Below are positions 1-64,000 of a stretch of DNA of 64,000 bases, piece by piece; within the stretch, counting starts at the first letter, position 1; each line of letters opens with the position of its first letter. Below the pieces are notes generated by a model that saw only the letters and a list, made by a program, of their open reading frames with translations, was not told the origin of the DNA and searched no databases. The DNA comes from Manis javanica (taxonomy: Eukaryota > Chordata > Mammalia > Pholidota > Manidae), in contig NC_133161.1 of the NCBI RefSeq assembly GCF_040802235.1, forward strand, positions 46,241,001 to 46,305,000, given 5' to 3'. The translations under genes and the position numbers were made by a program.

Positions 1-1748
1 TTTATTTCCAGTGTTTGAATTAAAGAAGTGTATTTACTATTTTTCATTAAAAATTAATAAAAAGATAAAAAATTCATTGTCAAAAAGAAAAAAGTAAATT
101 TGACAATTCTGTGTGCATAATTAATGCAAAGGAAATATTCTTAGGTAACATTTAAGAGAGAAGTGCTATTTTCTTCTAGGTGTTTTGGAAGGTACTGGGG
201 AAAAAAATCCTTTTAAATTGATTTTTACTGAATCAGCAAGGCCTTTGTTCGACAATTTGCAATACTGGAATATAATTCTCATTAAGTATACCCAATGTGA
301 AGGATTTTTGTTTCAAAGTATATTTCTGTTTGGCACATAATAGGCATCCAATAAAAAACCTGTTGGGTTGTATTGCATCACTAATTAGATGACTGTCGAC
401 CCTCAGCATTTGAGAAGTGGGATTTAAATACTAAACATCATCGAGACTCCCTTCATTTAAAGGTGATTTTGTAGCTATGTGTATTTAATATAGATTAGCA
501 TCTTTTCCTTTAATTTTCAGTTTATTGGACAGAATATAAGGATGCTATGAACTAAACCAAAAAGTCATTTTGATACAATTAAGCAAACTATTTAACCATA
601 TCAGTAACAATTAAAAAGTTACCAAGTAGGAATGGAAAGGAAAATGAGAAAGAGAAAACCAACTTCCAGAAGCAGAAATTACCCCTGAGGTTGGAGCTGA
701 AAAATGTACCTATACTGAATTAAGAGGGGATTTTAAACGTAATCATTCTCAAATTAATAGTGCTTAAAAATAAATAACTATACCCATTAGGTACTTTTGG
801 AAAGGGAACGTGGAAATTCATCATCTTTGGTGTCTGTCAGCTTGGAATCTCTTACTTGGTACTTTCGTGACCCACATTCACATGCAGACTGCACTGATGA
901 TCTTGATGGATGACAAGACCTCCAACTGCCTTCTGAAACATCAAGTCAGACTGCATTCCTTTCTCAGTTTTTATGTATTAAACATACTTAGTGTAATCAA
1001 ATCTTCTGAAAACGAGCTCTTATGCCACATGATAGCATCAGATACTATAATCCTCTCATTTCCCAACCTTAAAGATATTTTAAGCATAAGGGATTCTCTG
1101 CTATTTATTTAAGCTTGCATGTTTTTTATTTCCCAAGTTTACTGAATTATTTATTAGTTACACAGTATTCATGCTCTGTTCTAAGTGCCACTTGTCTCCC
1201 TTTTGCAGCTGGAGTACCAGTACATATTCTATTTCATTCTTAATTTTAAAGCTCACCTGAAGCTAAGAAAGCAATCATTCATTGTGATAGAATCACTGGG
1301 GTGGTAGTATATTTTCAAAAACATTAGGATTTTGTTCTTAATATGAGTCTTTCTTGCTGCTTTTTTGTTTGCTAAGAGACAATGACATATAGGCAATATA
1401 TAAAATCTTCACACTAAGGTGTGATTATTTGTTGGCAAGATCCATACCTTGACAGGTTTCCAAGATGAAAAAGCTGAAACTTGGTTTGCTGACAAAATGC
1501 TTAGCTATTTGATTCAAACAGGAATTGATTGATGGAGCATTCTCACACCTATATGCCAGTCTATGCAAAATGCTATAGACCAGTATATTTCAAACTTTAT
1601 GGTGCATACAAATCAACAAGAGATTTTGTTACATGCAGAGTTGATTCACAGATTTGGGATAGGGTGAGAGATTCCACATTTAACAAGCTCCCAGGTGATG
1701 CTGATTCTCCTGGTCCACAGACCTCACCTTGAACAGGAAAGTATAGAG
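1..1748. other. AT-rich intergenic DNA, nothing recognised
   Basis: No coding exon, RNA gene or clear repeat boundary is visible. The short open frames here (for example 810-1112) have no recognisable domain and are compatible with chance. Confidence 0.6.
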
Positions 1749-2300
1749 CAGTGGCCTGCAACTGGGGCTGCAGGCTACGGGAGATCCTAAAAGAAATACA
1801 GATGTCCAGGTCCCACCTTGGATCGGTTGAATCAGAATCTCTGGGGACTTGATTCAAGCATTACTAATTTTTTTTTAATATCACCAAGTACTATGGACTG
1901 AATGTGACCCTCCCAAATTCATCTGTTGAAGCCCTAATTATCCCATGTGATTGGATTTGGAGATGAGGCCTTTGGAAGGTAATCAGGTTTAGATGGGCAG
2001 CGGCCCTGCTGACGGGATCAGCATCCTCATAAGAAGAGACACTAGAGAGCTTGCTCTCTGTCTGTCTCTCTCTGCCAAGTGAGACACAGCGAGGAGATGG
2101 TCATCTGCAAGCAGGAAGAGAGGCCTCCCCAGAACCTGACTGTGCTGGCACCCTGATCTTGGACTTGCAGCCTCCAGAACAGTGAGAAAATAAATCTCTG
2201 CTGTTTAAGCCACCCAGTCTGTACTACTTTGTTAGAGCAGCCTAAACTGCTAAGACACCAGGTGATTCTAATACCAGGCAGCCTAGGCTGACAACCATTG
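1749..2300 (+). repeat. MER5A-like hAT DNA transposon remnant, split by an LTR
   Basis: The left part (1749-1888) begins with a CAGTGG terminal-repeat-like start and carries the 'gaatcagaatctctggggac' core typical of MER5A. The right part (2258-2300) resumes with 'aggtgattctaata' and ends in a decayed inverted-terminal sequence 'acaaccattg'. The two halves fit together when the LTR at 1889-2257 is removed. Family assignment is from memory of the consensus. Confidence 0.6.
1889..2257 (+). repeat. MLT1-like solo LTR (ERVL-MaLR)
   Basis: It starts 'tactatggactgaatgtg' (a decayed TG end) and ends 'gctaagaca'. It contains the MaLR landmarks 'ttcatctgttgaagcccta', 'tggatttggagatgaggcc', 'agcctccagaac', an AATAAA poly(A) signal ('gagaaaataaatctctgctg') and 'aagccacccagtctg'. 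The flanks CCAAG (1884-1888) and CCAGG (2258-2262) look like a 5-bp target duplication with one change. Confidence 0.75.
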
Positions 2301-2609
2301 TTGTAAAGCAATAATCATAACTCTGTTTAGGATGCTTTCAGACTACCTGGGGAGCTAAGACTTGGACCTATAAAAGTCAGGTAGTCAAGTGTAAGATTGG
2401 GTCAGAGGGGTAAAGAGTATTAGGAGATTTAGAACAGACCAGCCAGGGTGGGGGTGATGAGGGAAGAAGGCTGTGTCACTTCTTAGAGTTTTGCTGAGGA
2501 CCAAATATTTAAAGATTGAAGGCATAATTTACATTATACAACAAAAAGTCTGCACAGATTTTAAGTATTTGGTTGTAGCTTTTGATCATTGTATAACTCA
2601 GGTAATCAT

Positions 2610-3020
2610 TACCTCAGTCAAATATAGAACACTGCCATTACCCCAGAAAGCTCCTTGGTTCCTATCCAGCCAATTCCCACCACTCATAGAGGCAACAACC
2701 ATTCTGATTTCTATCGCCATAAACTAGCATTGTCTGTTTTAGAACTTCATATAAATGGAACCCACAGTATGTACCTTTTTGTGTCTAGCTTCTTTTACTC
2801 AGCATAATTATTTTAGGATTTACCCACATTATTACAGTTATCAATATATATAATTCCTTTTTATGGCTGTGAGAGAGATGTTAAACTTTATAAAGAAACT
2901 GCCAAGCAGTGCCCCAAAATGTGCATATCATTATATACTCCCACCAGCAATGTACAAGAATTCTAGTTATTCCATATGTTCACCTCAGTGTTGTCAGTAC
3001 TCTTTATTTTAAGGTTTCAT
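2610..3020 (-). repeat. Old L1M fragment (3' part of ORF2 region)
   Basis: Antisense L1 landmarks are visible: 'tataaatggaacccacagta', 'tagcttcttttactcagcat' and 'actcccaccagcaatgtac'. These correspond on the minus strand to the ORF2 C-terminal region of ancient L1M elements. An internal deletion lies near 2865-2885. Confidence 0.65.
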
Positions 3021-3071
3021 TTTTTAAAATGCACTCAACTGTGTAATGAGACCAAGGCCTCTGAAGAGCAA

Positions 3072-3110
3072 TTTAGCATAGTGATTAAGAATATGAGTCC
3101 TTGGAGGATA
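3072..3110 (+). repeat. MIR 5' fragment
   Basis: 'tagcatagtgattaagaata' followed by 'tgagtccttgga' matches the 5' start of MIR. It is cut off by the L1M fragment that follows. Confidence 0.4.
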
Positions 3111-3640
3111 ACCTAGAAACATAAAGAGAATTACAGATGTAATGACCTTTTAACCTAGGAACCCCACTTTTAGGCATCTACCTACATTTATATCTGTTAG
3201 TACAAGATAATAAATGTACAGATTTATTCATTGCAATATTATAAGTAATAATAAACAGTTAGAAAGAATGAAAGGACCCAGTAACAGGGAACTGGCTGAA
3301 TAAACTAGAGTACATCCACACAGTGGAGTTCTAAGAAGTTCCAAAGAAAGAATGAGAAGTATTTGTATGCACTGAGGTAGAGAGAGCTCCAGAATATAAC
3401 ATTAAGTGAAAGAAAATTTTAAAAAGCGGTATATGTACAAAGTGAGGAGGAGTTACAATAAGGATATACAATCTACACACACACACATGAAAAGCAAAGC
3501 CCCACTACGTGGGACATATAGATAAGAAACTAGTAAAATATGGTTACATGTAGGAGAGACAAGGTTGAGGGAGCCAGCATGGAAATAAGGCTTCTCTGTG
3601 AATATTTTTCCATATAGTTTTGATATTGAATTATTACATG
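3111..3640 (+). repeat. Old L1M fragment (ORF2 3' end and 3' UTR)
   Basis: Sense-strand L1M landmarks are 'aggaaccccacttttaggca', 'ttattcattgcaatattata', 'gggaactggctgaataaact', 'gtacatccacacagtggag' and 'taacattaagtgaaag'. It is heavily decayed with no usable frame. Confidence 0.65.
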
Positions 3641-4390
3641 CATTACCTACTTACAAATTGCAACTAAAAAAAATCCTGTAATTGAAAAACAAACCTAAAC
3701 ATATCTAATTGGTAACTTGATCACACAGAAAAATTGTAGAAAGAAACACACTGATTTTGTGAAAATCTGTGAGCTCATAATGATAATTAAAAAGAGAAAA
3801 GAATCAGTCGTCATCACTGAGGTTGTCATTAAGAATCCCCTCCCTTTAAACTGACAAAGGAAGAAGCATATATTGTAGCTACCATACAGCATGCTCCTCC
3901 TGATGGAATGCCGTATGAAACACACAACAACACCCAAAATATATTCTCAACAAAATTTGTTAATATGCATTAACCAAGTTCTTAGATGTGACTTCTGATT
4001 TACAGGAAATACAGGGGACAGAGGAGCAAGCTAAGTGACCACGTGAGGAAGCATTCAGACAAACATTGAGAAGGAATATTAGTAGATAAAAAAAAGGACT
4101 GTTTTAGATTTAAAATACCTAAGGGACATATAAACTAGATAAAATGCCTGGTCTTGACCTAAATCCTGATTTGGACAAACCAGCTTTGGGAGAACCGTTA
4201 CAATTAGGGTTATTTCCACATAATCAAGGTATTAGTTGCCATGGAAATTCACTGACAATGAAAGAGATTATAAAAAGAAAACAAGCTATTTACAACATGA
4301 TCTCATTTTAATAAAAAATACATATATGTATACTAAGAGATCTGGAAATATATATAATAAGATTAACATTTAATGGTCTCTGGTTGGTGG
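3641..4390. other. Intergenic, nothing recognised
   Basis: AT-rich DNA without a recognisable gene or clear repeat. Confidence 0.5.
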
Positions 4391-4677
4391 GTGTATTAGT
4401 TTTCTACTGCTGCTGCACAAATGACCAAAATCTTGGTGGGTTAAGACAATAAAAAGTTAATATCTTACTGTTCTGTAATTCAGATGTCCAACATGGATTT
4501 GTGATCACATTGCGCCCACTAGGATAATCTAGGATACTCTCCCACCTCAAGGTCAGCTGATAAGCAACTTTAGTTCCATCTGCAATCTTAGTTCTCCTTT
4601 ATCACATAATTTAACATGTTCAAAATATCTGGGGATTATGATATAAGCTTTGAGGGGCCATTATCCAGCCTACCACA
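4391..4677 (-). repeat. MaLR-type LTR remnant with internal deletion
   Basis: It begins 'gtattagttttctactgctg' and ends 'ggccattatccagcctacca', the two ends of an inverted MLT1-type LTR. The middle ('aggataatctaggatactct', 'aaggtcagctgataagcaac') also fits. The central portion of a full LTR is missing. Confidence 0.55.
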
Positions 4678-5087
4678 GTGGGAATATGGTATCAATTTTC
4701 TTATTGTTGCTTATCTGTATTTTCTGGCTTTCTACAATGCACATGTATACTGCTTCTGTAATAACAAAAGGCCATCCTTCATTTAAAAATAGGCATATTT
4801 TAATATGCCTATTGTGGGAGGATGCAATACCGTAAGTGATAATGTTGTGAAGATCATGAATATACACCTATAGTAGGAATAAATAAAAAGTGTGATCTAA
4901 TTTGGTGGCTTGGAAAATTTCCACTTACAGAATCACATTAAAAAATGCTGTTATTTGAACAATGTGTATGAAAGGGCAGATGATATAACACTCTGGAATA
5001 TGTTATGTATCCAAAAGATGACTTCAGTGATGATAAAGACACTGTGGTCAAATATTTATGTAGAAAGTATGAATAACAATTTTCATG

Positions 5088-5317
5088 AATTGTGAGTTCA
5101 AGTCCCAGCTCTATCACTTACTAGCTGTGTGACTTCGTGCCAGTTATTTAACCTCTTTCTTCACTTCCATCGTGTTATCTACATGATGAGACTAATAACT
5201 ACTTTCCCCCTGGGGTTGCTGGAAGATTAAGTGACTTAATCCTTGTAGAGGGCTTAGAACTGCGTCTGGCACTTGATAAACACTCTGTAAATGCTACTCA
5301 TTAATAGTTATTATTCT
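5088..5317 (+). repeat. MIR SINE, nearly full length
   Basis: MIR core is clear: 'tcccagctctatcacttact', 'agctgtgtgacttcgtgcca', 'tatttaacctctttctt' and the 3' part 'cttagaactgcgtctggcac' then 'aaacactctgtaaatgc'. Confidence 0.85.
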
Positions 5318-6165
5318 GGTAGCTGTTTGTAGCAACCTGTTTCAATGGCAATCCACTCAGGTATTTTAGTTAAGCTGGTACTTACTTTCCATCATCTCAG
5401 GGAATTATGATAGTCACACACTGAATATCATTGGGGCTCTTACACCCAAAGATCCAGGAGTAGTTAGCCTGAAGGTGTCACTATGGGATTTCTCTCAAAT
5501 GGCTACGTTCCCAGGAAACACCCCTTCAGGGCTAGCACAGTGGCTGAATGATATTCTTGAAGTGTCAATGTTATCTTTCCCAGAATTGTCAACATGCCAA
5601 GTGGTATTTACAACTATGAGGGTCTAACACCTGTACCCTGGGGGCAAGAAAAGCCTAATAATTTGCAACTCTGGCAACTTGGAGGCAAAGCTAACAAATC
5701 TTCCAGGACTGACTGTGAGAGACTGGAGACAACTGCAGACTGCATTATCCTGCTCATGGTGGATGACTATTAAGCCTAACAGATACCATGAGATGTTGAG
5801 ATCAGCCAAGCACAATACTTACCACCATATTTAAAGAACTTTATGGTTAACAAATTTTAATTATATTGAATAACAAAAGAAATGCAATCGATTCCCTGAT
5901 GTAGAAACCTGGAGGGATCTTAGTAGTTGTTTTATCCCAGCACGTCTCAGATGAGGTCAACTGCGTACCTGCTGCCCCACCCCTTTGTTTCCTGCAGGAT
6001 TTCTCCAAGCCTGGAACATGCTATTGTGTGCTCTCTGACTCTGCCAGACCAAGACATGGTATATGGCCCACCCTGATGGCAGAACTGCCCCCCTTTTTTC
6101 CCTCACAGTCTTTTAATGCCACAAGGACCACTATTTGTGATAAGAACCCTCTGGGCAAAAACAGA
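5318..6165. other. Intergenic, nothing recognised
   Basis: No supported gene. Open frames on either strand are short and lack domains. Confidence 0.5.
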
Positions 6166-6169
6166 TGTA

Positions 6170-6275
6170 TTATATAATCACATTTCACAGAGTAGGCTGC
6201 CCAGAGTGGTCAAATGACTCACTGGGTGATCTAAATGATCACAGAGCTGGCCCAGAATCTAGGCCTATGTCTGTA
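6170..6275 (-). repeat. MIR fragment
   Basis: 'atttcacagagtaggctgcc', 'cagagtggtcaaatgact', 'agagctggcccagaatctag' correspond to the inverted MIR core. Confidence 0.5.
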
Positions 6276-6584
6276 TAGCTCTCTGGAGAGACATGGGTGC
6301 TGAAGATTGTGCTCCCTGGGCCCAAGCAGCTTGGAAACAGTGAAAAGATGGAGACAGAACCTACAAGGAAAAGCAGAAGATCAGTTACCTGAGCTTGTGG
6401 CTTCCTCCTCTTTAGTTTTTTTGCTCTACCTAACATTTAGGAAAGACCTACAGCTTAAGAAAAGCCCCTGGCAGGAGTGTTACAGAGGACACCCAAAAGC
6501 TGTGCCTAAGACTTGGTTCTGTCTTGGAGGACCTCAGATTCTCAGAATTCTGACACACATGAGGTTGAATGTTAGCAACAATCC

Positions 6585-6765
6585 TATTTTCATAACACCT
6601 GTAGTTTCTAAGTACTTTTACATACATGTCCCAAAACTCATACGTTGGGCAAATGTGATTTGTCCCTTACTATAGGTGAGAAAACAAACAACTGGCCAGA
6701 GAGAATGCGAAGTGACTCCAGGTCAGAGACCCAGCAGGTAGGCACCATCTTCTGATCAGTCCATA
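6585..6765 (-). repeat. MIR fragment
   Basis: 'ctaagtacttttacatacat' then 'ataggtgagaaaacaaacaa' and 'agtgactccaggtcagagac' follow the order of an inverted MIR. Confidence 0.5.
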
Positions 6766-6796
6766 CACATCATGTGAGTAGTTGATGACAAATGTT

Positions 6797-6896
6797 TGGT
6801 TTTTTGATGACATCTGTAAATGCCTTGGGGGTTTTTTACACTGTATACAGTAAACTGTTTGACTCTCCAAGGTTATTTCCATTACCAAATTGGTAT
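6797..6896 (+). repeat. Local repeat unit A (pair with 7479-7580)
   Basis: About 100 bp aligns by eye with 7479-7580. Shared blocks are 'ttttgatga.atctg', 'ttacactgtata', 'ccaag.ttatttcc'. Same orientation, about 0.7 kb apart. I do not recognise the family. Confidence 0.55.
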
Positions 6897-7478
6897 TTTA
6901 AAAAAGTTGTAAGAAAAATCATTTGTTACAAGGACGTGGCATGGTAATAGAGAAAAGCAAGACTGAATTTGGTACCATGGATATTTTTGCCAAAGATTTT
7001 GAGCTGCAAAAACAAATGTTCATGGTGGGAAATTGTGATCAGAGAGAATAGAATGAAAAAAAATACCTGTTCTTTTACCAACTAAAATTATTTAGTTCTA
7101 CATATATTTAAGTGGAAACAGACACCTCTTTTTTCAACATACAGTGTAATAGTGTGGACACTGAAAAAGTTGCTAAAAGCATTCACATTTGAGCTATGTC
7201 AATGATATTTTGGAAATTAAAGGGATGCATGGGCAGCTGGAGGAGTGTCCTTACAGATCTGTTAGCATCCTACCAATGGAAACATTTGCTGCCGCCTGCA
7301 ACAAGGCTCCACTGCTGTGGCTGGAGCCTTTGATGCTGAGTCCCACTCTAGCATGTGGCACACCTAAGCATAATCAAAGTGCAAATCTTCATAGACAATT
7401 GCAGAGACTCTGAAAAGGGGCTGGATACGTCCTTCCTCTGATTTCCTTCCCTGCCATGTTCCTGGTCTTAAGTAAACA

Positions 7479-7580
7479 ACATTTGGCCTTTTGATGAAAT
7501 CTGCCAACACTTTGAGGGTATTTACACTGTATATTGTCAATTATTTGCCTGTCCAAGATTATTTCCTTTGCTGAGATTGA
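7479..7580 (+). repeat. Local repeat unit B (pair with 6797-6896)
   Basis: Second copy of the unit at 6797-6896, in direct orientation and diverged by substitutions and a small indel. It could be an ancient local duplication or two fragments of one dispersed repeat. Confidence 0.55.
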
Positions 7581-8485
7581 CAGGATGTTTCTTGCCAGAA
7601 TAGAGCCAGAGTTTTCAGCTGTGTGGGTATGAAATGGCCTCTTTGGCCCTATGCAATGACATTAGAAGTACAAGACATCTGCACCCCTGAAGGAGACAGA
7701 GTTTGAGGGAGGGGGGTGTGACATGTGTACATCCAGGCTTTGTAATAAATCTCTGAAAATTCATGGGATGAATTGCTGCTAATCTTTGATATCAATACTT
7801 TTCAAAAGATGTGCCCCCCTGACAAATATTTTGAAGCCATTTGACAGAATAATTCAGGTCAAGTTGTGAGAAACATAGGTAATTTTGTATGAATTAAACT
7901 CCCTTCAAATACATGTCAGCCCACTAAAGATATTGCGAAAGAGACAAGTTTTAAGTTATAAATGGAAAACGAAACCCACACACCATCAAAGTTGATGAAC
8001 TTTGCCCTCTCACCAACTTTTTATAGTTGAGATTTGGGCTCAGAGAAATAGGCCCCAGGCAGGTTTGCACTTTGGAAGCACCTGGACCTGGAAAGCTTTG
8101 TGTGTTGTTTCTCATGGTTATGGATCATTGTACCCAAGTCTTAAGCAAATTGTTTTTAATAATGTAGTTATTAGGGAAAAAAAGAGAGAGAGATGTCTAA
8201 AGCACCACTGAGAATTCAAATTGAGTGTAGGGGAGCCAACTTTGAGCTGGTGTGCACTTGGCATGGCTGGGCTGGCTGCTCACAGACTCTGTCCCAACAG
8301 GTCAGCACCAAACCCAACCACTGGTGCTCTTACTGTGCCAGTTGCAAAATGTCTTGAACATCATCTGAACTGGGCTCATTAGTTGTGCATATAGGCATGT
8401 ATGAACAGGGACCTAGGACCTAGGAAGGTGCAGCTATAAAAACTTGGGGTTAGATGCCAACGGTTTAGATTGTGATCTGCATTCT
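7581..8485. other. Intergenic, nothing recognised
   Basis: No supported gene or repeat. A short GA-rich tract lies near 8182-8194. Confidence 0.5.
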
Positions 8486-8489
8486 AGCA

Positions 8490-8625
8490 GTGGTGGGTCA
8501 TTCCAGAGCTTTGCTAACTTCTCTAGTTCTCAGATTCCTCTGCTCCAAACTGGAGATAGGAATAATCCTCACCTAATTGCCTCATGAGAATTATGTGGAG
8601 CCTAAAACCACATATTAGATAGGAA
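8490..8625 (+). repeat. MIR fragment
   Basis: 'tgctaacttctctagttctc', 'agattcctctgctccaaact', 'ggagataggaataatcctca' match the decayed MIR core and downstream part. Confidence 0.5.
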
Positions 8626-9415
8626 AGTATTTGTGTTTAAAAAATTGTATTAATTTCAAAGAAATGCAGTGTAATTGTGCATCATTTCAAAAATGCTGTA
8701 AAGGGATAATTCCTTTTCTCATCGTGCAAAGGCAACCATGAACATTTAAATACATTTTCTTGGAGCTTTTTATGAAAACTTTTTGGCAATTCAACAACAG
8801 CTGCTGAGTACCACAGAAATGAAATAAAACAAGGCTGTAGTCCTTCCAACTGGGTGGGGATATAAATGGCTGAATAAATGTTATTACGGCAGTGTGAAGA
8901 AATCCAAATAAAAGAATAGTGGGAAGTTGTACCATAAAATACAATTATAGGTCTGGTGCCTAGAGATTACAAATATTTTAGTATTTAGGAATAAGAGACA
9001 CTGTATACCTAAAGCATTTCCTTAGGCTACTGACTGAATTCTGTTCTAAGGAAGGACATCATCAGAACACTGCTATAAAATTTCAGTTACACAGAAACAA
9101 ACTCTACACTGCAACAATAAACAGTGTGTGGCTTTGCTTTCTTTCCTAAGTCATTATGCTCAGTCAACAACTGCCTTTTTCCTTTATGAGCTTGTCAGAA
9201 GTGCCTACAATACACACTGTAGTTCTTGTAGATATATAACCTCTTTATTCGTGCCCATTAACAATAATCAAGCATCTTTGAACCAATGGATAAGAACGCA
9301 GTGTGTTGAACGCAGTCACCTTATAAATTACCATAAACATATACAATGTTATGTGTGCTGATGCTTTCTACAAAGGTTTCAGCTCTCTATTATTGTCTTC
9401 CCAGAAGATAACTGC
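8626..9415. other. Intergenic, nothing recognised
   Basis: AT-rich, with no supported gene. Confidence 0.5.
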
Positions 9416-9418
9416 TAT

Positions 9419-9460
9419 TAATAATATATAATATATATATATATAAAATAATATAAAAAT
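9419..9460. repeat. (TA)n low-complexity tract
   Basis: Alternating AT run of 'taatatataatatatatata' type followed by A-rich sequence. Confidence 0.8.
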
Positions 9461-9679
9461 AACAAATGGTGCTCATCTATGACATCACTACCCTCCTGGA
9501 TTAGCATCTTATCTACATTTAACTCCCAGCCATGCTGAGGCTTTGCCTCACTTCTCTTTCCATCCCTAGGCTCCTGGCAAAGGAGATACTGAAATGTCTG
9601 AATAAGCACCTAATAATTCTCATTCATCATCAGTACCAAGACAATCCCTGCGAATGTGCTCAAGGAAGATCTGTAGGTC

Positions 9680-9738
9680 CTATTTTGGACGATCTGAATC
9701 AGATTCTGTGGGGGTAGGCCTAGGATCCTGTCTGTATT
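9680..9738 (+). repeat. MER5A-like fragment
   Basis: 'gatctgaatcagattctgtg' plus 'ggggtaggcctaggatcctg' resembles the MER5A core. It abuts a MIR. Confidence 0.4.
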
Positions 9739-9739
9739 T

Positions 9740-9897
9740 TTAATGAGCTCCTCAGTTTTCTCCTCTGCAAAATGGGGATAACAATTCTACCTCACAAGGT
9801 AGTTGTGGAAATAAATGAGTCACTTTTGTATACTGCGCTCAGACCTGGGCCTAGTACTCAGCACTACATAAATGCTTGTCGTTATTACTGTTGTTAT
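9740..9897 (+). repeat. MIR 3' part
   Basis: 'tcctctgcaaaatggggata', 'acaattctacctcacaaggt', 'agtactcagcactacataaa' and 'tgcttgtcgttattactgtt' match MIR from the central to the 3' end. Confidence 0.8.
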
Positions 9898-9944
9898 GAT
9901 AGGATCAGCCAATCGTGAACAAGTGTTTTAGACATATTATCTAT

Positions 9945-10135
9945 TAGTTTTCTCAGACTTAACTGTCCATAAAAACCATCTGGTGGCTTATAAATGCAGG
10001 TACTGGGGCTTCTCCTCCAGAGATTCTGATTTAATGAGGTTGATACCTAGCTGGGCATCTACACTCCTATATTTTCTTAAGGGTTTTGGAAAATGGAGAA
10101 TTAGCAAATATACCATAAACCAGTGGTTCTCTTAT
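9945..10135 (+). repeat. MER5A-like DNA transposon remnant
   Basis: 'ccagagattctgatttaatg' core, with the right end 'aaaccagtggttctc' resembling the terminal inverted repeat. Confidence 0.55.
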
Positions 10136-10139
10136 TCAC

Positions 10140-12470
10140 ATTCCTAATCCCCAAGGCAAAGAAAGCTCCTTTCACATTGGAGCTAAAATGAGGCTCATTC
10201 AGATAGAGAAAGACTGAGGGCTGATAACATGCCAGGGGACCACTGGGGACTCTCAGTTTCCTACTTTATCTGCATCAGGGACCACACTGCCTTTCTGGTT
10301 TGGCTTGCATGGGGTGGGGCAACAGCTGTGTCTCTGTAGGCTGCCCAAGTAAGCTCTGAGTGGTGCTTCGGCAGGACTTGGCAGGCCCATCTCTCCCTGC
10401 AGTGAGGAGCTTGGCCCCAGCTCTCCTCCTCCAACCTGTCCTGCACCAGGGCAGCCTGGGCCAAACAGGCCGGCTCCAGGGGCTGCTGAAGACGTAGGCT
10501 GGAATCCTTTCTGCCTCTACAGCTGAAGTGCAAAGGAACCCCAGGTTGCTTGAAAAGAAAGCAGTGTACATCCCTGGCAAGCCCAAAGAGATTCCAGGCC
10601 TGGGCAAGAACACCTGAGAATCCTTAAACTACATGTATGTGCCAGGGAATCAGCCTGAACTTGCTTGTGCTTCTGACCTCTGAAACCACCTCACAGTGTG
10701 CTTGAGATTTAAAGGGCAAGCCTTCCAAAAGTAAAATGATGTTATCTCTTATGAACATGGATCTCTATTTGTTATTATGAAAATTATATATTTAAGCATA
10801 ATCAATACTTGAGTCTCCTGGAACCTGATTAAGCATGGCTCCATCCATAAGACATTACAGAGTTACTAGACAGATATTTAAATGGAGGTAACTCTGTCCT
10901 TGCTTTTACTAAAAATTACTGCTTTTTATAGAAAATCAGGTATCAGCTATGTTATGATAAATCAGAATTTACATTTAAAAAAATGCTTTCCTTCAAACTT
11001 CTATAATTTTTCTCCTTGTTCTCTCTAAATCCAACTGCACGTACTTTCCCCTCCTAAAATCTACATAAGGACATGCCTTTCTCTAATATTTGAGAAGCCT
11101 GGGGTTGGAGTGCAAGAGATCCCTGGCCCACAGTGCCTCCTCTCAGCTCTGTTCCCACATTCCCAGGAGTCTCCCAGAAGCCTCCCAGACATGCCAGTGG
11201 AAATCCCAGCTCACACCTCCAGATTCTTTTCACACAGCTGTCCTCTGACCAGTATATACACCTGTGGCATGACTGGCCCCCAGGAAGACAGATGGGGGAA
11301 AGGCTTGCAGAGACTTAGGCAGTTGAGTAAGGAATTCCAGGGTCCATTTCTGAGCAGGAGTGGGAGTATGGGCTGTGGGTAAGCACATCTCTTTGGAAGC
11401 CTGATATCCTGCTCTTATGGAGAGGGACACAAACAGAGATGGACTGGTCAAGGGTCCAGGGTAGGGGCCCAGGTTGCTCGGGTCCAAGAGTGGTATCTCT
11501 ACAGTGCCTGTGTATATCTCATGTAAGTGAAGCTTGGTCTGGATGATCTTTCAACACATGTCCTGCACAAACCACAGTCACAGATTTCAAGGTTCCAGAA
11601 GGCTAGAACTAGATACACAACATTTTCTTTGTATAGCATTGACTTTATGTAGCCGTCCATTGATGTTGCAGTGCAAATATGATTATGTCAACTGACTCCT
11701 GAAAAAAATCCTTAAAGGGGAATAAAGGAATATTTATTTGGAGATCATTGTATGAACAAGTTTGTGTGCTGTCAAAAAATACACACGTCAAAAATATCTC
11801 AACCAATGAAGATTTGGATAGAAGATTTGGAGGTTCCTAAATCACTCTTTTGCACATGTCCCCAGGCCTCCCCTCCTTGAGTGCCCTACTGACCTTCATC
11901 TAGGTAATAGCCAGCACTTCCCTCCTCTGGAAGCTTCCTCAAGCCCTCAGTCTAGGTGAGGTGCCCCTCCTCAGGGCTCCCACAGCTCTTGGGCACTGAA
12001 ATTGCTCCTTGCCCAACCGCCTTCCCACTGAGCTGTTACACCCTGAGGTCTGGCACTGAGTATCAGCCACGGCATTCCCATTGCTCATCATGGGCTGTGG
12101 CACACACTCAGTTCTCGTGAGAAGCTTTTTGCCTGGCCTGCTCACCAGCAGCAATAAGAATTCCAAGCAAATGCAGTTCTGGAGTTACCTTTGTGGCTCT
12201 TCACTGCCAAGGGCTCTAAGTACTGCCAAATTCAACCAAAATAACATTCTAATTCTTAGAGGAGACAGATGGTCTGAAAATAAATCAAACATCTGAATGT
12301 GTATGACAGAAATGAAGTCTGATTAGGGCCACATATGCCTATCACATAAATGTACTCTGAAGTATTTAAATGTCATTCATTTGTGAAGTTGTGATCAGGT
12401 TATATGCCTTTTAAAGGGAAGCATTTGTTAAAAAGATGGTATTCATACCTTAACAGAAAAAATTTATATG
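10140..12470. other. Intergenic, nothing recognised
   Basis: Moderately GC-rich around 10250-10620 and 11100-11500. Open frames there overlap on both strands, start arbitrarily and show no domain, so I do not call genes. Confidence 0.5.

Positions 12471-12471
<1 letters not shown>

Positions 12472-12515
<44 letters not shown>
12472..12515. repeat. (CA)n microsatellite
   Basis: Uninterrupted CA dinucleotide run of about 22 units. Confidence 0.97.
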
Positions 12516-12516
<1 letters not shown>

Positions 12517-14480
12517 GTGTGTTATCTCTTTGTAGATCTCAAAAATCTTACTTTTACTGCAACTGGACTGAGGTGCTAGCAGCACCAGTATATCACTGTT
12601 TATACTTATTTGAAACATGGTATGCTACATCTATTTTAAGCCAGGTATATGTGGCAGATGGATTACTTCAATAAAACGGAATGCTATGGAAAAGTTGTTG
12701 CCTTCTGACATGAAACTATATATGATGTTATTTCTTCCTGCAATCTGGGACTACTGGTAACACTGGGCAATAATACCAAAGGCAGCCCAAACTTTAAGAA
12801 ATACTGAGTACCTGCAAGCATCTGATAAATCTTACTTCAAGGCATCCATAAAGGACACCCCCAGTGGAGTGGTGATTGGTGTGAACCACAGTGGCCTTTG
12901 AGGGACTGCTACCTGCTGTCCTCATTCACTCTGGAGTTTTCTGTGAAGAGCAGGAGTAGAGGCGGCTTATGCAAGGGGGTGGGGCCTGACTTCTACTTCT
13001 CCCTCTTCCACACTACATCACTCTCAGCTTCCCAGCCTCTTCTCTGCTCCCAGGGCTGCTTGTGTGTCCCGTCCCGTGGTTGGGAGTTCAAGGCAGCTGC
13101 TGCCACAGCTCATCCCAGCTAGATCCAGTGGTTCAGTTTGAAAGGCAGCAGCTTCTTAGTATTATTTCCTTGAAAAATAGGGGTGACCTGTGTTTCCAGC
13201 AAGGATTGAAGGTCCTCCTAATAGCTTCTGGGGCCCAGATCAGGAGAGCATGTGCTACACTGTGGAAACTTGGGTCTCACTCTCTAGGGCAGCCAAACCT
13301 TTATGAAGAGGACTCAGTAAAGAAGTAAAAGGGCTCAGAGGTTTTCTCACAAGAAGAACTAAAAACCAAACTACCTGGGCAACTTCATCTTTCATCTTAA
13401 CACAGATACTTGGTTCGCCAAGATCATCCTTTATTTAGAACCTCAAAGCAAACTTGGTGTGTTCACTGTGCCCTCTGCTGCCTACATCCAACACCCACCT
13501 CCTTGGAGCAGAGGTCCCTGCATACCCATAAATCTTCACCGACCACCTGCCAGTGATCTCATCTTTCCTTAAATTCTGAACTTGTGTCTATTGCTTGCCT
13601 ATATGAATTGCTAAGTGAGGCATTTAATCACTGCCAAATACTGGAATTACCCCAAATCCTCTATCTCAGCAGTTTTCTCATAGTATTGATTTATTATTAT
13701 TTTAACCTTTCCAAGCCTCGCCCTTACTACTAGATCGTCAGCCTTTTGAGGTGAGGAAATATCTCTTTAATTTGCCACAGAGTAGGTCCTTAAAATTACA
13801 CTCTCTGAACACTTTGGGAGGGGGAGTGTCTTTATTTTTAGCAAGATTGTTTTCATGAACAAATAGCAGTTAACAGTTATTCCTGGCTCATGTTCTTTCT
13901 CAGCAGGGGCTGCCCTCAGAAGCCATCGGTAATACTCCACCCTCTATAGATAAGAAGTGATAATGCTTCCTCAACTAAGCCAGGCCTGAGAACTTTTGGG
14001 CCTATAGATGGAAGATCACTGCAAGCCCAGACACCAAGTGGGAGGAGACCACAGGCAGCAGTTACCAAGAGGGCCTGCGAGGGTTATTCTCTATGTATGC
14101 ACACGTGCAGAGCCTACCTAGGGCAGAATTAATGGGACTAAATCACCAAAAGCTGACAGACACTTCCCGGTGGTAGAACCAGTTCTGAACTTTCTCCACG
14201 CTCTTGCCTAGAGCGGGGCCAAGCACAAACTCAGTTCAGATCCCTAAGAGGGGGCGGTGCCTCTCCTTCGCTACCAGTATAAGGATGCCAGAAACCCAAA
14301 CGCTTAGGTCAGAACGGGTTGACCTGGCTACTTTTGACAGTAGTCCACCGACAGCTCTGCCGACAACCTTTGCTCTCCCTAAACTTCCTGCAGAATGCTG
14401 GCAGACTCATGCTGCCCGAACTTCCAGCAGAGTGGCACCTGAAAGAGCAAGTGACTTAAAAACTTATGAGACGAGCCGTG
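12516..14480. other. Intergenic DNA upstream of TRIL
   Basis: No gene supported. A CTCF-like motif is listed separately. GC content rises toward the TRIL CpG island. Confidence 0.5.
13468..13485 (-). promoter_or_regulatory. CTCF-like motif
   Basis: The minus strand reads GGCAGCAGAGGGCAC across this site, close to the CTCF core CCASYAGRKGGC. Motif match by eye only. Confidence 0.35.
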
Positions 14481-15107
14481 CTCCACCGCTCCGAAGCGCC
14501 TGGTGTACTCGTCTAAAATAAAAAGGTCTCTGTCTGCAAATTCCGTTTGCGCGCCCGGTAATCCCTCCGCCCGCCCCCAGCCCCGAGTACAGGACCGACC
14601 CCTACAGCTGTTTTTAATCCCTACTTTTCTCACTTGGCGTCCTGGGCTCTGGTTGACCAGACGCGGAGCCACTTAGCGTTTCCTCCTCCCCCTGCCGGGG
14701 TCTGTCCTCTCTCCGCCGTCTCCTCTTTCTCCGCCTGCATCCCCGGGGGGCAGAGTGTGCGAAGAGCGAATTTCCGCCCGGTTTGCCCGCCACTCGTCGA
14801 CTGGGGGCCTTTCCGGACTCAGCCTGAGCACCCCCGGCTCCTCCCCCGGCTGTTCCACCGAGGCCGCTCTCCAGGTCCGGGGCCGAGAGCGAGGGGGCGC
14901 AGGCTGCGGGGGCCGAGCCGCCGCAACAACCAAGCCGCGCCCGGAGGAGCTCCTTGGAAGGGCTCCCGCCTGCAGCTGGGGAATCCGCTTGGCGGAGAGA
15001 ATCCGTGCCAGGGAATCCAGCTCTCCGGACTCAAGCTGCAAACAAAAAACTCAGGTCGTGTTCCCTCCCTCCGCCCCCGACACGCACCCAGAGAGTTTTC
15101 TGCAGAA

Positions 15108-15155
15108 ATGCAACAAGTAGCATCCGGAGCTCGCGGAGTTCCCTGCGCCGCCTGA
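15108..15155 (+). other. Short upstream ORF in TRIL leader
   Basis: ATG at 15108 opens 15 codons ending in TGA at 15153-15155, about 190 bp before the TRIL ATG. It matters only if transcription starts upstream of it. Confidence 0.4.
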
Positions 15156-15280
15156 CTTGGCCCAGCGAAGCCCGCCTGCAGAGCCCCAAATCAGCCACCG
15201 GACAAAGGGCGGAGGAGGGGCCGGACCGCGCAGCGGAGTCCTAAAGAGGCCGTTTAGCGACTCTGGCCAGGCCAAGGGGA

Positions 15281-15562
15281 ATGCAGAGAAGACACGGAGC
15301 CGGTGGGCCAAGAGGACTATCCGGCCGCAGCACGCAGGGCGGGCGGCTATGGAGGCTGCCCGCGCGGTGCGCTTCCTGCTGGTGCTGTGCGGCTGTCTCG
15401 CACTCCCGCCGAGGGCCGAGCCGGTGTGCCCGGAGCGCTGCGACTGCCAGCATCCCCAGCACCTCTTGTGCACCAACAGGGGGCTCCGCGCGGTGCCCAA
15501 GACCAGCTCGCTGCCGAGTCCCCAAGACGTGCTCACCTACAGCCTGGGCGGCAACTTCATAA
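15281..15562 (+). other. Upstream ORF overlapping the TRIL start codon
   Basis: ATG at 15281 (context GGA-ATG-C, purine at -3) opens 93 codons in a different frame from TRIL and ends at 15562, beyond the TRIL ATG at 15349. An overlapping uORF of this kind would be expected to lower TRIL translation unless bypassed by leaky scanning. The predicted peptide is Arg- and Ala-rich and probably has no function of its own. Confidence 0.45.
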
Positions 15563-17775
15563 CCAACATCACGGCCTTCGACTTTCACCGCCTGGGACAG
15601 CTCAGACGGCTGGACCTGCAGTACAACCAGATCCGTTCTCTGCACCCCAAGACCTTCGAGAAACTCTCGCGGTTGGAGGAGCTCTACCTGGGGAACAACC
15701 TCCTGCAGGCGCTAGCCCCGGGCACGCTGGCTCCGCTGAGCAAGCTGCGCATCCTCTACGCCAACGGGAATGAGATCGGTCGCCTAAGCCGCGGCTCCTT
15801 CGAGGGCCTGGAGAGTCTGGTCAAACTGAGACTGGACGGAAACGCCCTGGGGGCGCTGCCTGACGCTGTCTTCGCCCCCTTGGGCAACTTGCTTTACCTA
15901 CATCTGGAGTCCAACAGGATCCGCTTTCTGGGCAAGAACTCTTTTACCCAGCTGGGCAAGCTGCGCTTCCTCAACCTCTCGGCCAACGAGCTGCAGCCCT
16001 CCCTCCGCCACGCGGCCACCTTCGCACCGCTGCGCTCCCTCTCCACTCTCATACTATCTGCCAACAGCCTGCAGCAGCTCGGGCCGCGCGTGTTTCAGCA
16101 CCTGCCACGCCTCGGCCTACTCTCTCTCAGGGACAACCAGCTCACGCACCTCGCGCCGGAGGCGTTTTGGGGGTTGGAGGCCTTGCGCGAGTTGCGCCTG
16201 GAGGGCAATCGGCTGAGCCAGCTGCCGGTGGCGTTGTTGGAGCCTCTGCAAAGCCTGGAGGCGCTGGACCTGAGCGGCAACGAACTGTCCACTCTGCACC
16301 CCACTATCTTTGGCCACCTGGGCCGGCTGCGGGAGCTCAGCCTGCGCGACAACGCGCTCAGCGTCCTGTCTGGGGACATCTTCGCCGCCAGCCCAGCCCT
16401 CTACCGGCTGGATTTAGACGGCAACGGTTGGACCTGCGACTGCCGGCTGCGTGGCCTGAAGCGCTGGATGGGCGACTGGCACTCGCAAGGTCGGCTTCTC
16501 ACCGTCTTTGTGCAGTGTCGCCACCCCCCAGCCCTGAGGGGCAAGTACCTGGATTACCTGGATGACCAGCAACTGCAGAACGGGCCTTGCGCAGATTCCT
16601 CCTCCGTTTCCCCGACCGCCGACGGCAAGGGGCATTCCTTACCCACAGCCACGGAGGAGGAGATGGAGCCCCCTGCAGGTAGCCTCATGGATGAGCTGCC
16701 GCCGCAGCCACAGCTACAGCAGCGATTTCTGTCTGGGGTGGCCTGGGATGCGGCCGCCAGAGAGCTCTCAGACAACCGCAGCGCCCTGGGGTTGGGCCGA
16801 CGGGGTCCAGGCCTCCAGCAACCTGGCCCTTCCGCCGCTGCTGCTGCGGGCCCAGAGCCAACCCCTATGGACCTGCTGGAGAAACCTGAGTGGGGACTTA
16901 CGACTCCCGCAGAGCTTGCCCACGCGGAGCCCACCCCGACGGCGGAGCCCACCTCTGCGCCATTGCCCGCCAGCGACCCCTGGCAGCTAGCGGTAAGGCA
17001 ACGCCTGGCAGCGCAGCAACAGGAGAGCGCAGCCCAGTCCGACGGCGGGGTAGGCCTGCTGCCGCTGGTGTCCGATCCGTGCGATTTTAATAAGTTCATC
17101 CTGTGCAACCTGACTGTGGAGGCGGTGGGCGCCGACAGCGCCTCGGTGCGCTGGGCAGTGCGCGAGCACCGCAGCCCCAGGCCGCTTGGCGGCGCGCGCT
17201 TCCGCCTGCTCTTCGATCGATTTGGCCAGCAGCCTAAGTTCCACCGCTTCGTCTACCTGCCGGAGCGCAGCGACTCTGCCACGCTGCGCGAGCTGCGCGG
17301 AGACACCCCCTACCTGGTGTGCGTAGAAGGTGTGCTAGGCGGCCGGGTCTGCCCGGTGGCCCCCCGGGACCACTGCGCGGGGCTCGTCACCCTGCCTGAG
17401 CCTGGGAGCCGGGGCAGCGTCGATTACCAGCTGCTGATCTTGGCCCTGCTGGCCTTCAACGCGCTGCTAGTGCTCCTGGCCTTGGCGGCCTGGGCATCCC
17501 GCTGGCTGCGGAGGAAGCTGCGGGCCAGGCGGAAGGGCGGGGCCCCGGTGCACGTCCGTCACATGTACTCCACCCGACGGCCGCTGCGCTCCATGGGCAC
17601 TGGCGTGTCCGCAGACTTCTCTGGATTCCAGCCGCAGCGGCCGCGCACCGCCGCGTGCGCCCTCAGCGAGGCGGACCTCGTCGAGTTCCCCTGCGACCGC
17701 TTCATGGACAGCGGGGGCGGTACCGCAGGCAGCTTGAGGCGGGAGGACCATCTCCTGCAGCGATTCGCCGACTAG
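15349..17775 (+). CDS. TRIL: TLR4 interactor with leucine-rich repeats
   Basis: Single-exon, intact 808-residue type I membrane protein. Known role: cell-surface and endosomal accessory protein for TLR4 (LPS) and TLR3 signalling, strongest in brain. Visible parts: signal peptide (about 1-23, hydrophobic LLVLCGCLAL); LRRNT cysteines C27, C31, C33, C41; N-glycosylation sequon at N73; about 12 typical 24-residue LRRs (about 61-352); LRRCT with CDC at 363-365 and closing C414; a Pro/Ser/Glu-rich linker (415-577); an FN3-like module from about C578 to 685; one transmembrane helix (about 693-716); and a basic-start cytoplasmic tail without a TIR domain. The chosen ATG is the first in-frame ATG and has a strong Kozak context (G at -3, G at +4). 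The frame stays open upstream only without ATG. Length is close to the human protein (811). Identification rests on distinctive LRR-block identity and I am confident of it. Confidence 0.96.
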   Translation: MEAARAVRFLLVLCGCLALPPRAEPVCPERCDCQHPQHLLCTNRGLRAVPKTSSLPSPQDVLTYSLGGNFITNITAFDFHRLGQLRRLDLQYNQIRSLHPKTFEKLSRLEELYLGNNLLQALAPGTLAPLSKLRILYANGNEIGRLSRGSFEGLESLVKLRLDGNALGALPDAVFAPLGNLLYLHLESNRIRFLGKNSFTQLGKLRFLNLSANELQPSLRHAATFAPLRSLSTLILSANSLQQLGPRVFQHLPRLGLLSLRDNQLTHLAPEAFWGLEALRELRLEGNRLSQLPVALLEPLQSLEALDLSGNELSTLHPTIFGHLGRLRELSLRDNALSVLSGDIFAASPALYRLDLDGNGWTCDCRLRGLKRWMGDWHSQGRLLTVFVQCRHPPALRGKYLDYLDDQQLQNGPCADSSSVSPTADGKGHSLPTATEEEMEPPAGSLMDELPPQPQLQQRFLSGVAWDAAARELSDNRSALGLGRRGPGLQQPGPSAAAAAGPEPTPMDLLEKPEWGLTTPAELAHAEPTPTAEPTSAPLPASDPWQLAVRQRLAAQQQESAAQSDGGVGLLPLVSDPCDFNKFILCNLTVEAVGADSASVRWAVREHRSPRPLGGARFRLLFDRFGQQPKFHRFVYLPERSDSATLRELRGDTPYLVCVEGVLGGRVCPVAPRDHCAGLVTLPEPGSRGSVDYQLLILALLAFNALLVLLALAAWASRWLRRKLRARRKGGAPVHVRHMYSTRRPLRSMGTGVSADFSGFQPQRPRTAACALSEADLVEFPCDRFMDSGGGTAGSLRREDHLLQRFAD

Positions 17776-18805
17776 ATCCAGGGCCTCCGCGTGTGTGGAG
17801 ACCGTCTCATTGGCCTTGAGGAACCACTTCTTCTCAGGGCCCCTAAATCCCCCTCAAGGGAAGATGTCATTTTATAGGACCTTCTCCTTTCCTCCTTTTG
17901 TGCACTTGCCAAGAGAGACCAAAGGGGACACCCGGCCAATCCGGCAACATCCCCTAATTCCCAGTACTCACTCATGAAGTAGGTGGGCGGTGCTTGGGGG
18001 TCAAGGCCAAGACTCGAGTCAAATGGGTTGTGAGGCCTGGAGGTGGGAGGTGGGAGGCCTTCTTCAGATGGAGCCCTTGGCACAGCTATTTGAATGGCTT
18101 TTGTGGCATTGCTATTCAATGGCCTGCCCCCTTTGGGGGTAAAAAGGGGTGTGTACCCCCAACATGGCTAGAAAAGGATTTGGGGCATGCTTTCTGTTCA
18201 GTGCTAACCAGAGGAGTTTTGTTTCTCTTTAAGGAAAAAGGAACTTATTACCATTACAAAGGAGGCTTGACAACTGATTCTACTGGTCTGGTGGTCTTAG
18301 CCAAGGAGGGTGGTGGTGTAAACAGGTGGTAAAGTTTAACACACTCACCATGAAACTCTTTTATGTTGGCTAATAGAACATTTTTTAAACATTAACTTTA
18401 TGTTTAAAAAATTAGGGATGCTATTTTTTTTCAACAATGTGAAGATTTCTGACATTTAACAAACTAATGAATAAACTCAAGGACTATTTTTGTTGAGCCA
18501 GGCAGTTCAACTACTTTCTTTTTAATACTACCACCAGGAGCACATTCGCTGACCTTGAGGTTAACTAAGATTACATACTTTCTCAGAAGGCTGCATGCAA
18601 GACTTCTCTGCCAACGTTGCTCTTATGGCTTAATTTTATTGTTTTAAATCTATATGTGGACAAAGAAATCTTAATGCCAGACTTGATAAAAGAATGTAAT
18701 GTGTATGTAACTGATGACCCGGTAGGGAATGCCAGCATTCTTGTTCACTTACCACATCTCTGACAATGTGTCCATATTGAAATAAATGGGATGTGGTACT
18801 TCTCA
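17776..18805 (+). other. TRIL: Probable TRIL 3' UTR
   Basis: No coding features. It follows the TAG stop and runs to the first well-formed poly(A) site. An earlier AATAAA lies at 18470-18475, and later ones at 19667-19672 and 20045-20050, so alternative or longer 3' ends are possible. The extent is inferred. Confidence 0.5.
18782..18787 (+). terminator. Candidate TRIL polyadenylation signal
   Basis: Canonical AATAAA followed within about 10-40 nt by GT/T-rich DNA ('gggatgtggt', 'ggggttttttttggtga'), the normal arrangement of a cleavage site with a downstream element. Confidence 0.55.
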
Positions 18806-20940
18806 CGGGGTTTTTTTTGGTGACACACAGTTGACTGTGCCCTACTCTCCTGACTTGCAGTTAAGTGATTTCCTAACAAAAAGGAGCGAAAGGGGCTTGT
18901 CAGTTTATAGTATAATGTTTGATCACAATAATGTCTTACTCTATATGAAATAGATGGGAAGAAATTATTGGGGAAAATGTGAAAAAATGTGCATCAGTGG
19001 TTTGTTTCTACTAAAACCAGAAGACTGTTATGAGTACTTAAACCTCACTGTGAAATAATTATGTATTTTGCAAAGTCATCCCTCCATGATCCAGTGTTTT
19101 ACCGTGTTATTAAACTGTGTTTTTTAATTAATAATTACAGTATTTCTTTTAGATGTTTTTGTTTTAAACTTAGGGTTAGGCTCCTTTATTTGCTCAGTTG
19201 GTTTCAACTATTTTGGGATACTTTTTTCCCTGCTATTTATGAAATACATGTTTATCATTAAAGGTAGTGCTTTGGTTTACATAAATAATTGAGTGTGGTC
19301 TAAAAATGCAGTCAGTAAGAGGGTGTACACAGTATAGTCACCGTGGTTATGGAGATATTGGCAGTGGGGTAACGTGGAGGCTACTGCAATGGTGCTAAGG
19401 CTAACAGGGAATCTTCTGTTTAGGGCCTTAAACCCCTGAGGGTCCTGATGACTCAGGGAATCTGTCATAGTCCAGGGGTTCTTCAACCACAGTCCACTCC
19501 TTTTATGTTTGGCCTCCACTGAGCCAGGCCTGCCTTGTCCCAGAAGCTGAGCAGGGACCAGGGATCTAAATGAGCTGATCTTTGTTTATATTCAGATGAG
19601 TAAATGTCCAGACCACTGAAAGTACAGCTGATTTTTCTGGCAGCCTTATCTTTAGGGCCCAAACTTAATAAACCACAGGAAATAGACTGTCACTCTCAGT
19701 TTGCTGCCAGGCCTGTTTCAGATTCCCAGCATACTGGTACATAGGCAAGGTGCAGTTCTCTCTGACTTGAAACCCTCAGGCTATCTTGCACCTTGCCTGC
19801 TTCTTCGCCTTTTTCATTCATAGAGGAGTTATGTCTTTTAGCTATTTGTTTTGCACCGCAGTGTAAATTGAGTTCCACTGAAAGTCTGGAAAAGACCTCT
19901 GGTTCTTCCCACCACCCACCCTTTCATCTGCAGAACATGACTGAAAATGCTTAATGCCTGGATCTGTGTAAAAAACAGTTTGACTGGAAAAGTCATTCAG
20001 CAGGAAATGAATAAATGTTATACATTATTATGCTCAGTTATGTCAATAAACCCACTTACTAATGGAGGTGTTTTATTGTTGGAGTTTCATAATGATACTG
20101 CATCTTTCTGCAGCAATTCTCGTCAATGAAAATGAAACAATCTTGAAGTTTTTCTGTCCTCTTTCAGTGTTCTTAAATTTCCATTTTCATGGTAGAGTAT
20201 GGACTTCATTTTTAAGTAATGGTTTTGTGACATTATGCCCAGAGAAAAAATGAGATGGCTCTAACAGCAGATGGTCAGCTTTTAGATGATAGGAAGATGC
20301 TGTTAAACACCAGGGATAGCAAGATGATTAGGTCTCAGCGGCAATGGCTTTTTAAAGGAAACAAAGTCAAGCCCTTTGACTCTTAACAGTCAATAATAAG
20401 GAATTATCTTGAACTGGACACCATTTTTGCCATTAAAGTTTATGAAAAGGTAAAACTCCTTTGAAAAAAGAATAGAGTTTGCATGAAGTAGGAGTGTTCA
20501 ATGAAAGAGCCATTGAAGCAGTCTGGAATGTGGTGGGACCCTCAGCTCAACCCATAAGATTATTGCTTTCATAAAGCAGATCATTTTGCCAATGCCGCCA
20601 GATAATAAGTAACATGTGATCAGAACACCTCTACTAACTTGCCACACACCTGGTTTTCATCAGAGGTACAGCAATATGGGCAGCTACTGCACATTAAGAA
20701 ATCATTAAAATAGACAAGGATATTTCCATTTAACTCCTCCCCACTCTGCTTCTAAGACTTGCAGGTAAGTGACAATGAAGCATATTCAAATGCCAGAAAT
20801 GTATTCAAAATTTCAGACCATGACCTCGTATCGAAATAGATTTCTTCCCAGTCTTGTACCTTCACCATCTCGGAGTATCATAGCATCATTAAAGTTCAGA
20901 ATGATTTTAAGGAAATGATGAAAGAATCTTAGTCATCTGA
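18806..20940. other. Intergenic or extended TRIL 3' UTR, nothing recognised
   Basis: Repeat-poor, AT-rich DNA. No exon or RNA gene seen. Confidence 0.45.
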
Positions 20941-20944
20941 AATT

Positions 20945-21078
20945 GCTTGCCTTCCATTTGCCTAATCTTTTTGTGCCTCAGTTAAAATAGGAAGCCAAGT
21001 CCTGACTACAGAGTGAGTAAAAAGCATTCAACAGCACCAGGCACATGGCAGATGTTCAATAATTATGAGATGTATTTC
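20945..21078 (+). repeat. MIR fragment
   Basis: 'ttttgtgcctcagttaaaat', 'cagcaccaggcacatggcag', 'atgttcaataattatgag' follow MIR order. Confidence 0.6.
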
Positions 21079-22285
21079 AGTAGCAGTATTCTGTGCACAG
21101 GGCAACAAATTATATGATGCATTTCAGAAATTTCATGGATGAGGCATTTCTTCTTAAGCCCTTCACCAATCAGAAAATTCAGATAATGAGGTTATAGTGA
21201 CCCTTCCCTCCCTGAGTTCTGGTTAACTGAGGCTCTTTTGAAGCTCTTGTAATACTTTCTCATTTTTTTTCAAAGTGAACATACTAATATTTGAGTATCC
21301 TTTTCTATATTAATCTCCTGGCATAAGTTAATTTATCTTTTAAGTTGGAACTATGGATTCGAAAATGGTCTTGCTTATCTAGCACCTCCCACCCTGTAGC
21401 TTAGTGATCACATCTCCAAGTGTCCTTTTACTCTTAGTTTACTTAAAAGGATACTTTGCACAGATATTTTTGTTCTAGGGATTTCAGGTCATTTCATCCT
21501 CAGTTACATGGCAAATAGTATTCTTTTCATTTTGCTTGAGATAGTGAAGAATTTGGAAATTATACTTACTTATATTTATTACTTAAATAATTAGGGGAAA
21601 AGTTTAGCTCCCAGATATTTAGTTGCTTTATCTGGAGGTAGAATACCTAAATATCCCATTACATCTGTTTGAGGGATTTTAAGCTATAGGTGGTATGATT
21701 CCTTATTGACACAGAAACGTGACTTTATAATTTGCCTGTGAAATGACAGATTACTAGACAAATTGTCGTGCACCAGCATTTCAGGCTACAGTATCTTCTG
21801 ACTATGTAAATCCTTAACATTTCTTTCAAACTGACCAAAACTTTATAATGCTAGCTCTGTGCCATAGTTTGTGCCAAGACATGGAGGGCAACACTTTTTT
21901 GTGGTAAGACTAGCTGTATGCAGTTAGTTAACAGTTATTCACTGTTCCAAGTTAGAGTTCCTGATTAAGTAATGCTTACCCCATAGCTGATTTTACACTT
22001 AACTCTTAGTATATGTACACTGTGGTGTGTGGAGGCATACTTTTATTAGTAACCACTCTCTTACTTCCTTGTCTCCCAACTATGGTGCCTTCTGAGGCTT
22101 TTTATTTTTAGGAAATTAAAATGATTGCAAATAATAACAACACATATTAGCACCACTCAATAACCGTTAACATTTTGTGATGTTTCTTTGCAACCTTAAA
22201 TGTGCCTATTGACAAAACCCAATTTTGTTCCCCACACCCTGTCCTCCAAACCAACTACCATTATGAGTTCGATGTGTTTTCTTCT
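21079..22285. other. Intergenic, nothing recognised
   Basis: AT-rich, no supported gene or repeat. Confidence 0.5.
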
Positions 22286-22935
22286 AACAGTCAATCCCTT
22301 TATTCGCAGAAATTATGCTGTGTCAGTTTGCAACGGACACTGACTTAGCGAATAGTGCACCACTGCTCCTAGGGGAAATTCAAGTTTAGTTCCTGCAAGC
22401 CTCGGACCACAACATTTTCATCAACCTATCAACCTTAAAATAAGGAACCTTATGTTACGTGTGTTACTCTGTAAAGAATCCTTATTTAACATATTGAACT
22501 TGTGGCCAACAGCCTTGTAACTCAAGCCTGAATGAAGCTTAAGTAACACATACGTGTTCTTCCTAGATCATATCACAACCTTCCTGGGCTTTGCAACTCT
22601 AACTAGCGCTTTAACAGTGTGCCTGAGAGCCCTTCTAAACAGCCCTATCACCAACTGAAAGGATGGAAGTGCAAAAAATGTGGCACTAAATAGACTGTGA
22701 AGAGGACACTTATTTATAGTAAGAGAGTTGCAACAATAAAGTGAAGTACTGTTCAGGCTTAGTGGAAGGATGCACAGACAAGTCAAATTGTCTGGGCCCC
22801 TGCGCATGTCTGAGAGTGGCCCTGAACAGGCTGCGGAGTACTGTGAGCTCACAGATAGATGATGGTGAGTAGGAGTTCACAAACATGGAATCCTCAAACA
22901 GTGAAGATCGCCTGTACTTTTCACCTTCCCAGATC
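22286..22935. repeat. Possible old unclassified interspersed repeat
   Basis: Text such as 'tattcgcagaaattatgctg' and 'cttagcgaatagtgcaccac' looks like a decayed dispersed element rather than unique DNA, but I cannot name a family and see no terminal repeats. No gene is supported. Confidence 0.2.
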
Positions 22936-23063
22936 CTCCTCCTGTGCACTCCTCCCCTTTTCTTGATGCCATAAATTAGCAACTTTTATCCCTTGAGCAA
23001 TTTTTTGTCTTTTAAAGTAGTAACCACAACTACCATTCTGATGGTATTGGTGGTGGTGGTAGC

Positions 23064-23090
23064 GTGTGTGTGTGTGTGTGTGTGTGTGTG
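23064..23090. repeat. (TG)n microsatellite
   Basis: About 13 TG units preceded by a short (GGT)n tract at 23047-23060. Confidence 0.9.
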
Positions 23091-24038
23091 CATGTTGAGG
23101 GTGGAGATGGGAGTTATTTTTTAAAAAACAATTTGTTTGTTTGAGATTAGCTAGCTATTTTCTTCAAAGTGTTTTGCTCTTGCACCACATGCAGTTTCTG
23201 TATCTTTTCAGAGTGCTTATCATAAATTAAAAATGTATCTACTTGTGTGTCTTTTCTTACCTCTGCCCACTTATGACTCTCCATTTCTCAGACAGGGCTC
23301 CACAAAGAAGAAAGCGCTAAGTATATATTCCTGGACTAAGTGTATCCCTTGACCCCCATCTGCTCTGGGCTCACTTTTTGGAAAGTATTGGCCTCTGCTT
23401 CCCTTTAATTTTGAAACACATTCTTTGACTATATGGCATTCAAAAGAAGGGTGACTTGCTCTGAGAAGAATACAGTTTGTTTGTTGGTTCTTATTTATAT
23501 ACGCTTACTGTCTTCATATGCCTTGTTTTGTCATATACTTTTTCTATTTTTTTTATTACTCAATACACACACACACTGCTTTTGATTTGTTTTTGCCTTG
23601 TGCTTAATTCTGTTTAGTTTGTTCTTGTTAGTATTGCTCATTTTTAAAATCTTTCTTTTAAGGTTCTTTTTAAAAGAACATAATTTAAACATCAAAAAAA
23701 AAGAGGGGGTGGAGCCAAGATGGCAGCATGAGTAGAGCAGCAGAAATCTCCTCCTAAAACCACATTTATCTATGAAAATACAACAAAGACAACTCTTCCT
23801 AAAATAGAGACTAGAGGACACAGGACAACATCCAGAACACATCCACACCTGAGAGAACCCAGCGCCTCAGGAAGGGGGTAAGAAACAAGCCCCGGCCTGG
23901 CGGGATCCGAGCGCCCCTCCCCCCAGCTCACAGCACGTGGAGAGGAGTCAGCAGGGAGGGAGAGGGAGCCCAGGAATGCTGAACCCCCAGCCCCAGCCTT
24001 CCAGACAAGAGCGCAGGCACAGTGCATGCGTGGGGTCC

Positions 24039-24384
24039 TGGACACTAGGGAAAGAGGGCGGCAGGACCAGTGAGTGGGTGCCTGAGGCCGAAGCCGGAGA
24101 ACAAAGAAATGGGAGTGGCCTTTTTTTTTCCCCTCTTTTTTTTTTTTGGCTAGTGCTTTTTGGAAGTCTTAAAGGGACAGGAACCCTAATACTAGGGAAA
24201 CAGGGAGGCAAGACTGGAGAGTGGGTGCCTGAGACTAGCACCTGAGGACAAAGAAAATTGTGCGTTTTACTTTTTTTTTGTTTTTTTAAATTATTTATTT
24301 AATTTTTCTTTTTTTTTTCTTCTTATGTTGTTGCTGTTATTGTTTTGGTTTAGAGAGTGCTTTTTGGAAGTCTTAAAGGGGCAG
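24039..24384 (+). repeat. Two-unit tandem repeat in L1 5' UTR
   Basis: Unit 1 starts near 24039 and unit 2 near 24189. Both contain 'actagggaaa.agg', 'agtgggtgcctgag', a long T-rich tract, and end in 'gtgctttttggaagtcttaaa' type text (24147 and 24355 regions). This resembles monomer duplication in an L1 promoter region. Confidence 0.6.
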
Positions 24385-24630
24385 GGCAGGACACTTAGTC
24401 CAGAGGCAGGGAATCTGGGGATCTCTGGGCACTTTAACCCCCTGGGCAGCAGGGAGCACAGAGGCCCCTTACTGAGATAAATAGCCTCCTGGCCACTCCC
24501 CCTCCAACGGGGCTCCACCATTTTGGAGGAGCAGCCCCAGCCAGGCCACGCCCACAGCAACAGCAGAGATAAACTCCATAGCAAACGGGCAGGTAGCAGA
24601 AGCCCTGTCTGCGCACAGCTGCCCAGCACA

Positions 24631-24649
24631 AGCCACTAGAGGTCGCTAT
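24631..24649 (+). promoter_or_regulatory. CTCF-like motif in L1 5' UTR (copy 1)
   Basis: Reads GCCACTAGAGGTCGCTAT, near the CTCF core with one key mismatch (GTC for GGC). It lies about 928 nt into the element. A matching site occurs at the same place in the older L1. Confidence 0.3.
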
Positions 24650-24738
24650 TCTCCCAGGAGAGGAAGGCCACAAACCAACAAGAAGGAAAGCTCTTCCAGC
24701 CGTCACTCGTACCAGCTCTGCAAACTATCTCTATCACT

Positions 24739-25626
24739 ATGAAAAGGGAAAACTACAGGCAGACAAAGATCACAGAGACAACACCTGAGAAGGAGACAGA
24801 CCTAACCAGTCCTCCCAAAAAAGAATTCAAAATAAAAATCATGAACATGCTGACAGAGATGCAGAGAAAAATGCAAGAGCAATGGGATGAGATGCAGAGA
24901 AAAATGCAAGAGCAATGGGATGAATTCCGGAGGGAGATCACAGATATCAGGAAGGAGATCACAGAAGTGAAACAAACCCTGGAAGGATTTATAAGCACAA
25001 TGGATAAGATGCAAGAGGCAATTGAAGGAGTAGAAACCAGAGAACAGGAACGTATACAAGCTGACATGAGAGAGATAAAAGGATCTCCAGGAACGAAACA
25101 ATACTAAGAACTATGTGACCAATCCAAAAGGAACAATCTCCATATTATAGGGGTCCCAGAAGAAGAAGAGAGAGGAAAAGGGATAGAAAGTCTCTTTGAA
25201 GAAATAATTGCTGAAAACTTCCCCAAACTGGGGGAGGAAATAATCGAACAGACCATGGAAATACACAGAACCCCCAACATAAAGGATCTAAGGAGGACAA
25301 CACCAAGACACATAATAATTAAAATGGCAAGAATCAAGGACAAGGAAAGAGTTTTAAAGGCAGCTAGAGAGAAAAAGGTCACCTATAAAGGAAAACCCAT
25401 CAGGCTAACATCAGACTTCTCAACAGAAACCCTACAGGCCAGAAGAAAATGGCATGATATATTTAATACAATGAAACAGAAGGGCCTTGAACCAAGGATA
25501 CTGTATCCAGCACGACTATCATTTAAATATGATGGCAGGATTAAACAACTCCCAGACAAGCAAAAGCTGAGGGAATTTGCTTTCCACAAACCACCTCTAC
25601 AGGGCATCTTACAGGGACTGCTCTAG
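24739..25626 (+). pseudogene. L1 ORF1 (RNA-binding chaperone), broken once
   Basis: L1 ORF1p binds L1 RNA as a coiled-coil trimer. Visible here: basic N-terminus, coiled coil (about residues 35-105) with two identical 11-residue units EMQRKMQEQWD at 40-50 and 51-61, then the RRM and C-terminal domain (HIIGVPEEEERGKG, ARRKWHDIFNTMKQKG). A TAA at 25105-25107 interrupts the frame; reading continues in the same frame afterwards to the TAG at 25624. Comparison with the older L1 suggests the 11 or so codons before the stop are out of frame, bounded by two small indels (around 25070 and 25107). Confidence 0.88.
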
Positions 25627-25821
25627 CTGGGAGCACTCCTAAAAAGAGCACAGAACAAAACACACAACATATGAAGAATGGAGGAGGAGGAATATGAAGG
25701 GAGAGAAGAAAAGAATCTCCAGACAGTGTATATAACAGCTCAATAAGCAAGCTAAGTTAGGCAGTAAGATAATAAAGAGGCTAACCTTGAACATTTCGTA
25801 ACCACGAATCTAAAGCCTGCA

Positions 25822-28800
25822 ATGGCAATAAGTACATATCTCTCAATAGTCACCCTAAATGTAAATGGACTTAATGCACCAATCAAAAGACACAGAGTAA
25901 TAGAATGGATAAAAAAGCAAGACCCATCTATATGCTGCTTACAAGAAACTCACCTCAAACCCAAAGACATGCACAGATTAAAAGTCAAGGGATGGAAAAA
26001 CATATTTCATGCAAACAACAGTGAGAAGAAAGCAGGGGATGAGTACTAATATAAGACAAAATAGACTTAAAAACAAAGAAAGTAACAAGAGATAAAGAAG
26101 GACACTACATAATGATAAAGGGCTCAGTCCAGCAAGAGGATATAACCATTCTAAATATATATGTACCCAACACAGGAGCACCAGCATATGTGAAACAAAT
26201 ACTAACAGAACTAAAGAGGGAAATAGACTGCAATGCATTCATTTTAGGAGGCTTCAACATACCACTCAACCCAAAGGATAGATCCACCAGGCAGAAAATA
26301 AGTGAGGACACACAGGCACTGAACAACACACTAGAACAGATGGACCTAATAGACATCTATAGAACTCTACATCGAAAAGCAACAGGATATACATTCTTCT
26401 CAAGTGCACATGGAACATTCTCCAGAATAGACCACATACTAGCTCACAAAAAGAGCCTCAGTAAATTACAAAATATTGAAATTCTACCAACCAATTTTTC
26501 AGACCACAAAGGTATAAAACTAGAAATAAATTCTACAAAGAAAGCAAAAAGGCTCACAAACACATGGAGGCTTAACAACATGCTTCTAAATAATCAATGG
26601 ATCAATGAACAAATCAAAATAGAGATCAAGGAATATATAGAAACAAATGACAACAACAACACAAAGCCCCAACTTCTCTGGGAGGCAGCAAAAGCAGTCT
26701 TAAGAGGAAAGTATATAGCAATCCAGGCACACTTGAAGAAGGAAGAACAATCCCAAATGAATAGTCTACCATCACAATTATTGAAACTGGAAAAAGAAGA
26801 ACAAATGAGGCCTAAAGTCATCAGAAGGAGGGACATAATAAAGATCAGAGGAGAAATAAATGAAATTGAGAAGAATAAAACAATAGCAAAAATCAATGAA
26901 ACCAACAGCTGTTTCTTTGAGAAAATAAACAAAATAGATAAGCCTCTAGCCAAAATTATTAAGAGAAAAAGAGAATCAACACAAATCAACAGAATCAGAA
27001 ATGAGAATGGAAAAATCACGACAGACTCCACAGAAATATAAAGAATTATCAAAGACTACTATGAAAACCTATATGCCAACAAGCTGGAAAACCTAGAAGA
27101 AATGGACAACTTCCTAGAAAAATACAACCTCCCAAGACTGACCAAGGAAGAAACACAAAAGTTAAACAAACCTATTACGAGCAAAGAAATTGAAATGCTA
27201 ATAAAAAAACTACCCAAGAACAAAACCCCGGGGCCAGACGGATTTACCTCAGAATTTTATCACACACACAGAGAAGACATAATACCCATTCTCCTTAAAG
27301 TGTTCCACAAAATAGAAGAAGAGGGAATACTCCCAAACTCATTCTATGAGGCCAACATCACCCTAATACCAAAACCAGGCAAAGACCCCACCAAAAAAGA
27401 AAATTACAGACCAATATCCCTGATGAATGTAGATGCAAAAATACTCAATAAAATATTAGCAAACAGAATTCAACAACATATCAAAAAGATCATACACCAT
27501 GACCAAGTGGGATTCATCCCAGGAATGCAAGGATGGTACAACATTCGAAAATCCATCAACATCATCCACCACATCAACAAAAAAGTAAGACAAAAACCAC
27601 ATGATCATCTCCATAGATGCTGAAAAAGCATTTGACAAAATTCAACATCCATTCATGATAAAAACTCTCAGCAAAATGGGAATAGAGGGCAAGTACCTCA
27701 ACATAATAAAGGTCATATATAATAAAGCTACAGCCCACATTATACTGAACAGCGAGAAGCTGAATGTATTTCCTCAGAGATCAGGAACTAGACAGGGATG
27801 CCCACTCTCCCCACTGTTATTTAACATAGTACTGGAGGTCCTAGCCACAGCAATCAGACAAAACAAATACAAGAAATCCAGATTGGTAAAGAAGAAGTTA
27901 AACTGTCACTATTTGCAGATGATATGATATTGTACATAAAAAACCCTAAAGACTCCACTCCAAAACTACTAGAACTGATATCGGAATGCAGCAAAGTTGC
28001 AGGATACAAAGTTAACACACAGAAATCTGTAGCTTTCCTATACACTAACAATGAACCAATAGAAAGAGAGATCAGGAAAACAATTCCATTCAAAATTGCA
28101 TCAAAAAGAATAAAATACCTAGGAATAAACCTAACCAAAGAAGTGAAAGACCTATACCCTGAAAACTACAAGTCACTCTTAAGAGAAATTAAAGGGGACA
28201 CTAACAAATGGAAACTCATCCCATGCTCGTGGATAGGAAGAATCAATATTGTCAAAATGGCCATCCTGCTAAAAGCAATATACAGATTTGATGCAATTCC
28301 TATCAAATTACCAGTAACATTCTTCAATGAACTGGAACAAATAATTCAAAAATTCATATGGAAACACCAAAGACTCCGAATAGCCAAAGCAATCCTGTGA
28401 AAGAAGAATAAAGTAGGGGGGATCTCACTCCCCAACTTCAAGCTCTACTACAAAGCCATAGTAATCAAGACAATTTGGTACTGGCACAAGAACAGAGCCA
28501 TAGACTAGTGGAACAGATTAGAGACTCCAGACATTAACCCAAACATATATGGTCAATTAATATTTGATAAAGGAGCCATGGACATACAATGGCAAAATGA
28601 CAGTCTCTTCAACAGATGGTGCTGGCAAAACTGGACAGCTACATGTAGGAGAATGAAACTGGACCATTGTCTAACCCCATACACAAAAGTAAATTCAAAA
28701 TGGATCAAAGAACTGAATGTAAGTCATGAAACCATAAAACTCTTAGAAAAAAACATAGGCAAAACCTTTTAGACATAAACATGAGTGACCTCTTCTTGAA

Positions 28801-29641
28801 CATATCTCCCCGGGCATGGAAAACAACAGCAAAAATGAACAAGTGGGACTATACTAAGCTGAAAAGCTTCTGTACAGTGAAAGACACCATCAATAGAACA
28901 AAAAGGAACCCTACAGTATGGGAGAATATATTTGTAAATGACAGATCCAATAAAGGCTTGACATCCAAAATATATAAAGAGCTCACATGCCTCAAAAAAC
29001 AAAAAACAAATAACCCAATTAAAAAATGGGCAGAGGAACTGAACAGACAGTTCTCTAAAAAAGAAATACAGATGGCCAACAGACACATGAAAAGATGCTC
29101 CACATCGCTAATTATCAGAGAAATGCAAATTAAAACTACAACGAGGTATCACCTCACACCAGTAAGGATGGCTGCCATCCAAAAGACAAACAACAACAAA
29201 TGTTGGTGAGGCTGTGGAGAAAGGGGAACCCTCCTACACTGCTGGTGGGAATGTAAATTAGTTCAACCATTGTGGAAAGCAGTATGGAGGTACATCAAAA
29301 TGCTCAAAACAGACTTACCATTTGACCCAGGAATTCCACTCCTAGGAATTTACCCTAAGAACACAGCAATCAAGTTTGAGAAAGACAGATGCACCCCTAT
29401 GTTTATCGCAGCACTATTTACAATAGCCAAGAATTGGAAGCAACCTAAATGTCCATCGATAGATGAATGGATAAAGAAGATGTGGTACATATACACAATG
29501 GAATACTACTCAGCTATAAGAAAAAGGCAAATCCTACCATTTGCAACAACATGGATGGAGCTGGAGGGTATCATGCTCAGTGAAATAAGCCAAGCAGAGA
29601 AAGAGAAATACCAAATGATTTCACTCATCTGTGGAGTATAA
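25822..29641 (+). pseudogene. L1 ORF2 (endonuclease and reverse transcriptase), multiply broken
   Basis: APE-type endonuclease N-terminus (LNVNGLNAPIKRHRV, QETH), reverse transcriptase with the FADD catalytic box at about 27913-27924, and the normal C-terminus ending ...SLICGV then TAA at 29639. Frames change or stop near 26049, 27041, 27600, 27925, 28400, 28772 and 29209, so no functional protein is expected. The span (about 1270 codons) is normal for mammalian L1. Confidence 0.9.
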
Positions 29642-29719
29642 GAACAAAGGAAAAACTGAAGGAAGAAAACAGCAGCAGAATCACAGAACTCAAGAATGGA
29701 CTAACAGGTACCACAGGGA

Positions 29720-29785
29720 AAGAGACTGGGGAGGATGGGTGGGTAGGGAGGGATAAGGGGGGGTGAGAAGAAGGGGGGTATTAAG
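29720..29785 (+). other. G-rich tract of L1 3' UTR
   Basis: Repeated runs of three or more G ('tggggaggatgggtgggtag', 'ggagggataagggggggtga') form a G-quadruplex-type motif, a known feature of mammalian L1 3' UTRs. The same tract recurs in the copy at 62.3 kb (63177-63230). Confidence 0.7.
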
Positions 29786-29979
29786 ATTAGCATGCATGGG
29801 GTGTGGGAGAAATGGGAGGGCTGTACAACACAGAGAAGACAAGTAGTGATTCTACAACATTTTGCTATGCTGATTGATAGTGACTGTAAAGGGGTCTATA
29901 GGGGGGACCTGGTATAGGGGAGAGCCTAGTAAAGATAATATTCGTCATGTAAGTGTAGATTAATGGTAACAAAAAAAAA

Positions 29980-30655
29980 GCAGTTCCTGTGTGGTGACCT
30001 CCAGTGAGTTATACACAATGGTATAAAGGCATATCAAAGTGAGGGCAAAGGGTCTGTTTGTGTTTATACAGAGGATCAATGCCTAATTTGGCTACCCAGA
30101 AAATGAGCTAAGATACGATATGAAGAAGAACTTCTAACATCAGCACTCTCTGGAAGAGTCATACCAGAAGATGATCATCAAAAAACCTCAACAAAGATCC
30201 AGGCAATGCAGCACTTGTAGCTGCATCCATCCCACCGCTTCCTGGACTTGCCATTGGAATGAAGAAGAAGATATCTAAGATGGCCTGTGCTTTCATTAAA
30301 GCAACAAATTTGACTGGATCTATACTGTTGGAACTCAACCAAGAATTAGGAGAAGTGCAAGTTGTAGCGCTCCAAAATCTTACGACTACAGACTATCTAC
30401 TGTTAAAAGAACATATGGGATGTGCACAGTTCCCAGAAATGGGTTGTTTTAATTTTTCTGATTTCTCTCAGACTGTTCAAGTACAGTTGAACAATATCCA
30501 TCATATCATAGACAAATTTTCACAAATGCCTAGGGTGCCTAACTGGTTTTCTTGGCTTCACTGGAGATGGCTGGTAATTATAGATCTGCTTTGGTTATGT
30601 AACTGTATTCCTACAATGTTAATGCGTGTGCACAATTTAATTAGTAGTTAAAACC
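29980..30655 (+). pseudogene. Endogenous retrovirus env 3' part (SU tail and TM), copy 1
   Basis: The frame 30259-30651 (130 codons from its first ATG) encodes most of a retroviral TM subunit and is open upstream to about 30190 through a hydrophobic Ala/Pro stretch that could be the fusion peptide. Visible: LQN-type segment near codons 45-55, a Cys loop C...GC (CX7C), and a Trp-rich membrane-proximal region followed by a hydrophobic anchor. The usual CX6CC has G in place of the middle Cys. Upstream SU-tail codons (about 30021-30103) are in another frame and hit TGA at 30104. An A-run at 30180-30185 is one base shorter than in copy 3, which separates the SU and TM frames. There is no gag, pro or pol. 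Confidence 0.75.
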
Positions 30656-31109
30656 TATACATGCTTAAGTTACTCTACAAGAAGAAATAATCAATCCTCC
30701 CATGTTTTCTTCCGTCTGCTACCTCTATAGCTTTTCTTCCTCCTTCCTAATTACAACACTTAAATAGAATTCATGCCTCATATCGAATTTACTGAGTATC
30801 ATAATTCCTCCAAGTGGTAAAGATACCTCAAGACAAATGTTGGGCATAGAAGCCACAGGGCATAAATCTGCAAAGAAGTAAAAAGCTAACCTTTTCAAAC
30901 AATATGGCTTCTCTCTCACTTACCAACTTTACTTCTCCCTGTATGGCCCTGGAAGATGACTGGTTAGCCAGAGACGGGTAAGATTCCTCAAGGGAGGAAC
31001 AACCTAAGACAGGCACAGTCGCAGGGGGACCATCAGGTGAGAAATTGGGGATCAACAGTGGTAAGGCTCAGAACCTCACCCCCACTGTTTTGAGAGAAAG
31101 CTTCTGCAT

Positions 31110-31122
31110 CCGTGGATGTTTT
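31110..31122 (+). repeat. Target-site duplication, left (copy 2 insertion)
   Basis: GTGGATGTTTT at 31112-31122 is repeated exactly at 33057-33067. The match extends to 13 bp with one C/T difference. Confidence 0.85.
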
Positions 31123-31150
31123 TATTTATTTATTTATTTATTTATTTTTT

Positions 31151-31473
31151 GAGAGGGCATCTCTCATATTTATTGATCAAATGGTTGTTAACAACAATAA
31201 AATTCTGTATAGGGGGGTCAATGCTCAATGCACAATCATTAATCCATCTCAAGCCTAATTCTCATCAGTCTCCAATCTTCTGAAGCATAACAAACAAGTT
31301 TTTACATGGTGAACGAATTCTTACATAGTGAATAAATTCTTACATGGTGAACAGTACAAGGGCATTCATCACAGAAACTTTCGGTTTTGATCACGCATTA
31401 TGAACTATAAACAATCAGGTCAAATATGAATATTCGTTTGATTTTTATACTTGATTTATATGTGGATCCCACA
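31151..31473 (-). repeat. LTR (U3-R) of copy 2
   Basis: 323 bp, starting TGTGGGATCCACA on the minus strand immediately after a polypurine tract and ending GATGCCCTCTC before the A-rich tail. Same length and same end as the LTR in copy 1. No U5 follows. Confidence 0.75.
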
Positions 31474-32096
31474 TTTCTCCCTTTATTATTATTATTTTTA
31501 ATAAAATGCTGAAGTGGTAGGTAGATGCAAGATAAAGGTAGAAAACATAGTTTAGTGCTGTAAGAGGGCAAATGTAGATGATCAGGTGTGTGCCTATGGA
31601 CTTACTATTAATCCAAGCTAGACAAGGGCCGCAAAACATCCACGGATGCAGAAGATTTCTCTCAAAGCAGGGGGGTGAGGTTTTGAGCCTCACCTCTGTT
31701 GATCCCCAATTTCTCACCTGATGGCCCCCCTGCGACTGTGCCTGTCTTAGGTTGTTCCTCCCTTGAGGAATCTTACCCGTCTCTGGCTAACCAGTCATCT
31801 TCCAGGGCCATACAGGGAAATGTAAAGTTGGTAAGTGAGAGAGAAGCCATATTGTTTGAAAAGGTTTGCTTTTTACTTCTTTGCAGATTTATGCCCTGTG
31901 GCTTCTATGCCCAGCACTTGTCTCGAGGTATCTTTACCACCTGGAGGAATTATGATACTCGGTAAATTCGATATGAGGCATGAATTCTATTTAAGGGTTG
32001 TAATTAGAAAGGAAGAAGAAAAGCTATAGAGTTAGCATATGGAAGAAAACATGGGAGGATTGATTATTTCTTTGACATATCTTCTTGTAGAGTACC

Positions 32097-32549
32097 TTAA
32101 GTATGTATAGGTTTTAAACTACTAACTAATTTGCACACACATATTAACATAATAGGAATATGGTGACATAAACAAAGCAAATCTATAATTACCATCCATC
32201 TCCAGTGAAGCCAGGAAAACCATTTAGGCACCCTAGGCATTTGTGAAAATTTGTCTATGATATAATGGATATTGTCCAACTGTACTTGAACCATCTGAGA
32301 GAAATCAGACAAATTAAAGCAGCCCATTTCTGCGATCTGTTCAAATCCCATATGTTCTTTTAACCGTAGATAGTCTATAGTCATAAGATTTTGGAGTGCT
32401 ACACCTTGCACCCCTCCCAACTCCTGGTTGAGTTCCAACAGTACAGATCCGGTCAAATTCGTTGTCTCACTGTATGCACATGTCAGCCTAGACATCTCCC
32501 TCCTCATTCCAATGGCAAGTCCAGGAAACGGTGGGGTGGATGCAGCCAC
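32097..32549 (-). pseudogene. Endogenous retrovirus env TM, copy 2
   Basis: 150 open codons covering the presumed fusion peptide, LQN-type segment, Cys-loop region, Trp-rich membrane-proximal region and hydrophobic anchor, ending at a TGA. The first Cys of the loop is Phe here, so the loop disulfide would be lost. Collinear and highly similar to copy 1. The start at 32549 is a GTG, so this is only the open stretch, not a proven start. The A-run upstream is also short relative to copy 3. Confidence 0.72.
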
Positions 32550-33054
32550 AACCGCAGCATCGTCCGGATCCCTGTGGAGGCTTTTTGATGATCATCCCCG
32601 GCACAAGTCCTCCAGAGAGTGCTGATGCCGGAAGCTCCTCCTCATATCGTATCTTAGTTCATTTTCTGGGTATCCAGGCTTGGCCTTGATCTTCTGCATA
32701 GAAACAAACAGGCCCTTTGCCCACACTTTGACATGCCCTCTATACCACTATGCAGAACTCATTGGAGGTCAGCACACAGGAACTGCTTTTTTTTTTTTTA
32801 TTAAGAGAAGGGAATATTATCAGAGAAGAGTACCTCCATAGCTGATCATCTGACACCCTTTAAGTGATCAACATTAAGGATATTTAAAGCATGCGTTGAT
32901 CTTTGATTTACCAATAGTTTTATCCTATCAAGGAGTAATCCCCCTTTTCTTTCTTTCTTTCTTTTTTTTTTTTAATCTTTAATCTACACTTACATGAAGA
33001 ATACTATGTTTACTATGCTCTCCCCTATATCAGGTCCCCCCTAACAACCACATT

Positions 33055-33067
33055 CTGTGGATGTTTT
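33055..33067 (+). repeat. Target-site duplication, right (copy 2 insertion)
   Basis: CTGTGGATGTTTT followed by AATGCC. The sequence GATGTTTT/AATG contains the L1 endonuclease site TTTT/AA at the insertion point. Confidence 0.85.
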
Positions 33068-33224
33068 AATGCCCTTGTCTAGCTTGGATTAACACACAGT
33101 CTATAGGCACACACTTGCTCATCTACAATTGCTCTCTTACAACACTAAACTATGTTTTCTACCTTTATCTTGCATCTACCTACCACTTCAGCATTTTATT
33201 AAAAATAAAAATAATAATAATAAT

Positions 33225-33558
33225 AAAGGGAGAAATGTGGGATCCACATATAAATCAAGTATAAAAATCAAATGAATATTCATATTTGAGCTGATTGTTT
33301 ATAGTTCATAATGCGTGATCAAAACCGAAAGTCTCTGTGATGACTGCCCTTGTACTGTTCAACATGTAAGAACTTATTCACTATGTAAGAATTTGTTTAC
33401 CATGTAAGAACTTGTTCGTTATGCTTCAGAAGATTGGAGACTGATGAGAATTAGGCTTGAGATGGATTAATGATTGTGCATTGAGCGTTGACTCCCTTAT
33501 ACAGAATTTTATTGTTGTTAACAACCATTTGATCAATAAATGTGAGAGATGCCCTCTC
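33225..33558 (+). repeat. Polypurine tract and LTR (U3-R) of copy 1
   Basis: AAAGGGAGAAA (33225-33235) directly precedes TGTGGGATCC, the normal junction of a retroviral polypurine tract and 3' LTR. TATAAA-type sequence lies only about 14 bp into the LTR. AATAAA sits at 33535-33540, and the element ends 18 bp later at 33558 in poly(A), so the end is an RNA cleavage site, not an LTR CA end. Confidence 0.75.
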
Positions 33559-33588
33559 AAAAAAAAAAAAAAAAGAAAGAAAGAAAGT

Positions 33589-33661
33589 TGCAAGAATATT
33601 TCAGAAAGTTTCAGTTACCCTTTAAGCAGATTTACCAATCACTAATATTTTGCATCATTTA
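33589..33661 (-). repeat. Old L1M fragment, left half (host of nested L1)
   Basis: 'gttgcaagaatatttcagaa', 'agtttcagttacccttt' and 'tttaccaatcactaatattt' match inverted L1M sequence. It continues at 40031 after the intervening L1. The same L1M probably also hosted copy 1 on its left side. Confidence 0.55.
33644..33661 (+). repeat. Target-site duplication, left (older L1)
   Basis: AATATTTTGCATCATTTA, repeated at 40013-40030 with a single A/T difference. Confidence 0.8.
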
Positions 33662-34035
33662 TTTATTTATTTATTTTTATTTTTGATATATTTTTTTATT
33701 AAGGTATCATTGATATACAATCTTATGAAAGTTTCACATGAGCAACATTGCAATTACTACATTCATCCATATTATCAAGTATGCCCCACATACCCCATTA
33801 GAGTCACGATCATCAGTATAGTAAGATGCCATAGAGTCACTACTTGTCTTCTCCATGCTATACTGCCTTCCCCATGACCCCCCTGTCTTATGTGTGCTAA
33901 TCATAATGCCCTTTAATTCCCTTTGCCCTCCCTTCCCATGTACCCTTCCCTCCCCCTTTACCTTTGGTAACCACTTAGAGTCCCTTCTTAGAGTCTGAGT
34001 CTGCTGATGTTTTGTTCCTCCAGTTATTGCATTGT

Positions 34036-37000
34036 TATACTCCACAAATGAGTGAAATGATTTGGTACTTATCTTTCTCCACCTAGCTTATTTCACCGAG
34101 CATAATACCCTCTAGTTCCTTCCATGTTGTTGCAAATGTTAAGATTTGTATTCTTCTTATGGCTAAATAATATTCCATTGTGTATATGTACCAAATCTTC
34201 TTTATCCATTTATCTACAGATGGACACTTAGGTTGCTTCCATTTCTAGGCTATTATAACTAGTGCTGCAATAAACATAGGGGTGCGTATGTCTACTGAAT
34301 CAGGGATCTTGTTTTCTCCAGGTAAATTCCTAGAAGTGGAATTCCTGGATCAAATGGTATTTCTATTTTTAGTTTTTTGAGGAACCTCCATACTGCTTTC
34401 CACAGTGGTTGAACTAATTTACATTCCCACCAACAGTGGAGGAGGGTTCTCCTTTCTCCACATCCTCACAAGCATTTGTTGTTCCTTGTCTTTTGGATGT
34501 TGGCCATCCTAACTGGCGTGAGGTAATATCTCATTGTGGTTTTAGTTTGCATTTCCCTGATAATTAGTGATATGGAGAATCTTTTCATGTGCCTGTTGGC
34601 CATCTGAATTTCCTCTTTGGAGAACTGTCTGTTCAGATCCTCTGCCTATTTTTTAATTGGGTTATTTGCTTTTTGGGTGTTGAGGTGTGAGAGTTCTTTA
34701 TATATTTTAGATGTGAACCCCTTGTCAGATATGTCATTTACAAATATATTTTCCCATACTGTAGGATGCCTTTTTGTTCTGCTGGTGGTGTCCTTTGCTG
34801 TACAGAAGCTTTTTAGTTTGATGTAGTCCCATGTGCTTATTTTTGCTTTTGTTTCCCTTGCCTGAGGAGATGTGTTCAAGAAAAAGTTGCTCATGTTTAT
34901 ATTCAAGAGATTTTTGCCTATATTTTCTTCTTAGAGTTTTTATCATTTCATGACTTATATTCAGATCTTTCATCCATTTTGAGTTTACTTTTGTGTATGG
35001 AGTTTGACAGTAATCCAGTTTCATTGTCTTGCATGTAGCTGTCCAGTTTTGCCAACACCAATTGTGGAAGAGGCTGTCATTTCCCCATTGTATATCCATG
35101 CCTCCTTTATTGTATATTAATTGGCCATATATTTGTGGGTTTATATCTGGACTCTATTCTATTCCATTGATCTATGGGTCTGTTCTTGTGCCAGTACCAA
35201 ATTCTCTTGATTACTGTAGCTTTGTAGTAGAGCTTGAAGTCAGGGAGCATAATCCCACCAGGTTTATTCTTCCTTCTCAGGATCGCTTTGGCTATTTGGG
35301 GTCTTTTGTGGTTCCATCTGAATTTTAGAACTATTTGTTCTAGTTTGTTGAAGAATGCTGTAAGTATTTTAATAGAGATTGCATTGAATCTGTAGATTGC
35401 TTTAGGCAGGATGGCCACTTTGACAATATTGATTCTTCCTATCCATGAGCATGGAATGTATTTCCGTTTATTGGTGGCTTCTTTAATTTCTCTCATGAGT
35501 GTCTTGTAGTTTTCAGGATATAGGTCTTTTACCTCCTTGGTTAGTTTTATTCTTAGGTATTTTATTCTTTTTGATGGAATTGTTTTCTTGATTTCTCTTT
35601 CTGTTAATTCATCATTAGTGTATAGAAAAGCAATAGATTTAATAGATATCTGTGTATTAATTTTGTATCCTGCAACTTTGCTGAATTCAGATATTAGTTC
35701 TAGTAGTTTTGGAGTGGAGTCTTTAGGGTTTTTTATGTACAATATCATGTTATCTGCAAATAGTGACAGTTTGACTTCCTCTTTACCAATCTGGATGCCT
35801 TGTATTTCTTTGTTTTGTCTGATTGCTGTGGCTAGAACCTCCAGTACTATATTGATATTGAATAACAGTGGGGAGAGTGGGCATCCCTGTCTTGTTCCCT
35901 ATCTTAGAGGAAAAGCTTTCAGCTTCTCGCTGTTAAGTATGATGTTGGCTGTGGGTTTGTCATATATGGCCTGTATTATGTTGAGGTACTTGCTGTCTAT
36001 ACCCATTTTGTTGAGAGTTTTTATCATGAATGGATGAATTTTGTCAAATGCTTTTTCAGCATCTATGGAGATGATCATATGATTTCTGTCATTTTTGTTG
36101 ATGTAGTGGATGATGTTGATGGATTTTTTAATATTGTACCATCCTTGCATCCCTGGAATAAATCCCACTTGATCATGATGGATGATATTTTTTATGTATT
36201 TTTGAATTCAGTTTGCTGATATTCTGTTGAGTTTTTTTGCATCTATGTTCATTAGAGATATTGGTCTGTAATTTTCTTTTTTTGTGGTGTCTTTGCCTGG
36301 TTTTGGTGTTAGAGTGATGCTGGCCTCAGAATGAGTTTGGAAGTATTCCCTTCTCTTCTACTTTTTGGAAAACTTTAAGGAGAATGGGTATTAAGTCTTC
36401 TTTAAACATTTGATAAAATTCAGTGGTGAAGCCATCTGATCCGGAGGTTTTGTTCTTGGGTAGTTTTTTGATTACCAATTCAATTTTGTTGCTGGTAATT
36501 GGTCTGTTCAGATTTTCTGTTTCTTCCTGGATCAGTCTTGGAAGGTTATATTTTTCTAGAAAGTTGTCCATTTCTTCTAGATTATCCAGTTTGTTAGCAT
36601 ATAGTTTTTCATAGTATTCTCTAGTAATTCTTTGTATTTCTATGGTGTCCATAGTGATTTTTTCTTTCTCATTTCTGTTCTTTTTATGTTTGTATTTCTC
36701 TTTCTTTCTTGAAAAGTCTGGCTAGGTGTTGGTGTTTATCTATTTTGTTTGTCTTCTCAAAGAACCAGTTCTTGGTTTCATTAATTTTTTTCTATTGCTT
36801 TATTTTTCTTGATTTTATTTATTTCTGCTGTGATCTTTATTATCTCTCCTTCTACTGACTTTGATCCTAATTTGTTCTTCTTTTTCTAGTTTCAGTAATT
36901 GTGAGTTTAGACTGTTCATTTGGATTGTTCTTCTTTCTTGAGATAGGCCTGTATTGCTATATACTTTCCTCTTTGAACTGCCTTCACTGTGTTCCACAGA

Positions 37001-37855
37001 AGGTGGGGTTTTGAGCTGTTGTTTGCATTTGTCTCCATATATTGCTTGATCTCTGTTTTGATTTGGTCATTGATCCATTGATTATTTAGGAGCATGTCGT
37101 TAAGCCTCCATATGTTTGTGGGCTTTTTTGTTTTCTTTGTGCAGTTTATTTATAATTTCATACCTTTGTGATCTGAGAAGTTGGCTTGTACAATTTCAAT
37201 ATTTTTGAATTTACAGAGGCTCTTTTTGTGGCCTAGTATATGACCTGTTCTTGAAAATGTTCCATGTGCACTTGAGAAGAATGTGCATCCTGTTGCTTTT
37301 GGGTGCAGTGTTCTGTAGATGTCTGCTTAAATCCACCTGTTCTAATGTGTTGTTCAGTGCCTCTGTCTCCTTACTTATTTTCTGACTGGTTGATCTGTCT
37401 TTTGGAGTGAGTGGTGTGTTGAAGTCTCCTAAAATGAATGTGTTGCATTCTATTTCCCCCTTTAATTATATTAGTATTTGTTGCATATATTTTGGTGCTC
37501 CTATGTTGGGTGCATAGATATTTATAATGGTTATATCCTCTTGTTGGACTGACCCCTTTATATTTATGTAATGCTCTTCTTTGTCTCTTGTTACTTTCTT
37601 TGTTTTGAAGTCTGTATTATCTGACATAAATACTTCAATTCCTGCTTTTTTCTCCCTATTGTTTGCCTGAAATATCTTTTTCCTTCCCTTCACTTTTAGT
37701 CTGTGTATGTCTTTGGATTTGAAGTGAGTCTCTTGTAGGCAACCTATAGATGGGTCTTGATTTTTTGTCCATTCTGTAACTCTATGTGTTTTTATTGGTA
37801 CATTCAGTCCATTTACATTTAGAATGATTATAGATAGATATGTACTTATTACCAT
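34036..37855 (-). pseudogene. L1 ORF2 of older L1, multiply broken
   Basis: Endonuclease start (ISTYLSIIILNVNGLNVPIK) near 37852 and the ancestral stop TAA complement at 34036-34038. Open pieces at 37882-37466, 36997-36815, 36652-36326, 36168-35899, 35748-35107, 35099-34734 and 34906-34646 lie in shifting frames. A dead copy. Confidence 0.85.
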
Positions 37856-38316
37856 TGCAGGCTTTGGATTCTTGGTTCCCAAAGGTTCAAGGGCAGCTTC
37901 TTTACTATCTAACAGTCTAACTTAACTTGCTTACCAAGCTATTATAAACACAATCTAAAGATTCTTTTTTTTCCTCCCTTCTTTTTCTTCCTCCTCCATT
38001 CTTTATATATTAGGTGTCATATTCTGTACTTTTTGTGTATCCATTGATTGACTTTGTAGATAGCTGATTTAATTTTGCATTTTCCTAGTAATGAATTGAT
38101 CTACTTCCTTTACTGTCATTTATTTTCTCTGGTGACAGCTATTTAGCCTTAGGAGCACTTCCATCTAGAGAAGTCCTTTTAAAATATATTGTAGAGATGG
38201 TTTATGAGAGGTAAATTCCCTCAATTTTTGCTTATCTGGAAATTGTTTAATCCCTGCTTTACATTTAAATGATAATTTTTCCATGTACCATATTCTTGGT
38301 TTGAGGCCTTTCTGTT

Positions 38317-39024
38317 TCATTGCATTAAATACATCATGCCACTCCCTTCTGGCCTGTAAGGTTTCTGCTGAGAATCTGATAATAGCCTGATGAGTTTTCC
38401 TTTGTATGTGATCTTTTTTCTTTCTCTGGCTGCTTTTAATACTCTGTCCTTGTCCTTGATCTTTGGTATTTTAATTACTATATGCCTTGGTGTTGTCCTC
38501 CTTGGGTCCCTTGTGTTGGGAGATCTGTGTACTTCCATGGCCTGAGAGACTATTTCCTTCCCCAGATTTGGGAAGTTTTCAGCAATTATTTCTTCAAAGA
38601 CACCTTCTAATCCTTTTCCTCTTTCTTCATCTTCTGGTACCCCTATAATGTGAATATTGTTCTTTTTGGATTGGTCACAGAGTTGTCTTATTATTCTTTC
38701 ATTCCTAAAGATCCTTTTTTCTCTCTGTGCCTCAGCTTCTTTGTATTTCTGTTCTCTAATTTCTATTCCATTTATCATCTCCTCTACCTCTTCTAGTCTG
38801 CTTTTAAATCTCTCCATTGTATGTTTTATTTCAGATACTCTAGTTTTCAGAGTTTCTATCTCTTTCTTGATTTCATCCCTGAGATCTTTATTATTTTTCT
38901 GTAGCTTTGTCAGCATGTTTATAATTTTTATTTTGAAATCTTTATCAGAAGAATTGGTGATTTCAGTTTCACTGAGCCCTCTTTCTGGTTTTGAGGGATT
39001 TTGGATTGAACAAGTTTCTTCCAC
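38317..39024 (-). pseudogene. L1 ORF1 of older L1, 235 open codons
   Basis: Coiled coil followed by the RRM-like domain (NNIHIIGVPEDEERGKG) and part of the C-terminal domain (PRRTTPRHIVIK). The frame runs off into a shift near 38330 before the expected C-terminus. Only one coiled-coil unit is present where copy 1 has the 11-residue duplication. Confidence 0.85.
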
Positions 39025-39070
39025 CTTTTCAGAATCCTACTGAATAATGTGAAATAATAGTTTTGTGTAG

Positions 39071-39090
39071 GTGGCACCCTCTAGTGCCCA
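39071..39090 (-). promoter_or_regulatory. CTCF-like motif in older L1 5' UTR
   Basis: The minus strand reads GGGCACTAGAGGGTGCCAC about 922 nt into the element, cognate to the site at 24631-24649 in copy 1. Confidence 0.3.
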
Positions 39091-40012
39091 GAAGCTCTAC
39101 TCTCTGGAGCTCCCAAGCATGTAGGGGCTGCAGACAAGTGGTGCTGGTGACTGCAGGGAGGAAATAGCCCTTTCTGCTTCCTGGTCACAGAGCCTACCTC
39201 CACTGCCAAGGTCAGCAAGCTGAGTATGCAGGTACCAGTCTCTGCAATATGCCCCTGCCACTGCCATAGGCAGGTCTGCCCTCCAATTGGCCTGGTGCGA
39301 TCACAGGGGCCACAGATTTGTGAGCAGGTGCCAGCTGGGAGGAAGGAGCGGCAGGCTGCTTATTGCAGTGGAGGGCCTCAGGCTTGAGTTGCCAGCCAGG
39401 GAAATGGAGCCCATGAAGTTCCTGAAAGTTCCCCACCTGCTGGGCTGAGTGTGCTGGGATAATTTTGTCCACCTGTCCTTTCTCCTTAGTAGCAAGCTCT
39501 GTGCTATCCTTGCCCCTTTATCAACCCTCTCACTGTTGGGAAGTCTTTCAAAGCACTCACCTTTTTTTTTGTCCCAGAGAAACTGGTTGTGGGTACCTGT
39601 TCTCCACAAGTGGCTGGAATCTCAGTCTCTCAAAGTATTCACCTGTCTTTGCTTTCTGACTCCTCTAATCTCCAGAGCACTGTGCAATGTGGGGTTGTGC
39701 TTCCAGAGTAGATCTCCAGGGATGGGTATTTAGCAGTACTGGGCTTCTACTCCCTCCTTGCTCTATTTCTCTTCCTCTCACCAGTGAGCTGGGGTGGGGG
39801 AAAGGACTTGGATCTGGCCAGATCGTGACTTTGGTACTTCATCCTTTTTTGTGAGATGTTCTCTTTTCCCAGATATAGGCTGGCTGGTACAATCTTCTTT
39901 CTGGCCACTCTTTTAGGATTAGTTTTATTTGCTGTATTTTCCTATTATATGTGGTTTGGGGAAGAGATTTCTGCTTCACTTCTCATACAGCCATCTTTTT
40001 CTAGTCTCTGCC

Positions 40013-40030
40013 AATATTTTGCTTCATTTA
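40013..40030 (+). repeat. Target-site duplication, right (older L1)
   Basis: AATATTTTGCTTCATTTA, partner of 33644-33661. Confidence 0.8.
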
Positions 40031-41020
40031 CCATTCTCTCTCTCACCTATTTGAAAGTTATCTGCAGCCATCATGCCCCTTACCCTGAAATATTTGAGTT
40101 GTATTTCCTGAGAACAAGGACATTCTTTTAAATAACCATAGTACATGTCAATATCAGAAATTTTAACACCAATAAAGTGCTATTTTCTAATGTACAATTC
40201 ATAGTTAAAATTGCTCAACTGTCCCAATAATGCCTATTTCTAGTTATTATCCCTCTGGTTCAATGTAGGATCATGCATTGCATTTAATTGTCATGTTATT
40301 AGTCTCTTTCTCCATTTTCTTCTGTTTGATTTCTTTAAAAGTAAGATTTATTGAGGCAAAATGGAAATCTAATATGTATGTTAGACCTTTTGATATTGTC
40401 CTACACAACTCTTAGATATTCCATACTTCTTTTTCTTTCACACTTTTAAGATCTTTTTAATTCAGCTTGAATAATTTCTATTGACCTATCTTTAAGTTTA
40501 CTGATCTTTTTCTAACAGGTTCCAGTCTACAAATAGCCCTTTATGGAATTCATCATCTCTGATATCTTCTTTTTCTAACATTTCTTTTGTTTCTTTTTAA
40601 AACTGTTCTTTCTTTTAAAGCTCCATATCTGTTCATTCATGTTGTGTAATTTTCCACTAGATATTTTAATATATTTATTGATTTCAATTATATTAAAGTC
40701 CTTTTCTAACAGTTTCAACATTTGGCCTCTGAGTCTAGTTTTACTGATTGCTTCATCTTCAAATAGTAGGTCATTTTTTCATGCTTTGTTGTCTTGTCGA
40801 GTCTTGTATGAATTCTAAGTTTTAATTGAATGCTGGACGGGGTGTCAGAAGAACACTCAAGACTGAGGAAAACAGTATTTATAAGTGGATACTACTCTTC
40901 TTCTGTCAGGCTAGTGAGGAAATGAGTCAATTAAGTTAGCACTTCAGCTGGGCTTGGATTTTGCTGCTGCTATTAGTGCACCGCAGACTTCAAATTCCTT
41001 CAGCCATATGCACATTTTTT
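40031..41020 (-). repeat. Old L1M element, right half
   Basis: 40031-40330 carries inverted L1M landmarks ('tgcagccatcatgcccctta', 'cctgagaacaaggacattct', 'tcatgcattgcatttaattg'). 40335-41020 ('ttgaatgctggacggggtgt', 'gaggaaaacagtattta') fits other inverted ancient L1 sequence but less surely. Confidence 0.55.
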
Positions 41021-41996
41021 CCCAAATAGCAGGGTTAGCTTTAGTTACTAAATTTCTTATTTTCAAAAGTATTCTTTATGTATAGTAAATAAAAGATTTT
41101 CTTAATTTCACAGACTGTGTTTTTAGAGATTTTGCACACCTGAACAGATGTTCTTAAGTTAAAATTCTGTAATAGTTTATCCTAACATATATGCAAATTA
41201 GCACCCAGGAGTATGTTTTCTTTTTATTTAAGTCTTTTGCCCCCAACATTATGTAAAGCATGGGGACCCCTTGCCAGATAAAATTAACATGAGATTCCTG
41301 TTGTGATGAACAGCTCTATGAATCAAATTATATTTCAGTAAATCGGAAAGAGTTCAAGTGAAGGAGAGTGAAGAATTGTGTACTTTGTAAAGCCCTATGG
41401 TTGGGGCTTTTAGGGTCAGCTTGAGAACATCACCAATCTTGGTATCATAAATTCTCAATTAGACATCTCTCTATATACTGTGTTTGCTTAGGAAGGAACC
41501 CTGTCTTATAAAAGGCAATGACATCCTAGTGTGCACACTGAACTTTAAACAAATGCTTGACCTGAAACCAAGTTGGTGAAAGAGGAGCACAAGGAAATAG
41601 ATATAGTTGGATTCTTGTTTTGTGGGATAATCCACTGATGACCCTCTCCTGGTAAGGACTGTGCAAACCCAGTACTCTACAATAATCACCAAACTCAAAA
41701 TGTTAGATAGGCAAAATGTTAGAATGACAACAGCTCATTGTCACAGAGAAAATAAAAATACTGAATTTTAACATTGCCAATATCAAAGGTATTGGTAATT
41801 GACAACATCTTATAGAAGGAAGAGGCTGTATTTGAGATCTTTATCTTGGTTTTTATATGTATTATGTACATACACATTATGTATATGACATACATATGTA
41901 TGTAAAGACCTACGGTGGCTATTACAAAAAGTGAGTATGTAAGACTCAAGTCCCGACTATTTGAGGACATCGGGTATTTGTCTAACAGACTCTTAT
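41021..41996. other. Intergenic; AT-rich tract at 41853-41906
   Basis: No gene. The tract 'tatgtacatacacattatgt' and following text is an imperfect alternating purine-pyrimidine palindromic stretch. Confidence 0.5.
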
Positions 41997-42220
41997 AAGC
42001 ATGTATTTTGTGTTAGGCACTATTGTAAGAACTTTCCCTACACTAATTCCTTCAGTCCTCACAATAACCCTACAAGGTAGATGCTGTTACAGTCCTCATG
42101 TTGGAGATAAGGAAACTGAGGCACAGAGACAGTTTGGACTCTTGACCAAGGTCCCTGAGTCGGGAGATGTTCAAGTCTGGATTGGGACCTAGGCTGGCTG
42201 GCTCCAGAGCCCTGTGTGTC
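41997..42220 (-). repeat. MIR SINE
   Basis: Inverted MIR in full order: 'ttgtgttaggcactattgta', 'cctcacaataaccctacaag', 'gataaggaaactgaggcaca' and 'ggctggctccagagccctgt'. Confidence 0.8.
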
Positions 42221-42509
42221 AATCCTGACACCCTGTGACCTTGTATGTGCACATGACAACTGATAAAACATCAGGAATTGTTCTTATAATTCACCATGAT
42301 CATGTCTTTTTTCCCCAGTGCAACACTTTAAAAATCATCTTTAACTACTTTGGCCTTTATTTTCTGCCTATTTTTCTTAATCTGTGTAATACACCAAGGG
42401 CAGTATCCAGTGTTACATTATTGATCCTTAAATATTTAATGAGAGACATGTAGTCCATCTCACAGCCGCAAATGCTTCCGTCTGTCTGAGATGGGTGGGT
42501 GCTGCTGTG

Positions 42510-43030
42510 TGCTGGGGGTTAGTTCTTTCCTCTGGTTCATGAGTTCCCTTAGGCCAAGAATCCCATCTTGTATTTTCCTTTGTGTCTCCTCAGGGCCTGG
42601 ATGGCTTGAATAGAGGTCACTGCTACCTGTTTATTGACGAGGGCTGCAAGGCAACTGTTAACCTTTTCTCACCAAGACACACATGCCCAATACTGTTCAC
42701 ATAAGTGATATACATTCATGTATTGGGGCAGGTCATTTAATAGTTGTAATTCCACACAAACATACATTTATATAACAAAGGTTGAAGACAGATGATGCTG
42801 TAAGATGGGGGTACTTTATGGTTCTACTTTTCCTATCTCTAATGTAGGAATACAATTTTCAAAAAAGTGAATGTTTGGGAAACAACATACATTTCTTCCC
42901 TTTGTGCACTATTTATAGATTTCATGTTGCTTAGAATAAATCTGGAATTTTGTCTTATTTATGTTGGTATTCCTATCATCTACCACAGTGCATTTCACAT
43001 AGTAAGTTCTCAATAAATACTGGTAGTTTT
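42510..43030 (+). repeat. L2-like fragments
   Basis: 42535-42610 ('aagaatcccatcttgtattt') and 42950-43025 ('accacagtgcatttcacata', 'gtaagttctcaataaatact') resemble L2 3' sequence. The stretch between is unassigned. Confidence 0.45.
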
Positions 43031-43550
43031 TTTTAATTTAAGCATTAGTCCTATTAAGTGAGTTATGGTAGGAGTTTTTCAACAAAGATCTCTTCAATCT
43101 ACTGAAGCCTGAGTTTTTGCTCTCTGGGACATGGTTCAGAATATTGTTTAGACACACTGACAACTTTGTCTTCTACCTAGTCCCCTTTTCTTTAGTAACC
43201 TTTTGCTCCACAAAATCATGACTGAGACTTTTTAAAAATCCAAAGCATAGCAATAATTCATGAATTTCTTCTTGCACCAGAAAGACACAGTAAGACAAGT
43301 GTTTTTGTGAGATAAGGAACATTTCAGCAATACTGTGAGGCATGAATTGAGTATAGGCAACTAGTCCCACCAGGTAAATGATCATCTGCAGTTGCCAGAG
43401 TGAGCAGTCTCAGTGGCTGATAAAGCTGCTAACCTTGGCATATTTATCATCATCACCCCAGGGGACAGAAACCAATATCTCTATTCTTGTGAATACACAT
43501 CCATAAAAGGAGGCACACTCCAGTGCAAAACAATTTGTGCATATAGGGGT

Positions 43551-43577
43551 GTCTGTGTGTGTGTGTGTGTATGTGTA

Positions 43578-43608
<31 letters not shown>

Positions 43609-43609
43609 A
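43551..43609. repeat. (TG)n(GA)n compound microsatellite
   Basis: TG run with two A interruptions followed by a pure GA run of about 10 units. Confidence 0.95.
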
Positions 43610-44118
43610 AGACTTTGATTTTTATATTTTCTTTCCTCTTTTAATTTTTTTCTATTTTTGCTGAAAAGGGAAGATGACATCAGTCTGTCATCTGCAAGCT
43701 CAGATTCATGACAGTTACTCCAGCCCATAGACTTCAAGGAACATAGTTTTTCCTTATAAGGGAGCTGAAAAGGCTGCCAGCCATGGACAATCTGTGCTGT
43801 CATCTCAGTCTACAACTGCCGTCTGATTAGGGGAGGCCAGAGGTGAGGGATGCGACCCTGGACAGCGGTGCTGTCCCTCCCACCGACTCACAGCATGGCG
43901 CTCACTGCTTTCTGGCCTGGAATCCAGAGGCAAACGCTGGGAGCTGAGCTCACAGTCAGCACCCAGCCTGCTCAGGTGGGAGGTGGAGCAGAGCCCCATG
44001 GAGGCTGCTGTGGGTGTGGGTGTGTGGGTGGGGGTTGGCAGTGCTCAGTCCGCAGCCATCTGGGACAAAAGTACAGAGGTAAGAAAGGCTTTATTTACAG
44101 AAAGAGTGGTTACTTTTT

Positions 44119-44574
44119 GTTTTAGTTCACTAGGGCTGCTGTAACAAAGTACCATGAATTGGGGGCTGAAACAACAGAAACTTACTGTCTCTCAGTTCTT
44201 GTGGCTACAAGTCCAAGATCAAGGTGTTGGCAGAGTCGGTTTCTCTGAGGGCTGGGAGAGAGGATCAGCCCCATGCCCTCACCCAGCTTCTGGCGGTTTG
44301 CTGGCAAGGGCATCCCTTGACTTGTAGGCACATCAGCCCAATCTCTGCCTTCAACATTGCATGACGTCCTTCCTGTGTGTCTGTCTGTGTCCAATTGTCT
44401 CCCTTTTATAAGGATTCCAATTATATTGTAGTAGGGAATCCGTTCCACTCCAGCGTGACCTCAACTTAACAATAATTACATCTGCAATAACCCCATTCCC
44501 AAATAATGTCACATATTAAGGTTAGGACTCCAAAATCTGAATCAGGGTGGGGGTCATGACTCAGCCCATAACAG
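44119..44574 (-). repeat. MLT1-like LTR (ERVL-MaLR), near complete
   Basis: Inverted MaLR LTR from 'ctagggctgctgtaacaaag' through 'tggctacaagtccaagatca', 'cccttttataaggattccaa' and 'tctgcaataaccccattccc' to 'actcagcccataacag'. Confidence 0.7.
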
Positions 44575-45114
44575 AATTCAGTCTGTGATGGGGGTCTTTT
44601 CTTGATTAATAATTAAAGGAAACAAGGAGAGGACATGAAAACAAGAGAGGAAAGAGTGAGCTGTTAATTTTTTTCTAACAAAGATAATTAAGAGTTGGGA
44701 AAGTGAAATGAAGCCTGTGGGGCAAACAGTAGGATTCCCTCACCCTTCATCAGGAGAGTCACCTTTCTGAAGACACTGACAGTATCTGAGCTGAAATATG
44801 ATCTACGGGTCCAAGAGGACCTAAGTTCCCAAAACTTTTGCAAACTCTCAGCAGTTTGTGAATTTTAGCTACCCAGGCAAAGTTACACAAAGCCCTTGAC
44901 TGAATGGCTTCAGAAATATGGCGGTGCTTCCTGGAGGGGCCTTTCCTTCTCCTGTGTTCTCAAATATGGTGGGAATTATTTGGGAAGGAGTAGCTCCCTC
45001 AGAAGAACCCTGTCCTTTCAGCCGGTTGTCTTCCTAATAGTACAGTGTTTTTATGGTAAGTGATCTATTTCATTAACAAATGCCAAGGTAGAGTGAAATT
45101 CAGCTAAGACCCGG

Positions 45115-45262
45115 TGCCAGGTCTTTATTAAATACTTGTAGGTATTATCGTAGTCCTCAAAGAAACCAGTAATGCTATTACTCTCATTTTCCAGATGAAA
45201 CAATCAAGGACCAGAGCTCAGCAACTCGCCCGGGGGCTCAGGGGTTAAGTGTTCGAGGATTT
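45115..45262 (-). repeat. MIR fragment
   Basis: 'gtctttattaaatacttgta', 'attttccagatgaaacaatc', 'agctcagcaactcgcccggg' follow inverted MIR. Confidence 0.6.
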
Positions 45263-48105
45263 CCATGCACTCCTGTTCTTTGGGGCCTCATAGCTGCCCT
45301 AAGTATTTGAGATTGAATTTTTGAAGGATGTGAATTTTTAAAAAAACATCTTAAGTATCACATGTATTTAAGAATTCATTTTACTCCCTTGAGCAACCAG
45401 TGTAAAACAAGGACACTGCATTGATTTAGATGATCTCTATGTGGCTGTGTAGTCCTAAAATTCATCTAAAATTGTGATGTTATTTTCCTGTTTTGGATGG
45501 AAGAAGGAGAGGATGTATGCTGTCAATTGGCTTTTTTTTTTTAAGATGGAATTTCAGCATCTCCTTGTGGAATTTCCTGGTTCTCAACCAAGCATGTAGA
45601 TCCTCTCTCTCAAAAGCTTGTCTATTTTTGACTGCAATGGGATTATAATTTGGCTATTTTGGGGGAGGGGAGGCAATGTCTTCAGAGCCTCATATTTTTC
45701 TGTCTTCCTCAAACGTCCCTGTGCTTCTGCTCTCTGGCAGATATTCAGAGCTGGCCACATACTATTTCCTTTGCACCCATCAGTGGCCATTCTCCCTGGC
45801 CAGGGAGCCACGCTGGCCTTTCTGTGCTGAGATCAAGTTCTGCTTGGGGCACATCTCCTGTGGGCCAACCAACAGGCTTTGACTGACTTAGTTCAGGAAG
45901 ACTTGCTTATTGTGGATATGGTAATGATGCCAGTAAAATTCAATTACTCTCTCCCAGAGGACTGTAGCAAGCCATAATGAATTAGGAAACATGAGCCTTG
46001 GAGTAGCTGAACTGAAATTATAATGGAGCTATTGAAAAACAAACAAAAATCCTAAGCATTCACTTAATAATAGATGCTGCCATTCTCCCCACCAAAAATT
46101 AGTCCATCAACTAACCCTTTGTTCTTGTCATAAAAGAATGTGCCTTAGACACAGCCGAGAATATTTTATCTTAATTACTTGGTGGTGGTGTCGCCCCCAG
46201 AGCACACCTGGCTTCTGGTGACCGGTACACAGGGAGGAAGCAGCCGCCTGCAAGGGCTTCCAAAGGCCGCAGCATTAATCCACACTGGGCTCACAGAGGC
46301 TCCCTGCCCATGGCTGGGGTTTCAGGTTGCCATCCAGGGCTGAAGTCTGAATGGAGATTATCATCTCAGAAGGTCCAGCTAGCACTTTACCACTGACATC
46401 CATCAAGAACGCCAAGGTTTGTATTGTCTCATTAATTTGAACCAGCCTTCCTGCTGTCAGATCCTTTTACAATCCTAACCTTTCCACCCTGCCTTGTCGT
46501 GCCCAGTTTATAGCCTCTCCTGTTCGTGCCTCTGCCTGTGTGCTGTGCCCTGGAAAGGCACTCTTGGGGAGGAAGTGATTTGCCCTACTCCATTCGTGGA
46601 ACTTGTAGAATTAGTAGATGTTTCTTCTTCAATATGAATTTCAAGCACATAAAGGAAGAAAGAACATTTAAGGCAGTCTGGATGTATCTGCAGACTCCCT
46701 TGTGCAGGTAATTTTAGAGTTAAAATCGTTTTTCATTGCTATCAGCCCTCACTTTATTTTCTTTCTCGTCCAGATTCCAACATCCAAGTATATAACACAG
46801 AACTGATGGGCAGGGGAGGTATGGAGAAGAGGACAAAGGTGCTAAAAACATTCCTGAATTAGCAGCCACCTGCAGTATTTTTTGGTTTCTACTGAGACTA
46901 AGCCCCTTTCTTGAAGAATTGTTCCCCCTACCCACCAGCACATGAAGAACTGTAACCATGGATCATGCCTGCTTCCCACAACCCCACGAGGCTGGCCAGC
47001 TCTGCCCAAACTGAACACAGCAGAACTTTGCTCTAAGGAGCTGGATCATCAGCCAGGCATTTGGTTGTACAGAAGCTTAAGAGAAGGGACAGTTCTGGAT
47101 TTGGGGCTGCCATTTGCAGTCATGTGTACAGAGAGGTGAAAAGTGAGGGGGTGGGTCATTTTGCCATGATTCAGAGATGCTGAGAGAACTACAAATTGTT
47201 CCCCCTTTTTGTAAAGGATGACCATCCATTTCTTCATTGGCTTCCCCCCAGCTCTTGCCCGTGTCCTCTCTGTAAGACCTTGTTCCTAATGCTGCACCTG
47301 AAGCCTCAAACCTTCATTACCTCTTCATCTCATTGCCTCCTTGGCCAGTACCTGCTACATGTAAAAAGTAATAAATGTATAATTTTATATAAAAAAACTT
47401 AATGCATTAATTTATCAGGAGCTAGAGAAATAGCAATCTGTGGCTTTCTCTTAGGACTTGTCCAAATTAGGGTGTTCTTTCTATCACAAAGAGCTGGAAG
47501 TTTCAGGATATCAAGAAACAAAAAGCAGCCAAAGGGTTTCACTGTCCCTTTATTTCCCATGAAATACAATGCTAAGCAGTGTTATTTTACCCATACCTCT
47601 TCCTGTCCCCTGCCAAAGGAAAGATCTGACCCAGTGTCCCATCTGTTCCTGGGCCTGCACTGGGGTGGTGTTGGGCAGGGTTTTGCTTACATGTCACAGC
47701 CATGCCTGGGCCCCGTGGAGGCAGTCAAGCGAACTTGTCTCAGGGCAGAAGGCTTTGGAAATGTCCAGTCTGACTCTCTCCTCACTTGGCACAATGAAGG
47801 GTAAATGTCTCCATTATCTGTTAGAAAGCAAATGGGCAAGCACAATTCCTAAACAAAGGGACACTTAAAGAGGGTATTAGATTTTCTTTTCCCTTGGTTT
47901 TAGTTATCCCCTGGAAAAGGGGATGGGTCTTGGTGTAACTTGTATAAGAACTGTAGTCACTGTTTATTAGCCTCTTATGTTCTCCTTAGCAGGAAATATC
48001 GGAATAAAAGATGTCTGGGCCAAAGATAACACAAACCTCGGCATGCCAAGCTAGGTATTTTTGCATGGCTCCATTTAAATGTCACAGTATGGTCCTGCAG
48101 TATGA
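45263..48105. other. Intergenic, nothing recognised
   Basis: Open frames of up to 110 codons (47472-47804) lack domains, conserved starts or splice context. No gene is called. Confidence 0.5.
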
Positions 48106-48109
48106 CCAT

Positions 48110-48255
48110 ATTACTACTAATTTTCTAGGAAGTCAAATGAGTGCCTAAGAGGCCATACAACTGGTAAGCAAAAAACCTAATAAGTTAAAAAAGGATCATA
48201 CAGCTGGAACACAGACCCACGTTTACCTGACTTAAAACTATATGAATTACATTGT
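48110..48255 (-). repeat. MIR fragment
   Basis: 'tctaggaagtcaaatgagtg', 'ggccatacaactggtaagca', 'catacagctggaacacagac' fit inverted MIR with a small internal duplication. Confidence 0.5.
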
Positions 48256-48284
48256 GCTCTATTACGGTATTTCCTGCACGTCTC

Positions 48285-48425
48285 TGATAAGGCTCAGGGT
48301 GGAGTGCTTGTTAAAAACCCAATTCTGGGTCACACTGCAGATGTAATAAATCAGAATCTCCTAAAAATAGGTACAGGAATTCACTTGAGATGAATCTTAT
48401 CAGGTAAGTTAGGTAAATGCTGCTG
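48285..48425 (-). repeat. MER5A-like fragment
   Basis: 'ggtggagtgcttgttaaaaa', 'tgcagatgtaataaatcaga', 'atctcctaaaaat' resemble the MER5A core. Confidence 0.4.
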
Positions 48426-48494
48426 TGGCGGCCTAAGTGCTTTTTTAACCCAGTAATTGTTGGTGAGGTATATGCTAAGAATGTCTTTTCTTCG

Positions 48495-48640
48495 AAGAAG
48501 AAGCATTTTATTTTAGAATAATTTCAGGTTTACATATAGGTTGCAGAGATAATGCAGGGAGTTCCCAGATACCTTTTCTCACTTGTTTCCTTCTCATGTT
48601 ACGATCTCATACAACAATGCACATTGTCATAAATTGAAAA
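48495..48640 (-). repeat. Old L1M fragment
   Basis: 'attttagaataatttcaggt', 'gcagggagttcccagatacc' and 'acaatgcacattgtcataaa' match inverted L1M-type sequence. Confidence 0.5.
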
Positions 48641-50325
48641 TAACAAATTACTATTAACAGCAGGGGCAATCACTTGTTGGCATGATGACATGGAAGGAAA
48701 GGGAAAAGATAGGACAGCCCTCTGTTCTCTTTCCTTATTTCTGAGTAGGCTGAAGGCAGAGTGTGTTGATAGAAGTCACCTGAATCAAGAAGCAGGTTGA
48801 GGTCATTTTGTGCAGCATTTCCACCATTCTGGTGAGAATGAAATACATATGCATGCATAAGGAATGAAATGCAAATTGTGTAAGTTTGGTTATTTCATGT
48901 ATGAGCTAAATGCACTTCTGTGTGCCTTTACAACTTGCATCAGAGTGTATAAACGGTAAAAATTCATACTAATGGTTTAAAGTCTTAAGTGTTCTTTTCT
49001 TAGATTATAATATTAAATAGACAATTAAATGACAATAAAAAATAGCACAAGTCGAGGCAGAGACTGGAGAAGAAAATAAAAACTTTATATTTTAGCTCCT
49101 TGACTGTACCTTTTCCCCACTTTTTGGACAAGGGGCTCCATATTCTTGTTTTGCGTTGGGCTCCACAAATTATGTAGCCAGTCCTGCTGCCCCTGGTCAA
49201 GAGCCATTGTCTCAAATTAATGAAGCCACTGATGGTGGCAATTGTGGCACCCAGGCAGATAAGTGGAAAATGTCAGGAGAAGATTTTCTGACATGCTAGG
49301 CAGTCTCTGAGCCGGAGGGGGCTCACTGTCCTGCGTTAACCAGTCCTGCCTGCCCAGATAGCTTCAGGTGCCTCAGGATGATCACTAATATTTTAGCACT
49401 CCTATATATGGCCATAGGGGCAGTAGAATTCTGTCTGGATCTTCCCAGTGGCCAAATGCTTTTTGATGCAGAACGCGTAATGGCAAATGCCACATCAAGA
49501 AGAAGTGAGATGCCTGACCTGCCCCAGGCCTGTGGCTTTTGCATGTACCACTCTATATTGTACTGCTTCGTTATTTCTGTGCTCTAGTGGGTAGATTTGC
49601 TCTTTCAGCTTGACTATTAAATCAATGAAACATCTTCTGTATCTACAAAACCTGCTAACTCATTAAACGTGGAATGAGCTGTTTCTGTGAAAAAGCAGCA
49701 AAGTAGATTTGGGACAGCAGCTTTAATTTATATCTGAAAGCAAATTAGCCTAATGGAGCAGAACGGATACAAATGGCTGTATTGCCCACCTGCACTAGGA
49801 AACAAAACCAGGCCCTTTGGCTAATTAATGGACACCACTGCACTCTGTTCCACACTGGAAGTTTTGTTGCAACGTGCCTTTTAGCATAAGAAGGATTGTT
49901 CCTTTTAAGACAAGAAGGATTTCCAGCTGGTGGGGGAGGAGCATCCTTGCCGGCGCAGTAAGGCAGAGCTGCTTTTGCCCATGGGAAGAAATGCTGGCCA
50001 CAGGCATGAGGAAAAACCCTGTGCATGCCAAGGTGGCTGCTAGCAGCCCAGGGTGTGGGCTTGCCCTTCTTGTCACGGTGAGAATTGTATCTCTGTGATA
50101 GGGCATGTGACCAAGGATCAGGCATAGTTAATAGAGTGCCCACTCAGACATATCCCCAATCCTTCCGCCTGGGAAATCAGCCCGGGACTCACTGCCTCCT
50201 CCATCCTCTCTGCCTCCTCCTCGCCAGCCAGCCTGCTGCGACTCCTACCGCCCCCAGTTCTTCTCTACAGCCCTTTTTCTCAAGGCTTCCCACAACATAC
50301 ACATATTCCTTCTAATGTAGATCCT
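48641..50325. other. Intergenic, nothing recognised
   Basis: No supported gene. The frame at 49745-50143 on minus has no domain. Confidence 0.5.
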
Positions 50326-50329
50326 TTTA

Positions 50330-50830
50330 GTTTCTTGTCTGCTATTTTCTGGAATTGTTTTCCAATTGGTCTCCCTGCTTATTTCTACCTACCTCCTCTA
50401 TAGAATTTTGAAAATTGTCCTTTAAAAACAAACTTGACGGTTTTGATCCTCAGATAAAAATCCGTTGTCTCCATAGCTGTGAGGACAGAGCTTTCTCCAT
50501 TGGATTCAAGGTCCTATAAGCTCTTTGTAGAATGTTCTTCCTTAGGCTAACAGCAAGCCTCACTCTTCTTGTCCTTCAGAACATGTTTCAAATGTTCAAA
50601 CTGAAACTGCAACCCCCTCTCCCCCCTTACTCCCCCACCCTTTGAGTATTTCGCTATAGCACTTGCCAACCTGTCTGCTAATACACTCTATCTTCACTCA
50701 TCTGCCTTACTGTCTTTTCCTTCACCTACACCAGTGTGATTTCTGTGAGGTGGGGATTTTTCTCCATATTGTTCGTTGCTGTATCCCAGTCCCTTGTACA
50801 TAGTAGGGACTTAATAATTATTGTTAAGTG
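50330..50830 (+). repeat. L2 (CR1-type LINE) 3' region
   Basis: 'tccattggattcaaggtcct', 'ctcactcttcttgtccttca' and the 3' end 'cagtcccttgtacatagtag' then 'ggacttaataattattgtta' follow the order of an L2 3' end. Confidence 0.6.
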
Positions 50831-51640
50831 AATTGACAAACAGATCTGAGTCTAGCCAGCTTCTCCCGCTGCATCCCCTGCCACAGGCCTGAAAACCTCC
50901 ATGTGCCAGCCACGTTAGATCCGGGAAGTTCTGTATCACACCTCCACAAATGTGTGCATCCAGTTCCTTCCTTCTATAATATGTATCGCCCCTTTCTACA
51001 TATGCCAACCTCTTCATCCTTCTGCAATCCACTGGAGCCTCAACAACCCATAAAGCCTTCCCATAGTGCATGCTCATCACCGGGCCACACTAAATGGAGA
51101 TTGTCAGCATCTTCCCCCAGACAGGCTAAGTAACCCCAGGGCCAGATGGTGCCGTTTGTCCCCACCCCCCTACCCAGTGCTTTAGATGTTTGATGAGTGA
51201 ATACACAAATGACATGTCCAAAGACATACCACCAGTTAGTGGCAAGACCCAGACAAGTGCCCAGATCTTCTGATATTCCATCCATGGTACTTTGTTATTT
51301 CCATCAGAGAACTCCTTTGATAAGCCATTCTCGACAGCTTCTCTAAAACCCACAGTGTAGTTTCTGCACATCTACATACTCCAGCTTCCTGGTACCCAGC
51401 CTGTACCGAAACCAGACTTTGTCTTTCTTCCAAAAATGAACTTTTTCTTGATTTGTCATTCTCTGAATTCTCTACATTATTCATAGCGCTATCTGATTAA
51501 TTGATTTTAACAAAGTGGCTGTTAAAGCACAGAGAGATTTTATTGATATTTACAGATGTTTTGAAGTTACTCAAACCAAAGGAATACATCCTGGGCACAT
51601 TTTGCAAGCTTCTGATGTCTGTCCCATGAACACATTTTCT
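50831..51640. other. Intergenic, nothing recognised
   Basis: No gene or confident repeat. Confidence 0.5.
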
Positions 51641-51644
51641 TTTT

Positions 51645-51915
51645 CATGCAAAATTTCAAACACACACAGAAGTATCACAAATAGTACAATAGTAAGAATA
51701 GTACAGATTCATCACTGAGATTAACAATGATCAAAGATTTGCAACATTTTCTTTTCATTTTTTATGCTTTCTTGAATTATTTTAAAGCATATCTCAGACA
51801 TGATATCATTTTTTCTTACTTCAAAATGCATCTTTTTTCCTATTTAAAGAAACACACATAATCACCGTGCTTTTATCTCCCCTAACAAAATTACCAATAA
51901 TACGTTTTCATGAAG
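51645..51915 (-). repeat. Old L1M fragment
   Basis: 'aaatttcaaacacacacaga', 'cattttaaagcatatctcag' region ('gaattattttaaagcatatc', 'tcagacatgatatcat') and 'aaaattaccaataatacg' match inverted L1M 3' sequence. Confidence 0.55.
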
Positions 51916-52720
51916 GTAGTGAGGTACAGCTTCTCAGTACCTCACTAATTGTGTAACACAACAGAAATAACTCCTTCTAAAGAAGGGGATATGCATACAT
52001 TTTACCTCCTTACACATCTTAGATGGAAGTTTGAAAGCCCCTTACTTTCTTTGCTGTATGAGTGGGGCTTCATTGGGGCTTTCTTATTAATCTGGAATTT
52101 TCTCCTCTTAGAGTCTCAGTAAATGCTGGCTTGGAGGACTGAATTCTCTCCATGACCCAGCCCTAGGCATGCTTACCCACTCCACGCCCTTTGAGGGCTC
52201 CCCATCTTCAGGCAGCCAAGGTTAAGGTTGAACTTAGGTGATAGGTGTTTTCATTTTCTGTCTTCCTTGCTGTCCCTGGCATTTCAAAAGCATAGTGACC
52301 AGGAACAATAAGGAGAAGGCATTCAAGTAAATGACATTCAAGTTTAAACTCCCAAACTCCCCATACCACCTATGCTATCTATAGGGCCTGTGTGGGGAGA
52401 GAGCACCAAAACGACCCCAGCTCCAGAGGTCAAAATACCTGGCAGACCCTTTCTTCCCAGAAAGCCCTTGGCCTTGAGCATGTCCTCCCACAAGACCTTC
52501 CTGATACTTCCCAGGGCCAATGCCGTGATGCCAATCACTGCTCCCACCCTCCCAGACTTGGCAGGACCCAATTCTTCCCCGCTTCCCTCCTTCCCCCACC
52601 CACCCCTGAAGCTCATTTCCCTTCCTTCTAGAAGGCTGCTTGTTTTTGCCGTTGCTAAGCAGTGGGTGCACTCTGGCAGTGCTCACTGGCGCCTGTCCAC
52701 TCTGCCCCACTCAGATCATT
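51916..52720. other. Intergenic, nothing recognised
   Basis: Overlapping open frames on both strands at 52344-52728 are in a locally GC-richer stretch and show no domains. Confidence 0.5.
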
Positions 52721-52724
52721 CAGA

Positions 52725-52870
52725 TTAACCCTTGGTTTCCTCATCTGTGAAAGGTGATAATAATATAATGGTTTTTGCATTTGTCTGCTGTGAGGAGTAA
52801 GCATGTTGAAGTATAGTCTGTTATGTAAGAACTCAAGACACGTTAGTTGATATTAATGCAATGTGCGCAG
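52725..52870 (+). repeat. MIR fragment
   Basis: 'cttggtttcctcatctgtga', 'aaggtgataataatataatg', 'gctgtgaggagtaagcatgt' follow MIR. Confidence 0.65.
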
Positions 52871-52934
52871 CACAAACATTTTTATCAACTGCTTTTAGAA
52901 TGGTATTAATTAGCTGGTTGAGATAACCAGTAAT

Positions 52935-53035
52935 ACTTCCATTCTGCGGGTGGAAAGGCCCAGAGGAAAAGTAACTTACTCAAAGACAAAACAGCGAACC
53001 CAGTGCTGGAGTCAGACTAGTTTTGTGCTTTTCCC
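52935..53035 (-). repeat. MIR fragment
   Basis: 'ttccattctgcgggtggaaa', 'ggcccagaggaaaagtaact' and 'gtgctggagtcagactag' fit inverted MIR. Confidence 0.6.
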
Positions 53036-53799
53036 ACTTTGTTGCCAGGTTCCCAAAGATATCTAAGTCTCCGGATCAATTCCCCCCTGACCTTTCATCA
53101 TGGAAGAGAATTTTACTTTGAGGCAACTGACTCTGTGGGCCTTGTTTACCACTTTGAAACAGTTTATCAATATGAAGTCATCCTCAAGATGAAAATACAC
53201 ATGCATCCATTTTCGTGTCTGGCATAAGGAGAATGAACAAATAATTTAGACTTCAATCCAAGCATACCATGAGGACTAGAAAGGAAAATTTGGCCTTGAA
53301 GCACATGCTGTTGAGTCATACATACAACCCACCGAAGTGACAGGGCTGAGGAAAGCTGAGTTTCGTAAAAGAAAAGGTGGTAAGCGTACATCATGCTACC
53401 CATGGAGAAGTAGGGAATTTTAAGTCTTTTCCACCAGCCTCCTCATGATTCTGATTGTACTGCTTCCACTTTTTAGAGCTGGTCAATTCAGCTGGTCCCC
53501 AAGGATGCAGAGGCTCAGGTTTGATGCCTGAAACTGCTACTTCCCTTATTCTGTTTTGTGACACTGGGCTGCACTTGACCTCAGCCTGGTCCTGGTGCCT
53601 CCAGGGAACCTAGTGAGGGCAGGAGGGCCATGGTTTTTAATTCTTTTGGTGGGTCAGCTCTAAGACTATACAACAGTAAGTGCCCTTTGAGTACCACTTT
53701 GATAATTTTTGTCTGGACCACTATTTACTCAATATTTTCTTAAAAATTATTCACTTCTTTTACAGTTAAAAGACATATAAAAAATCTCTGTATTAGTAT

Positions 53800-53859
53800 A
53801 GGATGGGCTTTATTGCAGTAACGACAAACCCTGATACCTCAATGGCTACCATCTCAAAA
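53800..53859 (-). repeat. MaLR/MLT-type remnant, left part
   Basis: 'ggctttattgcagtaacgac' then 'aaaccctgatacctcaatgg' resembles the inverted end of a MaLR/ERVL LTR. Possible continuation at 54365-54545 ('cttctgcttgcaagtgacct'). Confidence 0.35.
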
Positions 53860-54364
53860 TGTGGTGATGGCCTTCAGGATGTGTTATCCCACAATGTGGC
53901 ACTCGGGTGTACTGATTATTTTGAGCTGAAGGCACTTGAAAAACAGCAAAGCCAGAAGAGGCTTCCTCTGAACTCCCCTTACCTGCCTACAGACAGACCC
54001 CGCAGAAGCAGCTTAACTGTCATCATCTCCCCGGGAGTCTCTTCAGCCAGGGGAGACTGGCTCTTACCACAGGGGAGGAGACTAGAAGTGAATATCACCT
54101 CAGACAAACCTTCACACCTCTCTTCTGTTCTTCTAAGGGCACAGTCATCTTTCCTAAAACTTCCCAGATTAAGATGGTATATAAACTCTCTAATCTCACT
54201 GGGTTTTTGGGTATTCATGTTTTTTCCCGTGATGCCTTCATGCACAAAATATTCAAAATGAATAAATGTGTATGTTTTTTCTTCTGTTAAGCTGCCTGTT
54301 GTTAGTTATTTTATGGATTCCACTATCGAACCTAGGAGGGCAGAGGGAAAGTCTTCCCTCCCCA
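53860..54364 (+). repeat. ERV1-like solo LTR
   Basis: 505 bp with TG start (TGTGGTGATGG) and CA end (CCTCCCCA). TATATAAA at 54178-54185 and AATAAA at 54261-54266 are spaced as promoter and poly(A) signal of an LTR. The 152-codon open frame across it (53803-54261) is therefore not a gene. No clear target duplication is visible, and the family name is uncertain. Confidence 0.6.
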
Positions 54365-54545
54365 GCTGTGGCATCTAGGGCCACTGAGGCAGGGGTGAGA
54401 GGGGCTGGAGGGCTGCACGCTGGCTTATGAGTGCTTCTGCTTGCAAGTGACCTAGGCTTCCACTCTCAGTTCACGGGTGAAGACCAGTCATGCAGTCCCT
54501 CCTACCTGCAAAGGGGCCTGGAAGGGAAGCACTGCATGTGGGATG

Positions 54546-55790
54546 TTTGCTGAGCAAAAATGGCCCTGCTGCAGGATGGAAAATGAAACACTGAGGTTAT
54601 CACTTGCTGGGAGTAAGAAAGATCATAAATAGATGTCATGAGCACAGTATATTACATTCTAGGTAGATACTTTTGCCTGGCAAACATTCTTATTACTAGG
54701 TTTATTTAGTTTGTCCAAGAGATGTTGGGGGTGAAGGGTGGGGAGGAAAGACAGAGAGAGAGAAAGAGAGTAAGCCAGGTGTTAAAGATATTTTAGCACC
54801 AAATTGAAACTTTCTCCTTGGAACCAGAGGGAGTGAAGTACACTTGAAAGAGGAATAACCTTCTCATTATATGATGTAATGTTGTTTAATACCTTGTCTC
54901 CGTCCTATCTAAAATCATCTCTCTTTCCACCTAAAATCTTCTGACGGACAGCAGCAGTCCATGGGCTCCACTCTAGGAAACGCCCCCCTTGTGGACCTGG
55001 GCCAACATTGCCTCCAAGGCAGCAGCAAGTGCTTATGACGTTTGCCATGTGCCTGGTGCCTGAGGCTGCTGAGGGCAGAGTGGATGATGGTCATTAAGAT
55101 GTCATAGAATGGAAAGGCAGAGATAAGCTAATAGTTATAAAACAGTGTAAGAAATGCATTTGGGAATTACAAGGTATCATTGGAGTGATCCCTGAAGGAC
55201 AGGAGAAATTTCAAGAAAAGTACTGTAAAGTCCTAATTGTATTCTCTATTTCATTTTGTTTCCTTTTAGTTTTTCTTTCAGTGGCATTAATGGTATTCTT
55301 TTCAAGGTGAATCCCTCTGGTAGAAGAAAAGAAAATCAGCTAATGTTTTCTAGGTACTTTAAATTTACTGCCCCTTGGAGACATCAAATGTTCTCCGAGG
55401 GCCACATGATAAGAAATGTGGTGTCATTTCAGGATGTGGGGAAGCCGGATTGCAAGATGTGGAGAAGGTTAACAAGAATGTCAGATCAATACTGCAGTTA
55501 TTGATCAAACTCACTCGATACAGGGGAAAGGCAGCAAGCCGTGGGTCTAGCCCAGGTCCTGGTCCTTTGGGTCCTGCAGTATTGACTCACTTTGTATGAA
55601 GTTGTCTGCGATTCCTGCACAGGTTCTTTGCAGATGCAAAAGAGCCTGCTCCCTTATGCCCACCCATGGAGAAAGGGTGACCCGGGAGGTCCCATACTCT
55701 AAGCTTAGCTTCAGTCAGTCTGTGATTTGTTATTCTGGCACATTTGGGCTCTGTTTCCAGGTGCTGAGAAATAGTATTAACGTAATCACA
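54546..55790. other. Intergenic, nothing recognised
   Basis: No gene or confident repeat. Confidence 0.5.
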
Positions 55791-55794
55791 GTTG

Positions 55795-56010
55795 TTTTCA
55801 TGTACTTACTTAGTACTTGCTATGTGCCTGGCAGTGTTCCAATTGCTTTAGCTACTTAATTAATTTAATCTTCATAACAATGAGTACTCTTATCACATCC
55901 ATTTTAGAGATGGAAAAACTGAGGCCCAGGAAGATTAAGTAAATTGTTCAAGATTAGATATCTAGAGGAGAACAGAGAGTTCGTTCTCAGGCAGTCTGGG
56001 CCTAGAGTTT
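55795..56010 (-). repeat. MIR SINE
   Basis: 'gtacttgctatgtgcctggc', 'aatcttcataacaatgagta', 'gatggaaaaactgaggccca' in inverted MIR order. Confidence 0.8.
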
Positions 56011-56224
56011 GTGATCACTACCCTGGACTGTTTCTGGGCAAAATAGTTGAAAGTGTTAATCATAAGATGAGGAATGTAATAATGACACATACAAAAGAAG
56101 TATTTATAAAAAAAAAGGGATCGGTGATACATGTTGTGTATGCACTTGAGTGAAGTCCTTTTAGAGAAGAAACAGAGAGTGGATCACATACTAGGAGGCA
56201 GAAGGGGGCAAAGGCCTAGTACAG

Positions 56225-56400
56225 TCATGGACCTGCCAGGCTTTAAGTATATCAGCTCATGTGCTCCTCCCAACACCCTTGGAAGTACGTGCCATTGTCA
56301 GCCTCATTTTACAGACCCGCTGGGTGACTTGTTTAAGTCACCCAGCGGGCAAGCGGGGTAAGCGGGTCTCAGACCAAAGTGCCTAGAGGCAGAGCTGGTG
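56225..56400 (-). repeat. MIR fragment containing a perfect hairpin
   Basis: 'gcctcattttacaga' and 'gtttaagtcacccag' are inverted MIR landmarks. Between and across them lies the palindrome at 56316-56349, which replaces the usual MIR text. Confidence 0.6.
56316..56349. repeat. Perfect 15-bp inverted repeat with 4-nt loop
   Basis: CCCGCTGGGTGACTT (56316-56330), loop GTTT, AAGTCACCCAGCGGG (56335-56349). Every base of the stem pairs. Confidence 0.97.
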
Positions 56401-59400
56401 CTCCTGCCCACTGCCTGGCCACCTGCAAGGGCAGGGCTAAGGGGTTCACATCTGTGCCAGTCGAGGGCCCAGGAGTCTGAATGAGGTGAGGAGGCAGCTG
56501 GGGACACCTTTGCTGGGGACAGGAGGGTGTCCTGAGTTCAGGCGCCCCTGGGGGCTGATGCCTTGCAGTAAATGAATCTCCCAGTGCTGGTAGGGGTCTG
56601 AAAGACTGGCATACCTGCCTTAGCACATTGCAGTCAAATTCACAGGGCTGCTTAGGGGAAAGACACACAAACAGAGGGGGCGCATAGGGACCAGAGGAGC
56701 GTGCCCGGCTGAACGCTCTGCAGGACTAGGTCATACTGGCGTTTGGTGGACATGCACCTACCACCCGTGCAGATGCTCTGGACCATGGTTCCTATGCCTG
56801 CACATTATCAACATTTTGGGGTGCATAGCCCCCTGGTTAAGAACCACTTGTTTGATCTTATACTTTGGGCTTTTGAGCAGAGAATGCTTCCGGAAATTAG
56901 CTTGATATGATGTTGAGGAGTTCACGTATTTTGTAAAATTTCTTCCACCTCTCAGAACCTAAGAGAAAAAAATAGTAGATTAGCATGCACGGTACTTTAT
57001 CACTGTTAGTTTTTGGTATTTTGGAAGTTCATCTATGGAGAAGAGGGATTGGAAATCATATTAAGCATACTTCTTTTCAAAATCTCTATTATTTTATTTA
57101 TTCTGTTTTTTATCGGCATGTCTGTTCACCTCTTAATGTGACATCGTTCTTTTCTTGCACCATACTGCCCCCTAGCGGTCACCTTGTTTAGTAGCACACA
57201 GAAGAAAGGAGCTAATAAGACAGCTTTTTAAGAATGACTGTAGGGGAAGTGGGTGAGGTTCAAAGAACAACCTTAGCTTCTGGCTTAGCTAAACTGTGAT
57301 CCGGCTTCTCCGCAGAGCCGCGCCCCTTTCCTTCCCGAGCCCCACCCGGTCTTCCTGCAACCCCACTCTTTCACATTCCAGCACCCAGTGACCCCGTGCT
57401 CCTTCCCGCTGGCATAACGGGCCTCTTCTTTGCAGAAAGAATTCAAAACTGCTTTCATTTTAAGTAGAAAGAGCATCCTGTGGCTAGAAATATCCCACAA
57501 GAAGCGTTTTATGAATGCCCCGAAAAGAGTTGCTACGTGAAAAATAGACATGATTCGGCTGGAAAAAATATAGATTCCTTGTTGTTTCCAGATTGGAGCT
57601 TTAAAAATTCCCCAGGATGTTTTCCCCCCAAGTGGAGACAGTGCCCATCCTTTCTCCTCTCCCACCTTCCCACATTTAGTTAAGCCCAGTGGGAGGGGAG
57701 GAAACCAGCAAATGCACATATCTGTCATCGTAACAGCTCCGTTAGCTGCCTTCCGTCTGGGAGAACTAGGGACCTTTCTAACGGCTTCCCTCTGTCAGTA
57801 GATGACATCGTGTAATCAGCAGTCCTGTAAAGCTTCGAGGGTAGCTTTTGAAAAAAAAAGATGGCAACCAAGGGAATGGAGACAAAGAAAGCTCCCGGAG
57901 AGAGTTAAACCTTGTCTTCAAGGAGGACATTTTAAAAATAATTTTACATGGACATGTGGGCTTCAGTTATATATTTCACTGTCTTAAAATATAATGTTCA
58001 AACAACAACCTATTCAAGCTTGGATGGTGAATTCATGACAGATACTTTTTTTGCAAAGGTTTTTTTCTGATTCTAGAAAATAACATTTTATTTTAGGCTA
58101 TGAGAGTTAGAATTTCTTTTAGCAATCAGGTAAAATGAATGCCCAAAAGTTTAATTCCAGACTAGAGCTATTATTACAGTAGTTCTGATTTTAGGCCATA
58201 ACTAACAAAAGGACAACAAATAATGAAGAGCTTGGAAGGTCAGCTACTGTGAACAGGAAATTTTCAGAAGTCTTGGGGATGGGCAGCAGTTGGGCTTTCT
58301 TAAGGTTTATAGCCTTAATAGAATAAACATGCATTTCTTTATTTCTACTTTATATGAATCTACAACAGATGAATAAAGTCCACCACTCTCTTTACCCTGC
58401 CCCATATTAAAAGAATTTCCCCTTCTCTTTTCTTGTCTCTCAATGTGAATGGCTTTAGCAGCAGCTTGGGTTTAAAAGTATGAAATGTACAATGATGTTT
58501 TATAAAAAGAAATGGAAAGGACAGAAATTCCTTATGCATTTATTTATATTTCTGAAGCTTATATAACTTCTCTACCTTGTCAATTTACTAGGTTTGACCC
58601 TGAGACCTCCCCCACCCCCCCAGCTGACACGAACCTGAGACCCAATACTCTGGTGACAGGTATTACCTGTAAGAAAAGATATCAACGGAGGCAGATAGGA
58701 ACTTGTCGATATGATCAATATAGGTGGTGAACCCAGGTAGTTTGGGCCAACAGTGATGGTGTGGCAGTTGAATTTCCCATCCTTAGATCTAAGAATCTAA
58801 ACCACACTTACAGCTCTAGAGACACAGCACCCAAGGTGACTGGTTATCTGCATGACACAGGAGAGAGGTGGCTGTACAAACTTCCATCGCAAGTGGTTGA
58901 ATTGGTAAGGACTTTCAAAATTCTCCAACTGCTGAAGCAGGATAAGGGCCAAATAATACATGAGTGAGCATCATATTGAGAATCTAATATAATCAGATGA
59001 TTCATGTTAACAAAATGTCAAAAAATCGCATGATCGAAGTCTAGGTCTTGTCTGCAGCCGTGCAGTGTCCACAGCCATGGGACCCTTTGCCCCACTGTCG
59101 GGTGGCCTACTGAAGCTGTCCAGAGTGTGCTAGAATGACTATAAGAAGAGATCCAGTTTATTTAGAAGGTTGTGTTTTTAAAAGAAGTGCCCTCAACAGT
59201 GCTAAGGATGCCTCCATGGATGAAACCAATCACCAACTATGCATTAGCCTGTCAAATCACTTCCTTCTTCCCTCCATTCCTTTTTTCTTTTCTTCCCTCT
59301 TCTTTTCCAGGATAACTATATTTCAGGCACTACTTTAGGCGATGAGAGGCAAGATATTTAAGGACAAAGGCACAGGTGGGACAGATCCTGAGTCGTTGAA

Positions 59401-60595
59401 GCTAGAAGCTTATAAAATTTTAGGGACTTCTTTTAAAAAAAAGAGATATACAGTTACAAATACAAAATCGTGTATGAAATCAAGAATTTACTGAGAATGA
59501 AGAACACAACAAACTACTGATAAACTCAGAGGTTTAGGTCATTTCCCCTGGAGATCACTTTAGGCAAAGCACCAAAAACATTTAATGAGAAGTGCTTTCC
59601 GACTGCAGCCTGGCTTCCTCAGCTCCCCACTGGAACATTCGACTACTCCGCCTACAGCCCTCAGGGGCCTGCGCTAAAGAAGCCCCTGCCCGAGGTTTAA
59701 GCTTCATTCTCCTCTCCCAATTCTGAATTCCACATCTCCTCTCAGGCGCCAACACTCAGAGCAGTGAGCAGCTGAACAGGTGGGTCCTGAACAGCAGCAG
59801 AACGCGTGTCCCAGAAGCGTGCTGGGAGGAGTGTAGCTCATGGTCAAGGATTTGGGTTTGGGTGTGCTGGACAAGATGTGTCCCAAGTCCTGTTTGTGAA
59901 TTTCACTTCTAGGAACCTCTTTTTTCCCACATCCAAGTGCCTGGTGTAGAGCAAACGTGCCTTCATCTAATGGAGGAATTTACTTTCAAATTTGATACTG
60001 AAAGTTATCTGTGTCTCTTTGCATTGTCTCACCACCACCTCCCTTCACTGCTGACTACAGCAGACACTGATTACCAGTGAAAAATCCATTCCCTAGTGAA
60101 TGTTCTCCAGCTTGCCTTTTACGCTGTCCGTCAGATCCAGTCCATCACATAGGTAATCATATTATACATTGCCTTCTCTATGAATAAAAAATGAGGGGAT
60201 GGTATTCTGTTTTCTGCAGTTCCCTATCATGAGAGACTAGACACAGGATGCAGATTTCAGCTCCACGGCTGAAGGGAGAGTGCAGATAATAAATCATTTC
60301 ACATTTCTGGGATGGAAGACAGGCTCCCCGGGGATTCTGTGTGGAAGCTTTGGTCTTCTTCATGATCAGCACTTCGGATGGTAGTCTGTGCTGTCCAGGG
60401 AAGAATGAGTGGAAACTTCAGGATAGGACCATATCTGCCAGAGTGGGGTGTGGGAGACACGCAAGAACCAGAGTGCCAAAGAGGCTTCGGTGAGGTACCT
60501 GCAGGGGTCCCACTCTCTCCAGTCATCATTATGGTGTTGGGACTCAAAATGTTCCTCAGCTCTCCGAAGGTTGCAGAGTCCTTGGAAGCCAAGTG
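56401..60595. other. Intergenic, nothing recognised apart from one CTCF-like motif
   Basis: Several open frames (for example 57285-57728 minus, 147 codons) lack domains or context for a gene. No confident repeats were recognised. Confidence 0.45.
57165..57183 (-). promoter_or_regulatory. CTCF-like motif
   Basis: The minus strand reads GGTGACCGCTAGGGGGCAG, an excellent match by eye to the CTCF core (CCGCNNGGNGGCAG). Confidence 0.55.
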
Positions 60596-60599
60596 CAAT

Positions 60600-60760
60600 C
60601 ACTGAACTTCTTAACATCTCAGTTTTCCTTAGCTGTAAAATGGAGGATAAAATCTCCCTTGCCTGCTTCATGGGATGATATGGAAAACAAAATATATTGA
60701 TGAAAGTGAAAATGCCTTGTAAGTCCAGGGAGAGCTATGAGATGTTGCTATTAGAAGCAA
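60600..60760 (+). repeat. MIR fragment
   Basis: 'cttaacatctcagttttcct', 'tagctgtaaaatggaggata', 'aaaatgccttgtaagtcc' follow MIR. Confidence 0.6.
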
Positions 60761-61035
60761 TAGCATAAATTAACATTATGGAGCCTTTTTATATACAACC
60801 TCTCAAACAACTTATGTTTCAGCAATGATTGCCTCATACTCCTTACGTTTGCATTTTGGTCCTGCTTTGTTGCTTAAATAGGTCATGGAAACTAATTTTA
60901 AGTGTTGAATTCTACCGGATCCTCTCATTTAGATTGGAGCAATACAGGGAAAGCAATTCATTCATACATTTACGATCTCCGTGTTTTCAGCCTATTGTCT
61001 AGCAGGTTACTAAAGCATTTCTCAAATCAATGAGA

Positions 61036-61055
61036 TAGCGCCACCGTGTGGCCTC
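61036..61055 (-). promoter_or_regulatory. CTCF-like motif
   Basis: The minus strand reads GAGGCCACACGGTGGCGCTA, matching the GGCCAC...GG.GGCGCTA pattern of strong CTCF sites. Confidence 0.5.
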
Positions 61056-61925
61056 ACAACTTAATGTCCTTCGCTATTCATTTGTCTTTGAATTTTTAAT
61101 TGTAGATCCTGGTAAATAAATATCAAAAACTCGGTTTCCTGTTTCAATAAAATACATTTGTCTATATTTACCTGTAAAATATGTGTACGTGACTGAAACT
61201 TAAGGAAATCCAGTGTACCTTTCCTCAGCTGACTATCTGTTAAGAGAAAGAATGTATTCATTCCCTCCTTACCACGAACCCGCCTCAGTAATGCTTGTGA
61301 TAACAGGCTTAATCACAGTCACAGTTCTGCCTTTGTGATGGTGGTAACTAAGAAAATGTACTTTTTCCAGGATATCTCCCCCCAGTTCTTAGATGAGAAG
61401 GTATGCATAATGTGTGTACTTCACAAAATACATTCTGTTGCGGGGGGTATAATATAAGGTAACACATACTTAACAAAAAATAAGAATAAAAAATATTTAA
61501 GCATACTTACCTAGACTCAGTCATCTATACTAGAATGAATTAAACAATTCAAGGCAGAAACACTTTTGGAAATGGCACTATCGCATTGCATTTAAGTGAT
61601 TTTAAATGGAAGAGCCTGAGCATCCATACATTTGTTAAGGAGAATATCACAGCAAGGAAGGGTTCTCTTTTTTTTTTTCAATGGTATGAGAATGACAATA
61701 ACTTACTAAATATTTATTTAGCAAGACACTGTATAAAGCACTTTACTTACATGTGGCATGCAATAATTGGGAATTGGGTTCATCACGGTTCTTAAAAAGG
61801 TTATAATGAAATTAAAAAAGAAAACAAACTAGCCAATGTAAGCAGAAACACGCTTTCAAGCTAGGAGCTAAGCTTCTGCCTGCAGTGCTAGGAGCTCAGT
61901 AGCTTTGAACGCTCTGGGTGGTTGA

Positions 61926-61942
61926 TGCCCTCTGGTGGCCAT
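61926..61942 (-). promoter_or_regulatory. CTCF-like motif
   Basis: The minus strand reads TGGCCACCAGAGGGCAT, a close match to the CTCF core CCACCAGAGGGC. Confidence 0.55.
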
Positions 61943-62492
61943 TACGGGAATTTGCAAATTTAACCCTGCAGTTTAACAGTAATGGAGACAGGTAACTGGA
62001 TGCCTGTTGGCGAGTAGAGTCCTTTCAGGGAAACTGAAGCCACTAGTGTGTGACCAGGACAGTAAGATATCTTTGTTCTCATTAAATTTCTGCTGTAGCT
62101 GAAACAGATAGGAATTGAATCAGATCCACTGATGTGTTAGGATTCAATATGGAATGTGTGGCTGCAGCCTAAAAAATGAAGGTGTTAACCATGGGCTAAC
62201 ATGGCCGTGGTCTATTTTCCCATTTTAGTTGTTAAATCAAATGGAAGTAAACATCGAAAACATTAAACAAACCACCAAAAGGGTAAACTAGGTGTGGTAT
62301 ATTCATTTGCTCTATTTAAAACTGAAGCTTCTTCTTCTGTACAGCAAAAGACACCATCAATAGAACAAAAAGGTATCCTACAGTATGGGAGAATATACTT
62401 GTAAATGACAGATCCGATAAAGGCTTGACATCCAAAATATATAAAGAGCTCACCCACCTCAACAAACAAAAAACAAATAATCCAATTAAAAA

Positions 62493-63104
62493 ATGGGAAG
62501 AGGAACTGAACAGTTCTCCAAAAAAGAAATACAGATGGCCAACAGACACATGAAAAGATGCTCCACATCGCGAATTATCAGAGAAATGCAAATTAAAACA
62601 ACAATGAGGTATCACCTCACACCAGTAAGGATGGCTGCCATCCAAAAGACAAACAACAACAAATATTGGGGAGGCTGTGGAGAAAGGGGAACCCTCCTAC
62701 ACTGCTGGTGGGAATGTAAATTAGTTCAACCATTGTGGAAAGCAGTATGGAGGTTCCTTAAAATGCTCAAAATAGACTTACCATTTGACCCAGGAATTCC
62801 ACTCCTAGGAATTTACCCTAAGAATGCAGCACTCAAGTTTGAAAAAGACAGATGCACCCCTATGTTTATCGCAGCACTATTTACAATAGCCAAGAATTGG
62901 AAGCAACCTAAGTGTCCATCAGTAGATGAATGGATAAAGAAGATGTGGTACATATACACAATGGAATATTACTCAGCCATAAGAAGAAAACAAATCCTAC
63001 CATTTGCAACAACATGGATGGAGCTAGAAGGTATTATGCTCAGTGAAATAAACCAAGCAGAGAAAGAGAAATACCAAATGATTTCACTCATCTGTGGAGT
63101 ATAA
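62493..63104 (+). pseudogene. L1 ORF2 C-terminal fragment (203 open codons)
   Basis: Ends with the same ...SLICGV terminus and TAA as copy 1 and has no break in this stretch, but has no endonuclease or reverse transcriptase domain because the copy is truncated. It includes the cysteine-containing C-terminal region ([13 protein letters not shown]). Confidence 0.85.
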
Positions 63105-63603
63105 GAACAAAGGAAAAACTGAAGGAACAAAACAGCAGAACCCAAGAATGGACTAACAGGTACCAAAGGGAAAGGGACTGGGGAGGATGTGTGGGTAGGG
63201 AGGGATAAAGGGGGGAAGAAGAAAGGGGGTATTATGATTAGCATGTATAATGGGGAGGTTGGAGAAAGGGGAGGGCTGTACAACACAGAGAAGACAAGTA
63301 GTGATTCTACAACATTTTGCTATGCTGATGGACAGTGACTGTAAAGGGGTTTGTGGGGGGGACCTGGTATAGGGGAGAGCCTAGTAAACATAATATTCTT
63401 CATGTAATTTGTAGATTAATGATAAAAAAAAAAGAAAGAAAAGGAGGATTACTCCCTGATAGAATAAAACTAACTGTAAATCAACGATTAATGCATGCTT
63501 TAAATATCCTTAATTTTGATCATTTAAAGGGTGTCAGATGATCAGCTATGGAAGGTGAAAGTACATTTTTCTGATAATATTCCTTTCTCTTAAAAAAAAA
63601 AAA

Positions 63604-64000
63604 GCAGTTCCTGTGTGGTGATCTCCAATAAGTTCTTCACAATGATATAAAGGGCATATCAAAGTGTGGGCAAAGGGTCTGTTTGTGTTTATACAGAGGA
63701 TCAAAGCCTAATTTGGCTACCCAGAAAACAAATTAAGATGCGATATGAAGAAGAACTTCCAACATCAACATTCTCTGGAAGAGTCATTCCAGAAGATGAT
63801 CATCAAAAAAACTTCAACAAAGATCCTGGCGCTGTTGCAGCTGTAGCTGCATTCATCCCACCGGTTCCTGGACTTGCCATTGGAATGAAGAAGGAGGTAT
63901 CTAAGCTGGCCTGTGCATACAGTAAAACAACAAATTTGACTGGATCTATACTGTCGGAACTCAACCAAGAATTAGGAAAAGTGCAAGTTGCAGCGCTCCA
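63604..64000 (+). pseudogene. Endogenous retrovirus env SU tail and TM start, copy 3 (partial)
   Basis: The SU C-terminal tail and TM start are joined in one open frame from about 63660 to the window edge. The A-run at 63805-63811 has seven A, against six or fewer in copies 1 and 2. The hydrophobic Ala/Val-rich stretch (about 63833-63880) is the likely fusion-peptide region. The rest lies outside the window. Confidence 0.7.

What the first reader, a model, noticed from the sequence alone, without database searches (positions are those of the whole stretch)
23703..33588. A recurrent L1-env-LTR chimeric retrotransposon family
Three elements in 64 kb share one composite architecture: L1 3' end, A-run, (linker, A-run), retroviral env SU tail and TM, polypurine tract, LTR ending at its own poly(A) site, poly(A) tail. 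The same non-obvious junction (A-run followed by 'gcagttcctgtgtg') occurs at 29979, 63603 and, on minus, 32787. Independent L1 insertions beside proviruses would not give one junction three times. The simplest reading is that an L1 read through into an ERV env-LTR segment (3' transduction), borrowed the LTR poly(A) signal, and the chimera then multiplied. I do not recall this composite as a described family.
Basis: partly seen in the sequence, partly recalled or inferred. Interest (0 to 1): 0.88.

Follow-up and report, generated by a model that had tools for sequence, protein, structure and literature searches.

The report
LINE-1 family with a retroviral tail
In what is probably a pangolin genome, a jumping gene of the LINE-1 type carries the tail end of an ancient retrovirus as its own tail and has copied the combined element many thousands of times, a kind of merger I did not find described.

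Summary
Confirmed and extended. The three junctions are real and belong to a very large family. In the window's own genome (2.56 Gb) the junction 14-mer occurs 6,539 times, its reversed control 7 times. The retroviral LTR end plus six A occurs 16,612 times, control 0. Of 99 examined sites with one L1-end 20-mer, 98 carry the retroviral piece, so it is the usual 3' end of an L1 subfamily. Target-site duplications enclose the whole composite at 6 distinct loci, one of them a full-length L1 copy.

The 9.9-kb interval holds two nested elements. A linker-less form has at least 633 copies.

Most likely origin: an L1 inserted in sense into a provirus and read through to the LTR poly(A) signal; template switching is the main rival. 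It resembles L1 3' transduction and the SINE-R of SVA, but rides on a full-length L1. Host probably Manis. Not found in print in ten searches; Repbase and Dfam could not be searched.

The parts
23703..29970 (+). E1: full-length L1 with broken reading frames (5'UTR, ORF1, ORF2, 3'UTR)
   Evidence: Pfam Transposase_22 E 2e-25 and RVT_1 E 7.4e-12 on frame pieces; frames interrupted
29971..29979 (+). E1: A-run at the L1/retrovirus junction (linker-less form)
29980..31122 (+). E1: retroviral piece: end of integrase, TM part of env, region up to and into the LTR; interrupted by E2
33057..33562 (+). E1: rest of the LTR, ending shortly after AATAAA
33563..33577 (+). E1: poly(A) tail; a possible 11-bp A-rich target duplication with the 5' flank, not decisive
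31123..33056 (-). E2: whole nested composite, inserted in E1's LTR at TT/AAAA, with about 12 extra bases at its 5' end
   Evidence: AAAACATCCAC at 31112 and 33057 on either side
32963..33043 (-). E2: last 81 bp of L1 3'UTR
   Evidence: 88.9% to E1
32800..32962 (-). E2: linker (retroviral integrase sequence)
31147..32786 (-). E2: retroviral piece and LTR; poly(A) tail at 31123-31146
62334..63423 (+). E3: 5'-truncated L1 (end of ORF2 and 3'UTR)
   Evidence: 94.6% to E1 in ORF2
63424..63603 (+). E3: A-run, linker (about 63436-63591), second A-run
63604..64000 (+). E3: retroviral piece, cut by the window end
   Evidence: 90.2% to E1

Best explanation
This is a high-copy L1 lineage whose 3' end is a retroviral fragment. 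Shown: the order L1 - A-run - integrase end - TM - LTR - poly(A) is fixed; it was inserted as one unit by the L1 route (poly(A) at one site, target duplications around the whole, TT/AAAA-type targets, 5' truncation); and it is the usual 3' end of the subfamily. Inferred: the founder was an L1 inserted in sense into the integrase gene of an alpha/beta-like endogenous retrovirus, whose transcripts ran on through integrase end, TM and 3' LTR and were cleaved at the LTR signal. Inferred: copies move in cis with L1 proteins made by intact members. Inferred: a deletion between the two A-runs gave the linker-less sub-lineage. When the surface-subunit region was lost is unknown.
For: Genome-wide exact counts with controls: motif 6,539 vs 7; L1 end to linker 2,283 vs 0; linker-less 633 vs 0; LTR end 18,164, of which 16,612 (91.5%) run into A6, controls 0. 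98 of 99 examined L1-end sites carry the piece. 30 of 32 unselected motif sites are joined to L1. Target duplications around the whole at 6 distinct loci. Linker and second A-run continuous in a relative of the retrovirus in L009. Three database proteins share the L1 end/A-run/linker join. ERV piece and L1 3'UTR diverge alike between E1 and E3 (37/394 and 23/314). 1 of 8 full-length sampled copies has frames of 1,289 and 326 aa.
Against: No target duplication found at 7 of 14 testable sites. The L1 end of E2 and many listed copies have ATTAAA before the A-run, which weakens the argument that L1 lacked a signal of its own. The founder locus was not found. No RNA data. Several sampled sites are segmental duplicates, so copies are not all insertions. 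Pfam did not recognise TM or linker in single fragments above cut-off.
Confidence: 0.8

Rival explanations
1. Template switching made the founder: during one L1 insertion the reverse transcriptase copied a retroviral RNA from its poly(A) at the LTR, then jumped to the tail of an L1 RNA. The result then multiplied as above.
For: The order L1 - A-run - 5'-truncated retroviral RNA - poly(A) is what such a jump would leave. L1 chimeras with other RNAs are known (PMC13174262, abstract and passages seen).
Against: No direct evidence against it in my calls; read-through from an L1 inside a provirus needs no jump and uses an A-rich target that the relative in L009 also shows.
Confidence: 0.17
2. A separate env-LTR retroposon with a fixed 5' end inserted many times into L1 A-tails.
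For: A-tails of composites do receive insertions: L018 and L025 carry extra 5'-truncated LTR ends in tandem after the first poly(A). Copies truncated within the linker exist (L028, L037).
Against: 98 of 99 examined L1 ends carry the piece, 30 of 32 motif sites are joined to L1 at the same place, and target duplications lie outside the L1 5' end.
Confidence: 0.02
3. The copies are segmental duplications of a few chimeric loci.
For: L009/L021, L011/L012/L017 and L014/L022 share flanks at 97.6% or more.
Against: Different flanks, truncation points and target duplications at other loci; sites on C1, C2 and the window on C6.
Confidence: 0.01

Closest known systems
L1 3' transduction (general knowledge; discussed in passages of PMC12593883 listing only)
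   Same: L1, its A-run, non-L1 sequence, second poly(A), one target duplication around all
   Different: Here the extra sequence is retroviral with its own LTR poly(A) signal and is present in 98 of 99 examined ends of the subfamily
SVA / SINE-R (PMC7353768, passages seen)
   Same: 3' part derived from an endogenous retrovirus, poly(A)-tailed, mobilised by L1; that SINE-R is env plus LTR is recalled
   Different: SVA is non-autonomous with hexamer, Alu-like and VNTR parts; here the 5' part is a full-length L1
L1-made retrocopies of retroviral RNA (HERV-W, PMC5537654, listing only; ARTenvV, PMC9604959, passages seen)
   Same: Retroviral RNA inserted by L1 with target duplication and A-tail
   Different: Those have no L1 sequence fused upstream and are not the tail of an L1 family
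L1 chimeras with other RNAs (PMC13174262, outline, abstract and passages seen)
   Same: L1 joined to foreign RNA and inserted as one
   Different: The cases I saw are 5' joins in human (small RNAs, Alu, mRNA); the term 'ERV' and 'pangolin' do not occur in its main text
Engineered mouse L1/MaLR-LTR chimera at Axin1 (PMC6500023, passages seen)
   Same: L1 ORF2 part and an LTR in one sequence
   Different: A single construct, not a family
Pangolin provirus ERV-Gamma.b9-Mpen with a LINE-1 between env and 3' LTR (PMC12584738, abstract, part 1 of Results and passages seen)
   Same: L1 beside env and LTR in a pangolin
   Different: Described as one disrupted gammaretroviral element, not a mobile composite family

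Membership tests
LINE-1 | L1 ORF1 and ORF2 domains | tested here: met
   Transposase_22 E 2e-25, Tnp_22_dsRBD E 1.5e-19, RVT_1 E 7.4e-12 on E1 pieces
LINE-1 | Insertion by target-primed reverse transcription: target duplication, poly(A), TT/AAAA-type site | tested here: met
   6 distinct loci positive; 7 of 14 testable sites without a found duplication
LINE-1 | Autonomous: intact ORFs used in cis | tested here: inconclusive
   1 of 8 full-length sampled copies has frames of 1,289 and 326 aa; activity not testable
L1 3' transduction | L1 end, A-run, foreign sequence, second poly(A), one duplication outside all | tested here: met
L1 3' transduction | Source locus with the foreign sequence as the L1's 3' flank | not tested
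   Founder locus not searched for genome-wide
SVA | Hexamer, Alu-like and VNTR 5' parts | tested here: not met
   5' part is L1 in the sampled full-length copies
SVA | 3' part from retroviral env and LTR, poly(A) at the LTR signal | tested here: met
   TM profile E 1.3e-13 to ASLV TM; LTR end + A6 16,612 of 18,164
Endogenous retrovirus (provirus) | Two LTRs; U5 after R, no poly(A) there | tested here: not met
   91.5% of exact LTR ends run into A6; no LTR upstream of the full-length sample copies within the fetched stretches

The most novel reading that the evidence does not exclude
An autonomous L1 lineage replaced its own 3' end with a retroviral one, and the captured LTR end (poly(A) signal, perhaps U3 or RNA-export sequence) gave it an advantage, so that it became a main recent L1 of pangolins and used LINE machinery to spread more than 16,000 retroviral LTR ends through the genome.
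Probability: 0.45. Interest if true: 0.88.

Novelty: new variant of a known kind. Interest (0 to 1): 0.8.

Why it matters
It joins two separate classes of mammalian retroelement in one highly successful mobile unit, with a retroviral LTR serving as a LINE 3' end. It shows that an L1 lineage can carry a foreign 3' end and still expand, and it parallels the SINE-R of SVA on a full-length L1. It also means that part of what would be annotated as LTR or env in this genome is L1 3' sequence, which bears on ERV counts, dating and regulatory maps. Whether the LTR end helped the lineage is testable by comparing 3' ends and expression with related L1s.

Tried and rejected
No hits: two exact-pattern scans of viral contigs and one of genome contigs; one scan of each for TM relatives. 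Pfam gave no above-cut-off family for TM or linker fragments; the TM profile against solved structures did match. The linker peptide gave no meaningful hit by itself; its retroviral nature came from L009. Reading the shared flanks of L011/L012/L017 as 3' transductions was rejected: homology runs at least 3 kb on both sides. A separate A-tail retroposon was rejected (see rivals).

Literature: ten answered searches showed no description of this composite in the listings; only the papers named in Closest known systems, plus PMC1764860 and PMC11825179 (passages), were opened. Repbase and Dfam could not be searched.

Limits: the unselected samples come from one contig, C1 (motif sites from its first 10 Mb, L1 ends from its first 37 Mb). 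Pattern counts are exact matches and include segmental duplicates; the tool calls its counts of repeats lower bounds.
Full report
OBSERVATION. The junction is present three times exactly, at 29980(+), 32773-32786(-) and 63604(+), with a shuffled expectation of 0.38 for up to two mismatches. Self-comparison shows L1 3'UTR upstream and one retroviral piece downstream each time. The interval given is two elements. E1 (+) is a full-length but broken L1 followed by the retroviral piece. E2 (-) sits inside E1's LTR and carries only the last 81 bp of L1. E3 (+) is cut by the window end. The linker is in E2 and E3, not in E1. The window's other L1 3' end, an older minus-strand L1, has its own target duplication (17 of 18 positions identical) and no retroviral piece.

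WHAT THE PIECE IS. A profile of 14 TM fragments matches the avian sarcoma/leukosis fusion TM among solved structures at E 1.3e-13. A frame of E3 gives a sub-threshold integrase C-terminal hit (E 0.0052, 16.5 bits against a cut-off of 21). In L009 a diverged relative of the retrovirus runs through linker (78%), the 5' part of the piece (82%), a gap of about 0.8 kb, and TM (70%). A frame ending 10 bp before the linker homologue matches solved integrases (best E 2.4e-5). The relative aligns through the second A-run. So linker, second A-run and following part are one retroviral stretch, and the region between, taken to be the surface subunit, is missing from the composite. The LTR ends at one base shortly after AATAAA, then poly(A), in E1, E2 and the sampled copies where that end could be read. 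The LTR start and polypurine tract were not tested.

COPY NUMBER. The window lies in a 2.56-Gb genome. Exact counts: motif 6,539 (control 7); L1 end to linker 2,283 (control 0); L1 end to ERV without linker 633 (control 0); L1-end 20-mer 6,557 (control 0); LTR end 18,164, of which 16,612 are followed by six A (controls 0). Of the first 100 listed L1-end sites on C1, 59 have a listed junction or motif nearby. I read 40 of the other 41: 39 carry linker or ERV, 1 (L079) does not. That is 98 of 99, with one site unread. E1 and E3 carry variants of this 20-mer and are not in its count. Protein searches found 39 distinct clusters of the TM/integrase piece in other sources (25, 14 more), and three that share the L1 end, A-run and linker.

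UNSELECTED LOCI. I read 32 of the first 35 listed motif sites on C1: 22 sites in 20 loci and 10 more; 3 listed sites were left out (at 8.617, 8.620 and 8.903 Mb). 30 of 32 are joined to L1; L028 and L037 are truncated inside the linker. Some are duplicates (L009/L021, L011/L012/L017, L014/L022; L035/L036 share a target duplication). Duplications around the whole composite: L015 (full-length L1, 15 bp exact), L023 (15 bp, 2 of them overlapping the called L1 start), L016 (16 bp, one mismatch), L026 (12 bp, 3 overlapping, A-rich in part), L035/L036 (16 bp, exact in L035, one mismatch in L036), E2 (11-bp exact core at TT/AAAA in E1's LTR; 6 of 2,000 random flank pairs score as well). The automatic test scored 5 of 14 testable sites at 11 or more. 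L015 and E2 were recognised by direct reading (the script had set L015's start too far in and gave E2 no score). No duplication was found at the other 7. With flanks swapped, 2 of 182 pairs reached 11, which is what the pair L035/L036 gives when crossed (inferred; the script did not print the pair).

AGE AND LINEAGES. E1 and E3 differ at 37/394 sites in the ERV piece, 23/314 in the L1 3'UTR and 38/771 in ORF2, as if the ERV piece evolved as non-coding 3'UTR. 28 copies (25 from the sample, duplicates set aside, plus E1-E3) fall into three groups by the TM region, but one group downstream of it apart from L009 and L028. The closest pair, with different 3' flanks, differs at 5 of 1,060 sites in the retroviral piece, so activity was recent. 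One of 8 full-length sampled copies has frames of 1,289 and 326 aa.

HOST. A related database protein is named as a Manis javanica gene model into which part of the retroviral piece is exonised (P0036). Repeat lengths and percentages in PMC11825179 (passages) imply about 2.56 Gb for M. javanica and 2.64 Gb for M. pentadactyla; this genome has 2.56 Gb. Pangolin is therefore likely, not proven.

MECHANISM. Shown: fixed L1-retrovirus junction, poly(A) at the LTR site, target duplications outside the whole, 5' truncation, high copy number. Inferred: the founder, cis-mobilisation, deletion between A-runs for the linker-less form, any benefit of the LTR end. Against the simplest read-through argument: E2 and many listed copies have ATTAAA in the L1 end, so L1 may not have lacked a signal; only one plain L1 end in 99 was seen, however. 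Template switching from retroviral to L1 RNA would leave the same order. In view of the ATTAAA copies and this rival I set the whole statement at 0.8, although the mobile unit itself is in my view nearly certain.

KNOWN OR NEW. It works like L1 3' transduction and recalls the SINE-R of SVA, but it is neither an SVA (5' parts differ) nor a provirus (poly(A) in place of U5). PMC12584738 (abstract, part 1 of Results, passages) mentions one pangolin element with a LINE-1 between env and 3' LTR, without a mobile family. PMC13174262 (abstract and passages) catalogues L1 chimeras; I saw no retroviral 3' ends there. I found no description in the ten searches listed in Tried and rejected; repeat databases remain unchecked.

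Noticed in passing
P0036: A Manis javanica gene model (peroxisomal multifunctional enzyme type 2-like isoform X2) ends in sequence of this retroviral piece, as if a copy were exonised from a splice acceptor in it.
   Followed up: no
L014 and L022; also C1 near 23.476 and 23.481 Mb: Two composites head to head, motif spacing 4,759 bp, at three places on C1; L014 and L022 are reverse complements at 99.9% and one arm has an internally deleted ORF2. Origin unexplained.
   Followed up: partly
L011, L012, L017 with L029-L034: Blocks of at least 14.5 kb at 97.6-100% identity in both orientations within the first 2.2 Mb of C1: segmental duplications carrying a composite.
   Followed up: partly
L018, L025: Two or three partial LTR ends in tandem, each after a poly(A), suggesting that truncated copies insert in A-tails or that some tails are reiterated.
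   Followed up: no
29980-30640 in E1 against E2; 28 copies: Three subgroups differ in the TM region (10-19% between E1, E2 and E3) but hardly downstream of it, as if this segment had been exchanged between lineages.
   Followed up: partly
L009 (2495-4652) and L021: A diverged relative of the retrovirus, with a second integrase-core fragment at 4272-4652, lies just upstream of an old composite copy.
   Followed up: partly
L079: The one examined L1 end without the retroviral piece; it passes into an A-rich stretch and other DNA, perhaps a pre-capture relative or a deletion.
   Followed up: no
33657-40010: An older ordinary L1 on the minus strand with its own target duplication and no retroviral piece, useful as a control.
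   Followed up: yes
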